Shown here in pieces: positions 1 through 64,000 of a stretch of DNA of 64,000 bases. The stretch is taken from assembly GCA_026413755.1 (NCBI GenBank), contig JAOAKH010000008.1:1-64000 (forward strand). The letters are read 5' to 3'. Under the pieces are notes generated by a model. The model was not told where the DNA came from. It worked only from the letters and a program-made list of their open reading frames with translations, and made no database searches. Position 1 is the first letter of the stretch. Every line of letters begins with the position of its first letter. The stretch comes from Acidilobaceae archaeon (lineage in GTDB: Archaea; Thermoproteota; Thermoprotei_A; Sulfolobales; Acidilobaceae). Position numbers and translations under genes: made by a program.

Positions 1-1036
1 TGATAGTGCTGGGCCTCACCACGTTGAAGTACCTGTACAGCTCCTCCTCGCTGTAGCCTCGCGCGATGCTCAAGTGCTTCTCTATGAGAGGCCTAAGCAC
101 AGTCACGAAGGAGAAGCTCCTCCCTACTACGTTCTCCCAGAACCTGCTCTGGCTCTCGTGAACTCCTAGGCTAGCGCCGCCCTCCAATGGAGTCATGGCA
201 AGAGCTTCGTCCACGTTCATGTCGTATATAGCATGGCCGAACTCGTGGATGGCTGCAAAGAGGCTCCTCCTGAAGTCCCTTCCCTCGTATCTTGTCGTTA
301 TCCTCACGTCCCAGAGCGATACACCTACTGTAAAGGGGTGGGGGCTCACGTCAAGCCTCCCCCTGCTCCAGGGGAAGCCTAGTATGGTGAGCACCTCCCT
401 GTTCAGCCTCTCCAGCTCCTCCTTCTCATATGCTACCCCCTCCAGCTCGTGAGCTCTGGGGTAGTAGCCGTCCTCGCTCACCTTCTCTAGAACTCTCTTT
501 ATGGCCGGCACGAGCGAGCGGAACATGAACTCCACGTCCTTATCCGTCAGCCCTTCCTCATAATAGTCTAGGAGGGCATCGTAGGGGTGCTCCTTGTAGC
601 CTAGATGCTCTGCGAACTCTCTCCTGAGCTGGAACACCCTCTCCAGGTAGGGCTCGAACGCCTTGAAGTTGCCCTGAGCTTTCGCATCTCTCCAGACCTT
701 AGAGGCCTCAACCCTCAGCTTTGCCAGCTCGTAGTGGACCTTCTCGGGCACCTTCCTTAGCCTCTCCAGCTCCCTCCCCAGCACCCTCGCCACACCGGCC
801 TCGTACTCGTTCAGCCCCTCTGCTCCCATGACCTTCTCCACGAGAGGAGCAACGTCTTGTAGGAAGAGCCTCCTGTAGAGAAGTGCCAGCTCGGCAGAGG
901 CAACAGATCTGCCCTTGACGCCCTCCTCGGGCATATATGTCTCTGCATCCCACCCCATGAGACTCATTGCGTGGCCTAGGGACCAGAGTGCCCTGTACTT
1001 GTTGACGATCTCCTTCACGGTCTCGTTCACGAACAT
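1..1036 (-). CDS. M32 family metallocarboxypeptidase (N-terminal part, runs off window)
   Basis: Zinc carboxypeptidase of the thermostable Taq/Pfu type, removing C-terminal residues from peptides in the cytosol. Reading from ATG at 1036, about 345 residues are visible without a stop. The HEFGH zinc motif falls at residues 264-268, where M32 enzymes of about 500 residues carry it, so roughly the last third lies outside the window. The N terminus (MFVNETVKEIVNKY, then a tract around MGWDAET) also fits the family. The gene points away from the small gene at 1108, and the 71 bp between them must hold both promoters. Base use is like the neighbours. Confidence 0.9.
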   Translation of the reverse strand, partial: MFVNETVKEIVNKYRALWSLGHAMSLMGWDAETYMPEEGVKGRSVASAELALLYRRLFLQDVAPLVEKVMGAEGLNEYEAGVARVLGRELERLRKVPEKVHYELAKLRVEASKVWRDAKAQGNFKAFEPYLERVFQLRREFAEHLGYKEHPYDALLDYYEEGLTDKDVEFMFRSLVPAIKRVLEKVSEDGYYPRAHELEGVAYEKEELERLNREVLTILGFPWSRGRLDVSPHPFTVGVSLWDVRITTRYEGRDFRRSLFAAIHEFGHAIYDMNVDEALAMTPLEGGASLGVHESQSRFWENVVGRSFSFVTVLRPLIEKHLSIARGYSEEELYRYFNVVRPSTI

Positions 1037-1107
1037 GAGCCTCGCCTCGAACGAAAACGTGCCTAAAGCTATTAAGTGATCACAACAGTGCTACCCGAGG
1101 AGATCCC

Positions 1108-1335
1108 TTGAGGATTGCGAAAAACAAGGAGATAAAGAGAGCGCTCATAGAGACAGTGAAGGAAAACGTGAGCCTAGAGGAGGTGAAGGAGTGGCTATGG
1201 GAGGACTTCGGCGTAAGGGTGAAGAGCTGGGAAGAGGCGGAGAAGTTCATGATGAGGGACGAGGTCTCCGTCTCTGACATATATGTGTTCCTACTCGAGA
1301 ACGAGGTAGAGATAAAGGGCATAGAAGAGCTCTGA
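1108..1335 (+). CDS. Small hypothetical protein, 75 aa
   Basis: I do not recognise this family. The 75-residue product is highly charged, rich in Glu and Lys, and looks all-helical with no Cys and no membrane segment. TTG at 1108 follows a purine-rich GAGGAG stretch at a proper distance for a ribosome binding site. It sits 38 bp before the ornithine carbamoyltransferase on the same strand and could be co-transcribed. An antisense ORF over it is longer but lacks a ribosome site and has shadow-like composition (Ser/Thr/Phe rich), so the plus-strand reading is preferred. Confidence 0.55.
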
Positions 1336-1373
1336 TATATAATTTTAGCGCAAGCCCCTACGCGGCGAGGGCC

Positions 1374-2306
1374 TTGAGGCTCAAAGGTAGGCATCTCATA
1401 GAGCTCACGGACTACTCACCGGAGGAGGTCAGGTTCATCGTGGAGACGGGGCTAGAGATGAAGAGGCGCTTTTATGCTGGCGAGAGAATCGTAGAAGTCC
1501 TGCCAGGGAGGACCATAGCACTCGTCTTCGAGAAGCCGAGCACCCGCACTAGGGTCAGCTTCGAGGTGGCGGCAAGGCAGCTGGGCGCGAGCTCTCTCTA
1601 CCTAGGCTGGAACGACCTTCAGTTGGCCAGGGGCGAGACGCTAGCAGACACAGCGAGGACCCTCTCGAGGTACGTGGATGGCATAGTTGCAAGGGTAAAG
1701 GAGCACTGGAAAGTAGTGGAGCTAGCTAAGTACTCCAGCGTGCCCGTCATTAACGGCCTCAGCGACCTCAGCCACCCAGTTCAGGCGCTGGGGGACATGA
1801 TGACAATATTGGAGAAGAAGGGAAGACTCGCAGGCATAAGGCTTGCCTTTGTGGGCGACGGTTCGGATAACGTTCTCAACAGTCTCATAGCTGCTGCCTC
1901 TAGGCTCGGCGTGCATGTAATCGTCGCCTCTCCGAGGCAGCTGAGGCCTGACGAGGAAATATTGAAGAACGCCCTGGAGGTCGCAAAGGAATCGGGTGCT
2001 ACGATCGAGTTCACGGAAGACCCCAGGGAGGCGGTGAGCGGTGCAGACGTGGTTTACACAGACGTATGGGTGAGCATGGGGCAAGAGGCGCTGAGGGAGG
2101 AAAAGGTTAGGCTCCTCTCGCCATATCAGGTCAACTCGAAGCTCATGGAGGCGGCTCCAAAGGCCATCTTCATGCACTGCCTCCCTGCAAAAAGGGGTGA
2201 GGAGGTAACTGACGAGGTGATAGACGGGCCTCAGAGCGTCGTTTGGGATCAGGCTGAGAACAGGCTCCACGTTCAGAAGGCTGTTCTGGCGTTGTTGGTA
2301 CCCTAG
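1374..2306 (+). CDS. argF: Ornithine carbamoyltransferase
   Basis: Transfers the carbamoyl group of carbamoyl phosphate to ornithine, giving citrulline for arginine synthesis. The carbamoyl-phosphate loop STRTR is at residues 56-60 and the ornithine-loop HCLP motif at 268-271, which separates OTC from aspartate carbamoyltransferase. Length 310 is normal. Start TTG at 1374 is preceded by GGCGAGGG. The carbamate kinase at 10054-10980 can make or use the same carbamoyl phosphate; in Pyrococcus a carbamate-kinase-like enzyme supplies OTC directly, so a similar partnership is possible here (inference). Confidence 0.95.
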
Positions 2307-2345
2307 CGCATATTAGTTTAGGGACTTTTTCTCTCGGGGGGAGAG

Positions 2346-3452
2346 ATGGAGCTAGGCGAGAAGATCCAGCTGACAAGGGAGGAGCTGGCAGCACTGCTGA
2401 AAGAGCTTAAGAAGTGGAGCGCACCTGCTACTGTGCTCCTCAGCCTCTACGTTCCTCCAGGCAGGCCTGTGAGCGACGTGCTCCAGCTGCTTAGGCAGGA
2501 GTATGCTATAACAGATAACATAAAGCTGAAGCGAACTAGGCAGGCAGTGAAGAGGGCTCTGTCGGGAGCTATAGAGAGAATGCAGATGGTTCAGAAGATC
2601 CCCCCGAACGGCCTAGTTATCTTCTGTGGGGAGAACGTGGAGAACGGGGACTTCATGTGCATAATGCTCTCCCCGCCCGAGAAGGTGCCAGTTTTCTACT
2701 ATAGGACCGAGAAGAGCTTCATCACCTCATTCCTAGAGGAGATGGTAGAGGAGAAAGACGCAATAGGCATAATCATAGTTGAGAGGGATCAGGCAACGGT
2801 AGGCATCCTCAAGGGAGGGAGGATAGAGGTCCTCGATGAGATAGAGGGCTTTGTGCCTGGGAAGCACGAGAAAGGAGGCCAGAGCCAGAGGAGGTACGAG
2901 AGGATCATTGAGCAGCTGGTGGACGAGTTCTTCAAGAAGGTGGGGGAAGTAGCTAACATGCACTTTGTCCCCTTGCTAGAGAAGGGAATCTTGAAGGGCA
3001 TAGTGATAGGTGGCCCTGGCTATGCTAAGGTCGACTTCTACAAGGGGAACTACCTGGATTACAGGCTGCAGCAGCTGGTTTCTCCTGAGCTAGTTGACGT
3101 AGCCTACCAGGGCTACGAGGGGCTGAAGGAGGCAGTCATGAAGGCCCAGAACGTAGTCCAGGCCCAGCTGTACAGGGAGGCCTCTGAGGCCCTAGAGGAG
3201 TTCAAGCTGCACCTAGTCCAGCTCTCTGGGCTTGCAGTTTACGGCGAGAGGGAGGTAAGCTTAGCTCTAGAGGCAGGTGCTGTTAGGGTGCTCATAGTTC
3301 ACCAGGAGAGGGAGGACGTTAGCAGGTGGAAGGAGCTAGCAGAGGCAAAGGGAGCTAAGACAATAGTGATCCCTGCAGGGCTCCCGGAGGCAGAGTGGTT
3401 CAAGGAGTTCGCGGGGGTAGCTGGGATTCTTAGGTACAAGTGGTCCCCCTAG
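2346..3452 (+). CDS. prf1: Peptide chain release factor aRF1
   Basis: Archaeal class I release factor, decoding all three stop codons and triggering peptide release on the ribosome. The GGQ motif that enters the peptidyl transferase centre is at 177-179. Domain order N, M and C and the length of 368 aa match eRF1/aRF1. The decoding loop is unusual: the canonical TASNIKS reads ITDNIKL here, with NIKL at 58-61, so the conserved Ser is Leu. Genes in this window end in TAG, TGA and TAA alike, so decoding breadth seems unchanged. The stop overlaps that of the convergent nadM in one CTAG. Confidence 0.95.
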   Translation: MELGEKIQLTREELAALLKELKKWSAPATVLLSLYVPPGRPVSDVLQLLRQEYAITDNIKLKRTRQAVKRALSGAIERMQMVQKIPPNGLVIFCGENVENGDFMCIMLSPPEKVPVFYYRTEKSFITSFLEEMVEEKDAIGIIIVERDQATVGILKGGRIEVLDEIEGFVPGKHEKGGQSQRRYERIIEQLVDEFFKKVGEVANMHFVPLLEKGILKGIVIGGPGYAKVDFYKGNYLDYRLQQLVSPELVDVAYQGYEGLKEAVMKAQNVVQAQLYREASEALEEFKLHLVQLSGLAVYGEREVSLALEAGAVRVLIVHQEREDVSRWKELAEAKGAKTIVIPAGLPEAEWFKEFAGVAGILRYKWSP

Positions 3453-3970
3453 TCCCCCGAGTGCATCCACCTGATCCTCTCCACGCCACCCACCTCCTCT
3501 ATGAAGTTTGCAGTGGAGGGAGTAACGGCCTTCTTCCAGCTATCATCTCCCTTAGCTATCTTCCTCCTTATGACCTCTCCCCTCCACTCGTCCCTGTTAA
3601 AAAGGGGCGGCCGGATCACTTTGATCCCTGCATCCATGAATATCTTCGAGATAACGGGGTTCCTAGTTAATATGGCCTCTACGCGGGGAACGTAAGACAG
3701 CACGTAGTAGACGCTGCCTATGCTAGTCTCCAAAGTGTGGATAGTTGCAGTGATCACCCTCGAGAGGGGGATGCCGCTGTCTGTGCACGAGAGCCTTATC
3801 ATCTCTATCCTCTCCCCTGCCGTGAAGGGGTTCCTTGGCGTGTAGTTCTCAGAAGCCATGCCGATAAGGAGTACTATCTCTTCATAGCCAGAGGCTAGAG
3901 TCCACTCTACTATGCTCAGGTGGCCTAGGTGGAACGGTTGGAACCTACCGAAAAGGAGCGCCCTTTTCAT
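3449..3970 (-). CDS. nadM: Nicotinamide-nucleotide adenylyltransferase, archaeal NadM type
   Basis: Joins NMN and ATP to make NAD+. The N terminus has the nucleotidyltransferase motif GRFQPFHLGH at residues 8-17 when read from ATG 3970. About 173 residues is the archaeal NMNAT length. A further in-frame ATG lies at 3976, inside a TGATG overlap with the stop of the upstream protease gene, so translation may be coupled; 3970 matches homologue N termini better. It is the last gene of a long minus-strand run starting with MBF1 at 8588. The 3' end shares CTAG with the convergent aRF1 gene. Confidence 0.93.
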   Translation of the reverse strand: MKRALLFGRFQPFHLGHLSIVEWTLASGYEEIVLLIGMASENYTPRNPFTAGERIEMIRLSCTDSGIPLSRVITATIHTLETSIGSVYYVLSYVPRVEAILTRNPVISKIFMDAGIKVIRPPLFNRDEWRGEVIRRKIAKGDDSWKKAVTPSTANFIEEVGGVERIRWMHSGD

Positions 3971-3975
3971 ACACA

Positions 3976-4542
3976 TCACGCCAAGTATGCAAGCAAGGCT
4001 ACAGAGGCCAGCAGCATGGCTCCCCATGCCACGGGGCTACCCCTGAATATCTTGGATCCGTCAAGGGGCGGGATGGGGAGGAGGTTAAAGAAGGCGAGCC
4101 AGGCGTTTATGAAGGCTACGGCGCTCATAAAGCCAGGAGAGAAGGGAGAGAGAAGGAGGGCAGCTAGGGCTAAGCCTATGTTTGTCAAGGGGCCTGCCGC
4201 CACCGAGTATAGGACGCCCCTGCTGTCCCCCCAGCCTAGCACCCTCACATAGCCGGGCGCTATGAGCACAAAGGGCAGGAAGCCAGAAAGGAAAGTTACT
4301 ATGAGTCCCGGCACGTATGCCACAAAGTCGGCCGCGAAGCCGTACATCCTGGCTACCCCTCTATGCGCCAGCTCATGAAGCGCGAACCCCAGGAGAACCC
4401 CGACAAAGTGTGGGGAGAGGAAGAAGCCTAAGCTAAGCGCGTCCTCCTTGCCGAAGGCGAAGGAGAGCGCGGCTATGGCGAGGACCCAGGATATGGGCTC
4501 CCCTATCTCTCCTTCCGCGAGCCTTCTGAGCACTCGCCGCAC
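3976..4542 (-). CDS. Site-2 protease-like M50 membrane metallopeptidase
   Basis: Integral membrane zinc protease of the S2P/M50 family, which cuts substrates within the membrane, often in regulated proteolysis. HELAH at residues 56-60 is the zinc site within a membrane helix. The second family motif, NLLPIPPLDG, ends at residue 162 and supplies the third ligand. Five or six hydrophobic segments span the 188 residues and there is no PDZ or CBS domain, so it is a minimal version. Start GTG at 4542. Substrate unknown; the nearby transcription factors TFE and MBF1 are soluble and not obvious targets. Confidence 0.88.
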   Translation of the reverse strand: MRRVLRRLAEGEIGEPISWVLAIAALSFAFGKEDALSLGFFLSPHFVGVLLGFALHELAHRGVARMYGFAADFVAYVPGLIVTFLSGFLPFVLIAPGYVRVLGWGDSRGVLYSVAAGPLTNIGLALAALLLSPFSPGFMSAVAFINAWLAFFNLLPIPPLDGSKIFRGSPVAWGAMLLASVALLAYLA

Positions 4543-4572
4543 CGCCTATGCGAGTCCAGGGAGCCTTAATAA

Positions 4573-4923
4573 TCAGTCCTTAGAGCAGAGGGCCCTCGAG
4601 ACCTTCAAGAGGCCGACGAGGACTGCCCTCGCCTCTCCCATGAGCTCGCTGCCCCCGAGCAGCCTTATGTGGGAGCTGATCCTGTTCGCTACGTCGCAAG
4701 ATATGACGCTCACTGCGATCGAGTTCCCCCTCTCCGCATGCCTTACGAGGCTTGTGCTGTCAGCTATGAGGCTATCTAGGAATATTTTCCAGGAGTATAG
4801 CTCTGCCTGACCGCTCAAGTCCAGCTTTAAGGATGAGAGCCTTCTCTCCAAGTTGGATAGCCTTGCCCTCTGTTCCAGCAGGGCCGCCTGAAGGCCCTTC
4901 AGCTCCTCTATCATAGCTTCCAC
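4573..4923 (-). CDS. Hypothetical coiled-coil protein, 116 aa
   Basis: Not recognised. The first 45 residues form a strong heptad-like coiled coil (Leu/Glu/Arg rich); the rest appears helical, with two Cys and no membrane segment. Start GTG at 4923. It lies 56 bp after the DNA methyltransferase and 30 bp before the site-2 protease, all on the minus strand, so co-transcription is likely. Whether it serves the methyltransferase, the protease or neither cannot be told from sequence. Confidence 0.6.
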   Translation of the reverse strand: MEAMIEELKGLQAALLEQRARLSNLERRLSSLKLDLSGQAELYSWKIFLDSLIADSTSLVRHAERGNSIAVSVISCDVANRISSHIRLLGGSELMGEARAVLVGLLKVSRALCSKD

Positions 4924-4979
4924 TACTCTTCCCTTGCTTCCCTGTGGGCGAGGAAGGATATGCGAGGGGAGAGCAGGTA

Positions 4980-5945
4980 TTACCCTTTGAGGAGGCTCAG
5001 GAGGTAAACGGCTATGGAGCGTGCAAGGGAGGGAGGCACAGCCTCTCCAACCATGTTATACTGCGCGTCCCTGTTGCCAAGGAACAAGTGATGATCTGGG
5101 AAGGACATGAGCCTTGCCTGCTCCCTCACCGTGAGCAGCCTCGGCTCATATGGGTGAATGAACCTCGAGGAGCCCATCACGGTGGGCGCTCTACTGCGCG
5201 GATCGAGCTTCACGTAATTTGGCAGAGTTCCCTCGGCCCCCTGGAACCTTATGAGAGCTCTCCCCCACTTCAGCTTGTGGAGCCTCCTCCTATGTCTTCT
5301 CGGCGCCTCTGCTGGGTACTCGTGATTAGGTAGGTAGGAGCCGGGAGGGGGCATGTCCTCCAGCACTTCCCCCACCGTAGGCCCAGGGGACTTTGGGGGG
5401 AGTAGCCTCACGTTAGAGATAAAGACCCTTACCCTCTCACTAGGGCTACCATGTTCCTCTGCCCTGAGGACGTTGAAGTAGATTTCACCGTAGCCCACCC
5501 TCTTCAACTCCAGAGATATACTCTCCTTTATAGGCCCCTCCAGTATCCCGGGGACGTTCTCAATGACGAAGAAGGTAGGCCTGAGCTCCCCTATGAGCCT
5601 TATAGCGTGGAGGAAGAGGACGCCGTGAGGATCAGAGTACAGCCTGTCAAGTGGGTCCTTCATCCTGTTAGGGTTGGCAGACGTGAAGGGCTCGCAGGGA
5701 GGGCTAGCGATGACTACATCTGCCTCGCCGCTCCCATACCCAGCGACCTCCTTTAGCTCCCGGTGGCTGACCTCCTTAATGTCTTCGGCTATAACTGCCG
5801 CGTGGGGGAAGTTTACCTTGAAGGTCTTTGCAGCCGGCGGGTAGTTGTCCACGGCGGCCACAGTGACGAAGCCCGCCTCTTCAAAGCCTCTAGAGAAGCC
5901 CCCTCCTCCCGCGAAAAGATCAACTACTATATATTTTCCTCTCAT
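4980..5945 (-). CDS. DNA (cytosine-5) methyltransferase
   Basis: Transfers methyl from S-adenosylmethionine to C5 of cytosine in DNA. Motif [13 protein letters not shown] (9-20), the catalytic Pro-Pro-Cys of motif IV at 82-84 (within SPPCEPFTSAN), ENV of motif VI at 129-131, RVR of motif VIII at 171-173, a target-recognition stretch, and motif X near the end (NMVGEAVPPSLA) occur in canonical order. Length 321 is short but complete. Start ATG 5945 follows GGAGG and overlaps the last 26 bp of TFE, so expression is tied to a core transcription factor. No restriction endonuclease gene is visible in the window; it may be a stand-alone methylase. Confidence 0.92.
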   Translation of the reverse strand: MRGKYIVVDLFAGGGGFSRGFEEAGFVTVAAVDNYPPAAKTFKVNFPHAAVIAEDIKEVSHRELKEVAGYGSGEADVVIASPPCEPFTSANPNRMKDPLDRLYSDPHGVLFLHAIRLIGELRPTFFVIENVPGILEGPIKESISLELKRVGYGEIYFNVLRAEEHGSPSERVRVFISNVRLLPPKSPGPTVGEVLEDMPPPGSYLPNHEYPAEAPRRHRRRLHKLKWGRALIRFQGAEGTLPNYVKLDPRSRAPTVMGSSRFIHPYEPRLLTVREQARLMSFPDHHLFLGNRDAQYNMVGEAVPPSLARSIAVYLLSLLKG

Positions 5946-6483
5946 CCTCCTCTATCTCCTGCTCTAGTTCCTTAATGAACCTCCTGAGCTCTTCTACGGC
6001 TTTCTGATTGTCATTTCTTTCCAATACGGCACCACAGCGCGGGCAAGAGAACTCGTAGTCGAAGGCCTCGCTGAAGGAATACCTACTGCCGTCAAGTGGG
6101 CACACATAAAACTCTGCGCTCATCTCGTGCTCCAGTCGGTACTTTAGCTTTGAGACGACAGCCCTTTTCCTCTTGAGGAGCCCCAGATTTATGGAGTCTA
6201 TGTCCACCCTCCAGTAGTACCTCACAAGCTCTTGTGGAGGCAGCTTCCTCTTGCTGCTAATCATCATCTTAGCCTCGGCGAACATCCTCAATATCTTTCT
6301 CACGTCCTGCTGTTTGTAGCCAGTTATCTCCTCCAGTTCCACGTCGCTCAATCCCTTGTCATTACCGAAGCTGGCCTCCAGCACAAGCCTGAAGACATGC
6401 TTGGCCTTCTGAGGGTCCACCTCGTTCGATATGGCTAGACGTTCTATGAACCTCTCAATGCTCTTCATTATTTTATCTGCCAT
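5920..6483 (-). CDS. tfe: Transcription initiation factor TFE, alpha subunit
   Basis: Archaeal homologue of TFIIE-alpha, helping open the promoter with RNA polymerase, TBP and TFB. An N-terminal winged helix (about 5-90) is followed by a linker helix and a C-terminal zinc ribbon (about 126-155), then an acidic helical tail. The ribbon shows Cys128, Cys147 and Cys150 but Asp131 where the second Cys of the first knuckle would be expected. ATG 6483 overlaps the stop of the upstream aTrm56 gene; an in-frame TTG at 6486 is the alternative. The 3' end overlaps the methyltransferase start by 26 bp. Confidence 0.92.
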
Positions 6484-7030
6484 CAACCCTCATCACTCTC
6501 TTGCCCTTCTCAGAGGGGATTATCTTGAGCTTCGCGCCCTCAAACATAATATTAGTCCAGCTACCCCTAAATAACCTATCTAGAAACAGTGCTAAGGCGG
6601 AGACCTCGCTGTGGGGCTGGTTCCCGACTGCGACGTTGTAGTGTGCGATCTCGTAGTACTCCCTTCTCACCTTCTCCGCTCCTACTATAACTAACTTGGG
6701 CCTCGGGGAGGAGGCTATGGAATCTATGATCTTCTCCAGAGGCACGCCGTACATGGTAAGGTGTATCACGTCGCCCTCCCAAGAAGAGGCATACCTAAGC
6801 CCGTCCACGCCGCACTCAAGGTGCATTTTGCCTCCCCACGACCTCAGCACTTTCTCTATAGATCTCATCACATGATCGTCGCAGGTACCTTCCATCACGA
6901 AACCGTTGGCGCCGAAGGCTCTGGCCACTAGAGCTACGTGGGTGGTGATCCTCCTGTCCCTTTCGGGCCTGTGGCCGAGGCGGAGCACGTAGACCTTTCC
7001 ATACACCCTAAGCTGGGGGAGCCCGTTCAA
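6473..7030 (-). CDS. trm56: tRNA (cytidine-56-2'-O)-methyltransferase
   Basis: SPOUT-class enzyme methylating the ribose of C56 in the T-loop of tRNAs, a mark found in Archaea. The N-terminal run [16 protein letters not shown] and the knot-region motif [18 protein letters not shown] are the family hallmarks. 185 aa fits. Start TTG 7030 lies inside the 3' end of hflX (22 bp overlap), and its end overlaps tfe, giving translational coupling through hflX-trm56-tfe. Its presence means no C/D-box guide RNA is needed for this position, unlike in some Pyrobaculum. Confidence 0.93.
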
Positions 7031-8090
7031 CCCTCTCTGCTCCCCCTATGCCCAGCGCTGCTGCTATTGCCCTCTTCAGCTCCTCGAGGCCGAAACCTGT
7101 GAGGGCAGATATGGGAACAACGGCTGCAGGACGCCCCCTGGACTCCAGGACAGCGCGTAGTCCCTTCACCCTCTCCTCTACGTCGCCTGCCTTGTCTACC
7201 TTGTTTGCCACAAGGAGGAGCGGCCTATCGAGAGCCCCTATCTTGGACAGAGTCTGCAGGCCCGCAGCGACTTTCTCCTCCACGATCTCCCATCTTTCAG
7301 AGACGTCTACCACGAAAAGGATTAGGTCGGAGTGCCTTATCTCCTCCAGCACTACATGGAAGGCCTCTATTATTTCTGGCGGCACATCCCTTATGAAGCC
7401 TATGGTATCAATGAGGATCACCCTCTTCCCGCCTATTTCTATGGCAGTATGCTTGGGGTGAAGGGTAGTGAAGTACTCCTCCCCCACCTTCCTCGACTCC
7501 CCCGTTAGCTTGTTGAAGAGCGAGGTTTTGCCTGCAGAGGCGTAGCCAACTATGGAGATGTGGGGAATGCCGATCTCCCTCCTTGTCTCCATCCTTATGA
7601 GTCTGTGCCTCCTCAGCTCCTCTAGCTCTCTCCTTATCTTTGCTCGCCTGGTCGTGAGGTGCCTGTAGTAGCCGTCTATGGCATAGCCGCCAGGGCCCAG
7701 AAAGCCGGGGAGCTCACCCAGCTTGCTCCTCCTAAGCCACTCTCTAACCATGGGTATCTCGTGCTCTATCTTCGCCATCTCTATCTGGAGCTGCGCCTCC
7801 TTTGTCCCTGCGTGCTTTACGAAGATCTCCAAGATTAGCATAACTCTATCTATGACGCGCGTCTCCGTTCTCTTCATCAGCTGGAACGCAGAGGAGGGCT
7901 GCAGGTCACCGTAGAATATAATCACATGAGGCTTCTCCTTCCTAGCCGCTCTCCCGATCTGTTCTAATAACCCCCTCCCCACCCTCCTCTTGTACCTAGT
8001 TCTCCATGTCCTCATCACTTCGTAGCCCGCTATCCGCGAGAGGAGGAGGGCCTCCTCCAGCTGATCTTTCAGCTCTTTGGGGATGATCAT
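7008..8090 (-). CDS. hflX: HflX-family GTPase
   Basis: Ribosome-associated GTPase; HflX proteins split or rescue ribosomes under stress. An N-terminal HflX domain with a basic helical linker (about 1-175) precedes the G domain, with P-loop GYASAGKTS (182-190), a G3 DTIGF and NKVDK as G4. 360 aa matches archaeal HflX. Start ATG 8090, 15 bp after MBF1. The gene context (MBF1, tRNA methylase, TFE) is a translation/transcription housekeeping set. Confidence 0.92.
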
Positions 8091-8105
8091 GTAAGCCTTC
8101 TCCAG

Positions 8106-8588
8106 CTACTCCTCACCCTTCTTCCTCACGACCACTATGTCTCCAAGCGTGACCTTTCCCGGGACTCTACTGAACTCCTCGTCGCTCTCCTCCGTAGGAA
8201 CTAAGAGCTTGACCTTGAGGATCTCCTCTATGCTCTTTGCTAGGCTTATTGTGGGCTTAAGCTTCCCCGCCTCTATCTTCCTCACCAGATCGACGCTCAC
8301 CCTTAGCCTCTGGGCTAGGACTGCCTCGCTCCACCCCCTCTCTTGCCTAGCCCTCTTGATCCTCTCTGCGTAGTCCTCAGTTATATCATAACTTTCGAGT
8401 CGGGGCTTGGGTTTTTGCTTGGGCTTCTCTGGGGCCTTCTGCCTTTGAGGAGGGGGGAGTATTGCCTTGGGGCCCAGCTTGCTGGCGCAGGAGGGGCAGG
8501 CGTTGAGCTCCACCTCCTCTACCTTAACTCTAACGAGGCTCTCCGCTGGGGCACCGCAGATCTCGCAGTACAGCTGTTTGCTCTTCAA
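8106..8588 (-). CDS. mbf1: Multiprotein bridging factor MBF1 (zinc ribbon + XRE HTH)
   Basis: Archaeal MBF1, a transcription- or translation-associated factor. An N-terminal zinc ribbon has Cys8, Cys11, Cys31 and Cys34, followed by a Pro/Lys linker and a helix-turn-helix of the XRE/cro type at about 73-130. TTG at 8588 starts the frame just after a TATA-like element on the minus strand (8619-8628), so the message has a very short leader. It heads the run of eight minus-strand genes that ends with nadM at 3449. Confidence 0.9.
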   Translation of the reverse strand: MKSKQLYCEICGAPAESLVRVKVEEVELNACPSCASKLGPKAILPPPQRQKAPEKPKQKPKPRLESYDITEDYAERIKRARQERGWSEAVLAQRLRVSVDLVRKIEAGKLKPTISLAKSIEEILKVKLLVPTEESDEEFSRVPGKVTLGDIVVVRKKGEE

Positions 8589-8618
8589 GAGGCATCCGCG
8601 CTATTTGTGCGGCGAAAG

Positions 8619-8670
8619 TATTTATTTCCTCGCGTGAGGCCCCAGTATTAGCTGGTTTCCTGACTAAAAG
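8619..8670. promoter_or_regulatory. Divergent promoter region mbf1 / PAN
   Basis: The 114 bp between the divergent starts holds an AT-rich TATA-like box read on the minus strand (8619-8628) about 25 bp before the likely mbf1 start site. A weaker element, CTAAAAGC at 8663-8670 on the plus strand, lies about 30 bp before the PAN start. Assigned by spacing only. Confidence 0.45.
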
Positions 8671-8702
8671 CATTATGAGGCCAAAGGAGGTCGGGGGAAG
8701 AT

Positions 8703-9845
8703 TTGGAGGGCGAAGAGGAGGTAGAAAGAAAGCTAGCGATATTGAAAGAGAAGGTGAGGACGCTTACCCAGCGCATTACGAGCCTTGAGAGCGAGCTAGA
8801 ATACTACAGGAACGAGGTAATGAAGCTGCTCTCCCCTCCTCTCATAGAGGCCGTGGTGCTAGAGAAAATAGACGATGAGAGGTACCTCGTTAAGAGCAGT
8901 TCCGGGCCAAACTTCATCGTTAACGTGGCGGAGGGTGTGGACAAAAGGGCCATTAGGGCTGGCTCTACTGTCGCGCTGAACGGCAGAGGTTCCACCATAG
9001 TCAGCGTGCTGCCTAACCACTACGATCCCCTAGTCAGGGGCATGATAGTGGAGGAGAGGCCCAAGGTCGGCTTCCGGGACGTGGGAGGCCTTGCAGATCA
9101 GATAAGGGAACTGTACGAGGCCGTTGTCCTCCCTATAAAGAAACCCGAGCTGTTCTCCTCCCTGGGCATAGAGCCCCCTAAAGGGGTCCTCCTTCACGGC
9201 CTACCGGGGACGGGGAAGACTCTGTTGGCCAGGGCGGTCGCGGGGGAAATAGAGGCCACGTTCATAAGGCTCTCTGGGAGCGAGCTGGTCAACAAGTTCA
9301 TAGGAGAGGGAGCGAGGCTCGTAAGGGAGGTCTTCAGGCTAGCCAGGGAAAGAGTGCCCGCCATAGTCTTCATAGACGAGATAGACGCCATAGGGGCCAG
9401 GAGGACGGAGTTGGGGACGAGCGGGGAGAGGGAGGTGAACAGGACATTGCTCCAACTCCTCGTAGAGCTCGACGGATTTGAGCCCCTCTCGAAGGTGAAG
9501 GTGATAGCTGCGACAAATAGGATAGATATACTGGACCCCGCGCTAATGAGGCCGGGAAGGTTCGACAGGGTCATAGAGCTGCCGCTGCCCGACATGAAGG
9601 GAAGGCTAGAAATACTGAAAATCCACACTAGGAAGATGAGCCTGGGAGAGAGCGTGGACCTCGAGGAGATAGCGAGGCTCACGGAGGGCTTCAGTGGAGC
9701 AGACTTGAAGGCACTAGTAACGGAGGCAGCATACTTCACTATTAGGAGGAACTCTAGGGTCCCGGAAATGGAGGACTTCCTGAAGGCCCTCCAGAAGCTC
9801 AGGAAGGGGGCGAGGCCTCAGGCGGGGAACAGCATGAGCATCTAG
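8703..9845 (+). CDS. pan: Proteasome-activating nucleotidase PAN (AAA+ ATPase)
   Basis: Hexameric AAA+ unfoldase that feeds proteins to the 20S proteasome. An N-terminal coiled coil (about 5-42) is followed by an OB domain (about 45-105), then the AAA module: Walker A at 166-173 reads GLPGTGKT rather than the usual GPPGTGKT, the pore loop KFIGEG is at 198-203, Walker B FIDEID at 223-228, and RPGRFD follows. The C terminus ends NSMSI, so the HbYX motif (hydrophobic-Tyr-any) that opens the 20S gate in characterised PANs is absent. TTG 8703 is the start. Its stop shares CTAG with the convergent small gene. Confidence 0.92.
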   Translation: MEGEEEVERKLAILKEKVRTLTQRITSLESELEYYRNEVMKLLSPPLIEAVVLEKIDDERYLVKSSSGPNFIVNVAEGVDKRAIRAGSTVALNGRGSTIVSVLPNHYDPLVRGMIVEERPKVGFRDVGGLADQIRELYEAVVLPIKKPELFSSLGIEPPKGVLLHGLPGTGKTLLARAVAGEIEATFIRLSGSELVNKFIGEGARLVREVFRLARERVPAIVFIDEIDAIGARRTELGTSGEREVNRTLLQLLVELDGFEPLSKVKVIAATNRIDILDPALMRPGRFDRVIELPLPDMKGRLEILKIHTRKMSLGESVDLEEIARLTEGFSGADLKALVTEAAYFTIRRNSRVPEMEDFLKALQKLRKGARPQAGNSMSI

Positions 9846-10057
9846 CGACTTTTCAGAGCAGATCTCCTTAGGGGGCAGGTGCTCCAGTACCTTTCGCACT
9901 TATACACGGAGCCCTTCGTTATGGGCCTCTCCCAAGCGCTGCACCAAGCTATGTAGTAGCCCTCCCTCTCATAAACCTTCATGAACTCGCAAGGCGAGTT
10001 GGGGCGGGAGGGGAGAGCGTATATCGCAGGGAACATGATCTTGTGGGGGGAGCTCAA
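9842..10057 (-). CDS. Small four-cysteine protein, 71 aa
   Basis: Not recognised. The product has four Cys, widely spaced, and many aromatic residues, which could bind a metal. TTG 10057 overlaps the carbamate kinase stop as TTGA, the coupling mode seen at other junctions here; an in-frame ATG at 10036 would give a 64-residue form. It ends on the same CTAG as PAN. The tight fit between two real genes and the coupled start argue that it is coding. Confidence 0.6.
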   Translation of the reverse strand: MSSPHKIMFPAIYALPSRPNSPCEFMKVYEREGYYIAWCSAWERPITKGSVYKCERYWSTCPLRRSALKSR

Positions 10058-10980
10058 GGTTCTCTCCCTACTACAGTGCCTGCTTCACCTCTAATAACCC
10101 GAGAGGCTTCCTCGAGGCAGCCTATGACGCACTCCTTGCCCGTGGCCTCCACGAAGCGAAGGCACGCGAGCACCTTAGGGCCCATGGAGCCGGGCGGGAA
10201 GTGCCCTTCCTCGTAGAGCTTCCTGAGCTCTGCCGCGGACACCCTCCTAAGCCAGAGCTCGTTGCTCTTCTTGAAGTTGATCGCAACCCCTGGCACGTCT
10301 GTGAGAATGGTCAGCCTATCTGCCCCCAGCTCCACGGCCAGCAGGCTGGAAGCCAGGTCCTTGTCCACCACCGCCTCTACGGGCTTCAGCTCCCCGTTCT
10401 CCTGCACTACAGGGATCCCCCCGCCGCCAGCTGCTATTGGTACAATGCCGTTCTGGACGAGGGTCCTTATTACGTCCACTTCTAACACCTTCACGGGAGT
10501 AGGGCTGGGGACCACGCGCCTGTACCCACCCCTGGCGTCTTCCTTCATGTTCCACCCCATCTTCTTCGCGATCATCTCTGCCTCCTCCCTCGAGTACAGC
10601 CTTCCTATGGGCTTAACGGGCCTCCAGTCCTCCTTAGATACCATAACTCGAGTGGGCACCACGGCCGCCTTTCTCCTTATACCCCTCTTCGCCAGTTCCC
10701 TCTCCAGGGCGTGGGCTATCATGAAACCTATCCAGCCTTGCGTCATAGCCACAGCTAGATCTAGCGTGGGCTTTGGTTCACTCAGCGGCAGGCTCTCAAA
10801 GGACTCGAGCAGGAAGCCCACCTGAGGGCCATTTCCATGGGTGAGCACGACGTCGTAGCCCTCGGCTATCACGTCTGCTATAGAGGCCATGGCGCTGCTC
10901 ACTGCTTCCCACTGACCCTCTACTCCCCTCTTCCCTGCTGGCTGCAGGGCGTTCCCGCCGAGGGCTATGACGACCAGCAA
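10054..10980 (-). CDS. arcC: Carbamate kinase
   Basis: Amino-acid-kinase-fold enzyme interconverting carbamoyl phosphate plus ADP with carbamate plus ATP. The N-terminal GGNALQPAG is at 8-16, and family motifs (HGNGPQVG, then AAGGGGIPV and DKDLASSLLA) follow in order. 308 aa is standard. TTG 10980 lies 3 bp after the stop of the cDPG-synthetase-like gene, so they form a unit. In archaea such enzymes can run toward carbamoyl phosphate synthesis, which would feed the OTC at 1374; arginine deiminase is not seen in the window. Confidence 0.94.
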   Translation of the reverse strand: MLVVIALGGNALQPAGKRGVEGQWEAVSSAMASIADVIAEGYDVVLTHGNGPQVGFLLESFESLPLSEPKPTLDLAVAMTQGWIGFMIAHALERELAKRGIRRKAAVVPTRVMVSKEDWRPVKPIGRLYSREEAEMIAKKMGWNMKEDARGGYRRVVPSPTPVKVLEVDVIRTLVQNGIVPIAAGGGGIPVVQENGELKPVEAVVDKDLASSLLAVELGADRLTILTDVPGVAINFKKSNELWLRRVSAAELRKLYEEGHFPPGSMGPKVLACLRFVEATGKECVIGCLEEASRVIRGEAGTVVGREP

Positions 10981-10983
10981 GGC

Positions 10984-12309
10984 CTACACCCCGCCCCTCT
11001 CTAAGAACTCCTCCACGGCCTCCTCCAGCGTGGGGCCCTCTACTATGTCCACCTCGTATAAGACCCTCACTATAGGCTTGTCCAACTTTACTAGCCTCGA
11101 AAGGTCTATGGGGGTGCCGGAGACTATGACGTCTGCAGGGACCCTTCTCAGCGTCTCCTCTAAGTCCCTCACCTGCTCTCTCGTGTAGCCGGTGCTTGGG
11201 ATCACCTTGCTCATGTGCGGGTACTCCTTGTACATGTCTGCAATGACTCCTACTGCATATTGCCGCGGATCTACGATCTCGGCAGCGCCGTACTTTAGGG
11301 CCGCCACGTATCCAGCTCCGTAGGGTGCCTCGCCGTGAGTCACCGTTGGGGAGTCCTCCACCACGGCTACCCTCTTCCCCCTGATCAGCTCCGGCTCCTC
11401 TACCATGACGCTGCTAACGGCGAGCGAGATCTTCGCCTTTGGATTAACAGACCTCACGTTCCTCTTTATTCTCTCCACATCCTCCCTCCTAGCGTGGTCT
11501 ACCTTGTTTATTATGACGAGGTCCGCTAGCCTCACGTTAACTTCCCCTGGGAAGCTCCCTACTTCCTGCCCGGGCCTCAGCGCGTCCGCTACTGTTATGT
11601 AGTAATCGGGCTTCACGAAGGGCCAGTCGTTGTTCCCTCCGTCCCAGAGGATCACATCTGCGTCCTTCTCCGCTAGCCTGAGCACTTCCTCGTAATCTAT
11701 GCCGGAACATACCTTGTAGCCCCTGGAAATGTAATGCTCGTACTCCTCCCTCTCCTCTATAGTGACGCCCCTCTTGTCGAGCTCCTCCACGCTCTCAAAA
11801 CACTCAGCGCTCTCTTCAAAGCCCCTGTAAGCCATGGGGTGTCTCACGGGAACTACTCTGTAGCCCCTGGAGGAGAGTATCTTAGCTATCTTTCTGGAAA
11901 CGCTGCTCTTCCCGGCGCCCGTCCTTACGGCTGTGACGGCTATCACCGGCTTCCTTGCCTTGAGCATCGTCTCGGAGGGGCCGAGGATCATGAACGAGGC
12001 GCCGGCAGAGAGAACTCTGCTCAGTATCCTTCCTACTTGGCTATACGGGAGGTCGCTGTAGGAGAGGACGGCTATGTCTACTTTCATCTCCCTTATGAGC
12101 TCCTCTAGCGAGTTCTCTGGCAATATGGGTATCCCCTCTGGATATAGCTTGCCTGCTAGGTGAGGCGGGTAAACCCTCCTCCCCATCCCAGGGATCTGTG
12201 AAGCAGTGAAGGTCACCACCTCGTACTCATCGTTGTTCCTGAAAAACACGTTGAAGTTGTGGAAGTCCCTGCCTCCGGCCCCCAGGATAACCACTCTCTT
12301 CCTTCTCAC
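10984..12309 (-). CDS. Cyclic 2,3-diphosphoglycerate synthetase-like P-loop protein
   Basis: Family named for the methanogen enzyme that cyclises 2,3-diphosphoglycerate at the expense of ATP. An N-terminal Rossmann-like domain (VILGAGGRDFHNFN at 7-20) is followed by a P-loop NTPase domain with VRTGAGKSS at 128-136 and INKVD downstream, which looks GTPase-like. 441 aa agrees with the family. GTG 12309 starts it. Being fused in one unit with carbamate kinase hints at a role around carbamoyl phosphate or another acyl phosphate rather than cDPG as thermoprotectant (inference). Confidence 0.8.
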   Translation of the reverse strand: MRRKRVVILGAGGRDFHNFNVFFRNNDEYEVVTFTASQIPGMGRRVYPPHLAGKLYPEGIPILPENSLEELIREMKVDIAVLSYSDLPYSQVGRILSRVLSAGASFMILGPSETMLKARKPVIAVTAVRTGAGKSSVSRKIAKILSSRGYRVVPVRHPMAYRGFEESAECFESVEELDKRGVTIEEREEYEHYISRGYKVCSGIDYEEVLRLAEKDADVILWDGGNNDWPFVKPDYYITVADALRPGQEVGSFPGEVNVRLADLVIINKVDHARREDVERIKRNVRSVNPKAKISLAVSSVMVEEPELIRGKRVAVVEDSPTVTHGEAPYGAGYVAALKYGAAEIVDPRQYAVGVIADMYKEYPHMSKVIPSTGYTREQVRDLEETLRRVPADVIVSGTPIDLSRLVKLDKPIVRVLYEVDIVEGPTLEEAVEEFLERGGV

Positions 12310-12344
12310 TGTTATTTTTCACCCGTTTACTATTGGGGACAGAA

Positions 12345-12376
12345 CATTTATATGTATTCATTATTACATTTATAAC
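12345..12376. promoter_or_regulatory. Back-to-back TATA boxes, cDPGS-like / aglB
   Basis: The 114 bp divergent gap is AT-rich. The element at 12345-12354 read on the minus strand (CATATAAATGT) sits about 25 bp before the expected cDPGS-like start site, and ACATTTATAAC at 12366-12376 serves aglB. The two are near-direct repeats of ACATTTATA. Confidence 0.55.
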
Positions 12377-12423
12377 GCGCAGCAGTCCCTGCTAAGGTTA
12401 TAAGGTTAAGGAGGAGCTCTGCC

Positions 12424-14754
12424 TTGGGGAATGGGTTGGCAAGGAAGCCCAGTCTGCTCGCAGAGTTCGTGATAATGATAGACAGGTATTCTACTCCCCT
12501 GACGATCCTCATACTCCTCCTTATAATCTCAGTAGGCGGCTACCTGAGGATGCTGCCTGCCATAAAGTATGGCCTCGAGCTTGACGAAGCAGACCCCTGG
12601 ATCATGTATTGGATAGCGGAGCAGCTATACCAGCACGGCCTCTTTAACTTCGAGTCCATATCCGACTCGAAGCTTTTCTGGTACCCTTATGGCAAGAACT
12701 TCCTCACGCGTGAGTACATAGGGACTAGCTGGGTAGCTGCTGCCACGTACCCCTTGGTGAAACCCTTCGGCCTGTCCCTCAGGGAGTGGATAGCCCTCTC
12801 CCCCGTCATTGCAGGCCTCCTCACGTCCCTCGTGGGCTTCCTCATAGCATACGTCATAACGCGCTCTAAGCTGGGGGCCCTCACCACGGCGGCTCTCTTC
12901 TCCCTGTTGCCTGGAGCCATAGGGAGGAGCACCGTAGGCTTCGTGGAGAAGATGGTAATTGCCTCGGTGCTCATAGCTCTCCTCTACCTCTTCTTAGCTC
13001 TCTCGCTGAGGAGCGAAGGCAGAGCCAGGCTCCTATATGCTGCCCTTGCAGGCCTCGCTGCAGGCCTCACGCCCTTCTTCTGGGGAGGCTACCACTTCGT
13101 TACCATATCGTTGGCCCTCATATTCCTCCTGGACCTAGCGGTGAGGGGCACAGCGGATCTAGAGAGGCTCAAGGTATATGGGATAGTCACCTCCCTCTTC
13201 GTGCTGGTGGCCCTGGCTTCGCCGGTGCTAGGGTATAGGTACTTCGTGACCAGCCTCGGCATGGGGCTCACAGCCTCCTTCCTAGCATACACGGCGGCAG
13301 TCCTCTGGGAAAGGCTTGGGCTCTCTGAGAGGCTGTTCCCTCTTAGCAGGCCCTTCTTCCTCTGGGTCTTACTAGCAGCATTCGTCTCAGCTCTAGCGCT
13401 GATCCTAACCGAGACCATAGGAGTGCCCGGGAGGATCTTACTAGCCCTTGGCATAAGGGAGTTCAGCCCTCTCGCCGAGAGCGTAGCAGAGCACACGGGC
13501 GTGAGCTGGGGAGAGCTGTTCAGGGAGCTCGGCATTCCCTTCATGATCGTGGCACTCGGCACCATATACTACATGTACCGCATATACTCTGGCAGGAGAG
13601 ACGTTACAGATCACATTGTCCTGAGCCTCTTTCTCATGTCGTTCCTCATGATGTACGCGGCTAAAAACATGGCGTACTTCCTCCAGATGGCCTCCTTCTA
13701 TGTCTCCATAGCTGCAGGAATAGCTGTCGGGGCGTGGATGGCTGGGGAGAGAGTGGTCACGGAGGTGAAGAGGAAGGTTATGTCCGTGGACGAAGTGAGG
13801 TTTGCGGTGGCACTGTTGATAGTACTCTTCGTGGTCGGGGGCTCCACATATTACGCTAGGAACAGCTATGAAGTCAACTCCTATAGGGCTCCCCAGATCC
13901 TTACCGCAGGGCTCTCTGCTTATTCCATGGGCGGAGAGATCGTCGTGCCAGTAAACGACGCCTGGCAGAGGGCCCTAGATTACCTCAGGACTAACACTAG
14001 CGAGGACTCCCTCGTGGTAAGTTGGTGGGACTATGGCTACTGGATATCGGTGGGAGCTGGGAGGGCTACCGTGGCAGACGGCTCGACGCAAAACGAGACC
14101 CAGATCAGGATCCTTGCCAGGATCCTCACCGGGAACGAGGACGAGGCGTCGGCCCTCTTGCCGCTCTTCCGCGCCAAGCCTAACAAAACGTATCTGGTCT
14201 TTTACGAGGCCTTCATATTCATTCGGCCTGAGAACTCCACGATGGTGTACGGCCTCCCGATCCCCAGTAGCCAGAAGCAGGGCAACTCGTACGTTGTCAT
14301 GTACGGCATGGCGGACTTCCCGAAGTCCTTCCAAATGCTCAGGATAGGCTACAGGATAGACTCCTTCGCAGAGAGCGTCTTAGGCACAAAGTACTCCTCC
14401 CAGACCATCTCGGGCCAGATTAGGTCCTATCACTTCCCAGCGCTGGTGGGCAGCCCTGATGCGAACGTGAGGCTAACCCTTAACAGCCTCCTCTACAGGC
14501 TCAGCATGGAGGGACTGACGCACATACCTAGCAAGGGCCTGGTGAGGAGTTGTTCCGTTTTTAACAACGTGAGCTTCGTAATGCCCTCTGCATACGATCC
14601 CGCAACAGGCCAGCTGTTGCCAGCAATACCTCTAGGCCTAACGAAGAGGTTCTCGCCAGAAGCGATAATAGTCTCTTGTCATAAGAAGGACGAGGCCTTC
14701 GGTTCCATCCAGGCGCAGGCGGTGGTGGTCTTCATATACAGGTGGCTGGGCTAG
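12424..14754 (+). CDS. aglB: Oligosaccharyltransferase AglB (STT3 family)
   Basis: Membrane enzyme moving a lipid-linked glycan onto Asn in N-X-S/T sites on the outer face of the membrane. The first half is multi-spanning (about 12 segments) with the acidic LDEADP motif at 53-58 in the first external loop. The C-terminal soluble domain has WWDYG at 534-538, which binds the Ser/Thr of the acceptor sequon. 776 aa is within the archaeal range. TTG 12424 follows GGAGG by about 9 bp. Glycan precursors could come from the UDP-sugar genes at the window end and the GT-C protein at 45068. Confidence 0.93.
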   Translation: MGNGLARKPSLLAEFVIMIDRYSTPLTILILLLIISVGGYLRMLPAIKYGLELDEADPWIMYWIAEQLYQHGLFNFESISDSKLFWYPYGKNFLTREYIGTSWVAAATYPLVKPFGLSLREWIALSPVIAGLLTSLVGFLIAYVITRSKLGALTTAALFSLLPGAIGRSTVGFVEKMVIASVLIALLYLFLALSLRSEGRARLLYAALAGLAAGLTPFFWGGYHFVTISLALIFLLDLAVRGTADLERLKVYGIVTSLFVLVALASPVLGYRYFVTSLGMGLTASFLAYTAAVLWERLGLSERLFPLSRPFFLWVLLAAFVSALALILTETIGVPGRILLALGIREFSPLAESVAEHTGVSWGELFRELGIPFMIVALGTIYYMYRIYSGRRDVTDHIVLSLFLMSFLMMYAAKNMAYFLQMASFYVSIAAGIAVGAWMAGERVVTEVKRKVMSVDEVRFAVALLIVLFVVGGSTYYARNSYEVNSYRAPQILTAGLSAYSMGGEIVVPVNDAWQRALDYLRTNTSEDSLVVSWWDYGYWISVGAGRATVADGSTQNETQIRILARILTGNEDEASALLPLFRAKPNKTYLVFYEAFIFIRPENSTMVYGLPIPSSQKQGNSYVVMYGMADFPKSFQMLRIGYRIDSFAESVLGTKYSSQTISGQIRSYHFPALVGSPDANVRLTLNSLLYRLSMEGLTHIPSKGLVRSCSVFNNVSFVMPSAYDPATGQLLPAIPLGLTKRFSPEAIIVSCHKKDEAFGSIQAQAVVVFIYRWLG

Positions 14755-14798
14755 GCCCGCTATAACCCTCCCAGTCTGCAAGTACGGAGGGGGCCTTC

Positions 14799-15218
14799 TT
14801 GGGCAAGGAGACGAGGGCAGCAGTGCTGAAAGCCCTTGCAGAGATAAGGAGAGCTCAGGTAAAGGTGAGGCTCCTTGGAGAGAGGATGAGGGGGTTGGAC
14901 GAGGAGTCCGCCCTCAGGCTGCTTGCCCTTTGGGAGCTCTTGGAGAGGCTGGCCTTGAGGCTGGAGACAATATCAGTTCTCGGGGTCGCCTCCCCTGACC
15001 TCATGAGGGGCCCTCTAGCGCTCATGATCGCCATGGAGGCCCTCAAGGCCTACGCTCCGCCTGACGTAAGGTATATGCTCTCGACGATAGAGAGGAGCGT
15101 GGAGACGATATATTCTGGGCTCCCTGAGCCTCGACTCGCTGCAGAGGAGCTGAGGGAGGAGGCGGAGCAGATAGTGAGAGAGGCCCTTGAGGCCGCGCGG
15201 AAGAGGGCAAAGGCGTAG
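14799..15218 (+). CDS. Short ESCRT-III/CdvB-like helical protein
   Basis: All-helical 139-residue protein. From memory of crenarchaeal CdvB paralogues, the middle ([10 protein letters not shown], about residues 52-61) matches their conserved RLET-x-x-x-LG segment. It is followed by the expected Pro-containing helix and the I-x-x-x-V-x-x-I helix, and a tail of [16 protein letters not shown] type like their EAEKIL region. The N-terminal hairpin is only about half the usual length and there is no winged-helix-binding tail. CdvB proteins polymerise on membranes in division and vesicle budding. TTG 14799 follows GGAGGGGG. It precedes serS by 53 bp. No search was possible, so the family call is an inference. 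Confidence 0.55.
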
Positions 15219-15271
15219 TCGGCATAACTAAGGTTAAAGGTATACGCCTGTCCCTCCCCCTGGGTGGTCTC

Positions 15272-16645
15272 TTGGCGGTCTGGAGCGTCTTATCCCTGCT
15301 CAGGGAGAGGCCTGAAGAGCTGAAGAAGCACGTGGCGAAAAGGCTGCTGGACCCCGCGATAGTGGACGAAGCATACAAGCTGGACCTGGAGTGGAGAAGG
15401 CTGCAGACAGAGGTAAACGAGATGAGGCATAGGCACAACGTCATAACGAAGAGCATAGCAAAGGCGGGGGAGGCGGAAAGGGCTAGGCTAATACAGGAGG
15501 CAAAGGAGGTGCTAGAGGCGCTGAAGGTCCTCGAGGCAAGGCTTGCAGAGGTAGAGGCTAAGAGGAACGAGGCCCTCTTCTCTCTTCCTAACACAGTGGA
15601 CGACGACGTGCCGGTGGGGGACGAGAGCGCCAGCTTGCCCATAGAGTTCTGGGGGAGACCGAATGTCTGGACAGGCTATCTAGAGCAGTTCAAAGAGCAG
15701 ACTGAGAGATACGGCTTCAAGGTGGACTACGAGCTCATACACTGGAAGCCCGTGGGACATGCGGATATGCTAGAAGAGGTGCTCGGCCTAGGCAACACTC
15801 TGAAGGCAGGAGAGGTGGCAGGCTCAAGGTTCTACTACCTTTTCGACGATCTCGTGTGGCTCGACTTCGCGCTTCTGCTCTTCGCTATAGATAGGCTTAC
15901 CGCCAAGGGCTATAGGCTGGTGCTGCCGCCCTATATGCTGAGGCACAGGGTAATCTCAGGCGTGGTGGACCTCCAGGCCTTCAAGGACGCGATATACAAG
16001 ATAGAGGAGGAGGACCTGTACCTAATAGCTACTGCAGAACACTCCCTCGCTGCCCTCTACTACGGGGAGGAGATATATGACGACGAGCTGCCAATAAGGC
16101 TAGTCGGCGTGAGCCCATGCTTCAGGAAGGAGGCCGGCGCCGGCAGCAAGGATTTGAAGGGGATATTCAGGGTTCACCAGTTCCACAAGGTGGAGCAGTT
16201 CGTCTACTCTAAGCCGGAGGAGAGCAGGACCTTGCACGAGGAGATCATCAACAATGCAAAGGAGCTTTTCCAGGAGTTGGGGCTGCCGTACAGGATAGTC
16301 AACATAGCCTCTGGGGACCTCGGGGCTCCTGCCGTGAAGAAGTACGACCTTGAGGTCTGGATGCCTGCGCAAGGCAAATACAGGGAGATGGTGAGCGCGA
16401 GCAACGTGACCGACTGGCAGGCGTACAGGCTGGGCATAAAGATGATAAGGAGAAAGGGAATGACGAGGGAGTACGTGCATATGCTAAACGCCACTGCAAT
16501 AGCTTCTACGCGGGTCATAACTGCCATATTGGAGAACTACCAGCAGCCGGACGGCAGCGTGATCGTGCCGAAGGTCCTCAGGAAGTACCTCGAGCCCTTT
16601 GTGGCTGCGCCAAAAGATGTCATACTGCCACGCAAAAGAGTATAA
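15272..16645 (+). CDS. serS: Seryl-tRNA synthetase
   Basis: Charges tRNA-Ser. The N-terminal long coiled-coil arm (about 30-105) that holds the tRNA variable arm is present. Class II motif 2 ([15 protein letters not shown]) and motif 3 (a conserved Arg in [13 protein letters not shown]) follow. This is the common SerRS type, not the methanogenic one. 457 aa is normal. TTG 15272 is preceded by CTGGGTGG. Confidence 0.95.
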
Positions 16646-16690
16646 ACTGTCAGAATATAACTTTGCATATGTAACCTATGAGGGTCCAGT

Positions 16691-17080
16691 ATGGAAGCTG
16701 TGAACGAGGACGGCGTGAAAATAGTGGGAGATCCTAAGATAGCTGAGGCCGTCATAGAGGCCTTGAGGGAAGTGTACGATCCAGAAATACCCGTTAACAT
16801 ATATGACTTAGGCCTCGTATACGAGATTCATGCAGACGTGGGGGAAAGACCCCGCGTGAAGGTTGTTATGACCCTCACTGCCATAGGATGTCCCGTCATG
16901 GGCCAGTTGGCCTTATTCGTGGAGGAGGCTATAAAGGACAAGATCCCCGACGCAGAGGTGGAGGTCGAGATAACATTCGATCCGCCTTGGACGCCTAGAA
17001 GAATAACGAAAGAGGGGAGGGAGCAGTTTATGGCCATTTATGGCTACGATATAGTAGAGAGCTGGGCAGCGAACTACTAG
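16691..17080 (+). CDS. MIP18/DUF59 family iron-sulfur assembly protein
   Basis: Small protein of the MIP18/SufT/PaaD family, linked to Fe-S cluster delivery. The signature DPEIPVNIYDLGLVY lies near residues 30-44 and the conserved T-x-x-GCP motif (LTAIGCPVMG) near 61-70. 129 aa matches stand-alone members. ATG 16691 start. The many Fe-S enzymes in the window (PorD, AOR, ferredoxin) are possible clients, but none is adjacent. Its stop overlaps that of the convergent dehydrogenase in CTAG. Confidence 0.9.
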   Translation: MEAVNEDGVKIVGDPKIAEAVIEALREVYDPEIPVNIYDLGLVYEIHADVGERPRVKVVMTLTAIGCPVMGQLALFVEEAIKDKIPDAEVEVEITFDPPWTPRRITKEGREQFMAIYGYDIVESWAANY

Positions 17081-18099
17081 GGCACTATCACAGTCCTCCC
17101 AAGGGACGCTCCTCTCTCCAGCAACAAATGCGCCTCCCTTACCTTCTCCTCCTCCAAAGGTATAGCCCTGTACACCGGTCTCACCCTCCCGCTCTTGAGG
17201 AGCTCAACGGCCTCCTCTAGCTCTCTCGGCGTGGAGTTAAGGCATCCATAGAGCCTGAGCTCCCTCAGGATGATGAGGCCCAGCATGAGCGGTTGAGGGA
17301 GGGGGTCCACGTTGCCTATGAGAACCACCCTCCCGCCCCTTGCTACGGACCTAAGGCTCTGCTCAAGCGTAGGCCCGCCCACGGCGTCCAGAGCCACGTC
17401 GACCCCTCTCCCATCTGTTCTCCTCCTCACCTCCTCTGAGAACTTGTCCTTGTACACTATTACCTCCGCGCCGAAGGACTCTATGACTTTAGCCTTCTCC
17501 TCACTCCTCGTGACTGCTAGCACCCTCAAGCCCATGCTCTTGGCTACCTGCAGAGCATGTATCCCCACGCCCCCAGAGGCGCCCGTCACGAGGACGCTCT
17601 CCCCTTCCTTGGTCCTCGCAATTGTCTTCAAGGCCCTTACAGCAGTGCCCACTACACAGGCCGCGAATGCATACGCCTCCGGAGGTGATTTGCCTGGATC
17701 TCCTACCTTGGTGAGACTCCACCTTGGCAGCTTTACGTACTCTGCGTAGCAGCCGTCAAGGTCCTCTCCTATCCACCTGTTTCCCCTGCAAGTGTTCTCC
17801 TCGCCCTTACACTCCGGGTTATGGGGGTCGTGGACGTATATGAGCGAAGCCACTAGATCCCCTTTCCTCAAGTCTACCACTCCTTCCCCTACCTCCGCCA
17901 CTTCTCCGGCTACCTCGTGGCCGGGCACAACGGGCGTCCTCGCCCTCATGAAGCCTCTCCTAACGAGAGTGTCCCTGTAGCAGACGCCACACCCCTTCAC
18001 CTTTATGATCACGCTGTTCGGCTCAAGCTTGGGGTACTCCACCTCCGCCTCCTCTAGCGCCTCCACGCCTCCCGTACCCACGAGGAGTATTGCCCTCAT
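17077..18099 (-). CDS. Zinc-type MDR dehydrogenase (alcohol dehydrogenase / acryloyl-CoA reductase-like)
   Basis: Medium-chain dehydrogenase/reductase using NAD(P)H. The catalytic region has GCGVCYRD and GHEVAGEV; the Rossmann domain has VTGASGGVG near the middle. The structural-zinc lobe keeps only two Cys (around HNPECKGEENTC) instead of four, so that zinc is probably lost. Crenarchaeal relatives include alcohol dehydrogenases and the Sulfolobus acryloyl-CoA reductase, so the substrate is uncertain. 340 aa, ATG 18099. Confidence 0.85.
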   Translation of the reverse strand: MRAILLVGTGGVEALEEAEVEYPKLEPNSVIIKVKGCGVCYRDTLVRRGFMRARTPVVPGHEVAGEVAEVGEGVVDLRKGDLVASLIYVHDPHNPECKGEENTCRGNRWIGEDLDGCYAEYVKLPRWSLTKVGDPGKSPPEAYAFAACVVGTAVRALKTIARTKEGESVLVTGASGGVGIHALQVAKSMGLRVLAVTRSEEKAKVIESFGAEVIVYKDKFSEEVRRRTDGRGVDVALDAVGGPTLEQSLRSVARGGRVVLIGNVDPLPQPLMLGLIILRELRLYGCLNSTPRELEEAVELLKSGRVRPVYRAIPLEEEKVREAHLLLERGASLGRTVIVP

Positions 18100-18178
18100 T
18101 TCCTCCTCCTCCGCGTTCTCGAAGAGTTAATAAGGATCCGCTGAGAGAGAAGAGGCGGAAGACGGTGCAGCCCTGATT

Positions 18179-19057
18179 ATGGAGGGCGAGGAGGACGACG
18201 ATAGTCTCTTAGTGAGGAAGGCGAAGGTAATAGATGCAGAAAAAATATACAGAATTCACCTCAAGAGCCTCACAGGGTTAGATAGAGAGGCCCTTAGCTG
18301 GTTTGAGGAGCTCCTGAGGCTTAGGTCGAGGAGCGTGAAGGTGCTAGTAGCAGAGAAGGGAGGGGAAGTGGTAGGGTTCTCCATAGCATATCGCAGAAGG
18401 AACAAGGCATACTTAGACTCCATTGCCGTCGAGCCGAAAGAGAGGGGAAAGGGCGTCGGCAGCGCGCTTCTCCGAGCTACCGAGGAGGAGCTGGCAAAGG
18501 ACGGAGCTGAGGAAGTAAGCCTGGGAGTGAAGGAGGACAACTACTCCGCCCTCCACTTCTACCTAAACCACGGCTACGCGGTGAAGGGGGTAGTCCTCAT
18601 GCTGTCTTCCGACGTGGGCAGCGAGGAGGATCTGAACGGCTACTCGGTTTCCGTGATAAAGGGAGGTCTCAGAGGGGTAAAGGGGAGAGTCATGCCCACC
18701 GCCTGGTGGAGCAGCGTAACCGAATACGTGGACAGGAGAGTGTACGGGAGGCTCGAGGACCAGCTAACGCTTCTCCTCTATAAAGGTGGAAAGCTGAGGG
18801 GCCTTGCGGAGTTCTCGCCGCGGAAGAGGATGATAGTGGATTACGTGGCAGTGTCATTCCATAAGCCCGTGGAGGCTCTCGCTGCGCTCGTCGGGGCTCT
18901 GAAAAGCGAGGCCAGGATAAGGGGCGTGGAGCAGATAATAATCCCTGTGGACGGTAGCAAGGGCGCCATGAGCAAGACTTTGCTCTCACAAGGCTTCAGG
19001 ATAAGGGGTGTAGAGTTCAGACTATCTAAAGGGCTAAGCTACTCCACCTCGCCGTAG
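18179..19057 (+). CDS. Tandem GNAT-type N-acetyltransferase
   Basis: First domain (about 10-150) is a clear GNAT fold with the acetyl-CoA loop RGKGVG at 89-94 and the helix after it, resembling RimI. The second half (about 155-290) is of matching size and contains strand patterns like a second, degraded GNAT without a clear acetyl-CoA loop. Such double-GNAT proteins act on protein N termini or small amines; the substrate here is unknown. ATG 18179. The 3' end overlaps the convergent coiled-coil gene by 19 bp. Confidence 0.8.
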   Translation: MEGEEDDDSLLVRKAKVIDAEKIYRIHLKSLTGLDREALSWFEELLRLRSRSVKVLVAEKGGEVVGFSIAYRRRNKAYLDSIAVEPKERGKGVGSALLRATEEELAKDGAEEVSLGVKEDNYSALHFYLNHGYAVKGVVLMLSSDVGSEEDLNGYSVSVIKGGLRGVKGRVMPTAWWSSVTEYVDRRVYGRLEDQLTLLLYKGGKLRGLAEFSPRKRMIVDYVAVSFHKPVEALAALVGALKSEARIRGVEQIIIPVDGSKGAMSKTLLSQGFRIRGVEFRLSKGLSYSTSP

Positions 19058-19923
19058 AGGATCCTTAGCTCCTCCAGAGTCAGCGGCTCCCCTCTCTCCG
19101 CCTTCTCCTTTACCTCTCTCTTCTTCTTTTCTAACAATTCCAAATGGATGCCAAGCCGCCTGGCCTCCTTGATTTCGGTGAGCCTAGTGAGGCTCTCCTT
19201 ATAGTTGCCATAAAGGCTGTCGATCTCCTTCGAGAGCTCGTCGAGCCTAGCGCTCTTCGCCTCTATCTCCTTCGAGAGCTCTTCTATGCGCCTGTTGGCC
19301 TCACCTATTTTGTCCCCCAACTCTCTCACCTTACTCCTTAGCTCGCTTATTTGTTGCCACATGCGCGACAGCTTCTCGTTCAAGTCCTTAAGCCTTAGGA
19401 GAGTGGACTTGTAGTCAGCCTGGAGCTCCATAAGGGATATGACGTGTTTGCGGGCCTCCCTCACCTTCAATATCATGCTCTCGACTCTTGCTATCTCGTC
19501 CACTAGCTTCTTCTCCTCCTCGGGCCTCATGACAGTTGTCATTTGCTTCCACTCGAGCTCCTCTAGCCTTCGCTGGAGCCTCCTCAAGCTAATCTTAGCC
19601 ACTTCCCCTTCCTTCTCTGCCAACTGCTTCGCTATCCTCAGGTCCTCCCTCTTGCTCTCTGCCTCCTTCTTCACCGCGTCTCTTTCACTCTTCACCCTTA
19701 GAAACTCCTCCCTTAGGGCCCTCAGCTGCTCCTTGCTGCTCCTGTACTCTTGTATTAGCGACCTCCTCTCCTCTATTATCTTCCTTTTCTCCTCTATCAG
19801 CTTCCTCCTCTCCTCTACTATCCTCTTCTTTTCTTCTTTGAGAGCAACGATCTTGTCCTTCGTCTCCTCTATCACGCTGATCAGCTTCTGCTCCTCTGCC
19901 TTCTGGTCCGTCAAGCGGTTCAC
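19039..19923 (-). CDS. Archaeal coiled-coil protein (COG1340-like)
   Basis: Almost entirely coiled coil: two long helical arms separated by a short break near residues 125-140 (WKQMTTVMRPEEEK), a pattern of the uncharacterised archaeal COG1340 family, sometimes misnamed phosphoserine phosphatase. No catalytic motif is visible. 294 aa, GTG 19923. It lies 46 bp after the GPN-loop GTPase, with a TATA-like TTTTAAG between them, so it may have its own promoter. Confidence 0.78.
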   Translation of the reverse strand: MNRLTDQKAEEQKLISVIEETKDKIVALKEEKKRIVEERRKLIEEKRKIIEERRSLIQEYRSSKEQLRALREEFLRVKSERDAVKKEAESKREDLRIAKQLAEKEGEVAKISLRRLQRRLEELEWKQMTTVMRPEEEKKLVDEIARVESMILKVREARKHVISLMELQADYKSTLLRLKDLNEKLSRMWQQISELRSKVRELGDKIGEANRRIEELSKEIEAKSARLDELSKEIDSLYGNYKESLTRLTEIKEARRLGIHLELLEKKKREVKEKAERGEPLTLEELRILYGEVE

Positions 19924-19969
19924 CTATAGCCTGGGCTCCTCGCTTCGGGTAAAAATCAGGCTTAAAAGT

Positions 19970-20758
19970 TTAATCCTTTTCATAACGTAGGTCGTAGTAC
20001 TTCTCTTCCTCCCCTCCCTTCAGTATTTGCTGGATCTTTGCATAGAGAGCGTCCAGGGACTCCCTGGAGTTAACGGAGACTGGAATGATCTCGCCCACGA
20101 AGCCAGCACTGCCCAGCGCAGACACGAGGCTCATCATGAGAGCCTTCGTGTAGATGTCCGCCTCCCCCGAGGCCACGAGGCTCTCGAGGAAGCCCTCCTC
20201 ACCGAGCCTAGCCACCACGTTGTCCAGCACCTCCTGCATGAGGAGGTCTGCCTTGCTCACCACGTTTATCTGAGGCCTCTGGAGCCTCACCGCTACGCTA
20301 GATGCAAGGGTGAGAATAGAGACTATGCTGGCGGGGTTCTCGAAGAATATGGCGTCCATGAGGAAGACCGTGAGGGAAGGGTAGCCATGCGTCAGGGCGT
20401 TAAGCACTATAGGCCCTCCGTGCCTATAAGCGAAGAGCTCCATCTGGCCGGGGGTGTCGACTATTACGTAATCTGGTTTGATCTCTTCGAGAACCCTCCT
20501 TATGTCGAAGACGTGGTTTATAAGCGAGTCCACGGCGGCAATGAGGGCACCGTTAGGCCCGAGGCCTCTTGCCATGAACTCCTGGGCGGTGACGTAGCTC
20601 CTCACATCCACATCCACGTCATAGGAGAGGGACTCCGCGGCAGGGTCGAAGTTCACCTTTGCCACCACAGGCCCATAGGACTCTATGTGGCTTGCTAGCT
20701 CGCCGGCTAGCGTCGTCTTCCCTGAGCCGGCAGGCCCCACGAGCACTATGAAGTACAT
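19970..20758 (-). CDS. GPN-loop GTPase
   Basis: Member of the GPN family of dimeric GTPases; eukaryotic relatives help assemble RNA polymerase. P-loop GPAGSGKTT at 8-16, GPN insertion at 67-69, DTPGQ as G3, and SKADL for base recognition. 262 aa is typical of the archaeal form. ATG 20758. The gene sits behind the GC-rich structured leader 20759-20860 described separately, which may control it. Confidence 0.92.
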   Translation of the reverse strand: MYFIVLVGPAGSGKTTLAGELASHIESYGPVVAKVNFDPAAESLSYDVDVDVRSYVTAQEFMARGLGPNGALIAAVDSLINHVFDIRRVLEEIKPDYVIVDTPGQMELFAYRHGGPIVLNALTHGYPSLTVFLMDAIFFENPASIVSILTLASSVAVRLQRPQINVVSKADLLMQEVLDNVVARLGEEGFLESLVASGEADIYTKALMMSLVSALGSAGFVGEIIPVSVNSRESLDALYAKIQQILKGGEEEKYYDLRYEKD

Positions 20759-20860
20759 GTCTTACACCAGCGTAATGGGCCCCCTGCGGGGCCCTGACAC
20801 CGGGAGTAGACCCTCCCGCGCACACATATCCCCGTTACTCGGGGTCAATTCGCGCGGGTC
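20759..20860 (-). promoter_or_regulatory. GC-rich structured leader or small RNA before the GPN GTPase
   Basis: Read on the minus strand, this 102 bp gap folds into successive hairpins: an outer stem CCCGCGC/GCGCGGG enclosing CCCCG/CGGGG, then CGGGAG/CTCCCG, then GGGCCCC/GGGGCCC just before the start codon. The second hairpin shares CGGG with the outer stem of the first, so the two exclude each other. A TATA-like element lies at 20865-20873 on the same strand. It is not a tRNA, and I cannot match it to a known RNA family. Confidence 0.55.
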
Positions 20861-20891
20861 ACCATAATATACTCTGCTGGGGCTATTATCT

Positions 20892-21743
20892 TTACTTGCC
20901 CAGGGCAATGGCGGTCAGCACCTCTATCTTCGTGAGTATTCCACTGAGCTTCCCCTCCCCATCCACTACGGGCAGACAGCCTATGCCCCTCTCCAGCATC
21001 CTCCTGGCTCCCTCTGCTGCGTCCTCCTCCTCCCCTATGGTCACAGGGTTCGGGGTCATGAGCTCCTCTGCTACGGGAACTACGTAGATCCTCGTTACTG
21101 TCGCCTCTGCCTTAGTGGGGGCTTCTGCCTTGTATTTTCTGTAGCTCTCCTTGCCCTTCCTTGCTGCCACCTCCGGCTTTATGAAGGCAACATCACGTTT
21201 CGTTATAACGCCTATAGGCCTCATTAACTCGTCCACCACAACGACCTTGCCCGCCGGATCTGCGTTGATCAGCTTTATGATATACGATAAGCTATGGCCT
21301 CTTCTTGCTACCGAGACCTCCTTCCTGCTGATCTCTTTCACTTTGTACATGTTCTGGTACCTCTCTGCGAAGGCCCTTAGGACGTCGGTTCTAGTTATTA
21401 TGCCCACCAGGAGACCCTTCTCGTCTACAACTGGCAATCCGCCCACCTTGTGTTTTAACATGAGGTAAGCTGCTGTCCTCACAGTCTTGTTCTCCTCTAT
21501 TATCACTACTTCCTTTGGCATAGCCTCCCTCACAAGGACCTGGTATAGATCGCTCTCCTCCCTGCTCGACAGAGCAGATATTATGTCCGTAATGGTTATA
21601 ATACCAATGGGCCTCATCTCTTTGTCCACCACGACTAGTCTGCTGATCTCCTTGCTCAGCATGAGGTTTCTGGCGTAGGCAAGCGAGTCCTCAGGCCTGA
21701 CGACATACACGGGGGAGCTCATGTAATCTGAGACCTGGGCCAT
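20892..21743 (-). CDS. CBS-domain protein (two tandem pairs)
   Basis: Four CBS motifs in 283 residues (about 5-60, 70-130, 135-185 and 225-283) with no attached enzyme domain. CBS pairs bind adenine nucleotides or S-adenosylmethionine and act as energy or ligand sensors. The third motif is followed by a charged insert around 185-215. ATG 21743 lies 3 bp after the stop of another CBS gene, so the two are surely expressed together and may form a hetero-complex. Confidence 0.88.
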   Translation of the reverse strand: MAQVSDYMSSPVYVVRPEDSLAYARNLMLSKEISRLVVVDKEMRPIGIITITDIISALSSREESDLYQVLVREAMPKEVVIIEENKTVRTAAYLMLKHKVGGLPVVDEKGLLVGIITRTDVLRAFAERYQNMYKVKEISRKEVSVARRGHSLSYIIKLINADPAGKVVVVDELMRPIGVITKRDVAFIKPEVAARKGKESYRKYKAEAPTKAEATVTRIYVVPVAEELMTPNPVTIGEEEDAAEGARRMLERGIGCLPVVDGEGKLSGILTKIEVLTAIALGK

Positions 21744-21746
21744 ATG

Positions 21747-22664
21747 CTACACCTTCAGCGCAAGCGCCGTCACTATGTCTTTCTCAGTTATTATACCTAT
21801 AACTTCCTCCTGCCTAGTCACTAGGAGCCAGCTGGTACCTCTCGACAACATCTCCTCTCCGGCCTCCCCTACGTCTGCTTCAACATCTACGGTATAGTAC
21901 CCCCTTTCCAAGATCTCCGACACCTTTACCTCCAGCACGTCCATAATGCTCGTAGACTTGAGATGTTTGAATGCTCCGTGAGATCCGAAGAAGGAGGCAT
22001 AACCCTTTGCAGAGACGGAGCCCACCACCTCCTCGCCTGAGGTAACTACGAGCCTCCTGAAGCCGCCCTTCACCATTAGCTCCGCTGCTCTCTTCAGCCT
22101 CTCATCGCTATCCACGGTAACTATGGGGGAGCTGAATATGCTAGACACCTTCACCCCTATTCTCCTCTCGTGCACGAGCTTCAGGACGTCGTGCTCCGTT
22201 ATTACTCCCACAGGCCTCCCCTCCTCGTCCACCACCGGCAGGAAGCCGGCCCTGCCCCATATCATGAGCTCCAGAGCCCTCTCAAAGGTGTCCTTGAGCG
22301 TGAGAACGGGCGACTGCCTAGCTATGGACTCTACTCTCTCCTCTCTCAGTGCTCTGTAGAGGTTACCCTCATACCTCCTAAGCACTACCTCGAAGTAGGG
22401 ACCCCCGCCGAGGTAGTCGACCAAGTCGTTCGCGGTGAGAACTCCCACCACACGTCCTAGTTCTGTCACGGGGAGGCCTCTCACCTGGTGAGTAGCTATG
22501 GCCTTCACGGCCTCCATAACTGTGGAGGACTTGGGAACAGCTATGACCGGCTTACTGCATATATTCTCAAGCTCCCCTGAAAGCTTGAAGACCCGCTGGC
22601 TCCAGTTGGGTTTTCCATCAGCTCTCAACCACCTGATCCCCTCGGGCCTCGCTCTCGTCGTCAC
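21747..22664 (-). CDS. CBS-domain protein, paired with the downstream CBS gene
   Basis: A basic N-terminal extension is followed by four CBS motifs; no other domain is seen. The open frame runs up to 22751, but a TTTTAAG promoter-like element lies near 22760, so an internal start is likely; GTG 22664 is chosen and TTG 22727 is the alternative. The upstream gene is the aldehyde oxidoreductase, whose stop is at 22770. Pairing of two four-CBS proteins in tandem suggests one regulatory assembly; the target is unknown. Confidence 0.8.
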   Translation of the reverse strand: MTTRARPEGIRWLRADGKPNWSQRVFKLSGELENICSKPVIAVPKSSTVMEAVKAIATHQVRGLPVTELGRVVGVLTANDLVDYLGGGPYFEVVLRRYEGNLYRALREERVESIARQSPVLTLKDTFERALELMIWGRAGFLPVVDEEGRPVGVITEHDVLKLVHERRIGVKVSSIFSSPIVTVDSDERLKRAAELMVKGGFRRLVVTSGEEVVGSVSAKGYASFFGSHGAFKHLKSTSIMDVLEVKVSEILERGYYTVDVEADVGEAGEEMLSRGTSWLLVTRQEEVIGIITEKDIVTALALKV

Positions 22665-22769
22665 TCTCTCTATGGTGCGCTGTTGTGCGCGAAGGGGGAG
22701 GCGGAAGGACCTATGGGAGGAGGTCAAGGCTGGCCCTATACAAAAGAGCAAAAGAAGCCTTAAAAGTGC

Positions 22770-24533
22770 TCAACGGCCCTGCTTCCTTATGGTCTCTGCG
22801 AAGTGTTGTATCCCTCTCCTCAAGTACTCCTCTGTAACGAAGCCTAGCGGCGTCGGGGTCTCTAGCACCCTCCTCGGTATCTTGACGTCCTCCGGCCTGA
22901 AGCCCTCTGATAGCTTCACCGTGTGCCTCTCGAGATATATGCTCTTCCCAAGCTCCTCAAGCTCCTTCTCGCCGAGCTCATAGCCGAGGGAGCGGAGAGC
23001 CTTGGTTACGGCGCCTGGCCCATATACCCTCCTCCCAAAGAGGCACACGGCGAGCGAGTTGAGCACCTGCCTCCACGACTCCTCCGAGGCTATCAGCCTC
23101 ACGGCTTCCTCCGGTTCTGGCACCCTTGCTTTGGCTGAAGCGAGCCCCTCGTCCATGCCGTAGGCGCCGGCGTCCAGGTGAGAGTGCCTGCCGCCTATGG
23201 CAAGGGAGAGGTGGTAGAGAGGGCCTGTGTGATATCCTGCAGGCTCAAGGCCGTTGTAGTGAAGGGCGAACTCCTCCCCGCCGTACCTTGAGGCAGCCTC
23301 CCTTACTCCCAGGGCCAGAACTTTGTAGAAATCGTTTGGCTGCTCTACAATGTAGTGGAGGGACTTAGAATATGCCTGCCAGTCTCCCCACTTTAGCTCC
23401 ACGATAGTGTGCTCCTTTGTTATTAACCCCCTCTCGAGCGCCTCAGTTGCCCACGCAAGGGCCACGCCAGCGCTGATCGCGTCCATGCCCTCCTCCTCTA
23501 CTACCTTGATCAGCTTTAGCACTCCTACGGTGTCGCTCACGCCGAGGTTGCTACCAAGGGCGTAGAGGAGCTCGTAGTCGTAAGGCACATTCTCCACCTT
23601 GTAGAAGTATTTCTCGTCCTCGTACTGCTCCCTTATGGCAGCGAGGTGAATGCAGGCAACGGGGCACCCTACGCAGGAGAGCCTCCTAGAGAGGGACTCC
23701 AGGAGCCTCTCGCCGCTTATGCTCTCAGCCCCCTCGAACCTCCCGCTGAGGAAGTTCCTGGTGGGGAGCGCCCCCAGCTTGTTAAGCGGGAGCACGTTAG
23801 CAGCGGTGCCGAGCTCGTGGTACTTCTTCGTCGCTGCCCCGCGGGCTACCTCGAGTATCTCTGCGTAAGCCTCTCTGTACTCCCTTATTTTTGGGACCTT
23901 AGAGGACCTCCTGCCAATCACCACCAGCGCCTTAAGCTTCTTCGAGCCGAAGACGGCCCCTAGCCCCATTCTGCCGAAGTGCCTGTAGGTCTCTATGATC
24001 ACGTTAGCGTACCTCACCAGCCTCTCCCCAGCCCTCCCTATCCTCATTATGGTCCTTAGGCCAGCTCCCGGCAGGGCCTCCCTGAGCACCCTGCCCACTG
24101 TTTCCGCGCTCCTCATGCCCCAGAGAGTGCCCGCGTCCCTGAACCTAACCCTCTCCCCCTCTACCACGAGGTAGACGGGCCTCTCGCTTGCGCCCTTGAT
24201 CACTATTGCCCCGAGGCCGGCGAACCTTATCGCAGCTGGCGCCCTGCCTCCTGCGTGCGACTCTGCCATAGTGCCCGTTAGCGGCGACTTGAAGACAGAG
24301 ATAGTCTTTGAGGCCATAGGGAAAACGGCAGTCAGAGGGCCAACGGCTAGCACGATGGCGTTCTCCGGCCCCAGCGGGTCGGCGCCCTTCGGGACCTCCT
24401 CCTTGTACAGCTGCACGGCGACCCCTATGCCCCCCAACCACTTAGAGAACAGATCTTCCCTGCTCTCCACCCAGAAGGTCTTCTTGCTAAGGTCCACGTA
24501 AAGTACCTTTGATATCTCCTTGACCCAGCTCAA
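22770..24533 (-). CDS. Aldehyde:ferredoxin oxidoreductase family (tungstopterin)
   Basis: Tungsten-bis-pterin enzyme family oxidising aldehydes to acids with ferredoxin as acceptor. From TTG 24533 the [4Fe-4S] ligands are Cys287, Cys290, Cys294 and Cys497, almost the spacing of Pyrococcus AOR. The pterin-binding stretch (SHAGGRAPAAIRFAG) is conserved. 587 aa. TTG 24533 overlaps the ferredoxin stop as TTGA. With a polyferredoxin partner upstream, it resembles the WOR5/YdhV subgroup more than classic AOR, so the substrate is open. Confidence 0.9.
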   Translation of the reverse strand: MSWVKEISKVLYVDLSKKTFWVESREDLFSKWLGGIGVAVQLYKEEVPKGADPLGPENAIVLAVGPLTAVFPMASKTISVFKSPLTGTMAESHAGGRAPAAIRFAGLGAIVIKGASERPVYLVVEGERVRFRDAGTLWGMRSAETVGRVLREALPGAGLRTIMRIGRAGERLVRYANVIIETYRHFGRMGLGAVFGSKKLKALVVIGRRSSKVPKIREYREAYAEILEVARGAATKKYHELGTAANVLPLNKLGALPTRNFLSGRFEGAESISGERLLESLSRRLSCVGCPVACIHLAAIREQYEDEKYFYKVENVPYDYELLYALGSNLGVSDTVGVLKLIKVVEEEGMDAISAGVALAWATEALERGLITKEHTIVELKWGDWQAYSKSLHYIVEQPNDFYKVLALGVREAASRYGGEEFALHYNGLEPAGYHTGPLYHLSLAIGGRHSHLDAGAYGMDEGLASAKARVPEPEEAVRLIASEESWRQVLNSLAVCLFGRRVYGPGAVTKALRSLGYELGEKELEELGKSIYLERHTVKLSEGFRPEDVKIPRRVLETPTPLGFVTEEYLRRGIQHFAETIRKQGR

Positions 24534-24952
24534 AGTGCCTCCACCCCCAACACCCCGTATGGGCAGAAGTCCACGCAGTAGCCGCACTGAATGCATATGA
24601 GGGGCTTCTCTAGCTCCTCGTCCCAGAGCACAGCGCCTATGTCACATGCGTCCACGCAATTCTTACACCCTATGCACTTTGAGGAGGAGAGCCTTACCCC
24701 TCCCTTGGGCAGAGGCGAGAGAGCGCCTGTGGGGCACACTCTCGCGCAGGGAGGGTCTTGGCAGGCCCTACACACCACGACCACGAAGCCCCTCTCTATG
24801 CCGCCTGCGGAGCGGATGAGGAGATGGGACTTCGCAGGCCCCACGTGAGTCAGCCTGCTGCTACACGCAAGCATGCACAGTTGGCATCCAACGCACTTGT
24901 TTGCGTCGAGCACGACGAGGCGCTGGGCCTTCGCAGCTATCAAAACGATCAC
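24530..24952 (-). CDS. Ferredoxin with four [4Fe-4S] motifs, AOR partner
   Basis: Electron-transfer subunit of the HycB/DmsB/YdhY type. Four Cys clusters are visible: CVGCQLCMLAC near the N terminus, CRACQDPPCARVC in the middle, CIGCKNCVDAC, and CIQCGYCVDFC near the C terminus, enough for four [4Fe-4S] clusters. 140 aa, GTG 24952 after GGGTG. Translationally coupled to the oxidoreductase. It would carry electrons from the tungsten enzyme to a soluble ferredoxin or a membrane acceptor. Confidence 0.9.
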   Translation of the reverse strand: MIVLIAAKAQRLVVLDANKCVGCQLCMLACSSRLTHVGPAKSHLLIRSAGGIERGFVVVVCRACQDPPCARVCPTGALSPLPKGGVRLSSSKCIGCKNCVDACDIGAVLWDEELEKPLICIQCGYCVDFCPYGVLGVEAL

Positions 24953-24967
24953 CCTTAATTAGTTAGG

Positions 24968-24997
24968 AATTTTAAACTTTAATCTTATGTATAAAAT
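24968..24997 (-). promoter_or_regulatory. AT-rich promoter of the ferredoxin-AOR unit and end of tRNA-Leu
   Basis: A roughly 50 bp AT-rich tract between tRNA-Leu and the ferredoxin gene, with TATA-like TTTATACA (about 24989-24997) and TTTAAA (near 24973) on the minus strand. Its T-rich minus strand just after the tRNA could also end that transcript. Confidence 0.45.
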
Positions 24998-25008
24998 ATC
25001 TCTATAGA

Positions 25009-25096
25009 TGGTGCGGGGGGTGGGATTTGAACCCACGCAGGCCTACGCCATCGGGTCCTCAGCCCGACCCCTTTGACCAGGCTCGGGCACCCCCGC
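25009..25096 (-). tRNA. tRNA-Leu (anticodon GAG)
   Basis: Read on the minus strand from 25096: a 7 bp acceptor stem GCGGGGG/CCCCCGC, a D-arm, anticodon stem TCGGG/CCCGA with loop CTGAGGA giving GAG, a long class II variable arm, and a T-arm with GGTTCAAATCC. Discriminator A at 25012 and an encoded CCA at 25009-25011. No intron at 37/38. It reads CTC and CTT leucine codons, CTC being very frequent here. Confidence 0.97.
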
Positions 25097-25159
25097 ACTT
25101 CCTCTACTAACATAATCTTAGAGCTTTTAATGCTTGCCTGCCTCCCCCGGGGAGCTGCC

Positions 25160-25507
25160 GTGGAAGAGGAGAGGGCTATAAGCGTGAGGGTTCAGAGCCT
25201 CTCTGACATAGCTAGGCTAGCGGTGAGCGCTTCTCCCATGGCTCCAATGCCTGTATACAGGTTCAGGGAGGGGAGCAGGACCTTTTACATGGTTCAGGCG
25301 GTCTACAAGGACTACTACAAGCTCTATGGACTTCCCATAGTCTACTATCACGTGCAGGAAGAGGGCGAGGAGAGGGCAAAGTACATACTCATTAAGGTGG
25401 ACGAAGCGGGGGAGAGAGTGGAGCTCTCCGACAGGACAAGGCCCGGCTGGATTGCAGTACCGATTGTGAACCTAGCAGAAAGACCCTCCTTCTTCCCGGA
25501 GGCCTAG
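25160..25507 (+). CDS. Conserved-looking hypothetical protein, 115 aa
   Basis: Not recognised. The open frame begins at 25073 inside the tRNA, so the start must be later; GTG 25160 has GGGGAG five bases before it and is chosen over ATG 25130. The product is soluble, rich in Tyr and Arg, with alternating beta-like stretches (TFYMVQAVYKDYYKLYG, then YILIKVDEA). No Cys and no signal peptide. Possibly a crenarchaea-specific small protein. Confidence 0.6.
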   Translation: MEEERAISVRVQSLSDIARLAVSASPMAPMPVYRFREGSRTFYMVQAVYKDYYKLYGLPIVYYHVQEEGEERAKYILIKVDEAGERVELSDRTRPGWIAVPIVNLAERPSFFPEA

Positions 25508-25532
25508 CTCATTTCCCGGATTCCTCTTCACC

Positions 25533-25574
25533 GCTCAGCCTAGTATGCGCCAATCATCGCCGCACTAGGTGAGC
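25533..25574. repeat. 11-bp inverted repeat upstream of a TATA box
   Basis: GCTCAGCCTAGT at 25533-25544 pairs with ACTAGGTGAGC at 25564-25574 with a single bulged G, leaving a 19-base loop. It lies 26 bp after the hypothetical gene and 9 bp before the TATA box (25583-25592) of the next gene. It could be a transcript-end hairpin for the first gene or an operator for the second. Confidence 0.6.
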
Positions 25575-25622
25575 CTGCTGAAGCTTATATAGGCGGTCGA
25601 CGCTGCTCCTTGGGAGAGCCGC

Positions 25623-26291
25623 TTGGAGCTGGTGCTGCCCCGCGACCCCCTGCGAGAAGGACTCGTAACTGTCGTCCTTGCCTTCTACGTCCTTACCGTG
25701 ATCTTCGGCACTTCCCTTCTCTATAGGCTCATGATTAGCAGGGGCATCGAGGACCACTCGGCGAGGTACTATAACAGGAAAGTCATCCATGCCCTGGGCG
25801 GAGGCGTCGTGGCCCTCCTCACGCCGGTGGTGTATAGCTCTCCCGTATTCCCGCTCCTCGCCTCCCTCCTCCTAGCCCTCTTCCTCCTCTTCGCAAGGAG
25901 GTTCAGGATGATGAAGTGGTTCCAGACGGAGGACAACGCTTATGAGGTGAACTTCGTAGTGGCTTGGGGGGCAACCGTTTTCGTTCTCTGGCACCTTTTC
26001 GGAGACCCCATGAAGGCAGTGGTGCCAGCCCTTTTCATATCCTTTGGGGACGCAGTTACGGGCATTGTGAGGAACGCGATCTTCGGGAGGAGGACAAAAC
26101 ACTGGGTAGGCAACGTGGCTATGGGGGTAGTCTCTGTGCCCATAGGCTTTCTATACGCTGGCGCGCCCGGCGTGATCGCAGCTGTTGCGGCAGCGGTTAT
26201 AGAGAGGTTCGAGTTCGGGCCAATAGATGACAACGTGCTCATAGCAGCGGCAGCAACCTTCATCCTCGTCTTTGCGGAAGTCCTGATCTAG
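25623..26291 (+). CDS. Dolichol/phytol kinase-like CTP-dependent membrane protein
   Basis: Polytopic membrane protein (about six segments in 222 aa) resembling the SEC59/VTE5/CDP-alcohol kinase-like group (COG0170). The family motif NRKVIHALGGG lies near residues 51-61 and the Asp-containing FGDAVTGIVRN around 141-151. Members phosphorylate polyprenols with CTP. In a crenarchaeon, a dolichol kinase would recycle the lipid carrier used by AglB, but this is inference. TTG 25623; TATA TTATATAGG at 25583-25592. Its stop overlaps the convergent GTPase in CTAG. Confidence 0.72.
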   Translation: MELVLPRDPLREGLVTVVLAFYVLTVIFGTSLLYRLMISRGIEDHSARYYNRKVIHALGGGVVALLTPVVYSSPVFPLLASLLLALFLLFARRFRMMKWFQTEDNAYEVNFVVAWGATVFVLWHLFGDPMKAVVPALFISFGDAVTGIVRNAIFGRRTKHWVGNVAMGVVSVPIGFLYAGAPGVIAAVAAAVIERFEFGPIDDNVLIAAAATFILVFAEVLI

Positions 26292-27460
26292 GCGTGGATC
26301 TCCACTATGTCCTTGTCCTCCAACACGTGGCCTCCACCTACCCGCTGGCCGGGGTACTTCGCGCTTCTCCCCCACACCCTCGCGTACTTGAAGTTTTCTG
26401 CTAGCTTCTTGTGAACCATCTCCGCCACGTCTAGCACGGTAGAGCCTCTCTTGATCACCAGAGGATGGGGGTCAGGCTCCTTGTTTGGGTTCTTCGTGTA
26501 TACCCTGATAACGTCGAGCACCTCGAAGAGGGCCCTCCCTATAATGTGCAAGTTATCCCCCCTTTCCGCAGACACTGGAATCACCGGCACGTCCTTAGGT
26601 AGTAGGCTCATTAGCTCCTCCAGCCCCCTCGTCCCTAAGTCCACCTTGTTTAGGAGTACTATCGAGGGCTTGTAGACCCTCGAGGTTATAATTGATGACT
26701 CCACGTCATCCAGCGTTACATCTCCCTCTATCTCCACTATTGCATTATATATCCTGTATTCGGAGAGGAGCTTCCTGAGGTCCTCCTCGGTGAACCCCAC
26801 AAGCCTCCCCCTTCCCACTACCCTTATGCCCTCCACCTCTCTGCTCTTCTTGATCCTCACCACCCCCATGGTCCTAGAGATCACTATGCCCCTGTCCTCT
26901 AGGAGCTCCAGCGTCCTCCTAGCAACGCCCTTTAAGTCCGGGAGGTCCCCGCTGAAAACTATGAGAAGGGCGTCGGCGTTTCTAGCTAATCCTATTACTC
27001 TGTTGTTAAGCGAGCTCTCAAGCTCCTCCACGTTTAGGGGAGGAGTGTCCACTAGCTGAAACTGTATGTCCTCAAAGGACAACATACCTGGCATAGGGAG
27101 CTTTGTTGTATACGGGTAAGGAGAGATCTCCGGCTTTGCGTTTGTCAACTTAGCGAGGAGGCTGCTCTTGCCTACGTTAGGCGGGCCCAGGAGGACTGCC
27201 TGCGCAGAGCCGCTCTTCTCGACAAAGAGCTGGAGGCCTCCGCCCACCTTCTTCCTCTTCCTGAGCTCTATCTCCTCCCTCAGCTCTGCCAGCCTTCTCC
27301 TGGCCCAGTACACTAGGTTCTCAGTGCCCTTGTGTTTTGGGACGCTGCTGAGGAACTCCTCAAGAGCTTTGATCTTCTCCTCTGGGGTCTTCGCCTCGCT
27401 GTATTTTGCCAGCTTTCCCCTCGCCTCTGCAGGCAGGTTGGCAGGCACAGAGGCCCCCAT
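26288..27460 (-). CDS. DRG/Obg-family GTPase with TGS domain
   Basis: Archaeal DRG (Rbg) type GTPase, associated with ribosomes in eukaryotes. An N-terminal helical region is followed by a G domain with P-loop GPPNVGKSS (about 92-100), DTPP as G3 and NKVD as G4, and a C-terminal TGS domain (about 315-390) ending HVLEDKDIVEIH. 390 aa is normal. ATG 27460. It diverges from the AbrB-PhoU gene with 100 bp between starts. Confidence 0.92.
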   Translation of the reverse strand: MGASVPANLPAEARGKLAKYSEAKTPEEKIKALEEFLSSVPKHKGTENLVYWARRRLAELREEIELRKRKKVGGGLQLFVEKSGSAQAVLLGPPNVGKSSLLAKLTNAKPEISPYPYTTKLPMPGMLSFEDIQFQLVDTPPLNVEELESSLNNRVIGLARNADALLIVFSGDLPDLKGVARRTLELLEDRGIVISRTMGVVRIKKSREVEGIRVVGRGRLVGFTEEDLRKLLSEYRIYNAIVEIEGDVTLDDVESSIITSRVYKPSIVLLNKVDLGTRGLEELMSLLPKDVPVIPVSAERGDNLHIIGRALFEVLDVIRVYTKNPNKEPDPHPLVIKRGSTVLDVAEMVHKKLAENFKYARVWGRSAKYPGQRVGGGHVLEDKDIVEIHA

Positions 27461-27500
27461 GGAAGGAGGGCTGCGAGGGGTTTAAGCCTTGGAGCGTGAC

Positions 27501-27547
27501 TTTAACGGCGTTAAAAGATATAAAGGTTCTCTTAGACAAGATCTAAG
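27501..27547 (+). promoter_or_regulatory. TATA box flanked by two inverted repeats
   Basis: AGATATAAAGG at 27516-27526 is a clear TATA box for the AbrB-PhoU gene. TTTAAC-GGC-GTTAAA (27501-27515) lies directly upstream, over the BRE position. CTTAGA-CAAGA-TCTAAG (27531-27547) covers the predicted start site. Arms of 6 bp occur by chance, but two placed on both sides of one TATA box look like operators. Confidence 0.5.
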
Positions 27548-27560
27548 ACAGGTGGAAAGA

Positions 27561-28472
27561 GTGAGTATAAGTATTGTGAAAAGAAGGATACAAAAGCTGG
27601 GCGGTTCTAGCCTCATAGTGACCTTACCCAAGCCTTGGGCGAAGAGATACGGTTTGGATGTAGGGGACACGGTAGTAGTCCTCGACGAGGGGGACCACAT
27701 AAAGATATTCCCCCCCGACTCCCGGGGCTCCCCGTTCATGGAGAGCGTGAGGGTGAAGCACAACGGGGACATGCCGCTTAGCCTCATGATAAACTGCCTA
27801 TACCTCAAGGGCTATAGGAAGTTCGTGATAAGCCCCCACAACCTTGATGCTGAGGGAGTGATGAAGTTAATAGAGGAGGCAAGAGCTCACCCGAAAGTAA
27901 GGTCTGTAAGTTTGGGCTTCAACGAAATGGAGATCTCCCTCGAGGCAAACGAACCAGATAACGCGGCCAAACTCATGAGGTACTACAACATAAAGATCCA
28001 GGAGCTACTGGACGTCATGGAGGGACTCAGGACCGACCCTGCAGGAGAAGAGGTCATAGATGGGATAGTACAAGAAGCCATCATGATAGCGAGGACCATT
28101 GGACGTACCATGAGGAAGCACGGCATATCCCTCTGCCAGCCGGAGGCCGTAGAGCCAACTGCCGTTGGGGAGCTAATAGTGGTGCCCACAATGTTGAAGA
28201 AGATCTATATAGAAACAAAAAGTAGCACGCTGCCTGAGGAGTTAATAAGGAGGTTGAAGCTGACTACGCTAGAGCTCTTCGGGGGCATAGCAGGCAAGAG
28301 CACAAAGAGGCTAAGCGCCGCCATAAAGATGATCGGGGAGCTAGAGACGGACGTGGACAAGCTGGAGATAGGCGGTAGGGGTGCAGTCGCTGTAGGCCTA
28401 GTGAAGGGCCTACTTGTTGTGCTGAGGAGCATAGCGGAGAGCAGCATCTGCGAGGGCGCTAGCTTGGGTTAA
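27561..28472 (+). CDS. AbrB/SpoVT-PhoU regulator
   Basis: Archaeal PhoU-like protein with a DNA-binding swapped-hairpin N terminus. The SpoVT-AbrB domain (RIQKLGGSSLIVTLPKPW and on to GDTVVV) occupies about 8-50, and the helical PhoU-like domain the rest. It likely regulates phosphate uptake or another transport system. The open frame reaches 27489, but the TATA box at 27516 places the transcript start near 27545, so GTG 27561 after AGGTGGA is chosen (303 aa). The last 4 bp overlap the convergent nitrilase-like gene at TTAA. No phosphate transporter is in view. Confidence 0.85.
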   Translation: MSISIVKRRIQKLGGSSLIVTLPKPWAKRYGLDVGDTVVVLDEGDHIKIFPPDSRGSPFMESVRVKHNGDMPLSLMINCLYLKGYRKFVISPHNLDAEGVMKLIEEARAHPKVRSVSLGFNEMEISLEANEPDNAAKLMRYYNIKIQELLDVMEGLRTDPAGEEVIDGIVQEAIMIARTIGRTMRKHGISLCQPEAVEPTAVGELIVVPTMLKKIYIETKSSTLPEELIRRLKLTTLELFGGIAGKSTKRLSAAIKMIGELETDVDKLEIGGRGAVAVGLVKGLLVVLRSIAESSICEGASLG

Positions 28473-29374
28473 TCCTTTTCTAGTGCCCTACAACTAAGCC
28501 TAAGGACGAAGTAGTCCTTTTCTGAGAGCTCGCGAGGCCTACTGCTCTCCGGGTCTATCTCCACTATCATGAACTTCTTCTCTTCTTCACCTTTCAGGGC
28601 CTTGCTTTCCACGACGCCGATCTCCGGGTCCACAGGCACCGTGGGCACGGTGAAGAGCTCCTTGCCCTCCCCTGACTCTACTGTGCTCCCCACTAGTATA
28701 ATGGGCAGCCCCGTCTCCTTGCTCCTCACGAAGAGGAAGTTGTAGAGGGCATTAATATCGGGGACCCTAGCACCGCTGCTATGCTTCATTTCTCCTATGT
28801 GCGGAGAGCTCGTCAGGAAGAAGCCAATTATAGCGTTGACCCCTCTGGCGGCCAGTCCCCGGAAGATCTCAGGGTAAAGGAGGTCCTCGTCCACGAAGAT
28901 CCCTATCTTCGCTCGCGGCTCTATGCTGAAAATCCCTAGCTCCTTCCCGCTACTTATTTTTGCTCTCTCCTCCCAGCTACTGACTAATATCTTCCTGTAC
29001 TTTCCCTCTATAACTCCCTGAGGGGAGACCATAACTACTGAAAGGTACGTCCTAGGCCCCGCCTTCTCTATCAGAGGCCCAGCTATTATGTAGCTCCTGC
29101 TCTCTATGGCCCACCTTATGAGGAGCGAGGGGATGCTGTTCTGCTTCACGCGCCCCTGACCGAGAGGTAAGACTTCTCCACCGTTCCAGAGGAGCTTCTC
29201 TAGCCTGCTACTTGAGTAGAGGAAGAGGGGGCCCGTGAAAGGGTAGGCAGGGAGAACTATGACCTTCACCTCCTTGTGTTCTGTCCTCAGCTTTTTGATG
29301 GTCTCCCCTATCTTCTTAGCGTTTGACCTCTTTGCGTCGAGCTTTAGCTTTTCGTGGATAACGCATATCTTCAT
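28469..29374 (-). CDS. Nitrilase-superfamily protein with degenerate catalytic triad
   Basis: Carbon-nitrogen hydrolase fold, about 301 aa from ATG 29374. The enzyme family needs a Glu-Lys-Cys triad. Here the Glu position (PE in the first motif) is Ala43 in LPAYPFTG, the Lys is kept as Lys128 in YRK, and the Cys position is Asp162 in IGIFVDEDLLYPE. It should not work as a nitrilase or amidase. ATG 29374 lies immediately after the reverse gyrase stop (TGA, two bases, ATG), so the two are co-translated. Role unknown. Confidence 0.8.
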   Translation of the reverse strand: MKICVIHEKLKLDAKRSNAKKIGETIKKLRTEHKEVKVIVLPAYPFTGPLFLYSSSRLEKLLWNGGEVLPLGQGRVKQNSIPSLLIRWAIESRSYIIAGPLIEKAGPRTYLSVVMVSPQGVIEGKYRKILVSSWEERAKISSGKELGIFSIEPRAKIGIFVDEDLLYPEIFRGLAARGVNAIIGFFLTSSPHIGEMKHSSGARVPDINALYNFLFVRSKETGLPIILVGSTVESGEGKELFTVPTVPVDPEIGVVESKALKGEEEKKFMIVEIDPESSRPRELSEKDYFVLRLSCRALEKD

Positions 29375-29376
29375 CT

Positions 29377-32300
29377 TCAGCCCTCCTGGTTCTCCTCCCC
29401 GAAGACGTCCCTCGCCCCTCTCAAGCATTCTCCGAGCCCCCTCCCCTCCTCGCCCTCCTTAACATTAGACATCATGTGCCTTATAGGCCGTGAAAGTTCT
29501 TTGATCTCCTCATAAAGCTCTTCCATCACGTCCAGCCAGCTCTTCTCCCCCCTCTCCACTTCGTCCATGGCCTTCTCTAGGCTCTTAGTCCTCTCTTCAG
29601 AGATAAGGCTTGGCACCTTTTTCACCTCATCTCCTAGAACCTCACTGCGTATTTCTTCTATCTCCTTCGTGAGGAAACGATATACCATTTCCCCTCTCCG
29701 CGTGGCCACCAGGTATTCCCTCGCCCGCCGAGGCGTCAGCACGTACCTCCTCCTGATGAGAGTCTCCACTATCTTTGCATAAGTGCTAGGCCTCCCTATA
29801 CCCTTCCTCTTCATGTGCTCCACTAGCTCCCCCTGCGCCATAGGGGAGACCTTTCCTACCCTCCTCCTCTGCAGCAGCGCCTTGAAGACTCCCTCCTCAA
29901 GCGGCCTGGGCCGTAGGCCATAATTCCACACTAGCGTGAAACCCGCAGAGATCGAGAGCTGCTCGCCCTGAGCAGGCTCTTTTCCCAACCTTATAATTCT
30001 CCTCTCCTCCAGCTCCACTCTGCGCTCTCCTAGTATTTCGATCATGTAGAGGCCCTCCTCCACGATAGCTCTCTTCATTTGGCTTGCTATGAACCTCCTG
30101 AAGATCATGTCGTAGAGATCCAAGTGCCTACTCGTGATCTCTGGTATCTCAATGAGCCCCTCCTCTATGTACAGCTCCAAGGTCTCCCTGTCCAGAGGCC
30201 TCGTAATCCTTATGGCCTCGTGAGCTCCTCCCTCTCCCCATCCCCTCAGCTCCATTAGCTCCTCATAATAGTCGCCGAACTTCTCCTGGAGCCACTGTCT
30301 AGCGATCTGCTGCCCCTTCTCGCTCACCCTTGTGGAGTCTGTCCTGTGATAGGTTATGAGACCCCAGGTAAAGAGGTCCTGTGCAAGCCTCATTGCCTCC
30401 TCTGCCCCCATGCGCAAGTACCTGTTAGCGTCGGCAAGCATGGTGTCGGTAGTGTATGGGGGCAAGGGGCTCACCTCGAGCTCCCTCCTCTCCTTCAGCG
30501 TTATCCTCACCTCAGTCTCGACTCTCCTCTTCTTCCCCAACAGTTGTCGCAGGATCTCTGCCTTCTCTGGCGGTATGCCCCTCTCCCCACCCTCCCTGAA
30601 GCTCAACACAGACTTCTCGTTAAACGTTAGCAGGAAGACGTCTACTTTCTTCTTGTGTTCTGCAGCCCTCTCTATTACCCACCCCAGGACCGGAGTTTGG
30701 ACTCTCCCTGCGCTCAGGCTATAGTTGTACTTCCTCTTGCAAACCTTCGCCTCGCTTTGGGGCAGCTTCTCCTCAGAGCAGTACTTTGGCCAGAAGAGGC
30801 ACCAGAGGAGAGGAGACAGGGTAAAGCCTATCCACCTGTCCTCCACCCTCCTTACCATTTGCGCCCCTACGAGCTTCTCGTCGAATGAGCGGGGTTGCTG
30901 GAGGGCTTTCAATATTTCCTCTCTGGTAACCTCATGGAACTCTATCCTCTGGACGTTGCTATTAAAAGGACTGATTGCAAGGTATAGGTCCCAGCCTATC
31001 TTCTCGCCCTCCGTGTCCGGGTCTGTCCCTATGAAGACCTCGTCTACCTCCCATGCAATTCTTCTCAGATCTGCTATGACGTCTGTGGAGCTATCCAGCC
31101 TTTTGCTACCGCACCGGATACAGAATGTCGCGGAGGAGGAGAACTGATAGCCGCAGGAGAGGCACCTCTTGCGCGGCGCAAAGACGGGCACGAACCCGTC
31201 CTTCCCCTTCTCCTTTACCAGTATCCCGAAGAAGTTCTCGTACCTTGAGAGGCTCGGCAACACGTCTTTTGAGCTCAAGTTCTGGGTGAGATCAAATATG
31301 TGTCCGCCGCTCGCGGCGATCATGAGCAGGCGAGTTGGTAAGGACACTTCATATACTCTCAGGCCGTTCGGCATTACCCTCACAGCCGGCCTGCCGAAGA
31401 AGGACGCTATAATCCTCGCTTTGTTTGGGGATTCCACGACGAGGAGGGCAGACCTCATAAGCCCCACGCTCTTCTTCTTTACCCTCATTTTCTTCCTCTC
31501 CCTCTCGATCTCCTTGAGGACCTTCTCTAGCTCGACCTGCGAGAGCTCCTTCCACTCGATCTCCGCGATCCTCCTCAGCTTCCTCGCTAGGTCGTTGAAG
31601 ACGGCCTCGTCGTCTACTAGGACTATGCTGAGCCCTTTCGTTATCCCCCCTGCGTATAGCCTGCTAGTCCTCCCCGAGGCTTGGATATACGTGGCGACGT
31701 CTGCTATCCTAATGTACTTCTGGCCCTCGTGCTCTTCTACGGAAACGTCTTTCCTCCTCCGCAGCTCTGCCCACACGTCCTCTCTCCTCAGGGCCTCGAG
31801 CGTGAACTTGTGGACCTCCGCCAAGACTCTATACGCTGCAGACTCCTCCTGCTCCCCCTTTTCCACCTTCCTCGCCACTTCCTGTAGGTACGCGGCGCTG
31901 AACCTCCTCATTATCCTCCTCAGCTCTCCTAGCTTTCTCCTTGCCCCCTCTGCCACTTCCTCAATGCTTAAGGTCGAGAGAAGCGAGAGAACCCTCAACA
32001 GGTTGATCGGGGAGGGCCTCTCCGCTCCCACTCTCAAAATGATCTTCGGGACCCCCACAAACAATGAGTGTTTCACGCGGTGGGGCAGGTCTATCCCTCT
32101 CACGAGGAGGCCGTAATAGTCTGCTACGCCCACGAGGACCTTTAGTTCGCCGCTCTTGAATCTCTCTAGGGACCTATCAAAGCTCTTCTTGCTGTGCACG
32201 GCTTCTGCAGCGATACCTGCCTTCCTTAACATTTCTGCTAGGCGCTCCGCTCCCTCTACGCCCAGGTCCTTAGAGACAAAGACGAGAGTCCCGTCGCCGA

Positions 32301-33300
32301 GGAGGTAAAGGTAGAGCACTGCCTCTCTGAACAAGTCCCCTTTGACGAGCTTGTATGTGTCAACCACGTTCCTAAGGCCCATTCCATGGGCTCCTCCCGC
32401 CTCGAAGCCCAGGAGGACCCTGAAGAGCCTGGCAGCGGCTGCGGTGGGCCTGCCCGTGGCGCTGCTGACCACTAGCTGCGAGGCGCTTTTCCTTATTCTT
32501 TCCATCTCCTCTCGTAGCCTCTCTTCCCGCTCGTAGAGCTCCTCCGCACTCTCCCTCCTCGCCCTTCTCTGTAGCTGCAGAAGCTCCTCTCCCTTCCTCA
32601 CGTCCTCCTCCTTGAAGCCCGCTATCTTTAACACTACTTTCACGCTCCTGTTGCTCTTCAGCACTGCATCTACGTCGTCCACGAAGAGCAGGCCGAACCC
32701 CTGAGCCGCCAGAAGATCTGCGTGCTTCCTCGAGAAGGCCACTGTCGTGATAAGTATGTCGAATTTGCCATCCGCGATCTCCCTTAGGACCTTTTCCTTT
32801 TTCCTGCCTTTGGAGTAGCTCACAACCTTCAGCTCGCAGCCGGACCTCCTCACGAAGTCCTCCAGCCTCTCGGTGAACTCCTTCACTAGGGTGCTGGTAG
32901 GGACTATAAAGTAGGCCTTACGCTTCTCCACACACGCCTTGTATATCGAGGCGACGAGCCCGAAGACGCTCTTCCCCGTGCCCGTGGGGGCCACTATGCT
33001 GAAGCTGTCCCCTCTTACGAACCTCTTTATCCACGACCTCTGAGCTCCCCACGGCTTCCCCACTAGCTTTTCGAAAAGCTCAGAGAGCTTCTTTACCTTC
33101 TCCTCCAGATCCGCTACTTCTCTCAGTGCCTTTAAGGTGCCGCTATTCGCTAGCACCTTTATGACCTCTCCCCTTCTCACCCTCATATTTCTTAGGCACT
33201 TCTCGCAGGGAAGGCCCTTCTCGAGCCTTCTCGAGTCTATCGGGCCTCCGCAGTTTGGGCATATGCTGAGGTAGAGGCTCTTGACCTTAGTTACCTTCAC
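29377..33300 (-). CDS. rgy: Reverse gyrase
   Basis: Introduces positive supercoils with ATP; universal in hyperthermophiles. Order: N-terminal zinc finger (CPNCGG near 14, CEKC near 32), helicase-like part with Walker A APTGTGKS around 104-111, DDVD box and SSATGR, a latch region, then the topoisomerase IA part with a second zinc finger (CLSCG/CIRCG) and active-site Tyr in ITYHRTDSTR. 1307 aa, one chain, no intein. GTG 33300; TATA box on the minus strand at 33337-33346. Start of a two-gene unit with the nitrilase-like gene, possibly read also from the upstream EamA unit. Confidence 0.97.
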   Translation of the reverse strand: MKVTKVKSLYLSICPNCGGPIDSRRLEKGLPCEKCLRNMRVRRGEVIKVLANSGTLKALREVADLEEKVKKLSELFEKLVGKPWGAQRSWIKRFVRGDSFSIVAPTGTGKSVFGLVASIYKACVEKRKAYFIVPTSTLVKEFTERLEDFVRRSGCELKVVSYSKGRKKEKVLREIADGKFDILITTVAFSRKHADLLAAQGFGLLFVDDVDAVLKSNRSVKVVLKIAGFKEEDVRKGEELLQLQRRARRESAEELYEREERLREEMERIRKSASQLVVSSATGRPTAAAARLFRVLLGFEAGGAHGMGLRNVVDTYKLVKGDLFREAVLYLYLLGDGTLVFVSKDLGVEGAERLAEMLRKAGIAAEAVHSKKSFDRSLERFKSGELKVLVGVADYYGLLVRGIDLPHRVKHSLFVGVPKIILRVGAERPSPINLLRVLSLLSTLSIEEVAEGARRKLGELRRIMRRFSAAYLQEVARKVEKGEQEESAAYRVLAEVHKFTLEALRREDVWAELRRRKDVSVEEHEGQKYIRIADVATYIQASGRTSRLYAGGITKGLSIVLVDDEAVFNDLARKLRRIAEIEWKELSQVELEKVLKEIERERKKMRVKKKSVGLMRSALLVVESPNKARIIASFFGRPAVRVMPNGLRVYEVSLPTRLLMIAASGGHIFDLTQNLSSKDVLPSLSRYENFFGILVKEKGKDGFVPVFAPRKRCLSCGYQFSSSATFCIRCGSKRLDSSTDVIADLRRIAWEVDEVFIGTDPDTEGEKIGWDLYLAISPFNSNVQRIEFHEVTREEILKALQQPRSFDEKLVGAQMVRRVEDRWIGFTLSPLLWCLFWPKYCSEEKLPQSEAKVCKRKYNYSLSAGRVQTPVLGWVIERAAEHKKKVDVFLLTFNEKSVLSFREGGERGIPPEKAEILRQLLGKKRRVETEVRITLKERRELEVSPLPPYTTDTMLADANRYLRMGAEEAMRLAQDLFTWGLITYHRTDSTRVSEKGQQIARQWLQEKFGDYYEELMELRGWGEGGAHEAIRITRPLDRETLELYIEEGLIEIPEITSRHLDLYDMIFRRFIASQMKRAIVEEGLYMIEILGERRVELEERRIIRLGKEPAQGEQLSISAGFTLVWNYGLRPRPLEEGVFKALLQRRRVGKVSPMAQGELVEHMKRKGIGRPSTYAKIVETLIRRRYVLTPRRAREYLVATRRGEMVYRFLTKEIEEIRSEVLGDEVKKVPSLISEERTKSLEKAMDEVERGEKSWLDVMEELYEEIKELSRPIRHMMSNVKEGEEGRGLGECLRGARDVFGEENQEG

Positions 33301-33337
33301 CTCTTCGGCCCAAGTCTTGGAGCCTAAGTGGTATACG

Positions 33338-33946
33338 TTATAAAGCTTTCTCTGCAGTGCTGCTACAGATGGAAGAGAGCTGCTGGACCCTTCGCAGCGC
33401 TCCTGGTGCTCCTGCTATCGTGAGCCTTTCCGCAAAGGTCCTTATCTCAGAGCACACCTCCTCTAGGTTCCTTCTCCGCTGGGCTTCGTTGAGAGGCTTC
33501 TCCGCCTGCAGCTTCGCACCCCCCTCCATGAAGCCCTCAGGGTAGTACCACACCTTGAACCACGTGAAGCCCCTCCTGAGGAGTTCGAAGCCTACCCTGG
33601 TCAGTACTGGGGGAGCCCCCCTATCTAGGAGCATAACAGTCTCAAGATCCCAGAGGTACTCCACATAGAGAGGCTCAGCTGCCCCCAGGGCAGCGGAGGC
33701 CCAGTCGTATATAGCTCCCTCGAGCCGAGGGAAGAGGAGGGGGTCTATGTCGAAGAGCTCCAGCCAAGCCCTATATGGAGGTCTCCCACAGAAGGACTTT
33801 GCGGTCAGCAGATGATGGGAGCCAAGGTACATTAGCACCAGGTTGTGCTCTTCCCTGAACCTGCCTCTGGAGACCCTGAGCGACACTCCCTCAGGCAAAC
33901 CGTGCCCAGCTATGAGCCTCTTCATCCCCTCGTGTGCGCAGCTCAT
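33338..33946 (-). CDS. Hypothetical protein, 202 aa (possibly DUF1122-like)
   Basis: Soluble protein with mixed alpha/beta content, rich in Leu, Arg and aromatic residues. It reminds me of the archaeal DUF1122 family, but I could not test that. No catalytic motif is evident. ATG 33946 overlaps the stop of the EamA transporter gene as ATGA, so it is coupled to it. The promoter of reverse gyrase overlaps its 3' end. Confidence 0.65.
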   Translation of the reverse strand: MSCAHEGMKRLIAGHGLPEGVSLRVSRGRFREEHNLVLMYLGSHHLLTAKSFCGRPPYRAWLELFDIDPLLFPRLEGAIYDWASAALGAAEPLYVEYLWDLETVMLLDRGAPPVLTRVGFELLRRGFTWFKVWYYPEGFMEGGAKLQAEKPLNEAQRRRNLEEVCSEIRTFAERLTIAGAPGALRRVQQLSSICSSTAEKAL

Positions 33947-34764
33947 TTCTCTTCCCTCTCTAGAGAGGTCACGAGGAGGGCTAGGAGTATGAGGATATAA
34001 GCTATCGCCCGGGTGAGGGTCACGGTCTCGCCAAAGAACATAAGCCCCCAGAGGGCAGCCAGCACCGGCTCTAGCGAGGCAAGCACCGAGGCCGTGGAGG
34101 CCCTTATGCGCCTAACTCCTAGCGAGAAGAGCCAGTAGGGCAAGAGGGTACAAAAGATCGCTAGGTACGCCCCTGCCAGCCCTGCCCTGAGGAGGAGCTC
34201 CTCTTGAACGCCTCGGGTCAGCTGGTATAGCCCTATGGGCAGGGTGACGAGGAGGGTGAAGGGCATGGCTCCGAGCGAGACCTCCTTGCTGAGCCCTTGC
34301 CGGGAGTAGTACCTTGCCACCGAAATGTATAGACCATAGCTGATCCCTGCAAGGATACCAAAGAAGAAGCCGATAGGGTTCAGGCTGCCTCCTGTGGCCT
34401 CGTAGCCCATCAGCGCTGCAGAAGCTATGATGAGGAGGGCGCCCACTAGCGCGTTCTTACTAGGAAGCTCACCGTATAGCAGGGCGGCGAGCGTGCTCCA
34501 GAGCGGAGCTGTGTACAGAAGGAAGGCCGCAGCGCCCACCCCAGCGGTTATAGCCGCGAGGGGATAGGAGGAGAAGAGAAGGCCGAGCAGGAAGCCTGCC
34601 AGAAGAGAGGCCCGCGAGAGGGAGCGGTAGATGAGAAGGGCTATCGAGCCTGCCAGAAGGGACCTCACGAAGGCCATGATGCTCACGTCCTCCCCAAAAG
34701 AGCTCGCCACGCCTATAGTCGACCAGAGCGCCGCTGCGAGGAGAACGTAAAGGCCGTACCACAA
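33943..34764 (-). CDS. EamA/DMT-family transporter
   Basis: Ten hydrophobic segments in 273 aa, arranged as two EamA repeats of five (about 1-130 and 135-270), typical of drug/metabolite transporters such as RhaT or YdcZ-like exporters. Substrate not predictable. TTG 34764 is preceded by a GGGGGAG ribosome binding site that lies inside a hairpin (34769-34792), so translation may be damped. Confidence 0.85.
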   Translation of the reverse strand: MWYGLYVLLAAALWSTIGVASSFGEDVSIMAFVRSLLAGSIALLIYRSLSRASLLAGFLLGLLFSSYPLAAITAGVGAAAFLLYTAPLWSTLAALLYGELPSKNALVGALLIIASAALMGYEATGGSLNPIGFFFGILAGISYGLYISVARYYSRQGLSKEVSLGAMPFTLLVTLPIGLYQLTRGVQEELLLRAGLAGAYLAIFCTLLPYWLFSLGVRRIRASTASVLASLEPVLAALWGLMFFGETVTLTRAIAYILILLALLVTSLEREEK

Positions 34765-34768
34765 GAGG

Positions 34769-34792
34769 GCTCCCCCAATAATGCAGGGGAGC
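34769..34792. promoter_or_regulatory. Hairpin covering the EamA ribosome binding site
   Basis: GCTCCCC at 34769-34775 and GGGGAGC at 34786-34792 form a perfect 7 bp stem with a 10-base loop between the GT2 stop and the EamA start; AAGAG and CTCTT extend it across a short bulge. On the minus-strand message the SD-like GGGGGAG forms part of the stem. Confidence 0.5.
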
Positions 34793-34794
34793 TC

Positions 34795-35754
34795 TTAAGC
34801 TTCCCTTATGGCCTCGTAGACTTCCTCCCTCACATAGTAGCGGCAGGACTCCTTGTCCTCCAGCAGCCCCCTCATTATCCTGGGGTGCCTCTCCGCGGGG
34901 ACTTTCAGTAGAGCCTCGGGAAAGTTGGGCACTTGAAACCCCCGCCTCCTCATATACTCCTTTGCCCCCCTCACCATATCTAGCAGGAGAGACTCATCGC
35001 CGCAGGACCTGAGGCTCTTCAGCGCAGCCTCAAGCCTCTCCGCCTCCTCCCTGCTGCCCCACCTCCTTGCCCTCTCGAGGGCCTTCGCTAGGGGGTCCGC
35101 AGGGAACACTGCTTGATAGCGGAATATCGGCTGAGGCAGGGCTACGGGGACCGTGTGCTTAGGTATGCCGCCGGGGTCAGCGTACAGCTTATGTACGCCT
35201 TTGTACAAGATCCTAGCTAGGTGAAGGGGCCTTAGGAAGGACATCAGGATCTCCTTCACGACGAAGCGCCTGCTTAGGCCTAGAGCCCAGGCGTCGTGTA
35301 TAGCCTCTATGTAGTCCAACCTCCTAGCGTAGCGAAGCCTGAACTGCTCGTGGAAGCGGATGAGCCTGTATAAGAGCAAGTATGGGAAGCTGAAGGTGAT
35401 CGCCTCCGGCCATATCTCTGGGAGCTCCCTCAGGTAGTCCCAGCTCTCCTCGTGGACCACCTCGTTGGCCTGGACATAGAACACGTAGTCCCCCTGGCAT
35501 TTCCTCAGCAGCATGTTCGTGGCTATTCGCAGCTCCTCATGAAAGCCCTTCTGAGGCCACTCCTCTCTATAGAGTCTTATTTTCTTGTTAAGAGCAGCTG
35601 CCCTCTGCAGGGCCTCATACGTGCCGTCCTCCGACATACCATCGCTTATCAAGAACTCGTCGCAGACGGGGAGCGCTTGCGCTATAGCCTCTAGGAAAGG
35701 GTATCCCTGGCTCAGCACGTTCCTAACTATCATGAAACAGCTTACCCTTCTCAA
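34795..35754 (-). CDS. Family 2 glycosyltransferase
   Basis: GT-A fold N terminus with VSCFMIVRN and DGMSEDGT (the usual DGS-x-D-GT nucleotide site). The metal-binding DxD position reads QAN in VFYVQANEV, so its catalytic metal site is altered. The C-terminal half (about 190-319) is helical and family-specific. TTG 35754 is the chosen start, since the open frame extends into the promoter of the divergent gene. It heads the unit GT2, EamA, unknown, reverse gyrase, nitrilase-like. Confidence 0.75.
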   Translation of the reverse strand: MRRVSCFMIVRNVLSQGYPFLEAIAQALPVCDEFLISDGMSEDGTYEALQRAAALNKKIRLYREEWPQKGFHEELRIATNMLLRKCQGDYVFYVQANEVVHEESWDYLRELPEIWPEAITFSFPYLLLYRLIRFHEQFRLRYARRLDYIEAIHDAWALGLSRRFVVKEILMSFLRPLHLARILYKGVHKLYADPGGIPKHTVPVALPQPIFRYQAVFPADPLAKALERARRWGSREEAERLEAALKSLRSCGDESLLLDMVRGAKEYMRRRGFQVPNFPEALLKVPAERHPRIMRGLLEDKESCRYYVREEVYEAIREA

Positions 35755-35812
35755 GGTGCCTAGATGCGGCCTTTCTGTCAGGCTTAATAGGAGTAGCAAT
35801 TACTACAGGGGG

Positions 35813-36148
35813 ATGCGCTTGTACGTGGAGTTCGAGGAGTTCGCGAAGCTGGAGATCAGGGTAGGGAGGGTGGTTAGGGCAGAAGCAGTGCCCGGGAGCA
35901 AGAAGCTCTTGAAGCTGATAGTCGACATAGGAGGGGAAGAGAGGCAAGTGCTGGCGGGGATAGCGAAATGGTACAGGCCAGAGGAGCTGGTGGGAAAGCA
36001 GGTGGTGGTCGTAGTTAACCTGAAGCCAAAGCCCATGGCAGGCACAGTTAGCCAGGGCATGGTGCTGGCAGCAGGCTGCGGCGAGGGGGAGAAGCCTGTC
36101 CTCCTCCAGCCTGCGGAGCCCGTAAAGGAGGGCTCCAAGGTCTGCTAG
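35813..36148 (+). CDS. tRNA-binding domain protein (MetRS-beta / CsaA-like)
   Basis: Stand-alone EMAP-II type OB fold, 111 aa. The family pattern FAKLEIRVGRVV near the N terminus, then LAGIAKWYRPEELVGK and the C-terminal SQGMVLAA, identify it. In archaea this domain serves as a free methionyl-tRNA synthetase beta subunit or a chaperone-like CsaA. ATG 35813 follows GGGGG closely. The divergent GT2 gene starts 58 bp away. Confidence 0.88.
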   Translation: MRLYVEFEEFAKLEIRVGRVVRAEAVPGSKKLLKLIVDIGGEERQVLAGIAKWYRPEELVGKQVVVVVNLKPKPMAGTVSQGMVLAAGCGEGEKPVLLQPAEPVKEGSKVC

Positions 36149-36149
36149 C

Positions 36150-36776
36150 CTATTCCAGCAGAACCTCTAGCTTCGAGTTCCTCCAGTTCACCCTTACGTA
36201 CTCCACCCTGTTCTCCTCGATGTTGACGTATGCTACGGCATCTATCCTCGCCAGGTGCGCCCTCCACCCGATCCTCTGCAGCTGGCCTTTGTTGTACGCG
36301 GCTATCATGGCTTTTATGAGGGCTACCTCCTCGCTGCTCCTCTCCTCTGCAGGCTTCAGCAGGGGCTCAGGGAGTATCGCTTTGGTGTGGCTAGGGACGG
36401 CGAGCACGAAGAGATCTGAGTCAGAGCTGTAGGCTGCTGCCTTGAATGCAGCCCTATACGCCATGTACTCCTCCAATCTCAAAATCCATTCCTGCGGCAC
36501 GTATCCTGTCTCCACCTCTGCTATAATGGTGCAGCAGGGGCCTTCAGCGTGGACGTCTGCCCTGAAGCCGGAGGGAAGGTCCTCCTCCACGCTCACGTCG
36601 AAGCCCCTCCTGTGGAGATCTATTGCCATCATTAGTTGGAGTAGGGCATGGTATCTCGCAAGGGCCCCTCTCGAGACCTCCTGGTTCAGCTTTTCCACTA
36701 CTTTAGCCAAACCGTTATATATGTCTATGCCGAAGCGCATAGCGAGCAACTCTGCGTCTTTCCTAATGCTTGTCAC
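36150..36776 (-). CDS. Hypothetical protein, possible PD-(D/E)XK nuclease fold
   Basis: Soluble 208 aa protein, not recognised. Around residues 68-92 there is a pattern Asp (FRADVHA), then a strand with Glu-x-Glu (IIAEVETG), as in the core of PD-(D/E)XK nucleases, though the Lys is not evident. The N-terminal half is helical. GTG 36776. It has its own TATA box in a palindrome at 36805-36822. It converges with the tRNA-binding protein gene, stops 1 bp apart. Confidence 0.6.
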   Translation of the reverse strand: MTSIRKDAELLAMRFGIDIYNGLAKVVEKLNQEVSRGALARYHALLQLMMAIDLHRRGFDVSVEEDLPSGFRADVHAEGPCCTIIAEVETGYVPQEWILRLEEYMAYRAAFKAAAYSSDSDLFVLAVPSHTKAILPEPLLKPAEERSSEEVALIKAMIAAYNKGQLQRIGWRAHLARIDAVAYVNIEENRVEYVRVNWRNSKLEVLLE

Positions 36777-36804
36777 CCTATGCCCAGGTGATGAGGGGGC
36801 TTCT

Positions 36805-36822
36805 GAGCCTATATAGAGGCTC
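36805..36822 (-). promoter_or_regulatory. TATA box centred in a perfect inverted repeat
   Basis: GAGCCT-ATATAG-AGGCTC: 6 bp arms around a TATA core, about 30 bp before the GTG at 36776 on the minus strand. A regulator binding the arms would cover the TATA box. A 6 bp arm pair is possible by chance. Confidence 0.45.
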
Positions 36823-36842
36823 TCAAGATTCTATAGAGAACG

Positions 36843-37889
36843 TCACGTAGAGTGTTTAGAGTGGGGATTACCTAAGGAGCCCACGAGCTTCCTCTTTATT
36901 TCTGCAAGCCTTTCTAGGGTGCTCTTGGACTTCAGGGACTCTATGATTCTCCTTCTCCTCTCTTTCCTCCTTTTCGCATCCTCAAGCTCGGGGAGATGTA
37001 GGGGCGCGCGGGGGGCTTCGCCTTTCCCTACGCGCACGAAAGTGAAGTAGCTAGTGGCAGTGTGATAAGTTTCCCCAGAAATGAAGTCGTGGGAGAAGAC
37101 CTTCGCAGCGACCTCAAGACTCCTGTTGCCCACATATGAAAGCGACGCATAGATCTCCACTCCCCACCCTACTCTTATGGGCGCGTAGAAGTCGACGGCG
37201 TCAAGAGCCCCTGTCACCACCACGTCGCGGGAGCTCTTCATGGCCACGAGGGCAGAGATCTCGTCGAGCCTCCTCAAGAGCCTCCCGCCGTGTAGTACTC
37301 CATATCCCATTGAGTCCTCTGGGCTTACCAGGAAGAAGCTCGTTACCTCTGCGTCCTCTACTATAGGCTTGGGTCTTGAGAGATCCCTAACGGCTTCTTT
37401 CCTACGTCTTATCCTCTCCTCCCTCTCTGCCCTCCTGCGCAGGGCGCTCTTCACTATCTCCTCTTCAAAGGGCTCCCTGATCTCCAGACACGTCCCCACC
37501 GGTCGGGGTTTGAGGCTATCGTCGACGGCGACGAGGGTTAGGGAAGAGGCGGTGGAGAGGGAGCTGAGACCGCTCTTTGGGTCCTCCGTTTCCACCATAA
37601 CGCTTACGTCTATGCTGCTCTTCCCTATATACTCTGCCCACGCCGTGAGCCTCACGAGGTCCCCTACTTTAACAGGAGAGACGAAAACTGTGTCTTCCAC
37701 ACTGGCCAGGAGGGCATAAGATCTGGAGACTTTCATAGCGACCAGGGTAGCAGTGTCGACTATCCACTCTAGCATGTGGCCTCCGTGCATTATGCCGATA
37801 GGGTTGGAATTGTAAGGATTTACCTGCCTCAAAACCTGTATGGCTGTCTCGTGAGGCCTAAGCTTCCTCAAGCAGGCCTCGGAGCTCAA
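36843..37889 (-). CDS. Two-hotdog acyl-CoA thioesterase
   Basis: Tandem hotdog domains (about 15-135 and 185-310), each with the motif NPIGIMHGGHMLEW or its second copy MGYGVLHGGRLLRR, as in BFIT/ACOT acyl-CoA thioesterases. It hydrolyses acyl-CoA to free CoA and acid. 348 aa with a basic C-terminal tail. TTG 37889 overlaps the uL15 stop as TTGA, so it is coupled to the ribosomal operon, where SecY is expected. Archaeal membranes do not use fatty acids, so the substrate may be another CoA ester. Confidence 0.88.
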   Translation of the reverse strand: MSSEACLRKLRPHETAIQVLRQVNPYNSNPIGIMHGGHMLEWIVDTATLVAMKVSRSYALLASVEDTVFVSPVKVGDLVRLTAWAEYIGKSSIDVSVMVETEDPKSGLSSLSTASSLTLVAVDDSLKPRPVGTCLEIREPFEEEIVKSALRRRAEREERIRRRKEAVRDLSRPKPIVEDAEVTSFFLVSPEDSMGYGVLHGGRLLRRLDEISALVAMKSSRDVVVTGALDAVDFYAPIRVGWGVEIYASLSYVGNRSLEVAAKVFSHDFISGETYHTATSYFTFVRVGKGEAPRAPLHLPELEDAKRRKERRRRIIESLKSKSTLERLAEIKRKLVGSLGNPHSKHST

Positions 37890-38341
37890 GACTGACGCTC
37901 CAGGAGCACTACTTTACCTCCTGAAGCCTCCACCTTCTTCACGGCGCTCTCGCTTGCCTCGGGCACGATCACCTTCACTGCCACCCCTATTTCACCCTCC
38001 CCTAGCAGCTTCTCGAAGCCCATGGACGCCAGGTCCACGACTATGAGGCCCTCCTCTGTCTGGTAGGAGCCGCTTAGCTTCATTTTCTCTACTATTTCAG
38101 CTAGATCTCCTACGTTAAGCGTTGACTTCTCGTACCCTGCGAGCTGTCTTCTGGGCAGGAAGCCCCTCTTGCCGTACCAGTTAGGCGCGTACTTTATGGT
38201 CCAGGTCCACTTGTGCTTATCAAGGCCCGCGGCGCCCACGCCTCCGCGGGAGCCAGCCTTTCTGTGCTGGCCTACTCTGCCCCAGCCCATGCTCCTGGTC
38301 CTTCCCCTGAGCTTCCTGCTCTTCCTCTCACGCCTGATCAT
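37886..38341 (-). CDS. rpl15: Ribosomal protein uL15
   Basis: Large-subunit protein, 151 aa. The Gly/Arg-rich N terminus (RKLRGRTRSMGWGRVGQHRK) is the archaeal L15 hallmark; the C-terminal half has the usual alternating strands. ATG 38341, 1 bp after uL30. The next gene is a thioesterase rather than secY. Confidence 0.96.
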   Translation of the reverse strand: MIRRERKSRKLRGRTRSMGWGRVGQHRKAGSRGGVGAAGLDKHKWTWTIKYAPNWYGKRGFLPRRQLAGYEKSTLNVGDLAEIVEKMKLSGSYQTEEGLIVVDLASMGFEKLLGEGEIGVAVKVIVPEASESAVKKVEASGGKVVLLERQS

Positions 38342-38342
38342 T

Positions 38343-38831
38343 TCACACCATCCTCAGCACTAGCTCGTTTATCTTCTCCCCCCTATATCCTAGCTCCCCG
38401 CCGTCGCCAGCCATCTTCTTTATGCTGCCCTTAAAGCCCCCGGCAGGAGGCCTTAGCCTAAAGAAGGGCTTCACACCTTTTTCCTCCAACTTATGGTAGT
38501 GAACCTCGCCGGCTAGCAGCTTCTGAGCCAGCCCCCTTATGCCGTCGAGCCCCAGGTTATTCTTCACCCACTCGTCGGTGATCTTCTTGTCCCCCACTAG
38601 CCTCCCCCTCCTAGCTATCAGCTGCACTAGCGCCTCCTCGCCTATTTCCCCCCATGTGGCCCACGGCACTATGACCTTGAGCATGCCCTCCAGCCCCGGC
38701 AGGCCGCTCCAGTAGAGGGATGCGGCGAACTTTTGCCTGAGCCTCAGCATGTATAATGTGTCCTCCACTTTGGGCGGAACGTCTGCTGTGCCTCTTAGCC
38801 TAATTATAACGTAGAGGCTCAAGTCCCTCAC
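38343..38831 (-). CDS. rpl30: Ribosomal protein uL30
   Basis: Archaeal L30, 162 aa, with the N-terminal L30 fold ([17 protein letters not shown]) and the archaeal C-terminal extension ending in the conserved [13 protein letters not shown] stretch. ATG 38831 overlaps the uS5 stop by 4 bp. Confidence 0.95.
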
Positions 38832-39454
38832 CTCGACCAGTCCTGCGGAGTTACAAAGGCGTATGTGTTCCTGAGGGCGTTGTAAGTTGCTCTAGCGAAG
38901 TTGTACGTGGTCCTGGTCTCCCCTTTCGTCATTGACCACACGTCCGTTATGCCTGCCATCCTAAGCACCACCTTTCCCACATCGCCTATGACCAACCCAG
39001 TCCCCTTCGGTGCAGGCTTTAGCACTACCTCTACGCTGCCACTGCTGCCCTTCACAACGAAGGGGACGCTGTGGGCCTCACCGCATGTGCACTCCCAGCT
39101 TCCGCAGCCCCTCCTAACAGGTACTATCGACAGCTTTGCGCTCGTTATAGCCTTCTCTATGGCAAACCTGAACTGCCTGGCCTTCCCCTTCCCGATCCCC
39201 ACATAGCCATCCTTGTTACCGATCACCACGACAGCTCTGTATCTCGTGATCCTGCCAGCGTCCGTCATCTTCTGGACTATGGCTACGTCTATTACTTCGT
39301 GCTGTAGGCCTGGGAGGAGCAGGTCAACTATCTCGGGCTCTAGTATAGGTAGGTTCCTCCTGTATATTTCGTCTATGCTCGTTATCTTGCCCTCCTTTAC
39401 AAGTCTCCCGACTCTGGTCCTTGGTACCCAGGACTCAAGAGATGGCTCAGCCAC
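38828..39454 (-). CDS. rps5: Ribosomal protein uS5
   Basis: Small-subunit protein, 208 aa. The S5 signature ([18 protein letters not shown]) and the two-domain plan are present, plus the archaeal insert [15 protein letters not shown] with paired Cys. It overlaps uL18 by 8 bp. Involved in decoding fidelity. Confidence 0.96.
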
Positions 39455-40061
39455 TCGCCTTCACCTCCTGAAGCCTTGCCTCGTACTCTGCCCTTATCTT
39501 GGAGGCTACCTCTCTGACATGCGAGGGGAGGTCCTCTGGCCTAAAGCCTCTAGAGAGATATTTCGAGAACTGCCTCTTGTAGAGCTCCTCCCCAATGCTC
39601 TTAGCCCACTCAGCAATGTGCTTACAGGCCAATCTGTCTTCTGTGGGCAAGACCTCGGGGGAGTGAGGGACTTGTATGCCGGCGTCCAGGGCTCCTTTCA
39701 TGGCCGCAAACACGCGGCCGCCCTTCGTGGGCTTCCTCAGGCCTATGTCGAGGACTGCCTCGCTTACCCCCTTCGCCCTCGCCCTGAAGGCAGCTAAGAG
39801 ACCGGTGAGGTATGAGGCGCAGGTGTTCTTCCCCCCTCCCAGCCAGCCGTAGTGCTTGTAGAGCTCCCTACTATGGGCAGCAGCTATCACCCTGTCCCCT
39901 TCTGGCCTTGCCTCCACGAACTGGACGGTAACGTAGTTAAGCGAGATCCTCACAACCATCCTCGGCTTACCTGACTTTATGAGCTTCAGCCTCTTGTAGT
40001 AGTTAGTCTTACCTTCCCTTTTCCTTCTCCAAGGAACTCTGTAAGTAGGCCCTCTAGCCAC
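39447..40061 (-). CDS. rpl18: Ribosomal protein uL18
   Basis: 5S-rRNA-binding protein. The N terminus [24 protein letters not shown] and the later [17 protein letters not shown] are typical of archaeal L18. GTG 40061 gives the N terminus seen in relatives; GTG 40070 upstream is the alternative. It overlaps eL19 by 8 bp. Confidence 0.95.
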
Positions 40062-40524
40062 TCCTCTCACCCTTCAACAATCCCATCTGCTGCAGGTGGA
40101 GCTTCAGGTCTGCTGCGCTCCTAAATGCGCCGCCCTTTGCCTTAATGTATAGCTTCCTGTAGGTCCTCCTATCTATCATGCCGTGATCCCTGAGCCACCT
40201 AAGCGTCCTCCTAATCTTTCTTATCCTCCCCATCCAGACCTCCTTCTCATCCTGCCTTGCGCCCACGCTCCCCTCCCTCTTGCCGTAGCCCCTCCTCTTG
40301 CCCTCTTGCCTAGCCCTCCTCCTCTCTAGCCAGCGCGTGTGGGAGTTGCCCTTCCTCGGCTTAACGCGTATGACTCCTTTGTGGATCAGCTTCTCCACGT
40401 CCCTTCTCGTCACTGCTTGGCTTATCTCCTCCTCCAGCTTGGGATCTGGGTTTATCCAGATCCTGCTCTCGCCCACTCCTAAGAGCTCCGCGGCAAGCCT
40501 CCTTTGGAGCCTATAGTCTACCAT
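40054..40524 (-). CDS. rpl19e: Ribosomal protein eL19
   Basis: Archaeal/eukaryal L19e, 156 aa: N-terminal [18 protein letters not shown], basic central helix, and the conserved W[16 protein letters not shown]. ATG 40524 overlaps the eL32 stop by 7 bp. Confidence 0.96.
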
Positions 40525-40898
40525 CCCACCACCCTCAGGCCCCTCTCGGAGGCGGCCTTAGCTATCTCTGCCCTCTTCCTTAAGCTCACGGTAGACGCTA
40601 TATACACTATGTGCTGTCTCGGATCAAGCCCTTCCAGCTCTTTCACATTGCTTACCACTACTGGCACCAGCCCAGAGGGGTGCAGGCCCCTTATTTCCTT
40701 CATGGTCCTGTAGCCGACTTTCACCCGCGGGGGGTAACCTTTAACTTCCACCCTCATCTTGTTGTCGTTCCCCTTTGGCCTGCGGTAGCTGTCCCTCCTC
40801 TCGAACTTCCAGAACTCCCATGCAAGGAACCTCCTGAACTCGGGCTTCCATTTCCTCTTTATGAGCTCCCTCCTTCTAGCTAGCTCGCTCTTGATCAC
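40518..40898 (-). CDS. rpl32e: Ribosomal protein eL32
   Basis: L32e, 126 aa, with the family tract WRRPKG-like (SYRRPKGNDNKMR) and VGYRTMKEIRGLHPSG. GTG 40898 abuts the uL6 stop (TAG then GTG with no gap). Confidence 0.95.
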   Translation of the reverse strand: MIKSELARRRELIKRKWKPEFRRFLAWEFWKFERRDSYRRPKGNDNKMRVEVKGYPPRVKVGYRTMKEIRGLHPSGLVPVVVSNVKELEGLDPRQHIVYIASTVSLRKRAEIAKAASERGLRVVGW

Positions 40899-41444
40899 CT
40901 ACATCACCTCCCTTGCGTAAATATAGATCCCGTCGGAGAACTTCCTCCTGTCCTTCCCCCTGATCCTCGTTACTTCTTCTATCCTTGCGGCCGTTTGCGC
41001 GACCTTCTCCACGTCTATTCCCTCCACTATCACGTCCTGGCCTGAAACTGTGACCTTAACGTCTTTGGGTATGTTCACCTCTCTCACGTCTTTCTCCCCG
41101 ATCTGGTTGGTTATGAGCACTTTGCCCTTCTCTACCTTAACGCTTATTGGGTAGTGTACGTATATCACTTTCAGCTTGTACCTGAAGCCCCTGGTGACGC
41201 CAAGGATCATGTTCTTTATGTGTGCAGCTACTGAGCCGACGGTAGCCTTCTCCCTTGCCGTAGGGAAGTAGCTCTCCACGATCACTTTTCCCTCCTTCGC
41301 AGATATGACTACTCCCCTTGCATGGCTGAAGTCCCTCGCAAGCTCCCCCTTTGGGCCTTTCACTTTAACTACGAGCCCCTCTACTTCTACTTTTACCCCC
41401 TCTGGTACCTCTACCTCCCTGCTGGTATACGCGTCCCTCGCCAC
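40899..41444 (-). CDS. rpl6: Ribosomal protein uL6
   Basis: Large-subunit protein, 181 aa, two L6 repeats; the archaeal ending with the VAQTAARIEEVTRIRGKDRR-type helix is clear. GTG 41444. It is the first gene of this transcript: the usual upstream spc genes (uS14, uS8) are absent and a divergent promoter lies right before it. Confidence 0.95.
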   Translation of the reverse strand: MARDAYTSREVEVPEGVKVEVEGLVVKVKGPKGELARDFSHARGVVISAKEGKVIVESYFPTAREKATVGSVAAHIKNMILGVTRGFRYKLKVIYVHYPISVKVEKGKVLITNQIGEKDVREVNIPKDVKVTVSGQDVIVEGIDVEKVAQTAARIEEVTRIRGKDRRKFSDGIYIYAREVM

Positions 41445-41457
41445 CGTTACTCCCTGG

Positions 41458-41530
41458 CTCCCGGGCCCGGTCTCGGGAGAGGCCCTGCCTTAGCCTTAAA
41501 TAGCTTGCAAGCCCCCCAGGCTATATAAGC
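41458..41530. promoter_or_regulatory. Divergent promoter and uL6 leader hairpin
   Basis: Minus-strand TATA CTATTTAAG (41495-41503) faces uL6 and plus-strand CTATATAAG (41521-41529) faces the gene at 41562. The short uL6 leader holds CTCCCG/CGGGAG (41458-41463 with 41474-41479), a GC-rich hairpin at the very 5' end of the ribosomal transcript. Confidence 0.55.
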
Positions 41531-41561
41531 ACGTGAAAGGGGAGAGGGAGGGGCGAAGGGG

Positions 41562-41948
41562 TTGAAGAAGGTGATAGAGGTAGACCTCGGCAAGTACAAG
41601 AGCGTGGAGCTCACAGTGGAGGAGGCGGAGAAGGTGCTCATGGAGGTCTCGCGGGCCCTCGGCGCAGAGTCACAGGACTTGGAGGAGACGTATAGAGTTC
41701 TGAGGAACTTCGACTCTTTCTACGAGATAGCAAAGCGAAAGTATAAGGACTACATAGTCCCTTCTAAGAATCTTAACGACATGATCAAGGGGACCGTCAT
41801 AGTGGACAGGCTAAGGCTGGCGAAAGAGGGCGAGGAGAGGAAGATAGTGATTACTTTCGATAGGAGGGTGAAGGAGGAAGTGATCGCAGAAGCCCTGTCA
41901 AAGCTGGGTTACGAGGTAGAGGTAAGGAGGCTAGAGACCCATTCTTAG
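41562..41948 (+). CDS. Hypothetical protein, 128 aa
   Basis: Not recognised. Soluble, charged, alpha/beta, with a C-terminal half of alternating strands (KIVITFDRRV, then YEVEVRRLE) that could be a small ferredoxin-like fold. TTG 41562 follows GGGCGAAGGGG. It is the first gene of a plus-strand run that continues to 46282. Confidence 0.65.
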   Translation: MKKVIEVDLGKYKSVELTVEEAEKVLMEVSRALGAESQDLEETYRVLRNFDSFYEIAKRKYKDYIVPSKNLNDMIKGTVIVDRLRLAKEGEERKIVITFDRRVKEEVIAEALSKLGYEVEVRRLETHS

Positions 41949-41949
41949 G

Positions 41950-42273
41950 GTGAGCCGGTTGAGCGAAATAGAGGAGGAGGGCACTAAAGAAGAGGCTGTC
42001 ATTGAGGAGAGGGAGGAGGTGCCGTCGGAGGAAGAGGAGGCACCGCTTTACGACGTCTCAAGGCCAGAGCTCATAGATCTAATGCTCAGAGTAGTGGAGA
42101 TATACGAGAAGGCCTTGGCAGGGCAGATCTCTGGGAACGAAGTGGCAGCCTTGAAGAGGGAGGTGGACAGCGAGTTAAAGAAAATGCTAATAGAAGGGGT
42201 GGTCGTGAAGAAGAAGGCTAAGGTGGCAAGGAGGGCAAAAGAGAAGGGGGAGAGAAAGGGTAAGAGGAAGTGA
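41950..42273 (+). CDS. Hypothetical acidic-basic protein, 107 aa
   Basis: Not recognised. The first 35 residues are strongly acidic (many Glu), the middle is one predicted helix, and the last 20 are Lys/Arg rich, as in small nucleic-acid- or ribosome-associated proteins. GTG 41950, 1 bp after the previous stop. Its own stop overlaps the next start as GTGA. Confidence 0.6.
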   Translation: MSRLSEIEEEGTKEEAVIEEREEVPSEEEEAPLYDVSRPELIDLMLRVVEIYEKALAGQISGNEVAALKREVDSELKKMLIEGVVVKKKAKVARRAKEKGERKGKRK

Positions 42274-43751
42274 GCTACGAGCAGCACATAAGGCTGTGGG
42301 GCCCACGCTTTGGGCCTGAGTGGGGCTCTGGGGGAGTCTTCGGGCTAAACTACTGTAACGGGGTCCTCTACTTCACCCTTGCCTTCGAGGCAGAGGCTCA
42401 CTTCCTAGGCAAGAACAAGAAAGTCTACAGGTTCGAGCTCGTGGGCCCTCCTCCCACGTCTGGTGGCGACACGTATAACGCCTCGTACTGCGCAGGGGAG
42501 AAGCTGTACTTCGGCGGCTGGGTGCATGCGCCGGCCCTGTTCAAGGGCAAAGTGGGGACCTCTGGGGAGATAGACTTCAGGAACAAGTTCAGCCATGTGC
42601 ACGTATACGACACAGAGAGGGAGGAGGTGAGGCTTCTCTGGGCAGAGAGCGAACGCCACGAGTCTCGCTGGGTGGGAGAGGTCTCTGAGATAGTTTACAG
42701 CCCGCTGAGAGAGTCCCTCTTCCTCGCAAGGGGAGACGGGCACGATAATTTGGGCATATATGAGCTTGACGCGAAAGGGGGCAAGATGGCAAGGCTCAGC
42801 GAGCTCCCGGGCCTCAAGGGGGCTCACTTCCTGGACTATGCATGCTTTGACATCCAAGGCGACTGGGCTGCGGGGATAGAGGGCATACAATGCTTCGACG
42901 TGGGGAGCGCCAAGGCTTACAGGTACTTCGTGAAGGACTGGAGAGCCATATCGGTGGACGGAGGCGATGTGAAGTGGAGGGGCTCCGGCTATGCCATAGG
43001 GGCCTTTGCCCGCTACTACCATTTCTTCAGAGGGGGGGTGCTGGTAGGCAACCCGGTGGAGCCGGAGCTGGAGAGGCCAGTCTTCCTCAGGCTCATGGAC
43101 TTTGGAACCCACCTGGCCCCACAGCCCACCCCCCAAAGGTCCAACGCCCTTGCGGTGGGCGGCGGCATACTGGCCCCCTTCAGCGCAGCTCCTCATGGAG
43201 GGCTTCACCTAGAGGATCAGAGCATAGTAAAGGACGTGAACGACGTGAGGTCCCCCAGCGTACTCATATACATATCCCCTCCTCAGGCGCGCATAGTGGG
43301 AGCCTACGGTGCACGCATAACCTCTATGACCAAGGCGGGCTCAAAGGTGCTGATCGGCTACAACGCCGCCCCAAACCTGGGGGGCAAGGACGCCTCGCCG
43401 CTGGAGATAGGGCACCGAGGGATCTTGGGCGTAGACGAGGACTACCTACTCAACAGGCCCAGCCCTCCCCTCACCTTGAAGTTCAGGGGGAGGAACGTGC
43501 TCTCGGAGCACTTCGGAGGGATCCCCTTGTTGGGTTACAGAGAGAAGCGTGCCGTGGTGCTCTCTTCGCGCAGCAACTCCCTGGAGGTCTTCGAGAGCGA
43601 CTTCGGCACGCCGCCGGAGCTAGTCTCAAAGGAAAGCTACTCCCTGAGCGAGGGAAGAAACGAGGTAGACCTCGGAGGGTACTTTGGCATAGTGTCCTTC
43701 AGGCTTAAGGAGAGGGACGAGGCCCTCAGGCTCTACTTCGTCCTCAGCTGA
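42270..43751 (+). CDS. DUF2139-like protein, probable beta-propeller
   Basis: 493 aa soluble protein with many short strands, Trp/Gly/Asp turns and repeated motifs of the type YxFxDxx and VYxTE, suggesting a beta-propeller. From memory it resembles the archaeal DUF2139 family; function unknown. No signal peptide. GTG 42270 is coupled to the upstream gene. It is followed 40 bp later by the proteasome subunit gene with a TTTTAAGG promoter-like element between. Confidence 0.65.
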
Positions 43752-43791
43752 CCCTTTTAAGGCTCTTCGTCGTGAGTCCCTGGGGGCAAAC

Positions 43792-44403
43792 ATGAGCTAC
43801 CCCGAGGTGTTCAAGGCAACGGTAGTCGGGATAAAGGCGGCGGACGGCGTGGTGCTGGCTGCAGACAAGAGGCTAAGCTATGGCGACTTCGTGATAAGCA
43901 GGAACGCGAAGAAGATGTTCGTGATAAACAACAACATCGCAATAGCTTTCGCAGGGCTTTACGGCGATGCGGGGGGTCTAGTGAGGATACTCGAGGCGGA
44001 GCTAAAGGGATACGAGATAATCACCAGCAGCGCCCTAACTGTGAGGACAGTGGCGAAGAGGCTTGCCACGATCATGTATTACTACAAGTTCTTCCCGTTC
44101 TTCGTGGAGGTGCTCGTAGGAGGGGTAAGGGAGAGGCCTGAGCTCTACGCTCTGGACCCCCTAGGGTCCATTTTGGAGGAGGACTACGTGGCCGTAGGGA
44201 GCGGCGCCACCATGGCCTTCGGCGTGCTGGAGAGGGAGTACAGAGAGGGCATGTCGCTGGAGAGCGCAGAGAAGCTCGCCGTGAGCGCCGTGAGGGCAGC
44301 GATAAGTAGGGACGCGGGGAGCGGAGACGGCATAGACGTCCTCACGCTCTCCCCCGCAGGGGCAAGGGAGAGGAGCATAAGGCTCAGGATCGTGGAGAGT
44401 TGA
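43792..44403 (+). CDS. psmB: Proteasome beta subunit, non-catalytic paralogue
   Basis: 20S core beta subunit, 203 aa. The catalytic Thr1 position is Ala9 here (KATVVGI instead of TTTVGI), while Asp25 and Lys41 align with the active-site Asp17 and Lys33. The short N terminus has no processing Gly-Thr junction. Crenarchaea such as Sulfolobus carry one catalytic and one non-catalytic beta subunit, and this fits the latter; the catalytic one must lie elsewhere. ATG 43792. The gene overlaps endonuclease V as TTGA. Confidence 0.92.
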
Positions 44404-45071
44404 GCCGCTGCGAGAGGATCGCCGAGCTCTTCGACCCTGAGAAGGCGAGGAGGGCCCAGGAGCTCCTCTCCCGTCTCCTCTGGAGCGGTAGGCTGGGGGA
44501 GCTAAGGCGCATAGGAGGGGTAGACGTTTCTTATAGAGGTAACCTCGGCGTGGGAGCGCTCGTAATCGTTACGTACCCGGAGCTCGAGGTGATTAGTTGC
44601 AGGCTCCTTGTCCGTGAGGCATGCGTGCCCTATATCCCAGGCCTCCTGGCCTTCAGGGAATTAGAGGTCATAGCGCCGTTGCTCGGCGAGGCCCTGAGGA
44701 GGGAGCGCATAGATCTCCTCTTTGTAAATGGCCATGGTATCTCTCACCCAAGGAGGTTCGGCCTGGCAGCTCACGTGGGCCTTCTCTTCAGGCTGCCCAC
44801 GATAGGCGTTGCGAGGAGGAAGCTGGTGGGGGAGGAGAGGAGAAGGGGGGACATAACATATATAGTTCACAGGGGAGAGGAGGTGGCGGCGAGGCTCGGG
44901 AGGCTTTACGTTAGTCCGGGCGTGGGAGTTACCCTGGAGGAGGCGCTGGAAGTTACTAGGTCTGTCACAAAGGCTGGCATGCCGGAGCCGCTGAGGTTAG
45001 CAGACAAGGCCAGCAAGGCGGCAATAGGGGGAGGGAAAGAGGGGAACTGCTTAAGGGTGCTGTCCTCTTGA
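44400..45071 (+). CDS. nfi: Endonuclease V
   Basis: Nuclease that nicks DNA (or RNA) next to inosine. Family motifs: GVDVSY with Asp42, [10 protein letters not shown] with Glu87, and the [17 protein letters not shown] block. The residue before that block is Asn110 (FVNGHG), where the well-studied Thermotoga enzyme has metal-binding Asp110. 223 aa. TTG 44400. Both ends are coupled as TTGA. Confidence 0.9.
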
Positions 45072-46282
45072 GGGCTGCGCTCCTTCTTCTACCCATATTG
45101 CTATCCATTTACCTCCACAGCCCTCTCTTCGAGCCCCCTCCAGGCCTCCAGGGACTCAAGTACACGGACATAGCGATCGGGGTCTTCGTGCCGGTCTTCG
45201 TAGAGCCGAGAGAGGGAGGCAGATGGTTTAACTCGGAGAAGCTGGCCGAGATGACTGGCGGCTCAAGGACGTGTCCCTTGCCCTACCTGGACTATCACTT
45301 CGAGTACCCACCCCTCGTGGGGCTCCTCTGGCTGCTCTCTACCTGTCTCTCGATACAGGCGCTAATGCCACATGCGTTCCCCACAGAGAAGTACGGCGAG
45401 CTAGTGAGGAGGGTGGGAGAAGCGCACTACTACCTCACGGCGGCATACTTGCTTCTCTTCTACCTCCTGCTGCTCTATGCACAGTTAAGGCTCTCGGAAG
45501 ATCGTTGGAGGCCGCTGCTGTTAGCTGCCTCGCCGTCTATGTATGTTTTCTCCGTATACAACTGGGACGTCCCTGCTATAGCACTGTTTCTCTTCTCCCT
45601 CTATGTCTTTGAGAAGAGAAGGTACGAGCTAGCGGGGGCGTTGGCGGGCCTCTCCGTTTCCGTGAAGCTCCTCACTGCGATAGGAGGGGCCCTGCTTGCG
45701 GCCGTGCTCCTAAGGGAGGGCAAGAGGAGGGAGGCGCTGGCGTACTCTCAAGCCTTCCTCGCGGCCGCGGTCTCTCCTTTCCTTTTTGTGCTCCTCATGT
45801 CTCCCCAAGGCTTCTCTGCCATGATCTCCCACCACGCCTCCTGGTACTGCGAGAACTGCATATACATGGTTCTGGTGAGAGACATATGGAGCAATCTTCA
45901 CCGCGTTCTAGCGGCCCTCTTCATAGGGTTCCTCTCCGGCTCCCTCCTAACGCTCTCCCTCCTCAGCAGCCTCGACCTGAGGCGGGCAGCCTTTGCGGCG
46001 GTAGCTATTCCCGTGACTTTCGGGTACGTCTTCTCACCGCAGATGATGGTCCTCCTGACCCCCTTAGCCGTGTTGAGCCTTCCCACTAGGCTGCTGCCCC
46101 TTTACATGGCCGCCGACGCCCTAAACGCGCTGGCTCTCCTGTCTTTCTTCAACGACAGTAACCCCTGGACTCTGGAAGGGGTGACCCAGAAGCTGTTCAT
46201 GATAAGAAACGCGATAACAGCGGGCCTAGTGCTCTGGACCCTCGTGGCCTCCAGGGGGGCTAGAGCCTTCGGACTTCCTTAG
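45068..46282 (+). CDS. GT-C type membrane glycosyltransferase (GT87-like)
   Basis: About ten membrane spans in 404 aa. The external loop has the acidic YHFEYPPLVGLL stretch typical of polyprenyl-phosphate-sugar-dependent GT-C enzymes (GT87/DUF2029), and LAGLSVSVKLL in a later span. It likely adds a sugar to a lipid-linked glycan outside the cell, upstream of AglB. TTG 45068 overlaps the endonuclease V stop as TTGA. It overlaps convergent thiDN by 23 bp. Confidence 0.75.
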   Translation: MRAALLLLPILLSIYLHSPLFEPPPGLQGLKYTDIAIGVFVPVFVEPREGGRWFNSEKLAEMTGGSRTCPLPYLDYHFEYPPLVGLLWLLSTCLSIQALMPHAFPTEKYGELVRRVGEAHYYLTAAYLLLFYLLLLYAQLRLSEDRWRPLLLAASPSMYVFSVYNWDVPAIALFLFSLYVFEKRRYELAGALAGLSVSVKLLTAIGGALLAAVLLREGKRREALAYSQAFLAAAVSPFLFVLLMSPQGFSAMISHHASWYCENCIYMVLVRDIWSNLHRVLAALFIGFLSGSLLTLSLLSSLDLRRAAFAAVAIPVTFGYVFSPQMMVLLTPLAVLSLPTRLLPLYMAADALNALALLSFFNDSNPWTLEGVTQKLFMIRNAITAGLVLWTLVASRGARAFGLP

Positions 46283-47642
46283 CTATTGCCACCACCTTCT
46301 CTGCTACCTCCCTAGCAGTCCTGCCGAAGATCTTTGCGTTAGGCTCCTTGCCGAAGTCGCCGTAGTCGAAGATCACGTCGGGCACTTTCCCTGCCCTCTT
46401 TATGGCCTCCCTCACCCCCCAAGGAACGGTGGCACCCTCCTTCTTCTTCACCTCCTCGGGTTCCTCCCTCCTATCGTAGTAGCTCCAGCTAAAGCCCAGC
46501 CTCTCCACGGCCTCCGCCACGTCCTTTCCATACCTTATGTTCGCCCCTGCCCTCACTTCCGGATCTGCTTCCATTGCCGTAAGCACCGCCTTTGCCACGT
46601 GCCTAGATGCCCCGAACTCCGGCTTGGCGCGCACTATCAACTTGTCTCCGAACCTGCTTATCCTCCCTGGGATGCCTGCCACGTCGAGGGGAGTCCTAGC
46701 GTAGAGCTTCGGGAGCGCCATCACCAAGTTCATAGAGACCTCCGGCACTAGCTCTGCCACATCTCGCGAGTGAGCCAAGAGCACCTCGAGCCCCCTCTCC
46801 ACCTCCTGGAGCACCTTGTATCTCTCTGCCGGCACCTCCATCCATGCAACAGGGTTAACGGGGCCATGGCCTCCCCCGATCTCTAGCCCATAGTCTATGG
46901 CCATAGTAATGAACTCCTTGGCCACGCTTACGGCCTCCTTCACCTCTCTTCCTTTGGCCAGCCCTGCGGCTATGGCTGCAGAGAACGCGCAGCCGGTGCC
47001 GTGGTCAGTGTTCTTATATATGCGGGGGGCCCTGAACTCTACGTACTCTCCTTTATGATATAGCACGTCCAGCGAGCTCTCCCCCTGCAGGTGACCTCCC
47101 TTCACAATGGCCGCAGAGGCGCCGAGCTCCTCTACTATAATCTTTGCTGCCTCCCTGGCTGCTTCCAGCGAGCCTATCTTGATGCCCGTCAGCCTCTCGG
47201 CCTCGAACCTGTTCGGGGTGATAACAGTAGCTCGAGGCACTATCTCCCTTATAAGGGCCTCCATGGCTTCGGGCCTCAGCAGCGGGGCCCCGCTCTTGGC
47301 TATCATGACCGGGTCCACGACGAGCGGGAAGCTGTATTTGTCCACTACTTTCGCCACTGCCCTAATTATGTCGCTGTTGCTGAGCATGCCCGTCTTTGCT
47401 GCGTCTACTCCAAGGTCGTCAGCTATGGCCTCCACCTGGGAAATGACCATCTCCGGCGGTAGGTCAAAGATGGCCCTCACCTCCTTTGTGTTCTGGGCCG
47501 TGATGCTCGTTATAGCAGAGGTCCCGTGGACCCCCATCACAGCAAAGGTCTTCAAGTCAGCCTGTATCCCCGCCCCTCCCCCGCTATCGCTTCCTGCTAT
47601 CGTGAGCGCCACCGGTATGAGCTTCCTCATCAGCCTCACCAT
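46260..47642 (-). CDS. thiDN: Bifunctional HMP(-P) kinase / thiamine-phosphate synthase ThiD-ThiN
   Basis: Thiamine pyrimidine branch: ThiD (about 10-275) phosphorylates HMP and HMP-P, with GSDSGGGAGIQAD at 17-29 and the DHGTGCAFSAAIA anion-hole motif. ThiN (about 285-460) joins HMP-PP to thiazole phosphate, replacing ThiE as usual in archaea. 460 aa, ATG 47642. Confidence 0.93.
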   Translation of the reverse strand: MVRLMRKLIPVALTIAGSDSGGGAGIQADLKTFAVMGVHGTSAITSITAQNTKEVRAIFDLPPEMVISQVEAIADDLGVDAAKTGMLSNSDIIRAVAKVVDKYSFPLVVDPVMIAKSGAPLLRPEAMEALIREIVPRATVITPNRFEAERLTGIKIGSLEAAREAAKIIVEELGASAAIVKGGHLQGESSLDVLYHKGEYVEFRAPRIYKNTDHGTGCAFSAAIAAGLAKGREVKEAVSVAKEFITMAIDYGLEIGGGHGPVNPVAWMEVPAERYKVLQEVERGLEVLLAHSRDVAELVPEVSMNLVMALPKLYARTPLDVAGIPGRISRFGDKLIVRAKPEFGASRHVAKAVLTAMEADPEVRAGANIRYGKDVAEAVERLGFSWSYYDRREEPEEVKKKEGATVPWGVREAIKRAGKVPDVIFDYGDFGKEPNAKIFGRTAREVAEKVVAIAKEVRRL

Positions 47643-47671
47643 GAAAAGGCAGAGGCGGAATTATTAAAAAC

Positions 47672-47968
47672 TCACTCCTTAGGGGGGACCATAAGGCTCT
47701 TGCACTCTGTGCAGCCCCTCTCTAGGTGAGCCACGTGAATACAACAGCTGGAGAGCGGCTTGCCCTCGCTGTCCTCGAGGCTAATTATCAAGTAGTCCCC
47801 CTCTACCCTGCCCTTGGCTCTGTGTGGCCTCCTTATTATCTTCTCCATCCTGAACTGGTAGCTCCTATCCATGTACTCCAGGTGGAGCTCCGCGCTGTAA
47901 AGTCCCTCCTCGTCCACGCTCACGGAGGAGATCTTGGCTCTCAACAACCCCTTTTCCCGGCATATCAA
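47672..47968 (-). CDS. Hypothetical protein with Cys pairs, 98 aa
   Basis: Not recognised. A beta-rich small protein with CC and CTEC near the C terminus, possibly metal-binding. TTG 47968 is the only plausible start; it lies 29 bp before thiDN on the same strand, so they may be co-transcribed. Composition is normal for the window. Confidence 0.5.
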   Translation of the reverse strand: MICREKGLLRAKISSVSVDEEGLYSAELHLEYMDRSYQFRMEKIIRRPHRAKGRVEGDYLIISLEDSEGKPLSSCCIHVAHLERGCTECKSLMVPPKE

Positions 47969-48041
47969 AGGCTCAGGAGCTAATAACGACTGCCCCGCGC
48001 CCCTTTTAAAACTCCCCTATCTGATAGCGGCGGTGCGACCT

Positions 48042-49148
48042 ATGAGGAGGATCCCTTTGGCCGGCCTTCACGAGGAGCTGGGGGCCAGCTTCACCGAATT
48101 CGCCGGCTGGGAGGTCCCGGCAGACTACGGGAGCGCAGTGGAGGAACACCTCTCAGTAAGAAGGAGCGCGGGGATCTTCGACATAAGCCACATGGGAAGG
48201 CTGCTGATCTCAGGCCCAGATGCACTGGAGCTGCTGGAGCTGGTCTACACGAAGAGGGTCGGCAAGACGAAGGAGGGCTTCATGAGCGGGCCCACGCTTG
48301 CGCTTAGCGAGCAAGCGAGGGTAAAGGACGACGAGATGCTATACAACATGGGCAACAGCTGGTTCGTCGTCCCGAACGCAGCTGCAGCGGAGAGGATGAT
48401 GGATCACATGCGCTCTTTGGCAGCGGCGAAAGGGTTGAGGGTTAGCGTGGAGGACGTGAGGGAGAAGTACGTCTTGCTGGCCCTCCAGGGGCCGAAGGCG
48501 TCCGAGGTAATGGAGAGGCTCGGCGCGGCGTGGGCTGTGAGCCTCAAGCCCCTGGAGTTCAGGGCGGGCGAAAGGGTTGCGGGGGAGAGAACCTTCGTGG
48601 TCAGCAGGAGCGGCTGGACGGGGGAGGACGGGTTCGAGATAGTTGCGGAACCTTCGAGTGCCAAAGAGATCTACTTGGCAGCTCTCCGTGCCGGGGCCAG
48701 GCCTGCGGGGATAGTAGCTAGGGACACGCTGAGGATGGAGATGGGCTTTGTGCTGCTCGGCAAGGAGTACGGCGAAGACCCCCAGCGCTTTCCCTGCGCA
48801 GTAAGCTTGAGGTATGGGATGGGAGCAATAGATTGGAGCAAGAGGGGCTTCGTAGGGGAGGAGGCCCTGAGGAGCTGCAGGAAGATGGGGGCAGAGTGGG
48901 TGAGGGTGGGGCTGGTAATGAGGAAGGAGGCAGCTAGGGTTATCCCGCGGGAGGGGACTAAGGTTATTGTGGAAGATCAAGAGGTAGGATGGGTGACCAG
49001 CGGCACCTTCAGCCCTGTTCTGGAGAGGGGGATAGCTCAAGCATACGTGAGGGCGCCCTATGCCCTCATAGGCGAGACGGTGGAGGTGGAAGTAAGGGGG
49101 GAAAGGCACGAGGCCAAGGTCTCCGATTTCCCCTTCATAAAGAGGTAG
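48042..49148 (+). CDS. gcvT: Aminomethyltransferase, glycine cleavage T-protein
   Basis: Moves the methylene unit of glycine from the H-protein lipoyl arm to tetrahydrofolate. Key stretches: GIFDISHMGRLLISG, the ALQGPKA block, SRSGWTGEDGFEI, RDTLRMEMG. 368 aa from ATG 48042; an in-frame GTG lies at 48033, where the TATA element TTTTAAAA (48004-48011) predicts the transcript start. No gcvP or gcvH is in the window. Confidence 0.93.
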   Translation: MRRIPLAGLHEELGASFTEFAGWEVPADYGSAVEEHLSVRRSAGIFDISHMGRLLISGPDALELLELVYTKRVGKTKEGFMSGPTLALSEQARVKDDEMLYNMGNSWFVVPNAAAAERMMDHMRSLAAAKGLRVSVEDVREKYVLLALQGPKASEVMERLGAAWAVSLKPLEFRAGERVAGERTFVVSRSGWTGEDGFEIVAEPSSAKEIYLAALRAGARPAGIVARDTLRMEMGFVLLGKEYGEDPQRFPCAVSLRYGMGAIDWSKRGFVGEEALRSCRKMGAEWVRVGLVMRKEAARVIPREGTKVIVEDQEVGWVTSGTFSPVLERGIAQAYVRAPYALIGETVEVEVRGERHEAKVSDFPFIKR

Positions 49149-49153
49149 CAGAG

Positions 49154-49270
49154 ATGACGTGTGAGGGGCTCCAGACGACTGTGATCTTGATACTTTCCCT
49201 CTCCTCCATAGTGCTAATAGCATACAAAATATACTCTCTCAGAGGAGGGGCAGGGAAAGCTAGGCGCTGA
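49154..49270 (+). CDS. Small single-span membrane peptide, 38 aa
   Basis: ATG 49154 starts a frame of 38 codons directly after gcvT (5 bp). It encodes a short head, one hydrophobic span of about 20 residues (TTVILILSLSSIVLIAYKIY) and a basic tail, a positive-inside layout. It overlaps the convergent zinc-ribbon gene by 11 bp. A real small gene is plausible; no family is known to me. Confidence 0.4.
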   Translation: MTCEGLQTTVILILSLSSIVLIAYKIYSLRGGAGKARR

Positions 49271-49583
49271 TGCTCTCCTCCAGCGAGACCCCTTCTAGGA
49301 TCTCTTTCCTCACCCTGTTCATGAGCTTGTACTCCCCTACTATATACCTCTCGTTGAACTCCTTCTGCGACATGAAGATGAGCCTCGCAGGCCTAGAAGA
49401 TAGCTTGCTGCCACAGTTAGGGCAGCGCATGCCATCGTAACCGCTTGTAGCCTTTGCGGGGGTAGGCGGCCCGTTGAACTTGTTCTTGTTTCCCTTGTCG
49501 CCTATGGAGTACCAGTATAGCTTTGAGCCACACTTTTTACACACTACTGCTATTATTCCCACTCCGCTGTAATTGAGTCCCAA
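49260..49583 (-). CDS. Zinc-ribbon protein, 107 aa
   Basis: Two Cys pairs, CKKC and CPNC, separated by about 36 residues with an intervening GPPTPAKATSGYDG loop, form a zinc ribbon. The C-terminal 45 residues are helical and charged. TTG 49583 has GGTGGGAG five bases before it; GTG 49562 is the alternative and would start right at the ribbon. Archaeal proteins of this kind are unassigned. Confidence 0.7.
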   Translation of the reverse strand: MGLNYSGVGIIAVVCKKCGSKLYWYSIGDKGNKNKFNGPPTPAKATSGYDGMRCPNCGSKLSSRPARLIFMSQKEFNERYIVGEYKLMNRVRKEILEGVSLEESISA

Positions 49584-49760
49584 GCTCCCACCCAGGGATC
49601 CGAAACTAATCCGAAGCCGGCCGAAAGTTATTGAAGAGTCGGGTATCAGGAGGCGAAGGACTCGCTAACAGGAAAATAGCTTGGCTTGAAAGAAGCAGTA
49701 GGAAAACCGGGTAGCGATAATATAAACGCCATGGGTTTTTACATTGTAGCTGCTCAAGAC

Positions 49761-49783
49761 TGTGGTCACGACCACATTTATAA
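49761..49783 (+). promoter_or_regulatory. Inverted repeat abutting the aIF5A TATA box
   Basis: TGTGGTC-AC-GACCACA (49761-49776) runs directly into ATTTATAAG (49775-49783), the TATA box of aIF5A. Protein binding here would cover the BRE. The rest of the 238 bp gap has another TATA-like AATATAAAC (about 49719-49727) and an 11 bp-spaced repeat ATCCGAA (49598 and 49609); no gene or RNA was recognised in it. Confidence 0.55.
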
Positions 49784-49821
49784 GTTAGGCATGGGGGCCC
49801 CGCAAAGCAAAACTCTTATTA

Positions 49822-50256
49822 GTGGCAGGGGCTGAGAGCTACTGGGAAAGAGCAGTGAGCTACTCATATGCTACTCTAGGGGACCTGAGGAAAGGAAGCT
49901 ACGTGATAATAGATGGAGAGCCGTGCAGGATCGTGGAGTACTCCACGGCTAAGACGGGAAAGCATGGTAGTGCTAAGGCTCATGTGGTTGCGGTTAGCAT
50001 GTTCACGGGCCAGAAGAAGACGCTGGTAGCTCCAGTAGACACGCGGGTGCAAGTGCCAATAATAGAGAAGAGAGTCGGGCAGGTGATAGCCGACTTAGGC
50101 GCCACGGTGCAGGTGCTGGACATGGAGAGCTACGAGACTTTGGAGATGAGCAAGCCCGCGGACGACCCGGAGCTTGCGGCAGCCCTGAAGCCAGGGGTTA
50201 ACGTGGAGTTCTGGGTCATTATGGGCAAACCCCTGATCGTGAGGCTAAGGTCCTAG
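49822..50256 (+). CDS. eif5a: Translation initiation factor aIF5A
   Basis: Helps the ribosome through difficult peptide bonds; carries deoxyhypusine or hypusine on the Lys of the TGKHG loop ([12 protein letters not shown]). An N-terminal SH3-like domain is followed by a C-terminal OB domain. GTG 49822 gives 144 aa; GTG 49855 would give 133 aa, closer to relatives. The stop shares CTAG with the convergent TatD-like gene. Confidence 0.95.
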
Positions 50257-51086
50257 GGGGGCTCTATCCCATAGAGCTTCACTACGTTGTCCACGTTTAT
50301 TCTATATAGCTTCTCCTCCTCACCCCTCAGCGCGAGCAGCTGCTCTGCCATCCCCCAGGGGCTTACAGAACTAGGCCTCCTGACGTCGTCCACGTAGTCG
50401 CTTTCAAAGGTGAAGGAGGGCTCAAGGGACCTTATGGCGTATTCAATCAGCCTCGGCACGCCGTGAAGGGTGGAAGGATAGCCCCTCTGCGAGGCCTCTC
50501 TAGCTACTCGGGGCTCAGCGTGGTGGAACAGCAGAAGCTGAGGCCTTGCGGAGAGCCGCCGCGCTGCCAGGTCCACGAGGTACACGGTGGCCTCTCCCTC
50601 CTGCTCCAAGTGCATGTGCACCGGAACGCCTAGGTCCCTCGAGATCTCCATGGCCCTTTCTAGGATCAGCTGAGATATGAGGGCTCTCGTGCTGCTCGTC
50701 TTGTAGTGCTGTCTTCCCACCTCCCCTATGCCATCAAGCTCCCCTGTCCTAATCTTGAGCTCCACGAGCTCCAGCACGCGGTATGCTAAAGAGAGCACCT
50801 GGAGGGGCTCAAGCTTATGGCGATCTATTAGCCTGTCCACGTCTGCAGGGTGGAAGCCGGAGAGGCATACTACCTTAACGGCGTTGACCCTCCTACACTC
50901 CTTAGCGTGGTGATCTATGACCCTTGAGTATGCCTCCAGCGAGGGGGAGTCGAGGTCGTAGGAGGAAGGGGGGAGGGAGACAAGGGCCATGAACCAGCCG
51001 CCGCTCCTCCTGAACCTCTCGGCTATCGCTTCTGCCCCCAGGCCTTTTGCGGCGTTAGGGTGCAAGTGCCCATCTGCTATCGGCAT
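50253..51086 (-). CDS. TatD-like metal-dependent hydrolase
   Basis: Amidohydrolase-fold protein (archaeal COG1831-like). Metal ligands: HLH in DGHLHPN near the N terminus, Glu in GEVG, MHLE, HHAE, and a late Asp in FESDYVDD. 277 aa. It could be a nuclease or a deacylase-type hydrolase. ATG 51086 overlaps the gatB stop (TGATG); it is the last gene of gatC-gatA-gatB-tatD. Confidence 0.82.
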
Positions 51087-52519
51087 CACTTCTTTGCTAG
51101 CCTCCTCTCTATTGCCTCCCTAATGGCTCTCGGGTCCAGAGCCCTCTTCCCCGCAGCCCTTATGACGGCTCCCACGAGGTAGTTCAGCGCTTGTGCCTTC
51201 CCGGAAAGGTAGTCCTTCACAGCCCTCTCCTCCCTTTTCAGCACTTCCTCTATTACCTGCTCCAGGTTCTCCGCTCTCTGCGGCAGGAGGAGCTTGAGAT
51301 CCGCGGCAGGGTTCTCTGCGAGCTTCGGCAGCACTATTCCCTTTATCGCGTCGTAAGTGTACGCCCCTTCCTTCATTAGCCTTGAGAGCTCTACGATAGT
51401 GTCGGCAGAAGGCCAGTTAGCTGGGTCGTGGGGATCTTTTTCCCTCTCCCTCAGCTCTCCCTTGTAGTCCACTGCAATTATCCTGGCAGCCAGCTGGGGG
51501 TCGGCTCCCCTTTCCACGGCCTCTAGGTATAGCATTAGAGAGGGGCGTGCAGTCACCATGCTCCAGGCTAGCTCCCTCTGCACCCCGAGCGAGATCGCTT
51601 TCTCAAAGAGGGCAGCCGGGTCGCTGCTAGAGGCAATGGCCTTTGCCTTCGGCAACATGTCCCTGAGCGCTATGGCAGGGAGGTCTGGGTCGGGGAAGTA
51701 GAGGTAGTCCTCCTCCTGCTCCTTCTGCCTCAGGGGCCTCGTGGAGCCCCTCTCTGCGTCCCAGTGCCTCGTCTCCCTCTCCACCTTCCCGCCGGAGGAT
51801 ATTATGGCGCTCTGCCTCATGATCTCAAAGTTTATAGCCTTCTCCACGTCGAGGGTGCTGCCTATGTTCTTCACCTCCACCCTCTCTCCCCCTTCTACGC
51901 TCACGTTCGCATCTACCCTGAATGCGCCCTCGAGCCTCGGGTTTGTGGCGCCGAGGTACTCGAGCACTAGGAGCACATACTCCACGAGCTGTCTAGCCTC
52001 TCTTGCAGACTTGAGGTCGGGCTCAGTTATGATCTCGAGAAGCGGCACGCCGCTCCTGTTATAGTCCACGTAGGCCTCACTGCTCCTCAGTATACCGCCC
52101 TCCCCGTAGATCGTCCTCCCGGGGTCCTCTTCGATATTGATCCTCCTCAACCTACACTCTTTCCACTCCCAGCTATGTATGTCGAGGTACCTGACTTTCC
52201 CTCCCCTGCATATGGGGACGCCGCCAGCCCGCTCGTACATGCTGATTTGGTAGTTCTTGGGGAGGTCGGGGTAGAAGTAGTGCTTCCTGGTGAACACTAT
52301 GTAGTCTGGCACATGGCAGTTGAAAGCGAGGGAGGCAGCCAGCGCCAGCTCCACGCTCCTCTTGTTAACTACTGGCAAGGCCCCCGGCAGCCCAATGCAG
52401 ACAGGACAGATATTGGAGTTGGGCTCCATGCCCCTGTAGTTTGCCTTACAGTCGCAGAACAGCTTTGACCCTGCCTCTGTCATTTGCACGTGGATCTCCA
52501 ACCCTATCATTGCTTTCAT
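51086..52519 (-). CDS. gatB: Asp/Glu-tRNA amidotransferase subunit B
   Basis: GatB binds misacylated Asp-tRNA(Asn) or Glu-tRNA(Gln) and phosphorylates the side chain. GLEIHVQ at the N terminus, CDC/CPVC zinc-site Cys, GRTIYGEGG and [12 protein letters not shown] are family marks; the C-terminal YqeY-like tail is present. 477 aa from ATG 52519, overlapping gatA as ATGA. Confidence 0.95.
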
Positions 52520-53952
52520 TCCGCCATCGCCCCCTTGATCCCTGTGAGCTCCTCCACGAGGAGCCCGAGCGATATGAGCTTGCTTTCCTCCAGCGGCCCT
52601 GCCATCCACTGGATCCCTATGGGCAGGCCTTGGGAGAAGCCCAAGGGCTGAACGAGTGCCGGGACCCCCGCTAGGTTAGCTATCACCGTGTACATGTCCA
52701 TGTAGTAAAGCTTGAGCGGGTCGTCCAGCCTCTCTCCTATTTTAGGAGGCAATATAGGGGAGGCCTGGGCAGCTATAACGCACCTCTTTACTACCTTCAG
52801 CACCTCGTCCCTTATAGCCCTCCTCACCTTCGTGGCAGCCACATAGAACTCGTCCCTGAAGCCCTCGCTCAACGCATAGACCCCCATCAGGATCCTCCTC
52901 TTCACCTCCCTCCCGAAACCCCTTGCCCTAGCCTCCCCCACGTACTTCTCCCAACTCCCGGAAGAGCCCTTTGTGGGGTAGAATATGCCGGCGTAGCGCG
53001 CTAGGTTGCTGGACGCCTCCGCGAAGGCTATGGTATAGTAAGCGGGGAGGGCCTTGCTGAGCAGGGGTATGCTCAGCTCCTCTAGCTGCGCCCCTTCAGA
53101 GGAGAGCTTGTGTATCGTGTTCCAGAAGAGCTTCTCTATCGGCTCCTCTGCCCCCTCTACCATTTCCTTAACGAGGCATAGCCTGAGGGCTCTAGGCTCT
53201 GCGGGAGAGGGATCAAGGCGGGGCCTCTCCACCCTGAGGGCGGTCGCGTCCTTTGGGTCCCAGCCCCCTATGACCTCGAGGAGGAGGGCCACGTCCCTCA
53301 CGCTCCTGGCCATGGGGGATATCTGCTCGAGGCTGTTGCCGTAAGGGATTAGGCCATACCTGCTCACTAGCCCGTAGGTGGGCTTAAGGCCTACTGTAGC
53401 AGTGTATGCAGCAGGCAGCCTGGCAGAGCCTCCCGTGTCGCTCCCTAGCGAGAGATCTGCCCCCCCATAAGCGAGCGAGGCAGCGCTTCCCCCGCTACTG
53501 CCGCCCGGCACCCTCTCTAGGTCCCACGGGTTCCTCGTGGGCCAGAAGGCGCTGAGCTCAGTGGTGGAGCCCATGGCGAACTCGTCCAGGTTGGTCTTCC
53601 CCACTATAATGGCGTCCTCCTGGAGCACCCTCTCCACTGCTGTGGCATTGTAAGGGGAGACGTAGCCCTCCAGCATCCGCGAGCCTGCAGTGGTGGGGAG
53701 CCACGATGTACATATGTTGTCCTTTACAGAGACAAGGAGCCCTGCGAGCTTGCCCACCCTCTCCCCTTTCCTGATCTTCCTCTCCAGCCTCTCCGCTCTC
53801 TCCCTTAGGGCCTCAGGAAGGTCAAGGGAGATGAACGCCTTAACTGCCCCTTCCCACCTCTCTATTCTCTCTAGCACCTCTTCCACATGTCTCGATGGGT
53901 CTGCCCCTGCCCTGATCTCCTCTGCCACTCGCCAGGCCTCCCTACTCAACAC
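52516..53952 (-). CDS. gatA: Asp/Glu-tRNA amidotransferase subunit A
   Basis: Amidase-signature enzyme releasing ammonia from glutamine. The catalytic triad is visible: Lys77 in VSVKDN, cis-Ser152 in GGSSGGS, and nucleophile Ser176 in SDTGGS. 478 aa. GTG 53952 or TTG 53949; overlaps gatC by about 11 bp. In archaea with GatDE, this complex mainly makes Asn-tRNA(Asn). Confidence 0.96.
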
Positions 53953-54247
53953 TCCCTCCCCTCCAGGGCACCGCCACGTAGCCCTCCTTCACCTTCGTGG
54001 GCAGCTCCTCTATGCTCACCTTGGGGCTCTCGGAGGGCTCCCTGAGCGGGCCGGGGAGGTCCCATACGTAGTAGAGAGGCTCCGCCTCCAGCTCCTTAGC
54101 CGCTTCTCCCACAGCCCTTAGGTAGCCGGCTATCCTCTCCAGGTCCTTACATATGCTCTCCTTCTCCTCCTCGCTTAGGGCTATCTTTGCCAGCTCTGCC
54201 AGCCTCTCCAGCAGCTCCTTTCTACACTCCAAAGAGGGCCCCGTCAT
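53942..54247 (-). CDS. gatC: Asp/Glu-tRNA amidotransferase subunit C
   Basis: Small linker subunit, 101 aa: two N-terminal helices ([17 protein letters not shown]), then [18 protein letters not shown] which runs between GatA and GatB. ATG 54247. First gene of the gat unit; its promoter shares 55 bp with divergent sppA. Confidence 0.88.
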
Positions 54248-54302
54248 GTTAACTTCGTAAAACTTTAATAGTCGCTTTGGGGAGCCCAGCGCGGAGGTTT
54301 GG

Positions 54303-55259
54303 ATGAGGACCGCACTCATAGTGGCGGGGGCTATTGTTCTTAGCATGGTGGTCCTCCTAACGTCCCTTGCAGCAGCCTTCTGGCTGCTAGGCCTGAGGGA
54401 GGCGGAGGTTGCGGCACCGACGGAAGATTACATAGCCCTCGTTGAGCTCTCTGGCGTTATAGACTACTCTGAGGACCCGCTCTTCGGCGGAGACGTGATA
54501 TCTCCCAGAGGCGTGGAGGAGATAGTAGAAGGGCTGCTCAAGGACGAGAAGGCAAAGGCCGTGGTGCTCGTCATAAATAGCCCAGGCGGCACAAGCGCTG
54601 CCTTTGAGGTGTACGAACATATAAAGAGGCTCTCCGAGAGGAAGGTAGTTGTAGTGTACTTCACAGACGTGGGGGCCTCAGGGGGCTACCTCATTGCCCT
54701 CCCCGCGGATCACATAGTGGCTCACCCCACCTCTCTGGTGGGCTCCGTTGGAGCGATCGCTGCGTTGTTGAACTACAAAGGCCTCCTCGACAAGCTGGGC
54801 ATTAAGGTGGCTGTGGTGGAGAGCGGGGACTTGAAGGACGTGGGGAGCCCCTATAGGGAGCTCACAGAGGAGGACATAGAGTTTCTGAGGGACATAGTTA
54901 GGGCCGTGGCAGACCACTTCGCTGAGAAGGTGCGGGAGCACAGAGGGGACAAAATAAGCGACATGAGTGAGGTCCTGAGGGCAGGGGTTTACCCTGGGGC
55001 TAGGGCAAAGGAGCTGGGCCTCGTGGACGAGGTGGGCACCCTCAGCGATGCAGTAAGCGCTGCGAGGAGGCTGGCAGGGCTGCCGGAGGACGCGCCGATC
55101 AAGAGGATCGAGAGGCCCGTGAGCATACTCGACGTCCTCTCTAGGCTACAGTTGCCCTTCATAAAGACTCAGCCAACGGTCCCGCTCTCTGTTGAGGTCC
55201 TCCTCATGTGGCCTCTACCCCAGCTCCCAGGCATAGTGACGCTTAGCCCGTGGGACTAG
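54303..55259 (+). CDS. sppA: Signal peptide peptidase SppA
   Basis: Membrane-anchored serine protease degrading cleaved signal peptides. One N-terminal span (about 4-29), then a ClpP-like domain with catalytic Ser126 in GASGGY and Lys178 in DLKDVG. 318 aa, ATG 54303. The C-terminal 40 residues are extra and hydrophobic-proline rich. It shares CTAG with the convergent PPC gene. Confidence 0.92.
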   Translation: MRTALIVAGAIVLSMVVLLTSLAAAFWLLGLREAEVAAPTEDYIALVELSGVIDYSEDPLFGGDVISPRGVEEIVEGLLKDEKAKAVVLVINSPGGTSAAFEVYEHIKRLSERKVVVVYFTDVGASGGYLIALPADHIVAHPTSLVGSVGAIAALLNYKGLLDKLGIKVAVVESGDLKDVGSPYRELTEEDIEFLRDIVRAVADHFAEKVREHRGDKISDMSEVLRAGVYPGARAKELGLVDEVGTLSDAVSAARRLAGLPEDAPIKRIERPVSILDVLSRLQLPFIKTQPTVPLSVEVLLMWPLPQLPGIVTLSPWD

Positions 55260-55684
55260 CCCTCTGCGTCCCAGACTCTCAGCCCGTGCTCCCAAGGCTT
55301 TCTCTCCAGGAGAGGCCCGGGGACTTCCGAGACGTAGAGCTCCACCATAAAGACCGTGGCCTTTAGTAGGTGCCCTCCAACGGTAGAGCCGTCTCGCCTG
55401 CTGAGGACTGCGTGCACGTGGGGGAAGGGCTCACCGTCCATGAGCGATATGTTTCCGCTCAGCGACACCAGCTCCGTCCTCTCCTTTACCTCTATGGGCT
55501 CGTACTTTCTACTCTCCAGGTCATAGTAAGCCAGGGTTGCCTCCTCGAAGGAGCCTATGGCGAAGACCACCGCCTTCTTTATTTCGTTCTTCTTCGCGTA
55601 GTCCTTCAGGAAAGATATGAGCTCTGCCCCCTTGGGGACCCTCAAAAGGAAGCTCCTCAAGGCCTTCACCGCTCTCACAGACAC
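55256..55684 (-). CDS. PPC/DUF296 domain protein
   Basis: Trimeric PPC-fold protein (AT-hook-linked in plants, stand-alone in prokaryotes). The hallmark FPHVHAVLSRRDGSTVGGHLL is split by two conserved His, probable metal ligands. 142 aa, GTG 55684. Archaeal and bacterial members have unclear function; DNA binding is doubtful without an AT-hook. Confidence 0.88.
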   Translation of the reverse strand: MSVRAVKALRSFLLRVPKGAELISFLKDYAKKNEIKKAVVFAIGSFEEATLAYYDLESRKYEPIEVKERTELVSLSGNISLMDGEPFPHVHAVLSRRDGSTVGGHLLKATVFMVELYVSEVPGPLLERKPWEHGLRVWDAEG

Positions 55685-55691
55685 TTACATT

Positions 55692-55701
55692 CCTATATAA
55701 T
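55692..55701 (+). promoter_or_regulatory. TATA box of the ABC exporter operon
   Basis: CCTATATAA on the plus strand, about 30 bp before the ribosome site GGGAG and 40 bp before GTG 55733. Confidence 0.6.
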
Positions 55702-55732
55702 CCTTCACCCTTGCCCTCACCTGGGAGACATT

Positions 55733-56707
55733 GTGGAGAACGCAGTTACTGCTGAGAGGCTTCACAAAAAGTTCGGCGAGGTAGTAGCGGTCAGGGAGGT
55801 CTCCTTCAAGATTAGGAGAGGGGAGCTATATGCTCTCCTCGGCCCTAACGGCGCGGGGAAGACCACCACTCTAAAGATGCTTAGCACCCTACTTAAACCC
55901 ACTTCTGGCGACGCATATGTCATGGGCTACAGCGTCCTGCGAGAAGCCGAGAAGGTGAGGAGGGTCATAGGAGTAGTGCCGCAGGAGCTAACTGCGGACG
56001 ATGAGCTCACAGGTTACCAGAACGTTTACCTCCAGGCAAGGCTCTATGGTTACTCCGACGCAGAGGCCAGGGAGAGGACAAGGAAAGCCCTTGAGACAGT
56101 GGGGCTTACAGAGAGCGCCAGCAGGAGGGCGTCCACATACAGCGGCGGCATGAGGAGGAAGCTGGAGATAGCGATGAGCCTCGTTCACGACCCGCCCGTG
56201 ATCTTCCTGGACGAGCCCACGCTAGGGCTCGACGTGCAGAGCAGGAGGGCCATGTGGGAGCTCATAAGACAGTTCAAAAAGGAGGGGAGGTCAATGATAC
56301 TCACCACTCACTACATGGAGGAGGCGGAGGCGCTGGCAGACAGGGTGGGCATAATAGACCATGGGATGCTAAAGGCAGAAGGATCACCGGAGGAGCTGAA
56401 GGGCATGTTGAAATGGGATAAAGTATACGTAGAGCTCTATAGAGACGAGGACGCAGACGCTCTGGCGAAAGAGATGAGGCTGGCGGGGCTGGAGGCAAGG
56501 GTTGACTCAAGTCAGGTCGTGGTTTCTATGCAGGGCGAGGAGGTGCTCCGCAAGGTAATAGGACTACTGAACGGCAGGAGAGTCAAATCAATAAACATAG
56601 TGAAGCCGAACTTGGAGGAGGTGTTCTTAGAGATTACGGGAAGAAGGCTGCGGGAGGAGTCCTTCGACGCCTTTAAGCAGAGGGTCTTCATGAGGAAGGT
56701 GAGGTAG
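55733..56707 (+). CDS. ABC-2 type exporter, ATP-binding subunit
   Basis: DrrA/NatA-like ATPase. Walker A GPNGAGKTT at 37-45, signature YSGGMRRKLE, Walker B VIFLDEPTLGLD and H-loop TTHYMEEA all present, with the DrrA-type C-terminal domain. 324 aa. GTG 55733 is chosen because it follows GGGAG; the open frame extends further but into the divergent gene. The permease starts immediately at 56708. Confidence 0.93.
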   Translation: MENAVTAERLHKKFGEVVAVREVSFKIRRGELYALLGPNGAGKTTTLKMLSTLLKPTSGDAYVMGYSVLREAEKVRRVIGVVPQELTADDELTGYQNVYLQARLYGYSDAEARERTRKALETVGLTESASRRASTYSGGMRRKLEIAMSLVHDPPVIFLDEPTLGLDVQSRRAMWELIRQFKKEGRSMILTTHYMEEAEALADRVGIIDHGMLKAEGSPEELKGMLKWDKVYVELYRDEDADALAKEMRLAGLEARVDSSQVVVSMQGEEVLRKVIGLLNGRRVKSINIVKPNLEEVFLEITGRRLREESFDAFKQRVFMRKVR

Positions 56708-57523
56708 ATGTTGGAGGAGACATATGTGCTCTGGTATAGGGAGATGAGGAAGTGGCTGGGGAGGAAGCCGGTTGTGATCATCTCGCTCTTCTCTCCGATA
56801 TTCTGGATACTCCTCTTCGGCAAGAGCTTCAACCCCCTAAACATCGTGCCGGAAGGCGTTGGGGAGCTGGGGGAGCTGGTGAGGGCAAAGATCATAGAGC
56901 TCTTCGGCACTCAGGACTACTTCACGTACGTCGCTGCAGGCATGACGGTTGCCTTTGCCCTCTTCCAGGCTTCCTTCGCAGGAGCGAGTGCCCTCTTCGA
57001 CAGGAGGCTGGGGTATATGGATAGGCTGCTCGTAACGCCAGTGAAGAGGGAGAGCATATTCGCCGCCAAAGTGCTTGCATCCGTTACTAGAGTAGTGCTA
57101 CTCACCTCCCTCCTCGTAGCGGTCTCATACTTAGCAGGGCTCCAGCTTAAGGCAGATTTCACCCTTCTCGATCTGCTCCTTGCACTCCTCACCGTTGCCT
57201 TCATATCCCTCATGTTCTCCAGCATATTCATGCTAGCAGGCTTTGTTATGGACAACCCGGAGGGGCTGTTCGCCATAGGCAACCTTGTCAACACTCCCCT
57301 GCTTTTTGCCTCGAGCGTGCTCTTTCCAACAGACCAGATGCCGTTTTGGCTTCGCTTCATAGCAGAGCTTAACCCCCTCTCTTACGGCGCCGACCTCGTG
57401 AGGCACTTCTTGGTAGCAAAGCCGATGGAAGATCCCTACATAGTCCTCCTCCTCTTCGGAGTAGTCTCTGTGGCAGTCTTCGCGACCTCGGCAAAGGTAG
57501 CCGTAAAGCTTATGGAGAAGTGA
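56708..57523 (+). CDS. ABC-2 type exporter, permease subunit
   Basis: Six membrane spans with the ABC-2 signature (LNPLSYGADLVRHF before the last span). 271 aa, ATG directly abutting the ATPase stop. With one copy of each, the working unit should be a 2+2 complex exporting a hydrophobic compound or polymer; substrate unknown. Confidence 0.92.
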   Translation: MLEETYVLWYREMRKWLGRKPVVIISLFSPIFWILLFGKSFNPLNIVPEGVGELGELVRAKIIELFGTQDYFTYVAAGMTVAFALFQASFAGASALFDRRLGYMDRLLVTPVKRESIFAAKVLASVTRVVLLTSLLVAVSYLAGLQLKADFTLLDLLLALLTVAFISLMFSSIFMLAGFVMDNPEGLFAIGNLVNTPLLFASSVLFPTDQMPFWLRFIAELNPLSYGADLVRHFLVAKPMEDPYIVLLLFGVVSVAVFATSAKVAVKLMEK

Positions 57524-57524
57524 A

Positions 57525-58661
57525 CTACAAACCTAGGGATCGGAGGTCCACCCGCGCCCTCCCCACCTCTAGCCTCTTCACGGGGCCCTCGTATGCGGTT
57601 ATGACTCTCAAGACTCTCTTGTCGTAATATATTTTGTCCAGCGCCCCCACGTGTACGCCGCTGCCCACCAGCGCCACCAGTAATCCTCTCTCCCAAGAGT
57701 CGTGTAGCACCTTCACGCCCTCTCCAAAGGGGGGCCTCTCTTCCCCCCTGTACACCAAGATCACATCTCCCGCGGGGCTCTGCTCCGCATAGATTATCGA
57801 GGGGACCTTCAGCTCAAGGCGCCTCCCCCTGAACACCTCCAACCCCTCCAGCTCCACTTCCTCCGCCCTTAGCAGCCTCTGCCTTGCGCCCATCAGCTTC
57901 TGCGCTATGAGCCTCTCCCTGTGCGCCCTCCTCTCCTCTCTGCTCTTCTCCTTGCCTGCCAGCTTCCCTACGCTGATCACCTCGATCCCCAGCTCTCTGA
58001 AGGCTCCCTCCTTGCCTTCCATCCCCATAAGGACCACCGCGTCCGCGCCGACAGCCTGGGCCAGCTTCACCTTGCTCTGGAGGGCCTCCTCCCCTCCCAC
58101 CCAGCCATCAGTGTCGATCACGAGAGCTTGGGGCTCTCCCGCGAGCTCTGAGGCGCAGCGCAGGTACTTATCTAGGGCTTCAGCGGGGGAGAAAGAGCCC
58201 ACAAAGCAAGGCCTCACTTGCCGGAACGAGCCGGCGTACCCGGGTATAACGGGGGGCTGCGGTATGCCCAGAGCCGCAAAGCCGGGGCAGAAGACCTCGT
58301 TCTGGCCCACGTCTACCGTTAGGTACGCCATGTTCCTCCCCTCCGCCGCTGCCTTGTTTATTATCCACGCAGATAGGGTGCTCTTTCCCACGTCTACTGG
58401 GCCTATCAGCAGCACCCTTTTCCCTTTCATGGCTTCCTCTGCTACCCTCTCGAACTCCGCATAGCTCCCCCTCGCGTCGAGCCTTAGGCTGTCGCTACTA
58501 GGTCTCGCGCTGACCTCCCCACTCACCCTCAGCGGCACCTGTCTGCCCGCAGGGACCACGAAAGAGTGGCCCTCCTCTACCCTATAGCCAAGCACCTCCA
58601 CCTCGCCCCTGATCACTGAAATAGTGGTTGGACCTACTGCTAGATAGAAGCCCTCTACCAT
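57525..58661 (-). CDS. Clp1/Grc3-type polynucleotide 5'-kinase
   Basis: Archaeal relative of Clp1/Nol9, which phosphorylates 5'-OH ends of RNA or DNA. The N-terminal beta domain (about 1-60) is followed by the kinase domain with P-loop GPVDVGKST at 87-95, and LTVDVGQNE as the Clp1-type next motif. 378 aa. ATG 58661; stops 1 bp from the convergent permease. Likely role in tRNA intron or other RNA end repair. Confidence 0.85.
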   Translation of the reverse strand: MVEGFYLAVGPTTISVIRGEVEVLGYRVEEGHSFVVPAGRQVPLRVSGEVSARPSSDSLRLDARGSYAEFERVAEEAMKGKRVLLIGPVDVGKSTLSAWIINKAAAEGRNMAYLTVDVGQNEVFCPGFAALGIPQPPVIPGYAGSFRQVRPCFVGSFSPAEALDKYLRCASELAGEPQALVIDTDGWVGGEEALQSKVKLAQAVGADAVVLMGMEGKEGAFRELGIEVISVGKLAGKEKSREERRAHRERLIAQKLMGARQRLLRAEEVELEGLEVFRGRRLELKVPSIIYAEQSPAGDVILVYRGEERPPFGEGVKVLHDSWERGLLVALVGSGVHVGALDKIYYDKRVLRVITAYEGPVKRLEVGRARVDLRSLGL

Positions 58662-58690
58662 TAGCCCTACCGCCGATAAGCAATGACAAG

Positions 58691-58717
58691 CCTAAATACG
58701 TATGCTCATTTTATAAT
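58691..58717. promoter_or_regulatory. Divergent promoters Clp1-like / porG
   Basis: TATA TTTTATAAT near 58709-58717 faces porG (start TTG 58751), and TATTTAGG read on the minus strand at 58691-58698 faces the kinase gene (start 58661). The 90 bp gap is otherwise AT-rich. Confidence 0.55.
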
Positions 58718-58750
58718 CTCCCAATATATACTGATACATGGTGCCGGGGT

Positions 58751-59299
58751 TTGCTGAAGGAGTTCATCATAGTCAGCAGGGGAGGACAAGGAGGGGTCAC
58801 CGCCTCCCGCATCCTAGCTTCCGCTGCCGTCCTAGAGGGCAAGTGGGCTCAAGCTATACCGGAATTTGGGGCAGAGAGGAGGGGAGCCATAGTTAGGAGC
58901 TACCTGCGGGTCTCCACGGAGCCCATAAGGAGGAGGTCAGCCGTAAGGGAGCCGCAGGGGGTGGCCGTCTTCAGCTTCCGCATCTTGGAGCTTAGCGACG
59001 TGAACAAGCTCGCCCCACCGCCCATACCGTTGTTAATAAACTCCGAGAAGGGGCCATATATGCCGGGAAGGCAGTTGTTCTATGTGGACGCTACCGGGAT
59101 AGCGCTTAAGCTGGGGCTAATTGTAGCTGGCTGGCCTCTCGTGAACACCGCAATGGCCTCTGCAATGGCTAGAGTCTTCGACATAGCCTCCCTCGACAGC
59201 GTGAAGAGGGCCATGGCAGACTACTTCCGCGGCAAGACGCTGGAGGCAAACGTGAGGGCGGCTGAGGTTGCGTGGGAATCCGTAAGGGGTGTAACATGA
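58751..59299 (+). CDS. porG: 2-oxoacid:ferredoxin oxidoreductase gamma subunit
   Basis: Gamma subunit of pyruvate (or 2-oxoisovalerate) ferredoxin oxidoreductase. The family's GGQGGVTAS near residues 11-19 and the EFGAERRGAIVRSY stretch are clear. 182 aa from TTG 58751. First gene of porGDAB; overlaps porD by ATGA. The substrate (pyruvate versus branched-chain) is not certain. Confidence 0.93.
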   Translation: MLKEFIIVSRGGQGGVTASRILASAAVLEGKWAQAIPEFGAERRGAIVRSYLRVSTEPIRRRSAVREPQGVAVFSFRILELSDVNKLAPPPIPLLINSEKGPYMPGRQLFYVDATGIALKLGLIVAGWPLVNTAMASAMARVFDIASLDSVKRAMADYFRGKTLEANVRAAEVAWESVRGVT

Positions 59300-59610
59300 G
59301 CGTGAAGTACCTCCCCTCTGATTTGAACAAGGAAGCAGAGGAGGACTTGAGGAAAATAAGGGAGAAGCTGCTCTCCTTGCCCGCCCCCGGCGCCTCCGGC
59401 CCTACTGGCAGCTGGAGGCTCTACAGGCCAGAGATCTCTGCAGCGAAGTGCGTTAAGTGCGGCATATGCTGGCTCTACTGCCCAGAGGACGTCATCTCCT
59501 GGGTCCCCAGGGAGCTGCCGAAGATAGATTACACTTACTGCAAGGGCTGCGGGCTCTGTGCTAACGTTTGCCCAGTTAAGGCTATAGATATGGTGGTGGA
59601 GGGAGAATGA
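59296..59610 (+). CDS. porD: 2-oxoacid:ferredoxin oxidoreductase delta (ferredoxin) subunit
   Basis: 104 aa with two [4Fe-4S] motifs, CVKCGICWLYCP and CKGCGLCANVCP, preceded by an N-terminal extension. It relays electrons from the thiamine site to soluble ferredoxin. ATG 59296 overlaps porG; its stop overlaps porA (ATGA). Confidence 0.94.
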   Translation: MSVKYLPSDLNKEAEEDLRKIREKLLSLPAPGASGPTGSWRLYRPEISAAKCVKCGICWLYCPEDVISWVPRELPKIDYTYCKGCGLCANVCPVKAIDMVVEGE

Positions 59611-60782
59611 AGAAGGTCCTCATGGGGAGTCACGCCGTAGCAGAAGCTGTTAGGAGGGCGCGCGTGGAAGTCATTTCTGCATACCCCATCACGCCGCAGA
59701 CTGTCATAGTAGAGAAGCTGGCAGAGATGGTTGAGAGAGGGGAGCTTAAGGCAAAGTACGTAAGGGTGGAGTCAGAGCACTCGGCACTTGCTGTCGTTTA
59801 CGGCTCGAGCGCAAGCGGAGCGAGGGTCTTCACTGCGACCTCGAGCCATGGACTGCTCTACATGTACGAGATGCTCTGGTGGGTCGCCAACAGCAGGCTA
59901 CCAGTGGTCATGGCGGTGGCTACCAGAGCCATAGGGCCTCCCTGGAACATTCACACGGACCACATAGATGCCTTGACCATAAGGGACGCGGGCTGGATCA
60001 TAGGTTTTGCGGAGAGCGTTCAGGAGGCCTTCGACATGACTTTGCAGGCCTACAAGGTAGCTGAGGACAGGAGGGTGCTCCTGCCAGTCATGGTAGCCCT
60101 CGACGGCTTTATCATCAGCCACACCTCTGAACCCGTCGTGATGCCGGAAGAGAAAGAAGTTGCAGAGTGGCTGCCGCCTAGGGAACCGCTGCCCTTCAGG
60201 CTGGAGCCTGGCAAGCCGTTCGCGGTGGGGAACTTAGGGCCCGATAGCGTGACCATGGAGCTTAGGTGGAACTCCTGGAGAGCGGCGGAGAGGGCAAAAA
60301 GCGTAATACAGGAGGTGAGCGTGGAGTACGAGAAGCGCTTCTCCACTGGCACTCCGACAGGGTTAGTAGAGAAGTACAAGGTGGACGGCGCTAAGTATTT
60401 GGCGATAAGTACAGGCGCCTGGAGCGGGGACGTAAAGGAGGCCGTTGACGCGCTGAGGGAAGAGGGCTACGAGGTGGGCCTTGCAAGGCTCAGGTACATG
60501 AGGCCCTTCCCAAGGGAGGAGCTTCAGGAGCTCCTCTCCTCCGTGAAGGCTGCGGTGGTGCTAGACAGGTCCGTCTCCATAGGGCACATGGGCATACTGG
60601 GCTCAGAGGTCAAGTCCATAGCGGGCAGGACGCCCGTAAAGGACGTCATAGCTGGCTTAGGAGGGGTGGACGTGAGCTACGAGGACTTTGCATCAATACT
60701 GAAGGGGGCAGTGGAAGAGCACGAGGCTGGGCTTAGCAGCGAGTGGAACGTGGCCGAGTGGCACATGCCGTGGGTGACGTAG
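59607..60782 (+). CDS. porA: 2-oxoacid:ferredoxin oxidoreductase alpha subunit
   Basis: Catalytic alpha chain, 391 aa, with AYPITPQT near residue 25 and the later GLARLRYMRPFP region. Pairs with porB to hold thiamine pyrophosphate. ATG 59607 coupled to porD. Confidence 0.94.
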   Translation: MKKVLMGSHAVAEAVRRARVEVISAYPITPQTVIVEKLAEMVERGELKAKYVRVESEHSALAVVYGSSASGARVFTATSSHGLLYMYEMLWWVANSRLPVVMAVATRAIGPPWNIHTDHIDALTIRDAGWIIGFAESVQEAFDMTLQAYKVAEDRRVLLPVMVALDGFIISHTSEPVVMPEEKEVAEWLPPREPLPFRLEPGKPFAVGNLGPDSVTMELRWNSWRAAERAKSVIQEVSVEYEKRFSTGTPTGLVEKYKVDGAKYLAISTGAWSGDVKEAVDALREEGYEVGLARLRYMRPFPREELQELLSSVKAAVVLDRSVSIGHMGILGSEVKSIAGRTPVKDVIAGLGGVDVSYEDFASILKGAVEEHEAGLSSEWNVAEWHMPWVT

Positions 60783-60784
60783 AG

Positions 60785-61699
60785 ATGAGCCTCCCTAGGC
60801 TTGCTCAGGGGAAGAACAGGGGCGTAATGCCTGGGAACCCCGCCTGCGCAGGTTGCCCGCACAACATAGGCCTCCGCGTAATGGGCAGGGTGCTAGGGAC
60901 AAACTCCATCCTCGTCGTGCCCGCAGGCTGCACCTCTATAATTTCGGGCTTCTACCCACGCTCCAGCCTCACCTTCCCAGTGCTACATGTGCCTTTCGCC
61001 TCCGCTCCTGCAGTGGCCTCGGGCGTGAGGGCCTCCATGGACATCAAAGGGGAGGAGGGGGTAGTGGTGGTTTGGTCAGGGGACGGAGGGGCAGCGGACA
61101 TAGGCTTTGCTACCTTGAGCGCGGCAGCCGTCAGGAACGAGGATATACTTGTCGTGGTGAGCGATAACGAGGCCTACATGAACACCGGCGTTCAGGCGAG
61201 CGGCACTACAACGTGGAAGGCCCTAACCACCACCAGCCCAGTGCTGGGGAAGAGCGAGGAGAAGAAGGACATAGCCCTCATCATGATGTTCCACAAGGCG
61301 CCGTATGTAGCTACCGCCTCTGTGGCGTTCCCACTGGACTTCGCAGAGAAGCTAGAGAGAGCCTTAAGCGTGAAGGGCTTCAGGCTAATTCATCTACATT
61401 CCCCCTGCCCGCCGGGCTGGAGGTTTGATGCGGGGAAGACGGCAGAGGTTGCGAGGCTTGCAATAGAGAGCGGCGCCTGGATACTTTGGGAGTACTCTCA
61501 GGGGACCTTCAAGATCAGCCCCCAGAGCAGGCCTTATGCAGACAAAACGAGGAGGAAGCCCATAGCAGAGTACTTGAAGCTCCAGGGGAGGTTCTCCCAC
61601 CTAACTCAGGAGGACGTGGCAGAGATAGAGAGGAAGGTCGACGAGAACTGGAGGCTGGTGCTGGAGCTGGAGAGGATCTACGGACCCCAGAAGCCATAG
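60785..61699 (+). CDS. porB: 2-oxoacid:ferredoxin oxidoreductase beta subunit
   Basis: 304 aa. The thiamine-pyrophosphate motif GDGGAADIG with a later Asn, and the Cys ligands CAGCPH plus later Cys for a [4Fe-4S] cluster, are present. ATG 60785, two bases after the porA stop. End of the por operon. The PorB N terminus starts with NRGVMPGNPACAGCP, typical of the pyruvate type. Confidence 0.94.
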   Translation: MSLPRLAQGKNRGVMPGNPACAGCPHNIGLRVMGRVLGTNSILVVPAGCTSIISGFYPRSSLTFPVLHVPFASAPAVASGVRASMDIKGEEGVVVVWSGDGGAADIGFATLSAAAVRNEDILVVVSDNEAYMNTGVQASGTTTWKALTTTSPVLGKSEEKKDIALIMMFHKAPYVATASVAFPLDFAEKLERALSVKGFRLIHLHSPCPPGWRFDAGKTAEVARLAIESGAWILWEYSQGTFKISPQSRPYADKTRRKPIAEYLKLQGRFSHLTQEDVAEIERKVDENWRLVLELERIYGPQKP

Positions 61700-61751
61700 G
61701 CTCGCTTAACGCTAACCTCTATAAGGCTTGGAGCAAAGGAAAAGGAGAGGA

Positions 61752-61829
61752 GCCGCGGTAGTATAGCCTGGACCAGTATGCGGGCCTGTCAAGCCCGTGA
61801 CCCGGGTTCAAATCCCGGCCGCGGCGCCA
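61752..61829 (+). tRNA. tRNA-Asp (anticodon GTC)
   Basis: Acceptor stem GCCGCGG/CCGCGGC, anticodon stem GGGC-type with loop CTGTCAA (anticodon GTC), T-arm with GGTTCAAATCC, discriminator G at 61826 and encoded CCA at 61827-61829. No intron. A TATA box, CTCTATAAGG at 61717-61726, lies at the right distance before it. Confidence 0.97.
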
Positions 61830-61880
61830 CGCCCTCCCGTCTTAATACCTCAGAACCTAGCTGCCATCTTGGAGATTCCC

Positions 61881-62705
61881 TTGAAGGCCGTCATAACGGC
61901 AGGAGGGCTGGGCACGAGGCTGCTGCCCGTGACGAAGGAGATCCCGAAGGAGCTTCTGCCCCTATATGGGCGAGGAGAGAACGGGGAAACTGTGATGAAG
62001 CCCGTCCTCCAGATCATTTTCGAGGCCCTCTACAGGGAGGGAGTGAGGGAGTTCTGTTTCGTAACAGGGAGGGGCAAGAGGGCTATAGAGGATCACTTCA
62101 CGCCGGACTGGGACTTCGTGGAGTACCTGGAGAGGGCTGGCAAGCTCTCCCAGGCAAGGGAGCTCCGGAGGTTCTTCGAGATGCTTGAGAACTCTACAAT
62201 ATTCTGGGTAAAGCAGCCCCAGCCCAGGGGCTTTGGTCACGCGGTGTTCATGGCAAGGTCTTTCGTGGGAGAGGAGGAGTTCGTGGTCGCTGCGGGAGAC
62301 ACAGCAGTCTACCCGGAGGACTTCTTGGGGGAGCTCTTCCGCGGGGGCTCAGATGCTGCGCTGCTACTGAAGGAGGTAGAGAACCCAAGATCATATGGAG
62401 TTGCCGTCGTAGAGGGAGACAGAGTAGTAATGGTGGTAGAGAAGCCTCGGGAGCCTCCCTCTAGGCTTGCCATCCTACCCTTCTACCTGCTCCCCCCAGA
62501 GATCATGAGGGTCCTCGAGAAGGCCGAACCTGGGGTGGGGGGCGAGGTCCAGCTCACAGATGCTATACAGAAGCTCATAGATGAGGGGAGCTACGTTAGG
62601 GCGGTGATCCTCGACGAAAGGTACGAATTTGCAGACGTGGGGACGCCGGAGAGCTACATTAAGGCTCTGGAGGCGAGCTTCAGGAGGAGCAGGGAGATCT
62701 TATGA
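61881..62705 (+). CDS. UTP--glucose-1-phosphate uridylyltransferase-like nucleotidyltransferase
   Basis: Makes an NDP-sugar from a sugar 1-phosphate. AGGLGTRLLPVTKEIPKELLP near the N terminus (residues 7-27) is the pyrophosphorylase signature, followed by DTAVYPED and VEKPREPP. 274 aa from TTG 61881, which has GGAG before it; the open frame continues upstream into the tRNA, so that part is not coding. GalU type is favoured by the neighbouring UDP-sugar genes. Confidence 0.9.
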   Translation: MKAVITAGGLGTRLLPVTKEIPKELLPLYGRGENGETVMKPVLQIIFEALYREGVREFCFVTGRGKRAIEDHFTPDWDFVEYLERAGKLSQARELRRFFEMLENSTIFWVKQPQPRGFGHAVFMARSFVGEEEFVVAAGDTAVYPEDFLGELFRGGSDAALLLKEVENPRSYGVAVVEGDRVVMVVEKPREPPSRLAILPFYLLPPEIMRVLEKAEPGVGGEVQLTDAIQKLIDEGSYVRAVILDERYEFADVGTPESYIKALEASFRRSREIL

Positions 62706-63703
62706 ACAACGTGGTGAAGCTAGTGCTGGAGTCCCTCTCTCCAGAGGAGAGAGGGTTCTACAAAGGGAAGAGAGTGCTAGTGGTGGGCGGTGCCGGCTTC
62801 ATAGGGAGCTGGCTCTCAGAGGCCCTCCATGCCCTGGAGGCCTCCGTGACGTGCTTGGATAACATGTCCACGGGCTCCTACAGGAACCTGGAGAACTTGC
62901 TGGGGAAGGAGCGCTTCGAGCTCATAGAGGCTGACATAACGAGGGCTGAGATAGGCAAGGGCTACGACGTTGCGTTCCACGGCGCTGCAATGCCAGCGCC
63001 GGATATGTACATGGAGAGGCCCATAGAGGCCATGCTGCCCGACAGCCTGGGCCTCCTGAGGGTGCTGGAGAGCGTGGAGGGGAGGGTAGTCTTCATGAGT
63101 TCCTCGGAGGTGTACGGGGACGCAGAGGTCATTCCAACGCCGGAGAGCTACCATGGCAAAGTAGATCCTCTGGGGCCTCGGAGCCCATACGAGGAGAGCA
63201 AGAGGTTTGGGGAGGCGCTTGCCATGGCCTTTTATAGGCAGAGGGGGAAAGACGTGAGGATAGCCAGGATATTTAATACCTACGGCCCAAGGCTGGACCC
63301 GGGGTCGCCTTACGCGCGAGTCGTCACTAGGTTCATAGAGAGGGCGCTCGCCGGCAAACCGCTTGAGGTGCACGGCGACGGGCTACAGACGAGGAGCTTT
63401 ACCTTCGTGAGCGATACCGTAGGGGCTCTCCTGAAGCTAGGGGCATGCGACAACTGCGCAGGGGAGGCCTTTAACATCGGCAGCGAGGAGGAGGTCACCA
63501 TACTGGAGCTGGCCGCGCTCGTTCTGGAGCTCACCGGCTCCTCCTCGCCCATCGTCCACGTGCCGCCTAGGCAGGGCGATCCGAGGAGAAGGAGGCCCGA
63601 CACGAGCAAGGCAAGGGAGCGCTTGGGGTGGAAGCCTAGGGTCAGCCTCGGGGAGGGGCTCATGATGACCATAGAGTGGTACAGAGGGAGGGGGCGTGGT
63701 TAG
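62702..63703 (+). CDS. NAD-dependent epimerase/dehydratase, UDP-glucuronate decarboxylase-like
   Basis: Short-chain dehydrogenase, 333 aa. GGAGFIGS at 29-36, Ser in MSSSEVYG, catalytic Tyr163 and Lys167 (YEESK), and the HGDGLQTRSFTFVSD stretch. The tract TPESYHGKVDPLGPRSPYEESKR resembles UDP-xylose synthase (UXS) rather than UDP-glucose 4-epimerase. ATG 62702 overlaps the previous stop. With a following UDP-glucose dehydrogenase the product could be UDP-xylose or a related 4-keto sugar (inference). Confidence 0.82.
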   Translation: MNNVVKLVLESLSPEERGFYKGKRVLVVGGAGFIGSWLSEALHALEASVTCLDNMSTGSYRNLENLLGKERFELIEADITRAEIGKGYDVAFHGAAMPAPDMYMERPIEAMLPDSLGLLRVLESVEGRVVFMSSSEVYGDAEVIPTPESYHGKVDPLGPRSPYEESKRFGEALAMAFYRQRGKDVRIARIFNTYGPRLDPGSPYARVVTRFIERALAGKPLEVHGDGLQTRSFTFVSDTVGALLKLGACDNCAGEAFNIGSEEEVTILELAALVLELTGSSSPIVHVPPRQGDPRRRRPDTSKARERLGWKPRVSLGEGLMMTIEWYRGRGRG

Positions 63704-64000
63704 GATATCTATTTTCGGCATAGGTTACGTGGGCCTCGTTCACGCCGTCGGCTTCGCCATGCTGGGCCACGAGGTGATCGGCTACGACGTAGACGAGAGG
63801 AAGCTGAGGAGGCTCTCCCAAGGCCTCCCCACCATATACGAGGAGGGGCTAGAGGAGGGGCTAAGGATGGCGCTCTCCGAGGGGCTGCTCAGGTTCACCG
63901 CCGACGCCGTCGAGGCCGTGAGGGAGAGCGACGTCACCTTCATATCCGTGGGGACCCCCAGCAATCCGGACGGCTCTCAGGACTTAGGCCAAGTGATCGC
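63696..64000 (+). CDS. UDP-glucose 6-dehydrogenase (5' part, runs off window)
   Basis: NAD-dependent oxidation of UDP-glucose to UDP-glucuronate. The visible 101 residues carry FGIGYVGLVHAVGFAMLGH and ISVGTPSNPDGSQDLG, the N-terminal Rossmann signature of the UGD/MNA-DH family. GTG 63696 overlaps the epimerase stop. The catalytic Cys is beyond the window. GDP-mannose dehydrogenase type cannot be excluded. Confidence 0.85.
   Translation, partial: MVRISIFGIGYVGLVHAVGFAMLGHEVIGYDVDERKLRRLSQGLPTIYEEGLEEGLRMALSEGLLRFTADAVEAVRESDVTFISVGTPSNPDGSQDLGQVI

What the first reader, a model, noticed from the sequence alone, without database searches (positions are those of the whole stretch)
14799..15218. 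A half-size ESCRT-III/CdvB-like protein next to serS
Seen: a 139 aa all-helical protein whose middle carries RLET-x3-LG, a Pro-containing helix and an EAEQI-type tail, in the order I remember from crenarchaeal CdvB paralogues. The alpha1-alpha2 hairpin before it is only about half the usual length and the wH-binding tail is missing. Inference: a reduced ESCRT-III member, possibly a regulator or capping partner of the division or vesiculation polymers. It would be outside the usual cdvABC locus.
Basis: partly seen in the sequence, partly recalled or inferred. Interest (0 to 1): 0.6.

Follow-up and report, generated by a model that had tools for sequence, protein, structure and literature searches.

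The report
Short ESCRT-III protein beside aglB
A small archaeal protein really is a member of the membrane-cutting ESCRT-III family, but with the tip of its defining helical hairpin trimmed off and its gene kept next to the protein-glycosylation gene aglB, which makes it a natural candidate for a modifier of the archaeal cell-division or membrane-budding machinery.

Summary
Window 14799-15218 (+) is a real 139-codon gene (TTG start behind a GGAGG motif). Its family is under purifying selection (dN/dS 0.03-0.25). AlphaFold2 gives a confident five-helix ESCRT-III fold (pLDDT 93.6), and the first eight Foldseek hits in the PDB are all CdvB2 filament chains. Profile comparison finds CdvB1/2, CdvB3 and CdvB with 98.5, 97.2 and 96.5% probability; a control gives 0.2%. 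What is unusual is the alpha1-alpha2 hairpin. A segment that is 71 residues long in all 31 CdvB and CdvB1/2 proteins measured is 42 here, as if about 14 residues were cut from each helix at the tip. The MIM2 motif, the winged helix and the N-terminal amphipathic helix are also missing. The gene is not an isolated oddity: 44 other genomes of two families carry a short relative, and aglB lies upstream on the same strand in 40; serS is a looser neighbour. The same genome also has cdvB-cdvC and a CdvB1/2. I read it as a Snf7-core-only, CdvB3-like accessory subunit that joins and limits CdvB1/2 polymers. The identity is secure; the capping mechanism and any tie to AglB are inference.

The parts
14799..15218 (+). 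Short ESCRT-III (CdvB-like) gene, 139 aa; alpha1 residues 3-30, alpha2 35-61, alpha3 66-83, alpha4 88-106, alpha5 115-138
14785..14792 (+). Shine-Dalgarno-like GGAGGGGG, 6-13 bases before the TTG start
   Evidence: sequence
14889..14906 (+). Trimmed tip of the alpha1-alpha2 hairpin (residues 31-36); relative to CdvB1/2 about 29 residues are missing around here
14958..14984 (+). RLETISVLG motif (residues 54-62) at the end of alpha2, the best conserved CdvB signature
12424..14754 (+). aglB (STT3-type oligosaccharyltransferase), conserved upstream neighbour on the same strand, 44 bp away
   Evidence: Pfam PF02516 and PF21436; synteny
15272..16645 (+). serS, downstream neighbour on the same strand in part of the family
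   Evidence: TIGR00414 442 bits

Best explanation
Shown: the gene encodes an ESCRT-III core protein (helices alpha1-alpha5) that belongs outside the CdvB and CdvB1/2 clades, among the Snf7-only CdvB3-like paralogues. It lacks the hairpin tip, MIM2, winged helix and N-terminal extension, keeps a basic alpha1 and an acidic C-half, and is conserved downstream of aglB. Inferred: it is an accessory subunit of the CdvB1/CdvB2 polymer. The basic alpha1, RLET turn and alpha3-alpha5 would let it bind to the membrane-side lattice or to the end of a CdvB1/2 filament. The shortened hairpin cannot span as many neighbouring subunits, so it would cap, shorten or locally soften the filament. Having no MIM2, it would not recruit CdvC itself and would leave with its full-length partners. 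Confidence: identity as ESCRT-III about 0.95; CdvB3-like ancestry about 0.7; the capping or modifying mechanism about 0.4. The figure below is for the whole statement.
For: Fold: AF2 pLDDT 93.6 for the window protein and 85.9 for a relative; in both, the top eight PDB matches are CdvB2 filaments 9s97-9s99, prob 1.00, TMq 0.67-0.74. Profiles: CdvB1/2 98.5% E 2e-15, CdvB3 97.2%, CdvB 96.5%, control 0.2%. Hairpin segment: 71 residues in 31 of 31 CdvB and CdvB1/2, 62-70 in Sulfolobaceae CdvB3, 50 in family f7, 42-55 in family f1, 42 here. Charge dipole kept: pI 10.2 in the N-half and 5.1 in the C-half, alpha1 net +6. Phylogeny: grouping with CdvB1/2 rejected, AU p = 0.0013. Selection: dN/dS 0.03-0.25. 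The partners exist in the same genome: CdvB, CdvC, CdvB1/B2. Sulfolobus CdvB3, the nearest described class, interacts with itself and with CdvB1 and CdvB2 in yeast two-hybrid (PMC5840170).
Against: No interaction or polymerisation data exist for any member. Several sampled family members lack the gene yet have CdvB and CdvB1/2, for example the g5 genomes, four of which are at least 92% complete, so it is not needed for division. The stable link to aglB rather than to a cdv gene may point to another role. The window protein also lacks the N-terminal membrane-binding segment that CdvB paralogues need (PMC12818579).
Confidence: 0.45

Rival explanations
1. It is simply the local CdvB3: it polymerises with, or temporarily stabilises, the CdvB1/2 ring as proposed for CdvB3, and the short hairpin changes little.
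For: Snf7-only architecture as in the CdvB3 class (PMC8970359). NCBIfam CdvB3 is the model matched by most members, 16 of 17. A clade with Sulfolobaceae CdvB3 is not rejected, AU p = 0.08.
Against: 25 bits against a cut-off of 170. Sulfolobaceae CdvB3 sits in a different locus and keeps a 62-70 residue hairpin segment. It groups with the f2 paralogues rather than with X in the free tree.
Confidence: 0.3
2. It has left cell division and become an accessory of AglB: a membrane-associated ESCRT-III relic that organises the oligosaccharyltransferase or couples S-layer glycoprotein export to membrane shape.
For: aglB is upstream on the same strand in 40 of 44 relatives across two families, even where serS has been inverted or separated. 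Fast sequence evolution and variable hairpin length suggest relaxed polymer constraint.
Against: Four members are not next to aglB. The aglB of one genus is only about 26% identical to the window's, yet X is kept. Neighbourhood alone does not show interaction, and serS is just as close here.
Confidence: 0.2
3. An unrelated helical protein, or a chance ORF, that only resembles CdvB.
For: Pfam PF03357 (Snf7) does not reach its cut-off anywhere in the genome, and helical bundles give loose structural matches.
Against: Independent fold, profile and phylogenetic evidence. PF03357 also fails its cut-off in Sulfolobus acidocaldarius, a known ESCRT-III organism. The unrelated control serS scores 0.2%. 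dN/dS is 0.03-0.25.
Confidence: 0.02

Closest known systems
CdvB3 (ESCRT-III-3), Sulfolobaceae, NCBIfam NF041009
   Same: Snf7 core only, no MIM2, no winged helix; significant profile similarity over the whole core
   Different: Hairpin segment 62-70 residues against 42; locus between an lpd-like and a PhoU-like gene, not aglB; equivalog cut-off not met; one clade neither shown nor rejected
CdvB1/CdvB2 (ESCRT-III-1/-2), NCBIfam NF041005; PDB 9s97-9s99
   Same: Same five-helix fold, RLET motif, EA-rich alpha5, basic alpha1
   Different: CdvB1/2 have a 71-residue hairpin segment, an N-terminal amphipathic region and a C-terminal MIM2-like FPELP; separate clade (AU p = 0.0013)
CdvB (ESCRT-III), NCBIfam NF041008
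   Same: Snf7 core; profile match from alpha2 onward
   Different: CdvB has MIM2 and a winged helix and lies with cdvC; this genome has its own copy at C45:71 kb
aglB-linked short ESCRT-III of family f7 (for example L163, L155, L165)
   Same: Short hairpin, Snf7-only, directly downstream of aglB
   Different: Fixed 50-residue segment; conserved N-terminal hydrophobic-basic M-[LFVW]-[FW]-R-rich motif that the window protein lacks; remnant FP after alpha5 in some

Membership tests
ESCRT-III / CdvB superfamily | Five-helix Snf7 core fold | tested here: met
   AF2 plus Foldseek, top eight hits CdvB2, prob 1.00 (second member)
ESCRT-III / CdvB superfamily | Sequence-profile homology to known members | tested here: met
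   hhalign 96.5-98.5%, control 0.2%
ESCRT-III / CdvB superfamily | Long alpha1-alpha2 hairpin (71-residue reference segment, no indels in 31 CdvB and CdvB1/2 proteins) | tested here: not met
   42 residues; hairpin present but trimmed at the tip. Limits the claim that it works as a normal polymer subunit, not its homology
ESCRT-III / CdvB superfamily | Basic N-half, acidic C-half | tested here: met
   pI 10.2 and 5.1
ESCRT-III / CdvB superfamily | Pfam PF03357 above gathering score | tested here: inconclusive
   Not reached here, nor in S. acidocaldarius, a known carrier
ESCRT-III / CdvB superfamily | Polymerisation on and remodelling of membranes | not testable with these tools
   Needs biochemistry
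CdvB3 (NF041009) | Snf7 core only, no MIM2 or BWH | tested here: met
   Sequence ends at alpha5
CdvB3 (NF041009) | Curated equivalog score of at least 170 bits | tested here: not met
   25.2 bits; not filed as CdvB3
CdvB3 (NF041009) | One clade with Sulfolobaceae CdvB3 | tested here: inconclusive
   Free tree places CdvB3 elsewhere; AU p = 0.08
CdvB1/2 (NF041005) | MIM2-like proline motif after alpha5 | tested here: not met
   Absent
CdvB1/2 (NF041005) | One clade with CdvB1/2 | tested here: not met
   AU p = 0.0013
CdvB (NF041008) | C-terminal winged helix, locus with cdvC | tested here: not met
   Absent; a separate CdvB with an HTH domain lies beside cdvC

The most novel reading that the evidence does not exclude
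A branch of ESCRT-III that has given up the long polymerising hairpin and works together with the archaeal oligosaccharyltransferase AglB at the membrane, coupling surface-glycoprotein production to membrane remodelling: a non-filamentous ESCRT-III with a new job.
Probability: 0.15. Interest if true: 0.85.

Novelty: new variant of a known kind. Interest (0 to 1): 0.5.

Why it matters
Hairpin length is otherwise fixed in crenarchaeal CdvB and CdvB1/2 (31 of 31 identical here). A natural series from 71 down to 42 residues is a ready-made test of what the hairpin tip does in filament assembly and curvature. The role of the Snf7-only CdvB3 class is unsettled: its deletion is severe in S. acidocaldarius and silent in S. 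islandicus (PMC11796394). If the aglB link is functional, it would join the archaeal division or vesiculation machinery to S-layer glycosylation. The relatives occur in cultivable genera (Aeropyrum, judged from contig length and my own knowledge).

Tried and rejected
Pfam Snf7 search of the genome: nothing, but its control shows the model is too insensitive. phmmer against PDB sequences: only a designed helical binder at E = 0.46. Structure prediction used only window and the search for related loci sequences, as its rule states. Considered and rejected: chance ORF (dN/dS), unrelated helical family, CdvB1/2 paralogue that lost its tail, Sulfolobaceae cdvB3 synteny, direct aglB adjacency of the full-hairpin paralogue in L174 (a 423-codon frame lies between). 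Literature on an aglB-ESCRT-III link or a shortened hairpin: nothing specific among the held papers. Makarova 2010 is not held, so an earlier listing of these genes cannot be excluded.

Full report
Observation. The ORF lies where described: 14799-15218, + strand, TTG start, 139 aa. GGAGGGGG stands 6-13 bases upstream. aglB ends 44 bp before it and serS begins 53 bp after it. dN/dS between close relatives is 0.03-0.25, and 0.21 against the nearest relative at 54% identity, so this is a selected protein-coding gene.

Fold. AlphaFold2 with six aligned family members gives pLDDT 93.6 and pTM 0.89 with helices 3-30, 35-61, 66-83, 88-106 and 115-138. Foldseek against the PDB ranks eight chains of the Sulfolobus CdvB2 filaments (9s97-9s99) first, all with probability 1.00 and TM-score (query) 0.67-0.74, followed by CdvB and the IST1/CHMP1B family among weaker hits. 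No E-value is below 0.001, which I take to be usual for a short helical protein, so a second member (L118) was folded separately: pLDDT 85.9, and again all eight CdvB2 chains first, then closed CdvB.

Sequence. The protein alone hits NCBIfam CdvB3 at E = 1.1e-5. Of 17 relatives, 16 hit CdvB3 and 13 hit CdvB1/B2. Profile comparison gives CdvB1/2 98.5% (E 2e-15), CdvB3 97.2%, CdvB 96.5% and the f7 relatives 98.1%. The control, the neighbouring serS family, gives 0.2%. Pfam Snf7 fails its cut-off here, but also in S. acidocaldarius.

What is unusual. Between two anchor residues (A12 in alpha1 and R54 of RLET) CdvB and CdvB1/2 have exactly 71 residues in 31 of 31 proteins. Sulfolobaceae CdvB3 have 62-70, another Snf7-only group (f2) 68, the f7 relatives always 50, and the f1 relatives 42-55. 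The window and its nearest relative have 42, the fewest. The alignments place the deletion at the hairpin tip, with the base of both helices kept, as if about 14 residues had been removed from each helix. The absolute figures depend on the alignment of alpha1, but the within-group constancy does not. MIM2 and winged helix are absent. The N-terminal amphipathic segment that CdvB, CdvB1 and CdvB2 need for membrane binding (PMC12818579) is also absent in the window protein, although many relatives have a short hydrophobic-basic N-terminus. The charge dipole of ESCRT-III is kept.

Distribution and neighbours. By my count, 33 of 48 sampled genomes of the window's family (f1; named relatives are mostly Acidilobaceae) and 12 of 20 of family f7 carry a short member. 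In 40 of 44 members other than the window, aglB is upstream on the same strand, usually within about 160 bp. serS follows on the same strand in 19, all in f1, and is inverted in two. In L065 and L067 aglB and serS are adjacent with no such gene, which looks like loss. Sulfolobaceae CdvB3 lies elsewhere. The window's own genome also has a CdvB with a winged helix directly followed by CdvC, and a CdvB1/B2, all on contig C45, so the core ESCRT-III/Vps4 part of the Cdv system is present; CdvA was not searched for.

Phylogeny. In IQ-TREE trees of 91 and 86 proteins, CdvB plus CdvB1/2 form one well-supported side (99/99 in the first). The f1 short proteins form a group (98/88 in the first tree, 83/59 without long rows), and f7 forms another (100/100). 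Placing the f1 proteins with CdvB1/2 is rejected (AU p = 0.0013). One clade of f1 plus f7 is not rejected (p = 0.18), nor is f1 plus Sulfolobaceae CdvB3 (p = 0.08). Branches are long, so deeper relations are unsure.

Mechanism. Shown: ESCRT-III core, trimmed tip, missing recruitment motifs, aglB linkage, selection. Inferred: it co-assembles with CdvB1/2. CdvB3 of S. acidocaldarius binds itself, CdvB1 and CdvB2 in yeast two-hybrid (PMC5840170), and a Snf7-only subunit has been suggested to stabilise the ring because it cannot engage CdvC (PMC8970359). A shorter hairpin should reach fewer neighbours in a lattice with 38 A subunit spacing (PMC12818579; my inference), which favours a capping or softening role. 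The gene is dispensable at family level, since several relatives lack it. The rival, an AglB accessory, rests on synteny only.

Novelty. Snf7-only CdvB proteins are known. I found no description of the shortened hairpin series or the aglB linkage in the held literature, but older comparative work (Makarova 2010) could not be read. I rate it a new variant of a known kind, with moderate interest because it makes the function of the hairpin tip, and of the CdvB3 class, directly testable.

Noticed in passing
L065:4118-4501 and L067:4425-4501: aglB and serS adjacent with no ESCRT-III gene between them, suggesting loss of the short ESCRT-III in these Acidilobaceae relatives.
   Followed up: partly
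L007, L008, L014, L144, L146 (one genus, probably Aeropyrum): aglB beside the short ESCRT-III is only about 25-27% identical to the window's aglB, against 33-74% in other genera of the family, yet the neighbourhood is kept.
   Followed up: no
L163:3071-3553 and the other family f7 members in alignment A8: Conserved N-terminal M-[LFVW]-[FW]-R-x-[RK]-R-rich motif before alpha1, a possible membrane anchor resembling in character the start of eukaryotic CHMP2.
   Followed up: partly
L175, L205, L206, L238-L241 (family f2); L172-L174 (families f4, f10): Other Snf7-only CdvB paralogues with nearly full-length hairpins in other loci; the f2 group falls with Sulfolobaceae CdvB3.
   Followed up: partly
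L259:1441-2199: The genome's main CdvB scores only 39.5 bits against the NCBIfam CdvB cut-off of 370, so CdvB of this family would be missed by that model's curated cut-off.
   Followed up: no
window 10984-12309 (-): GTPase-like protein (weak cobW match) divergently oriented upstream of aglB; its homologue is also upstream of aglB in several relatives.
   Followed up: no
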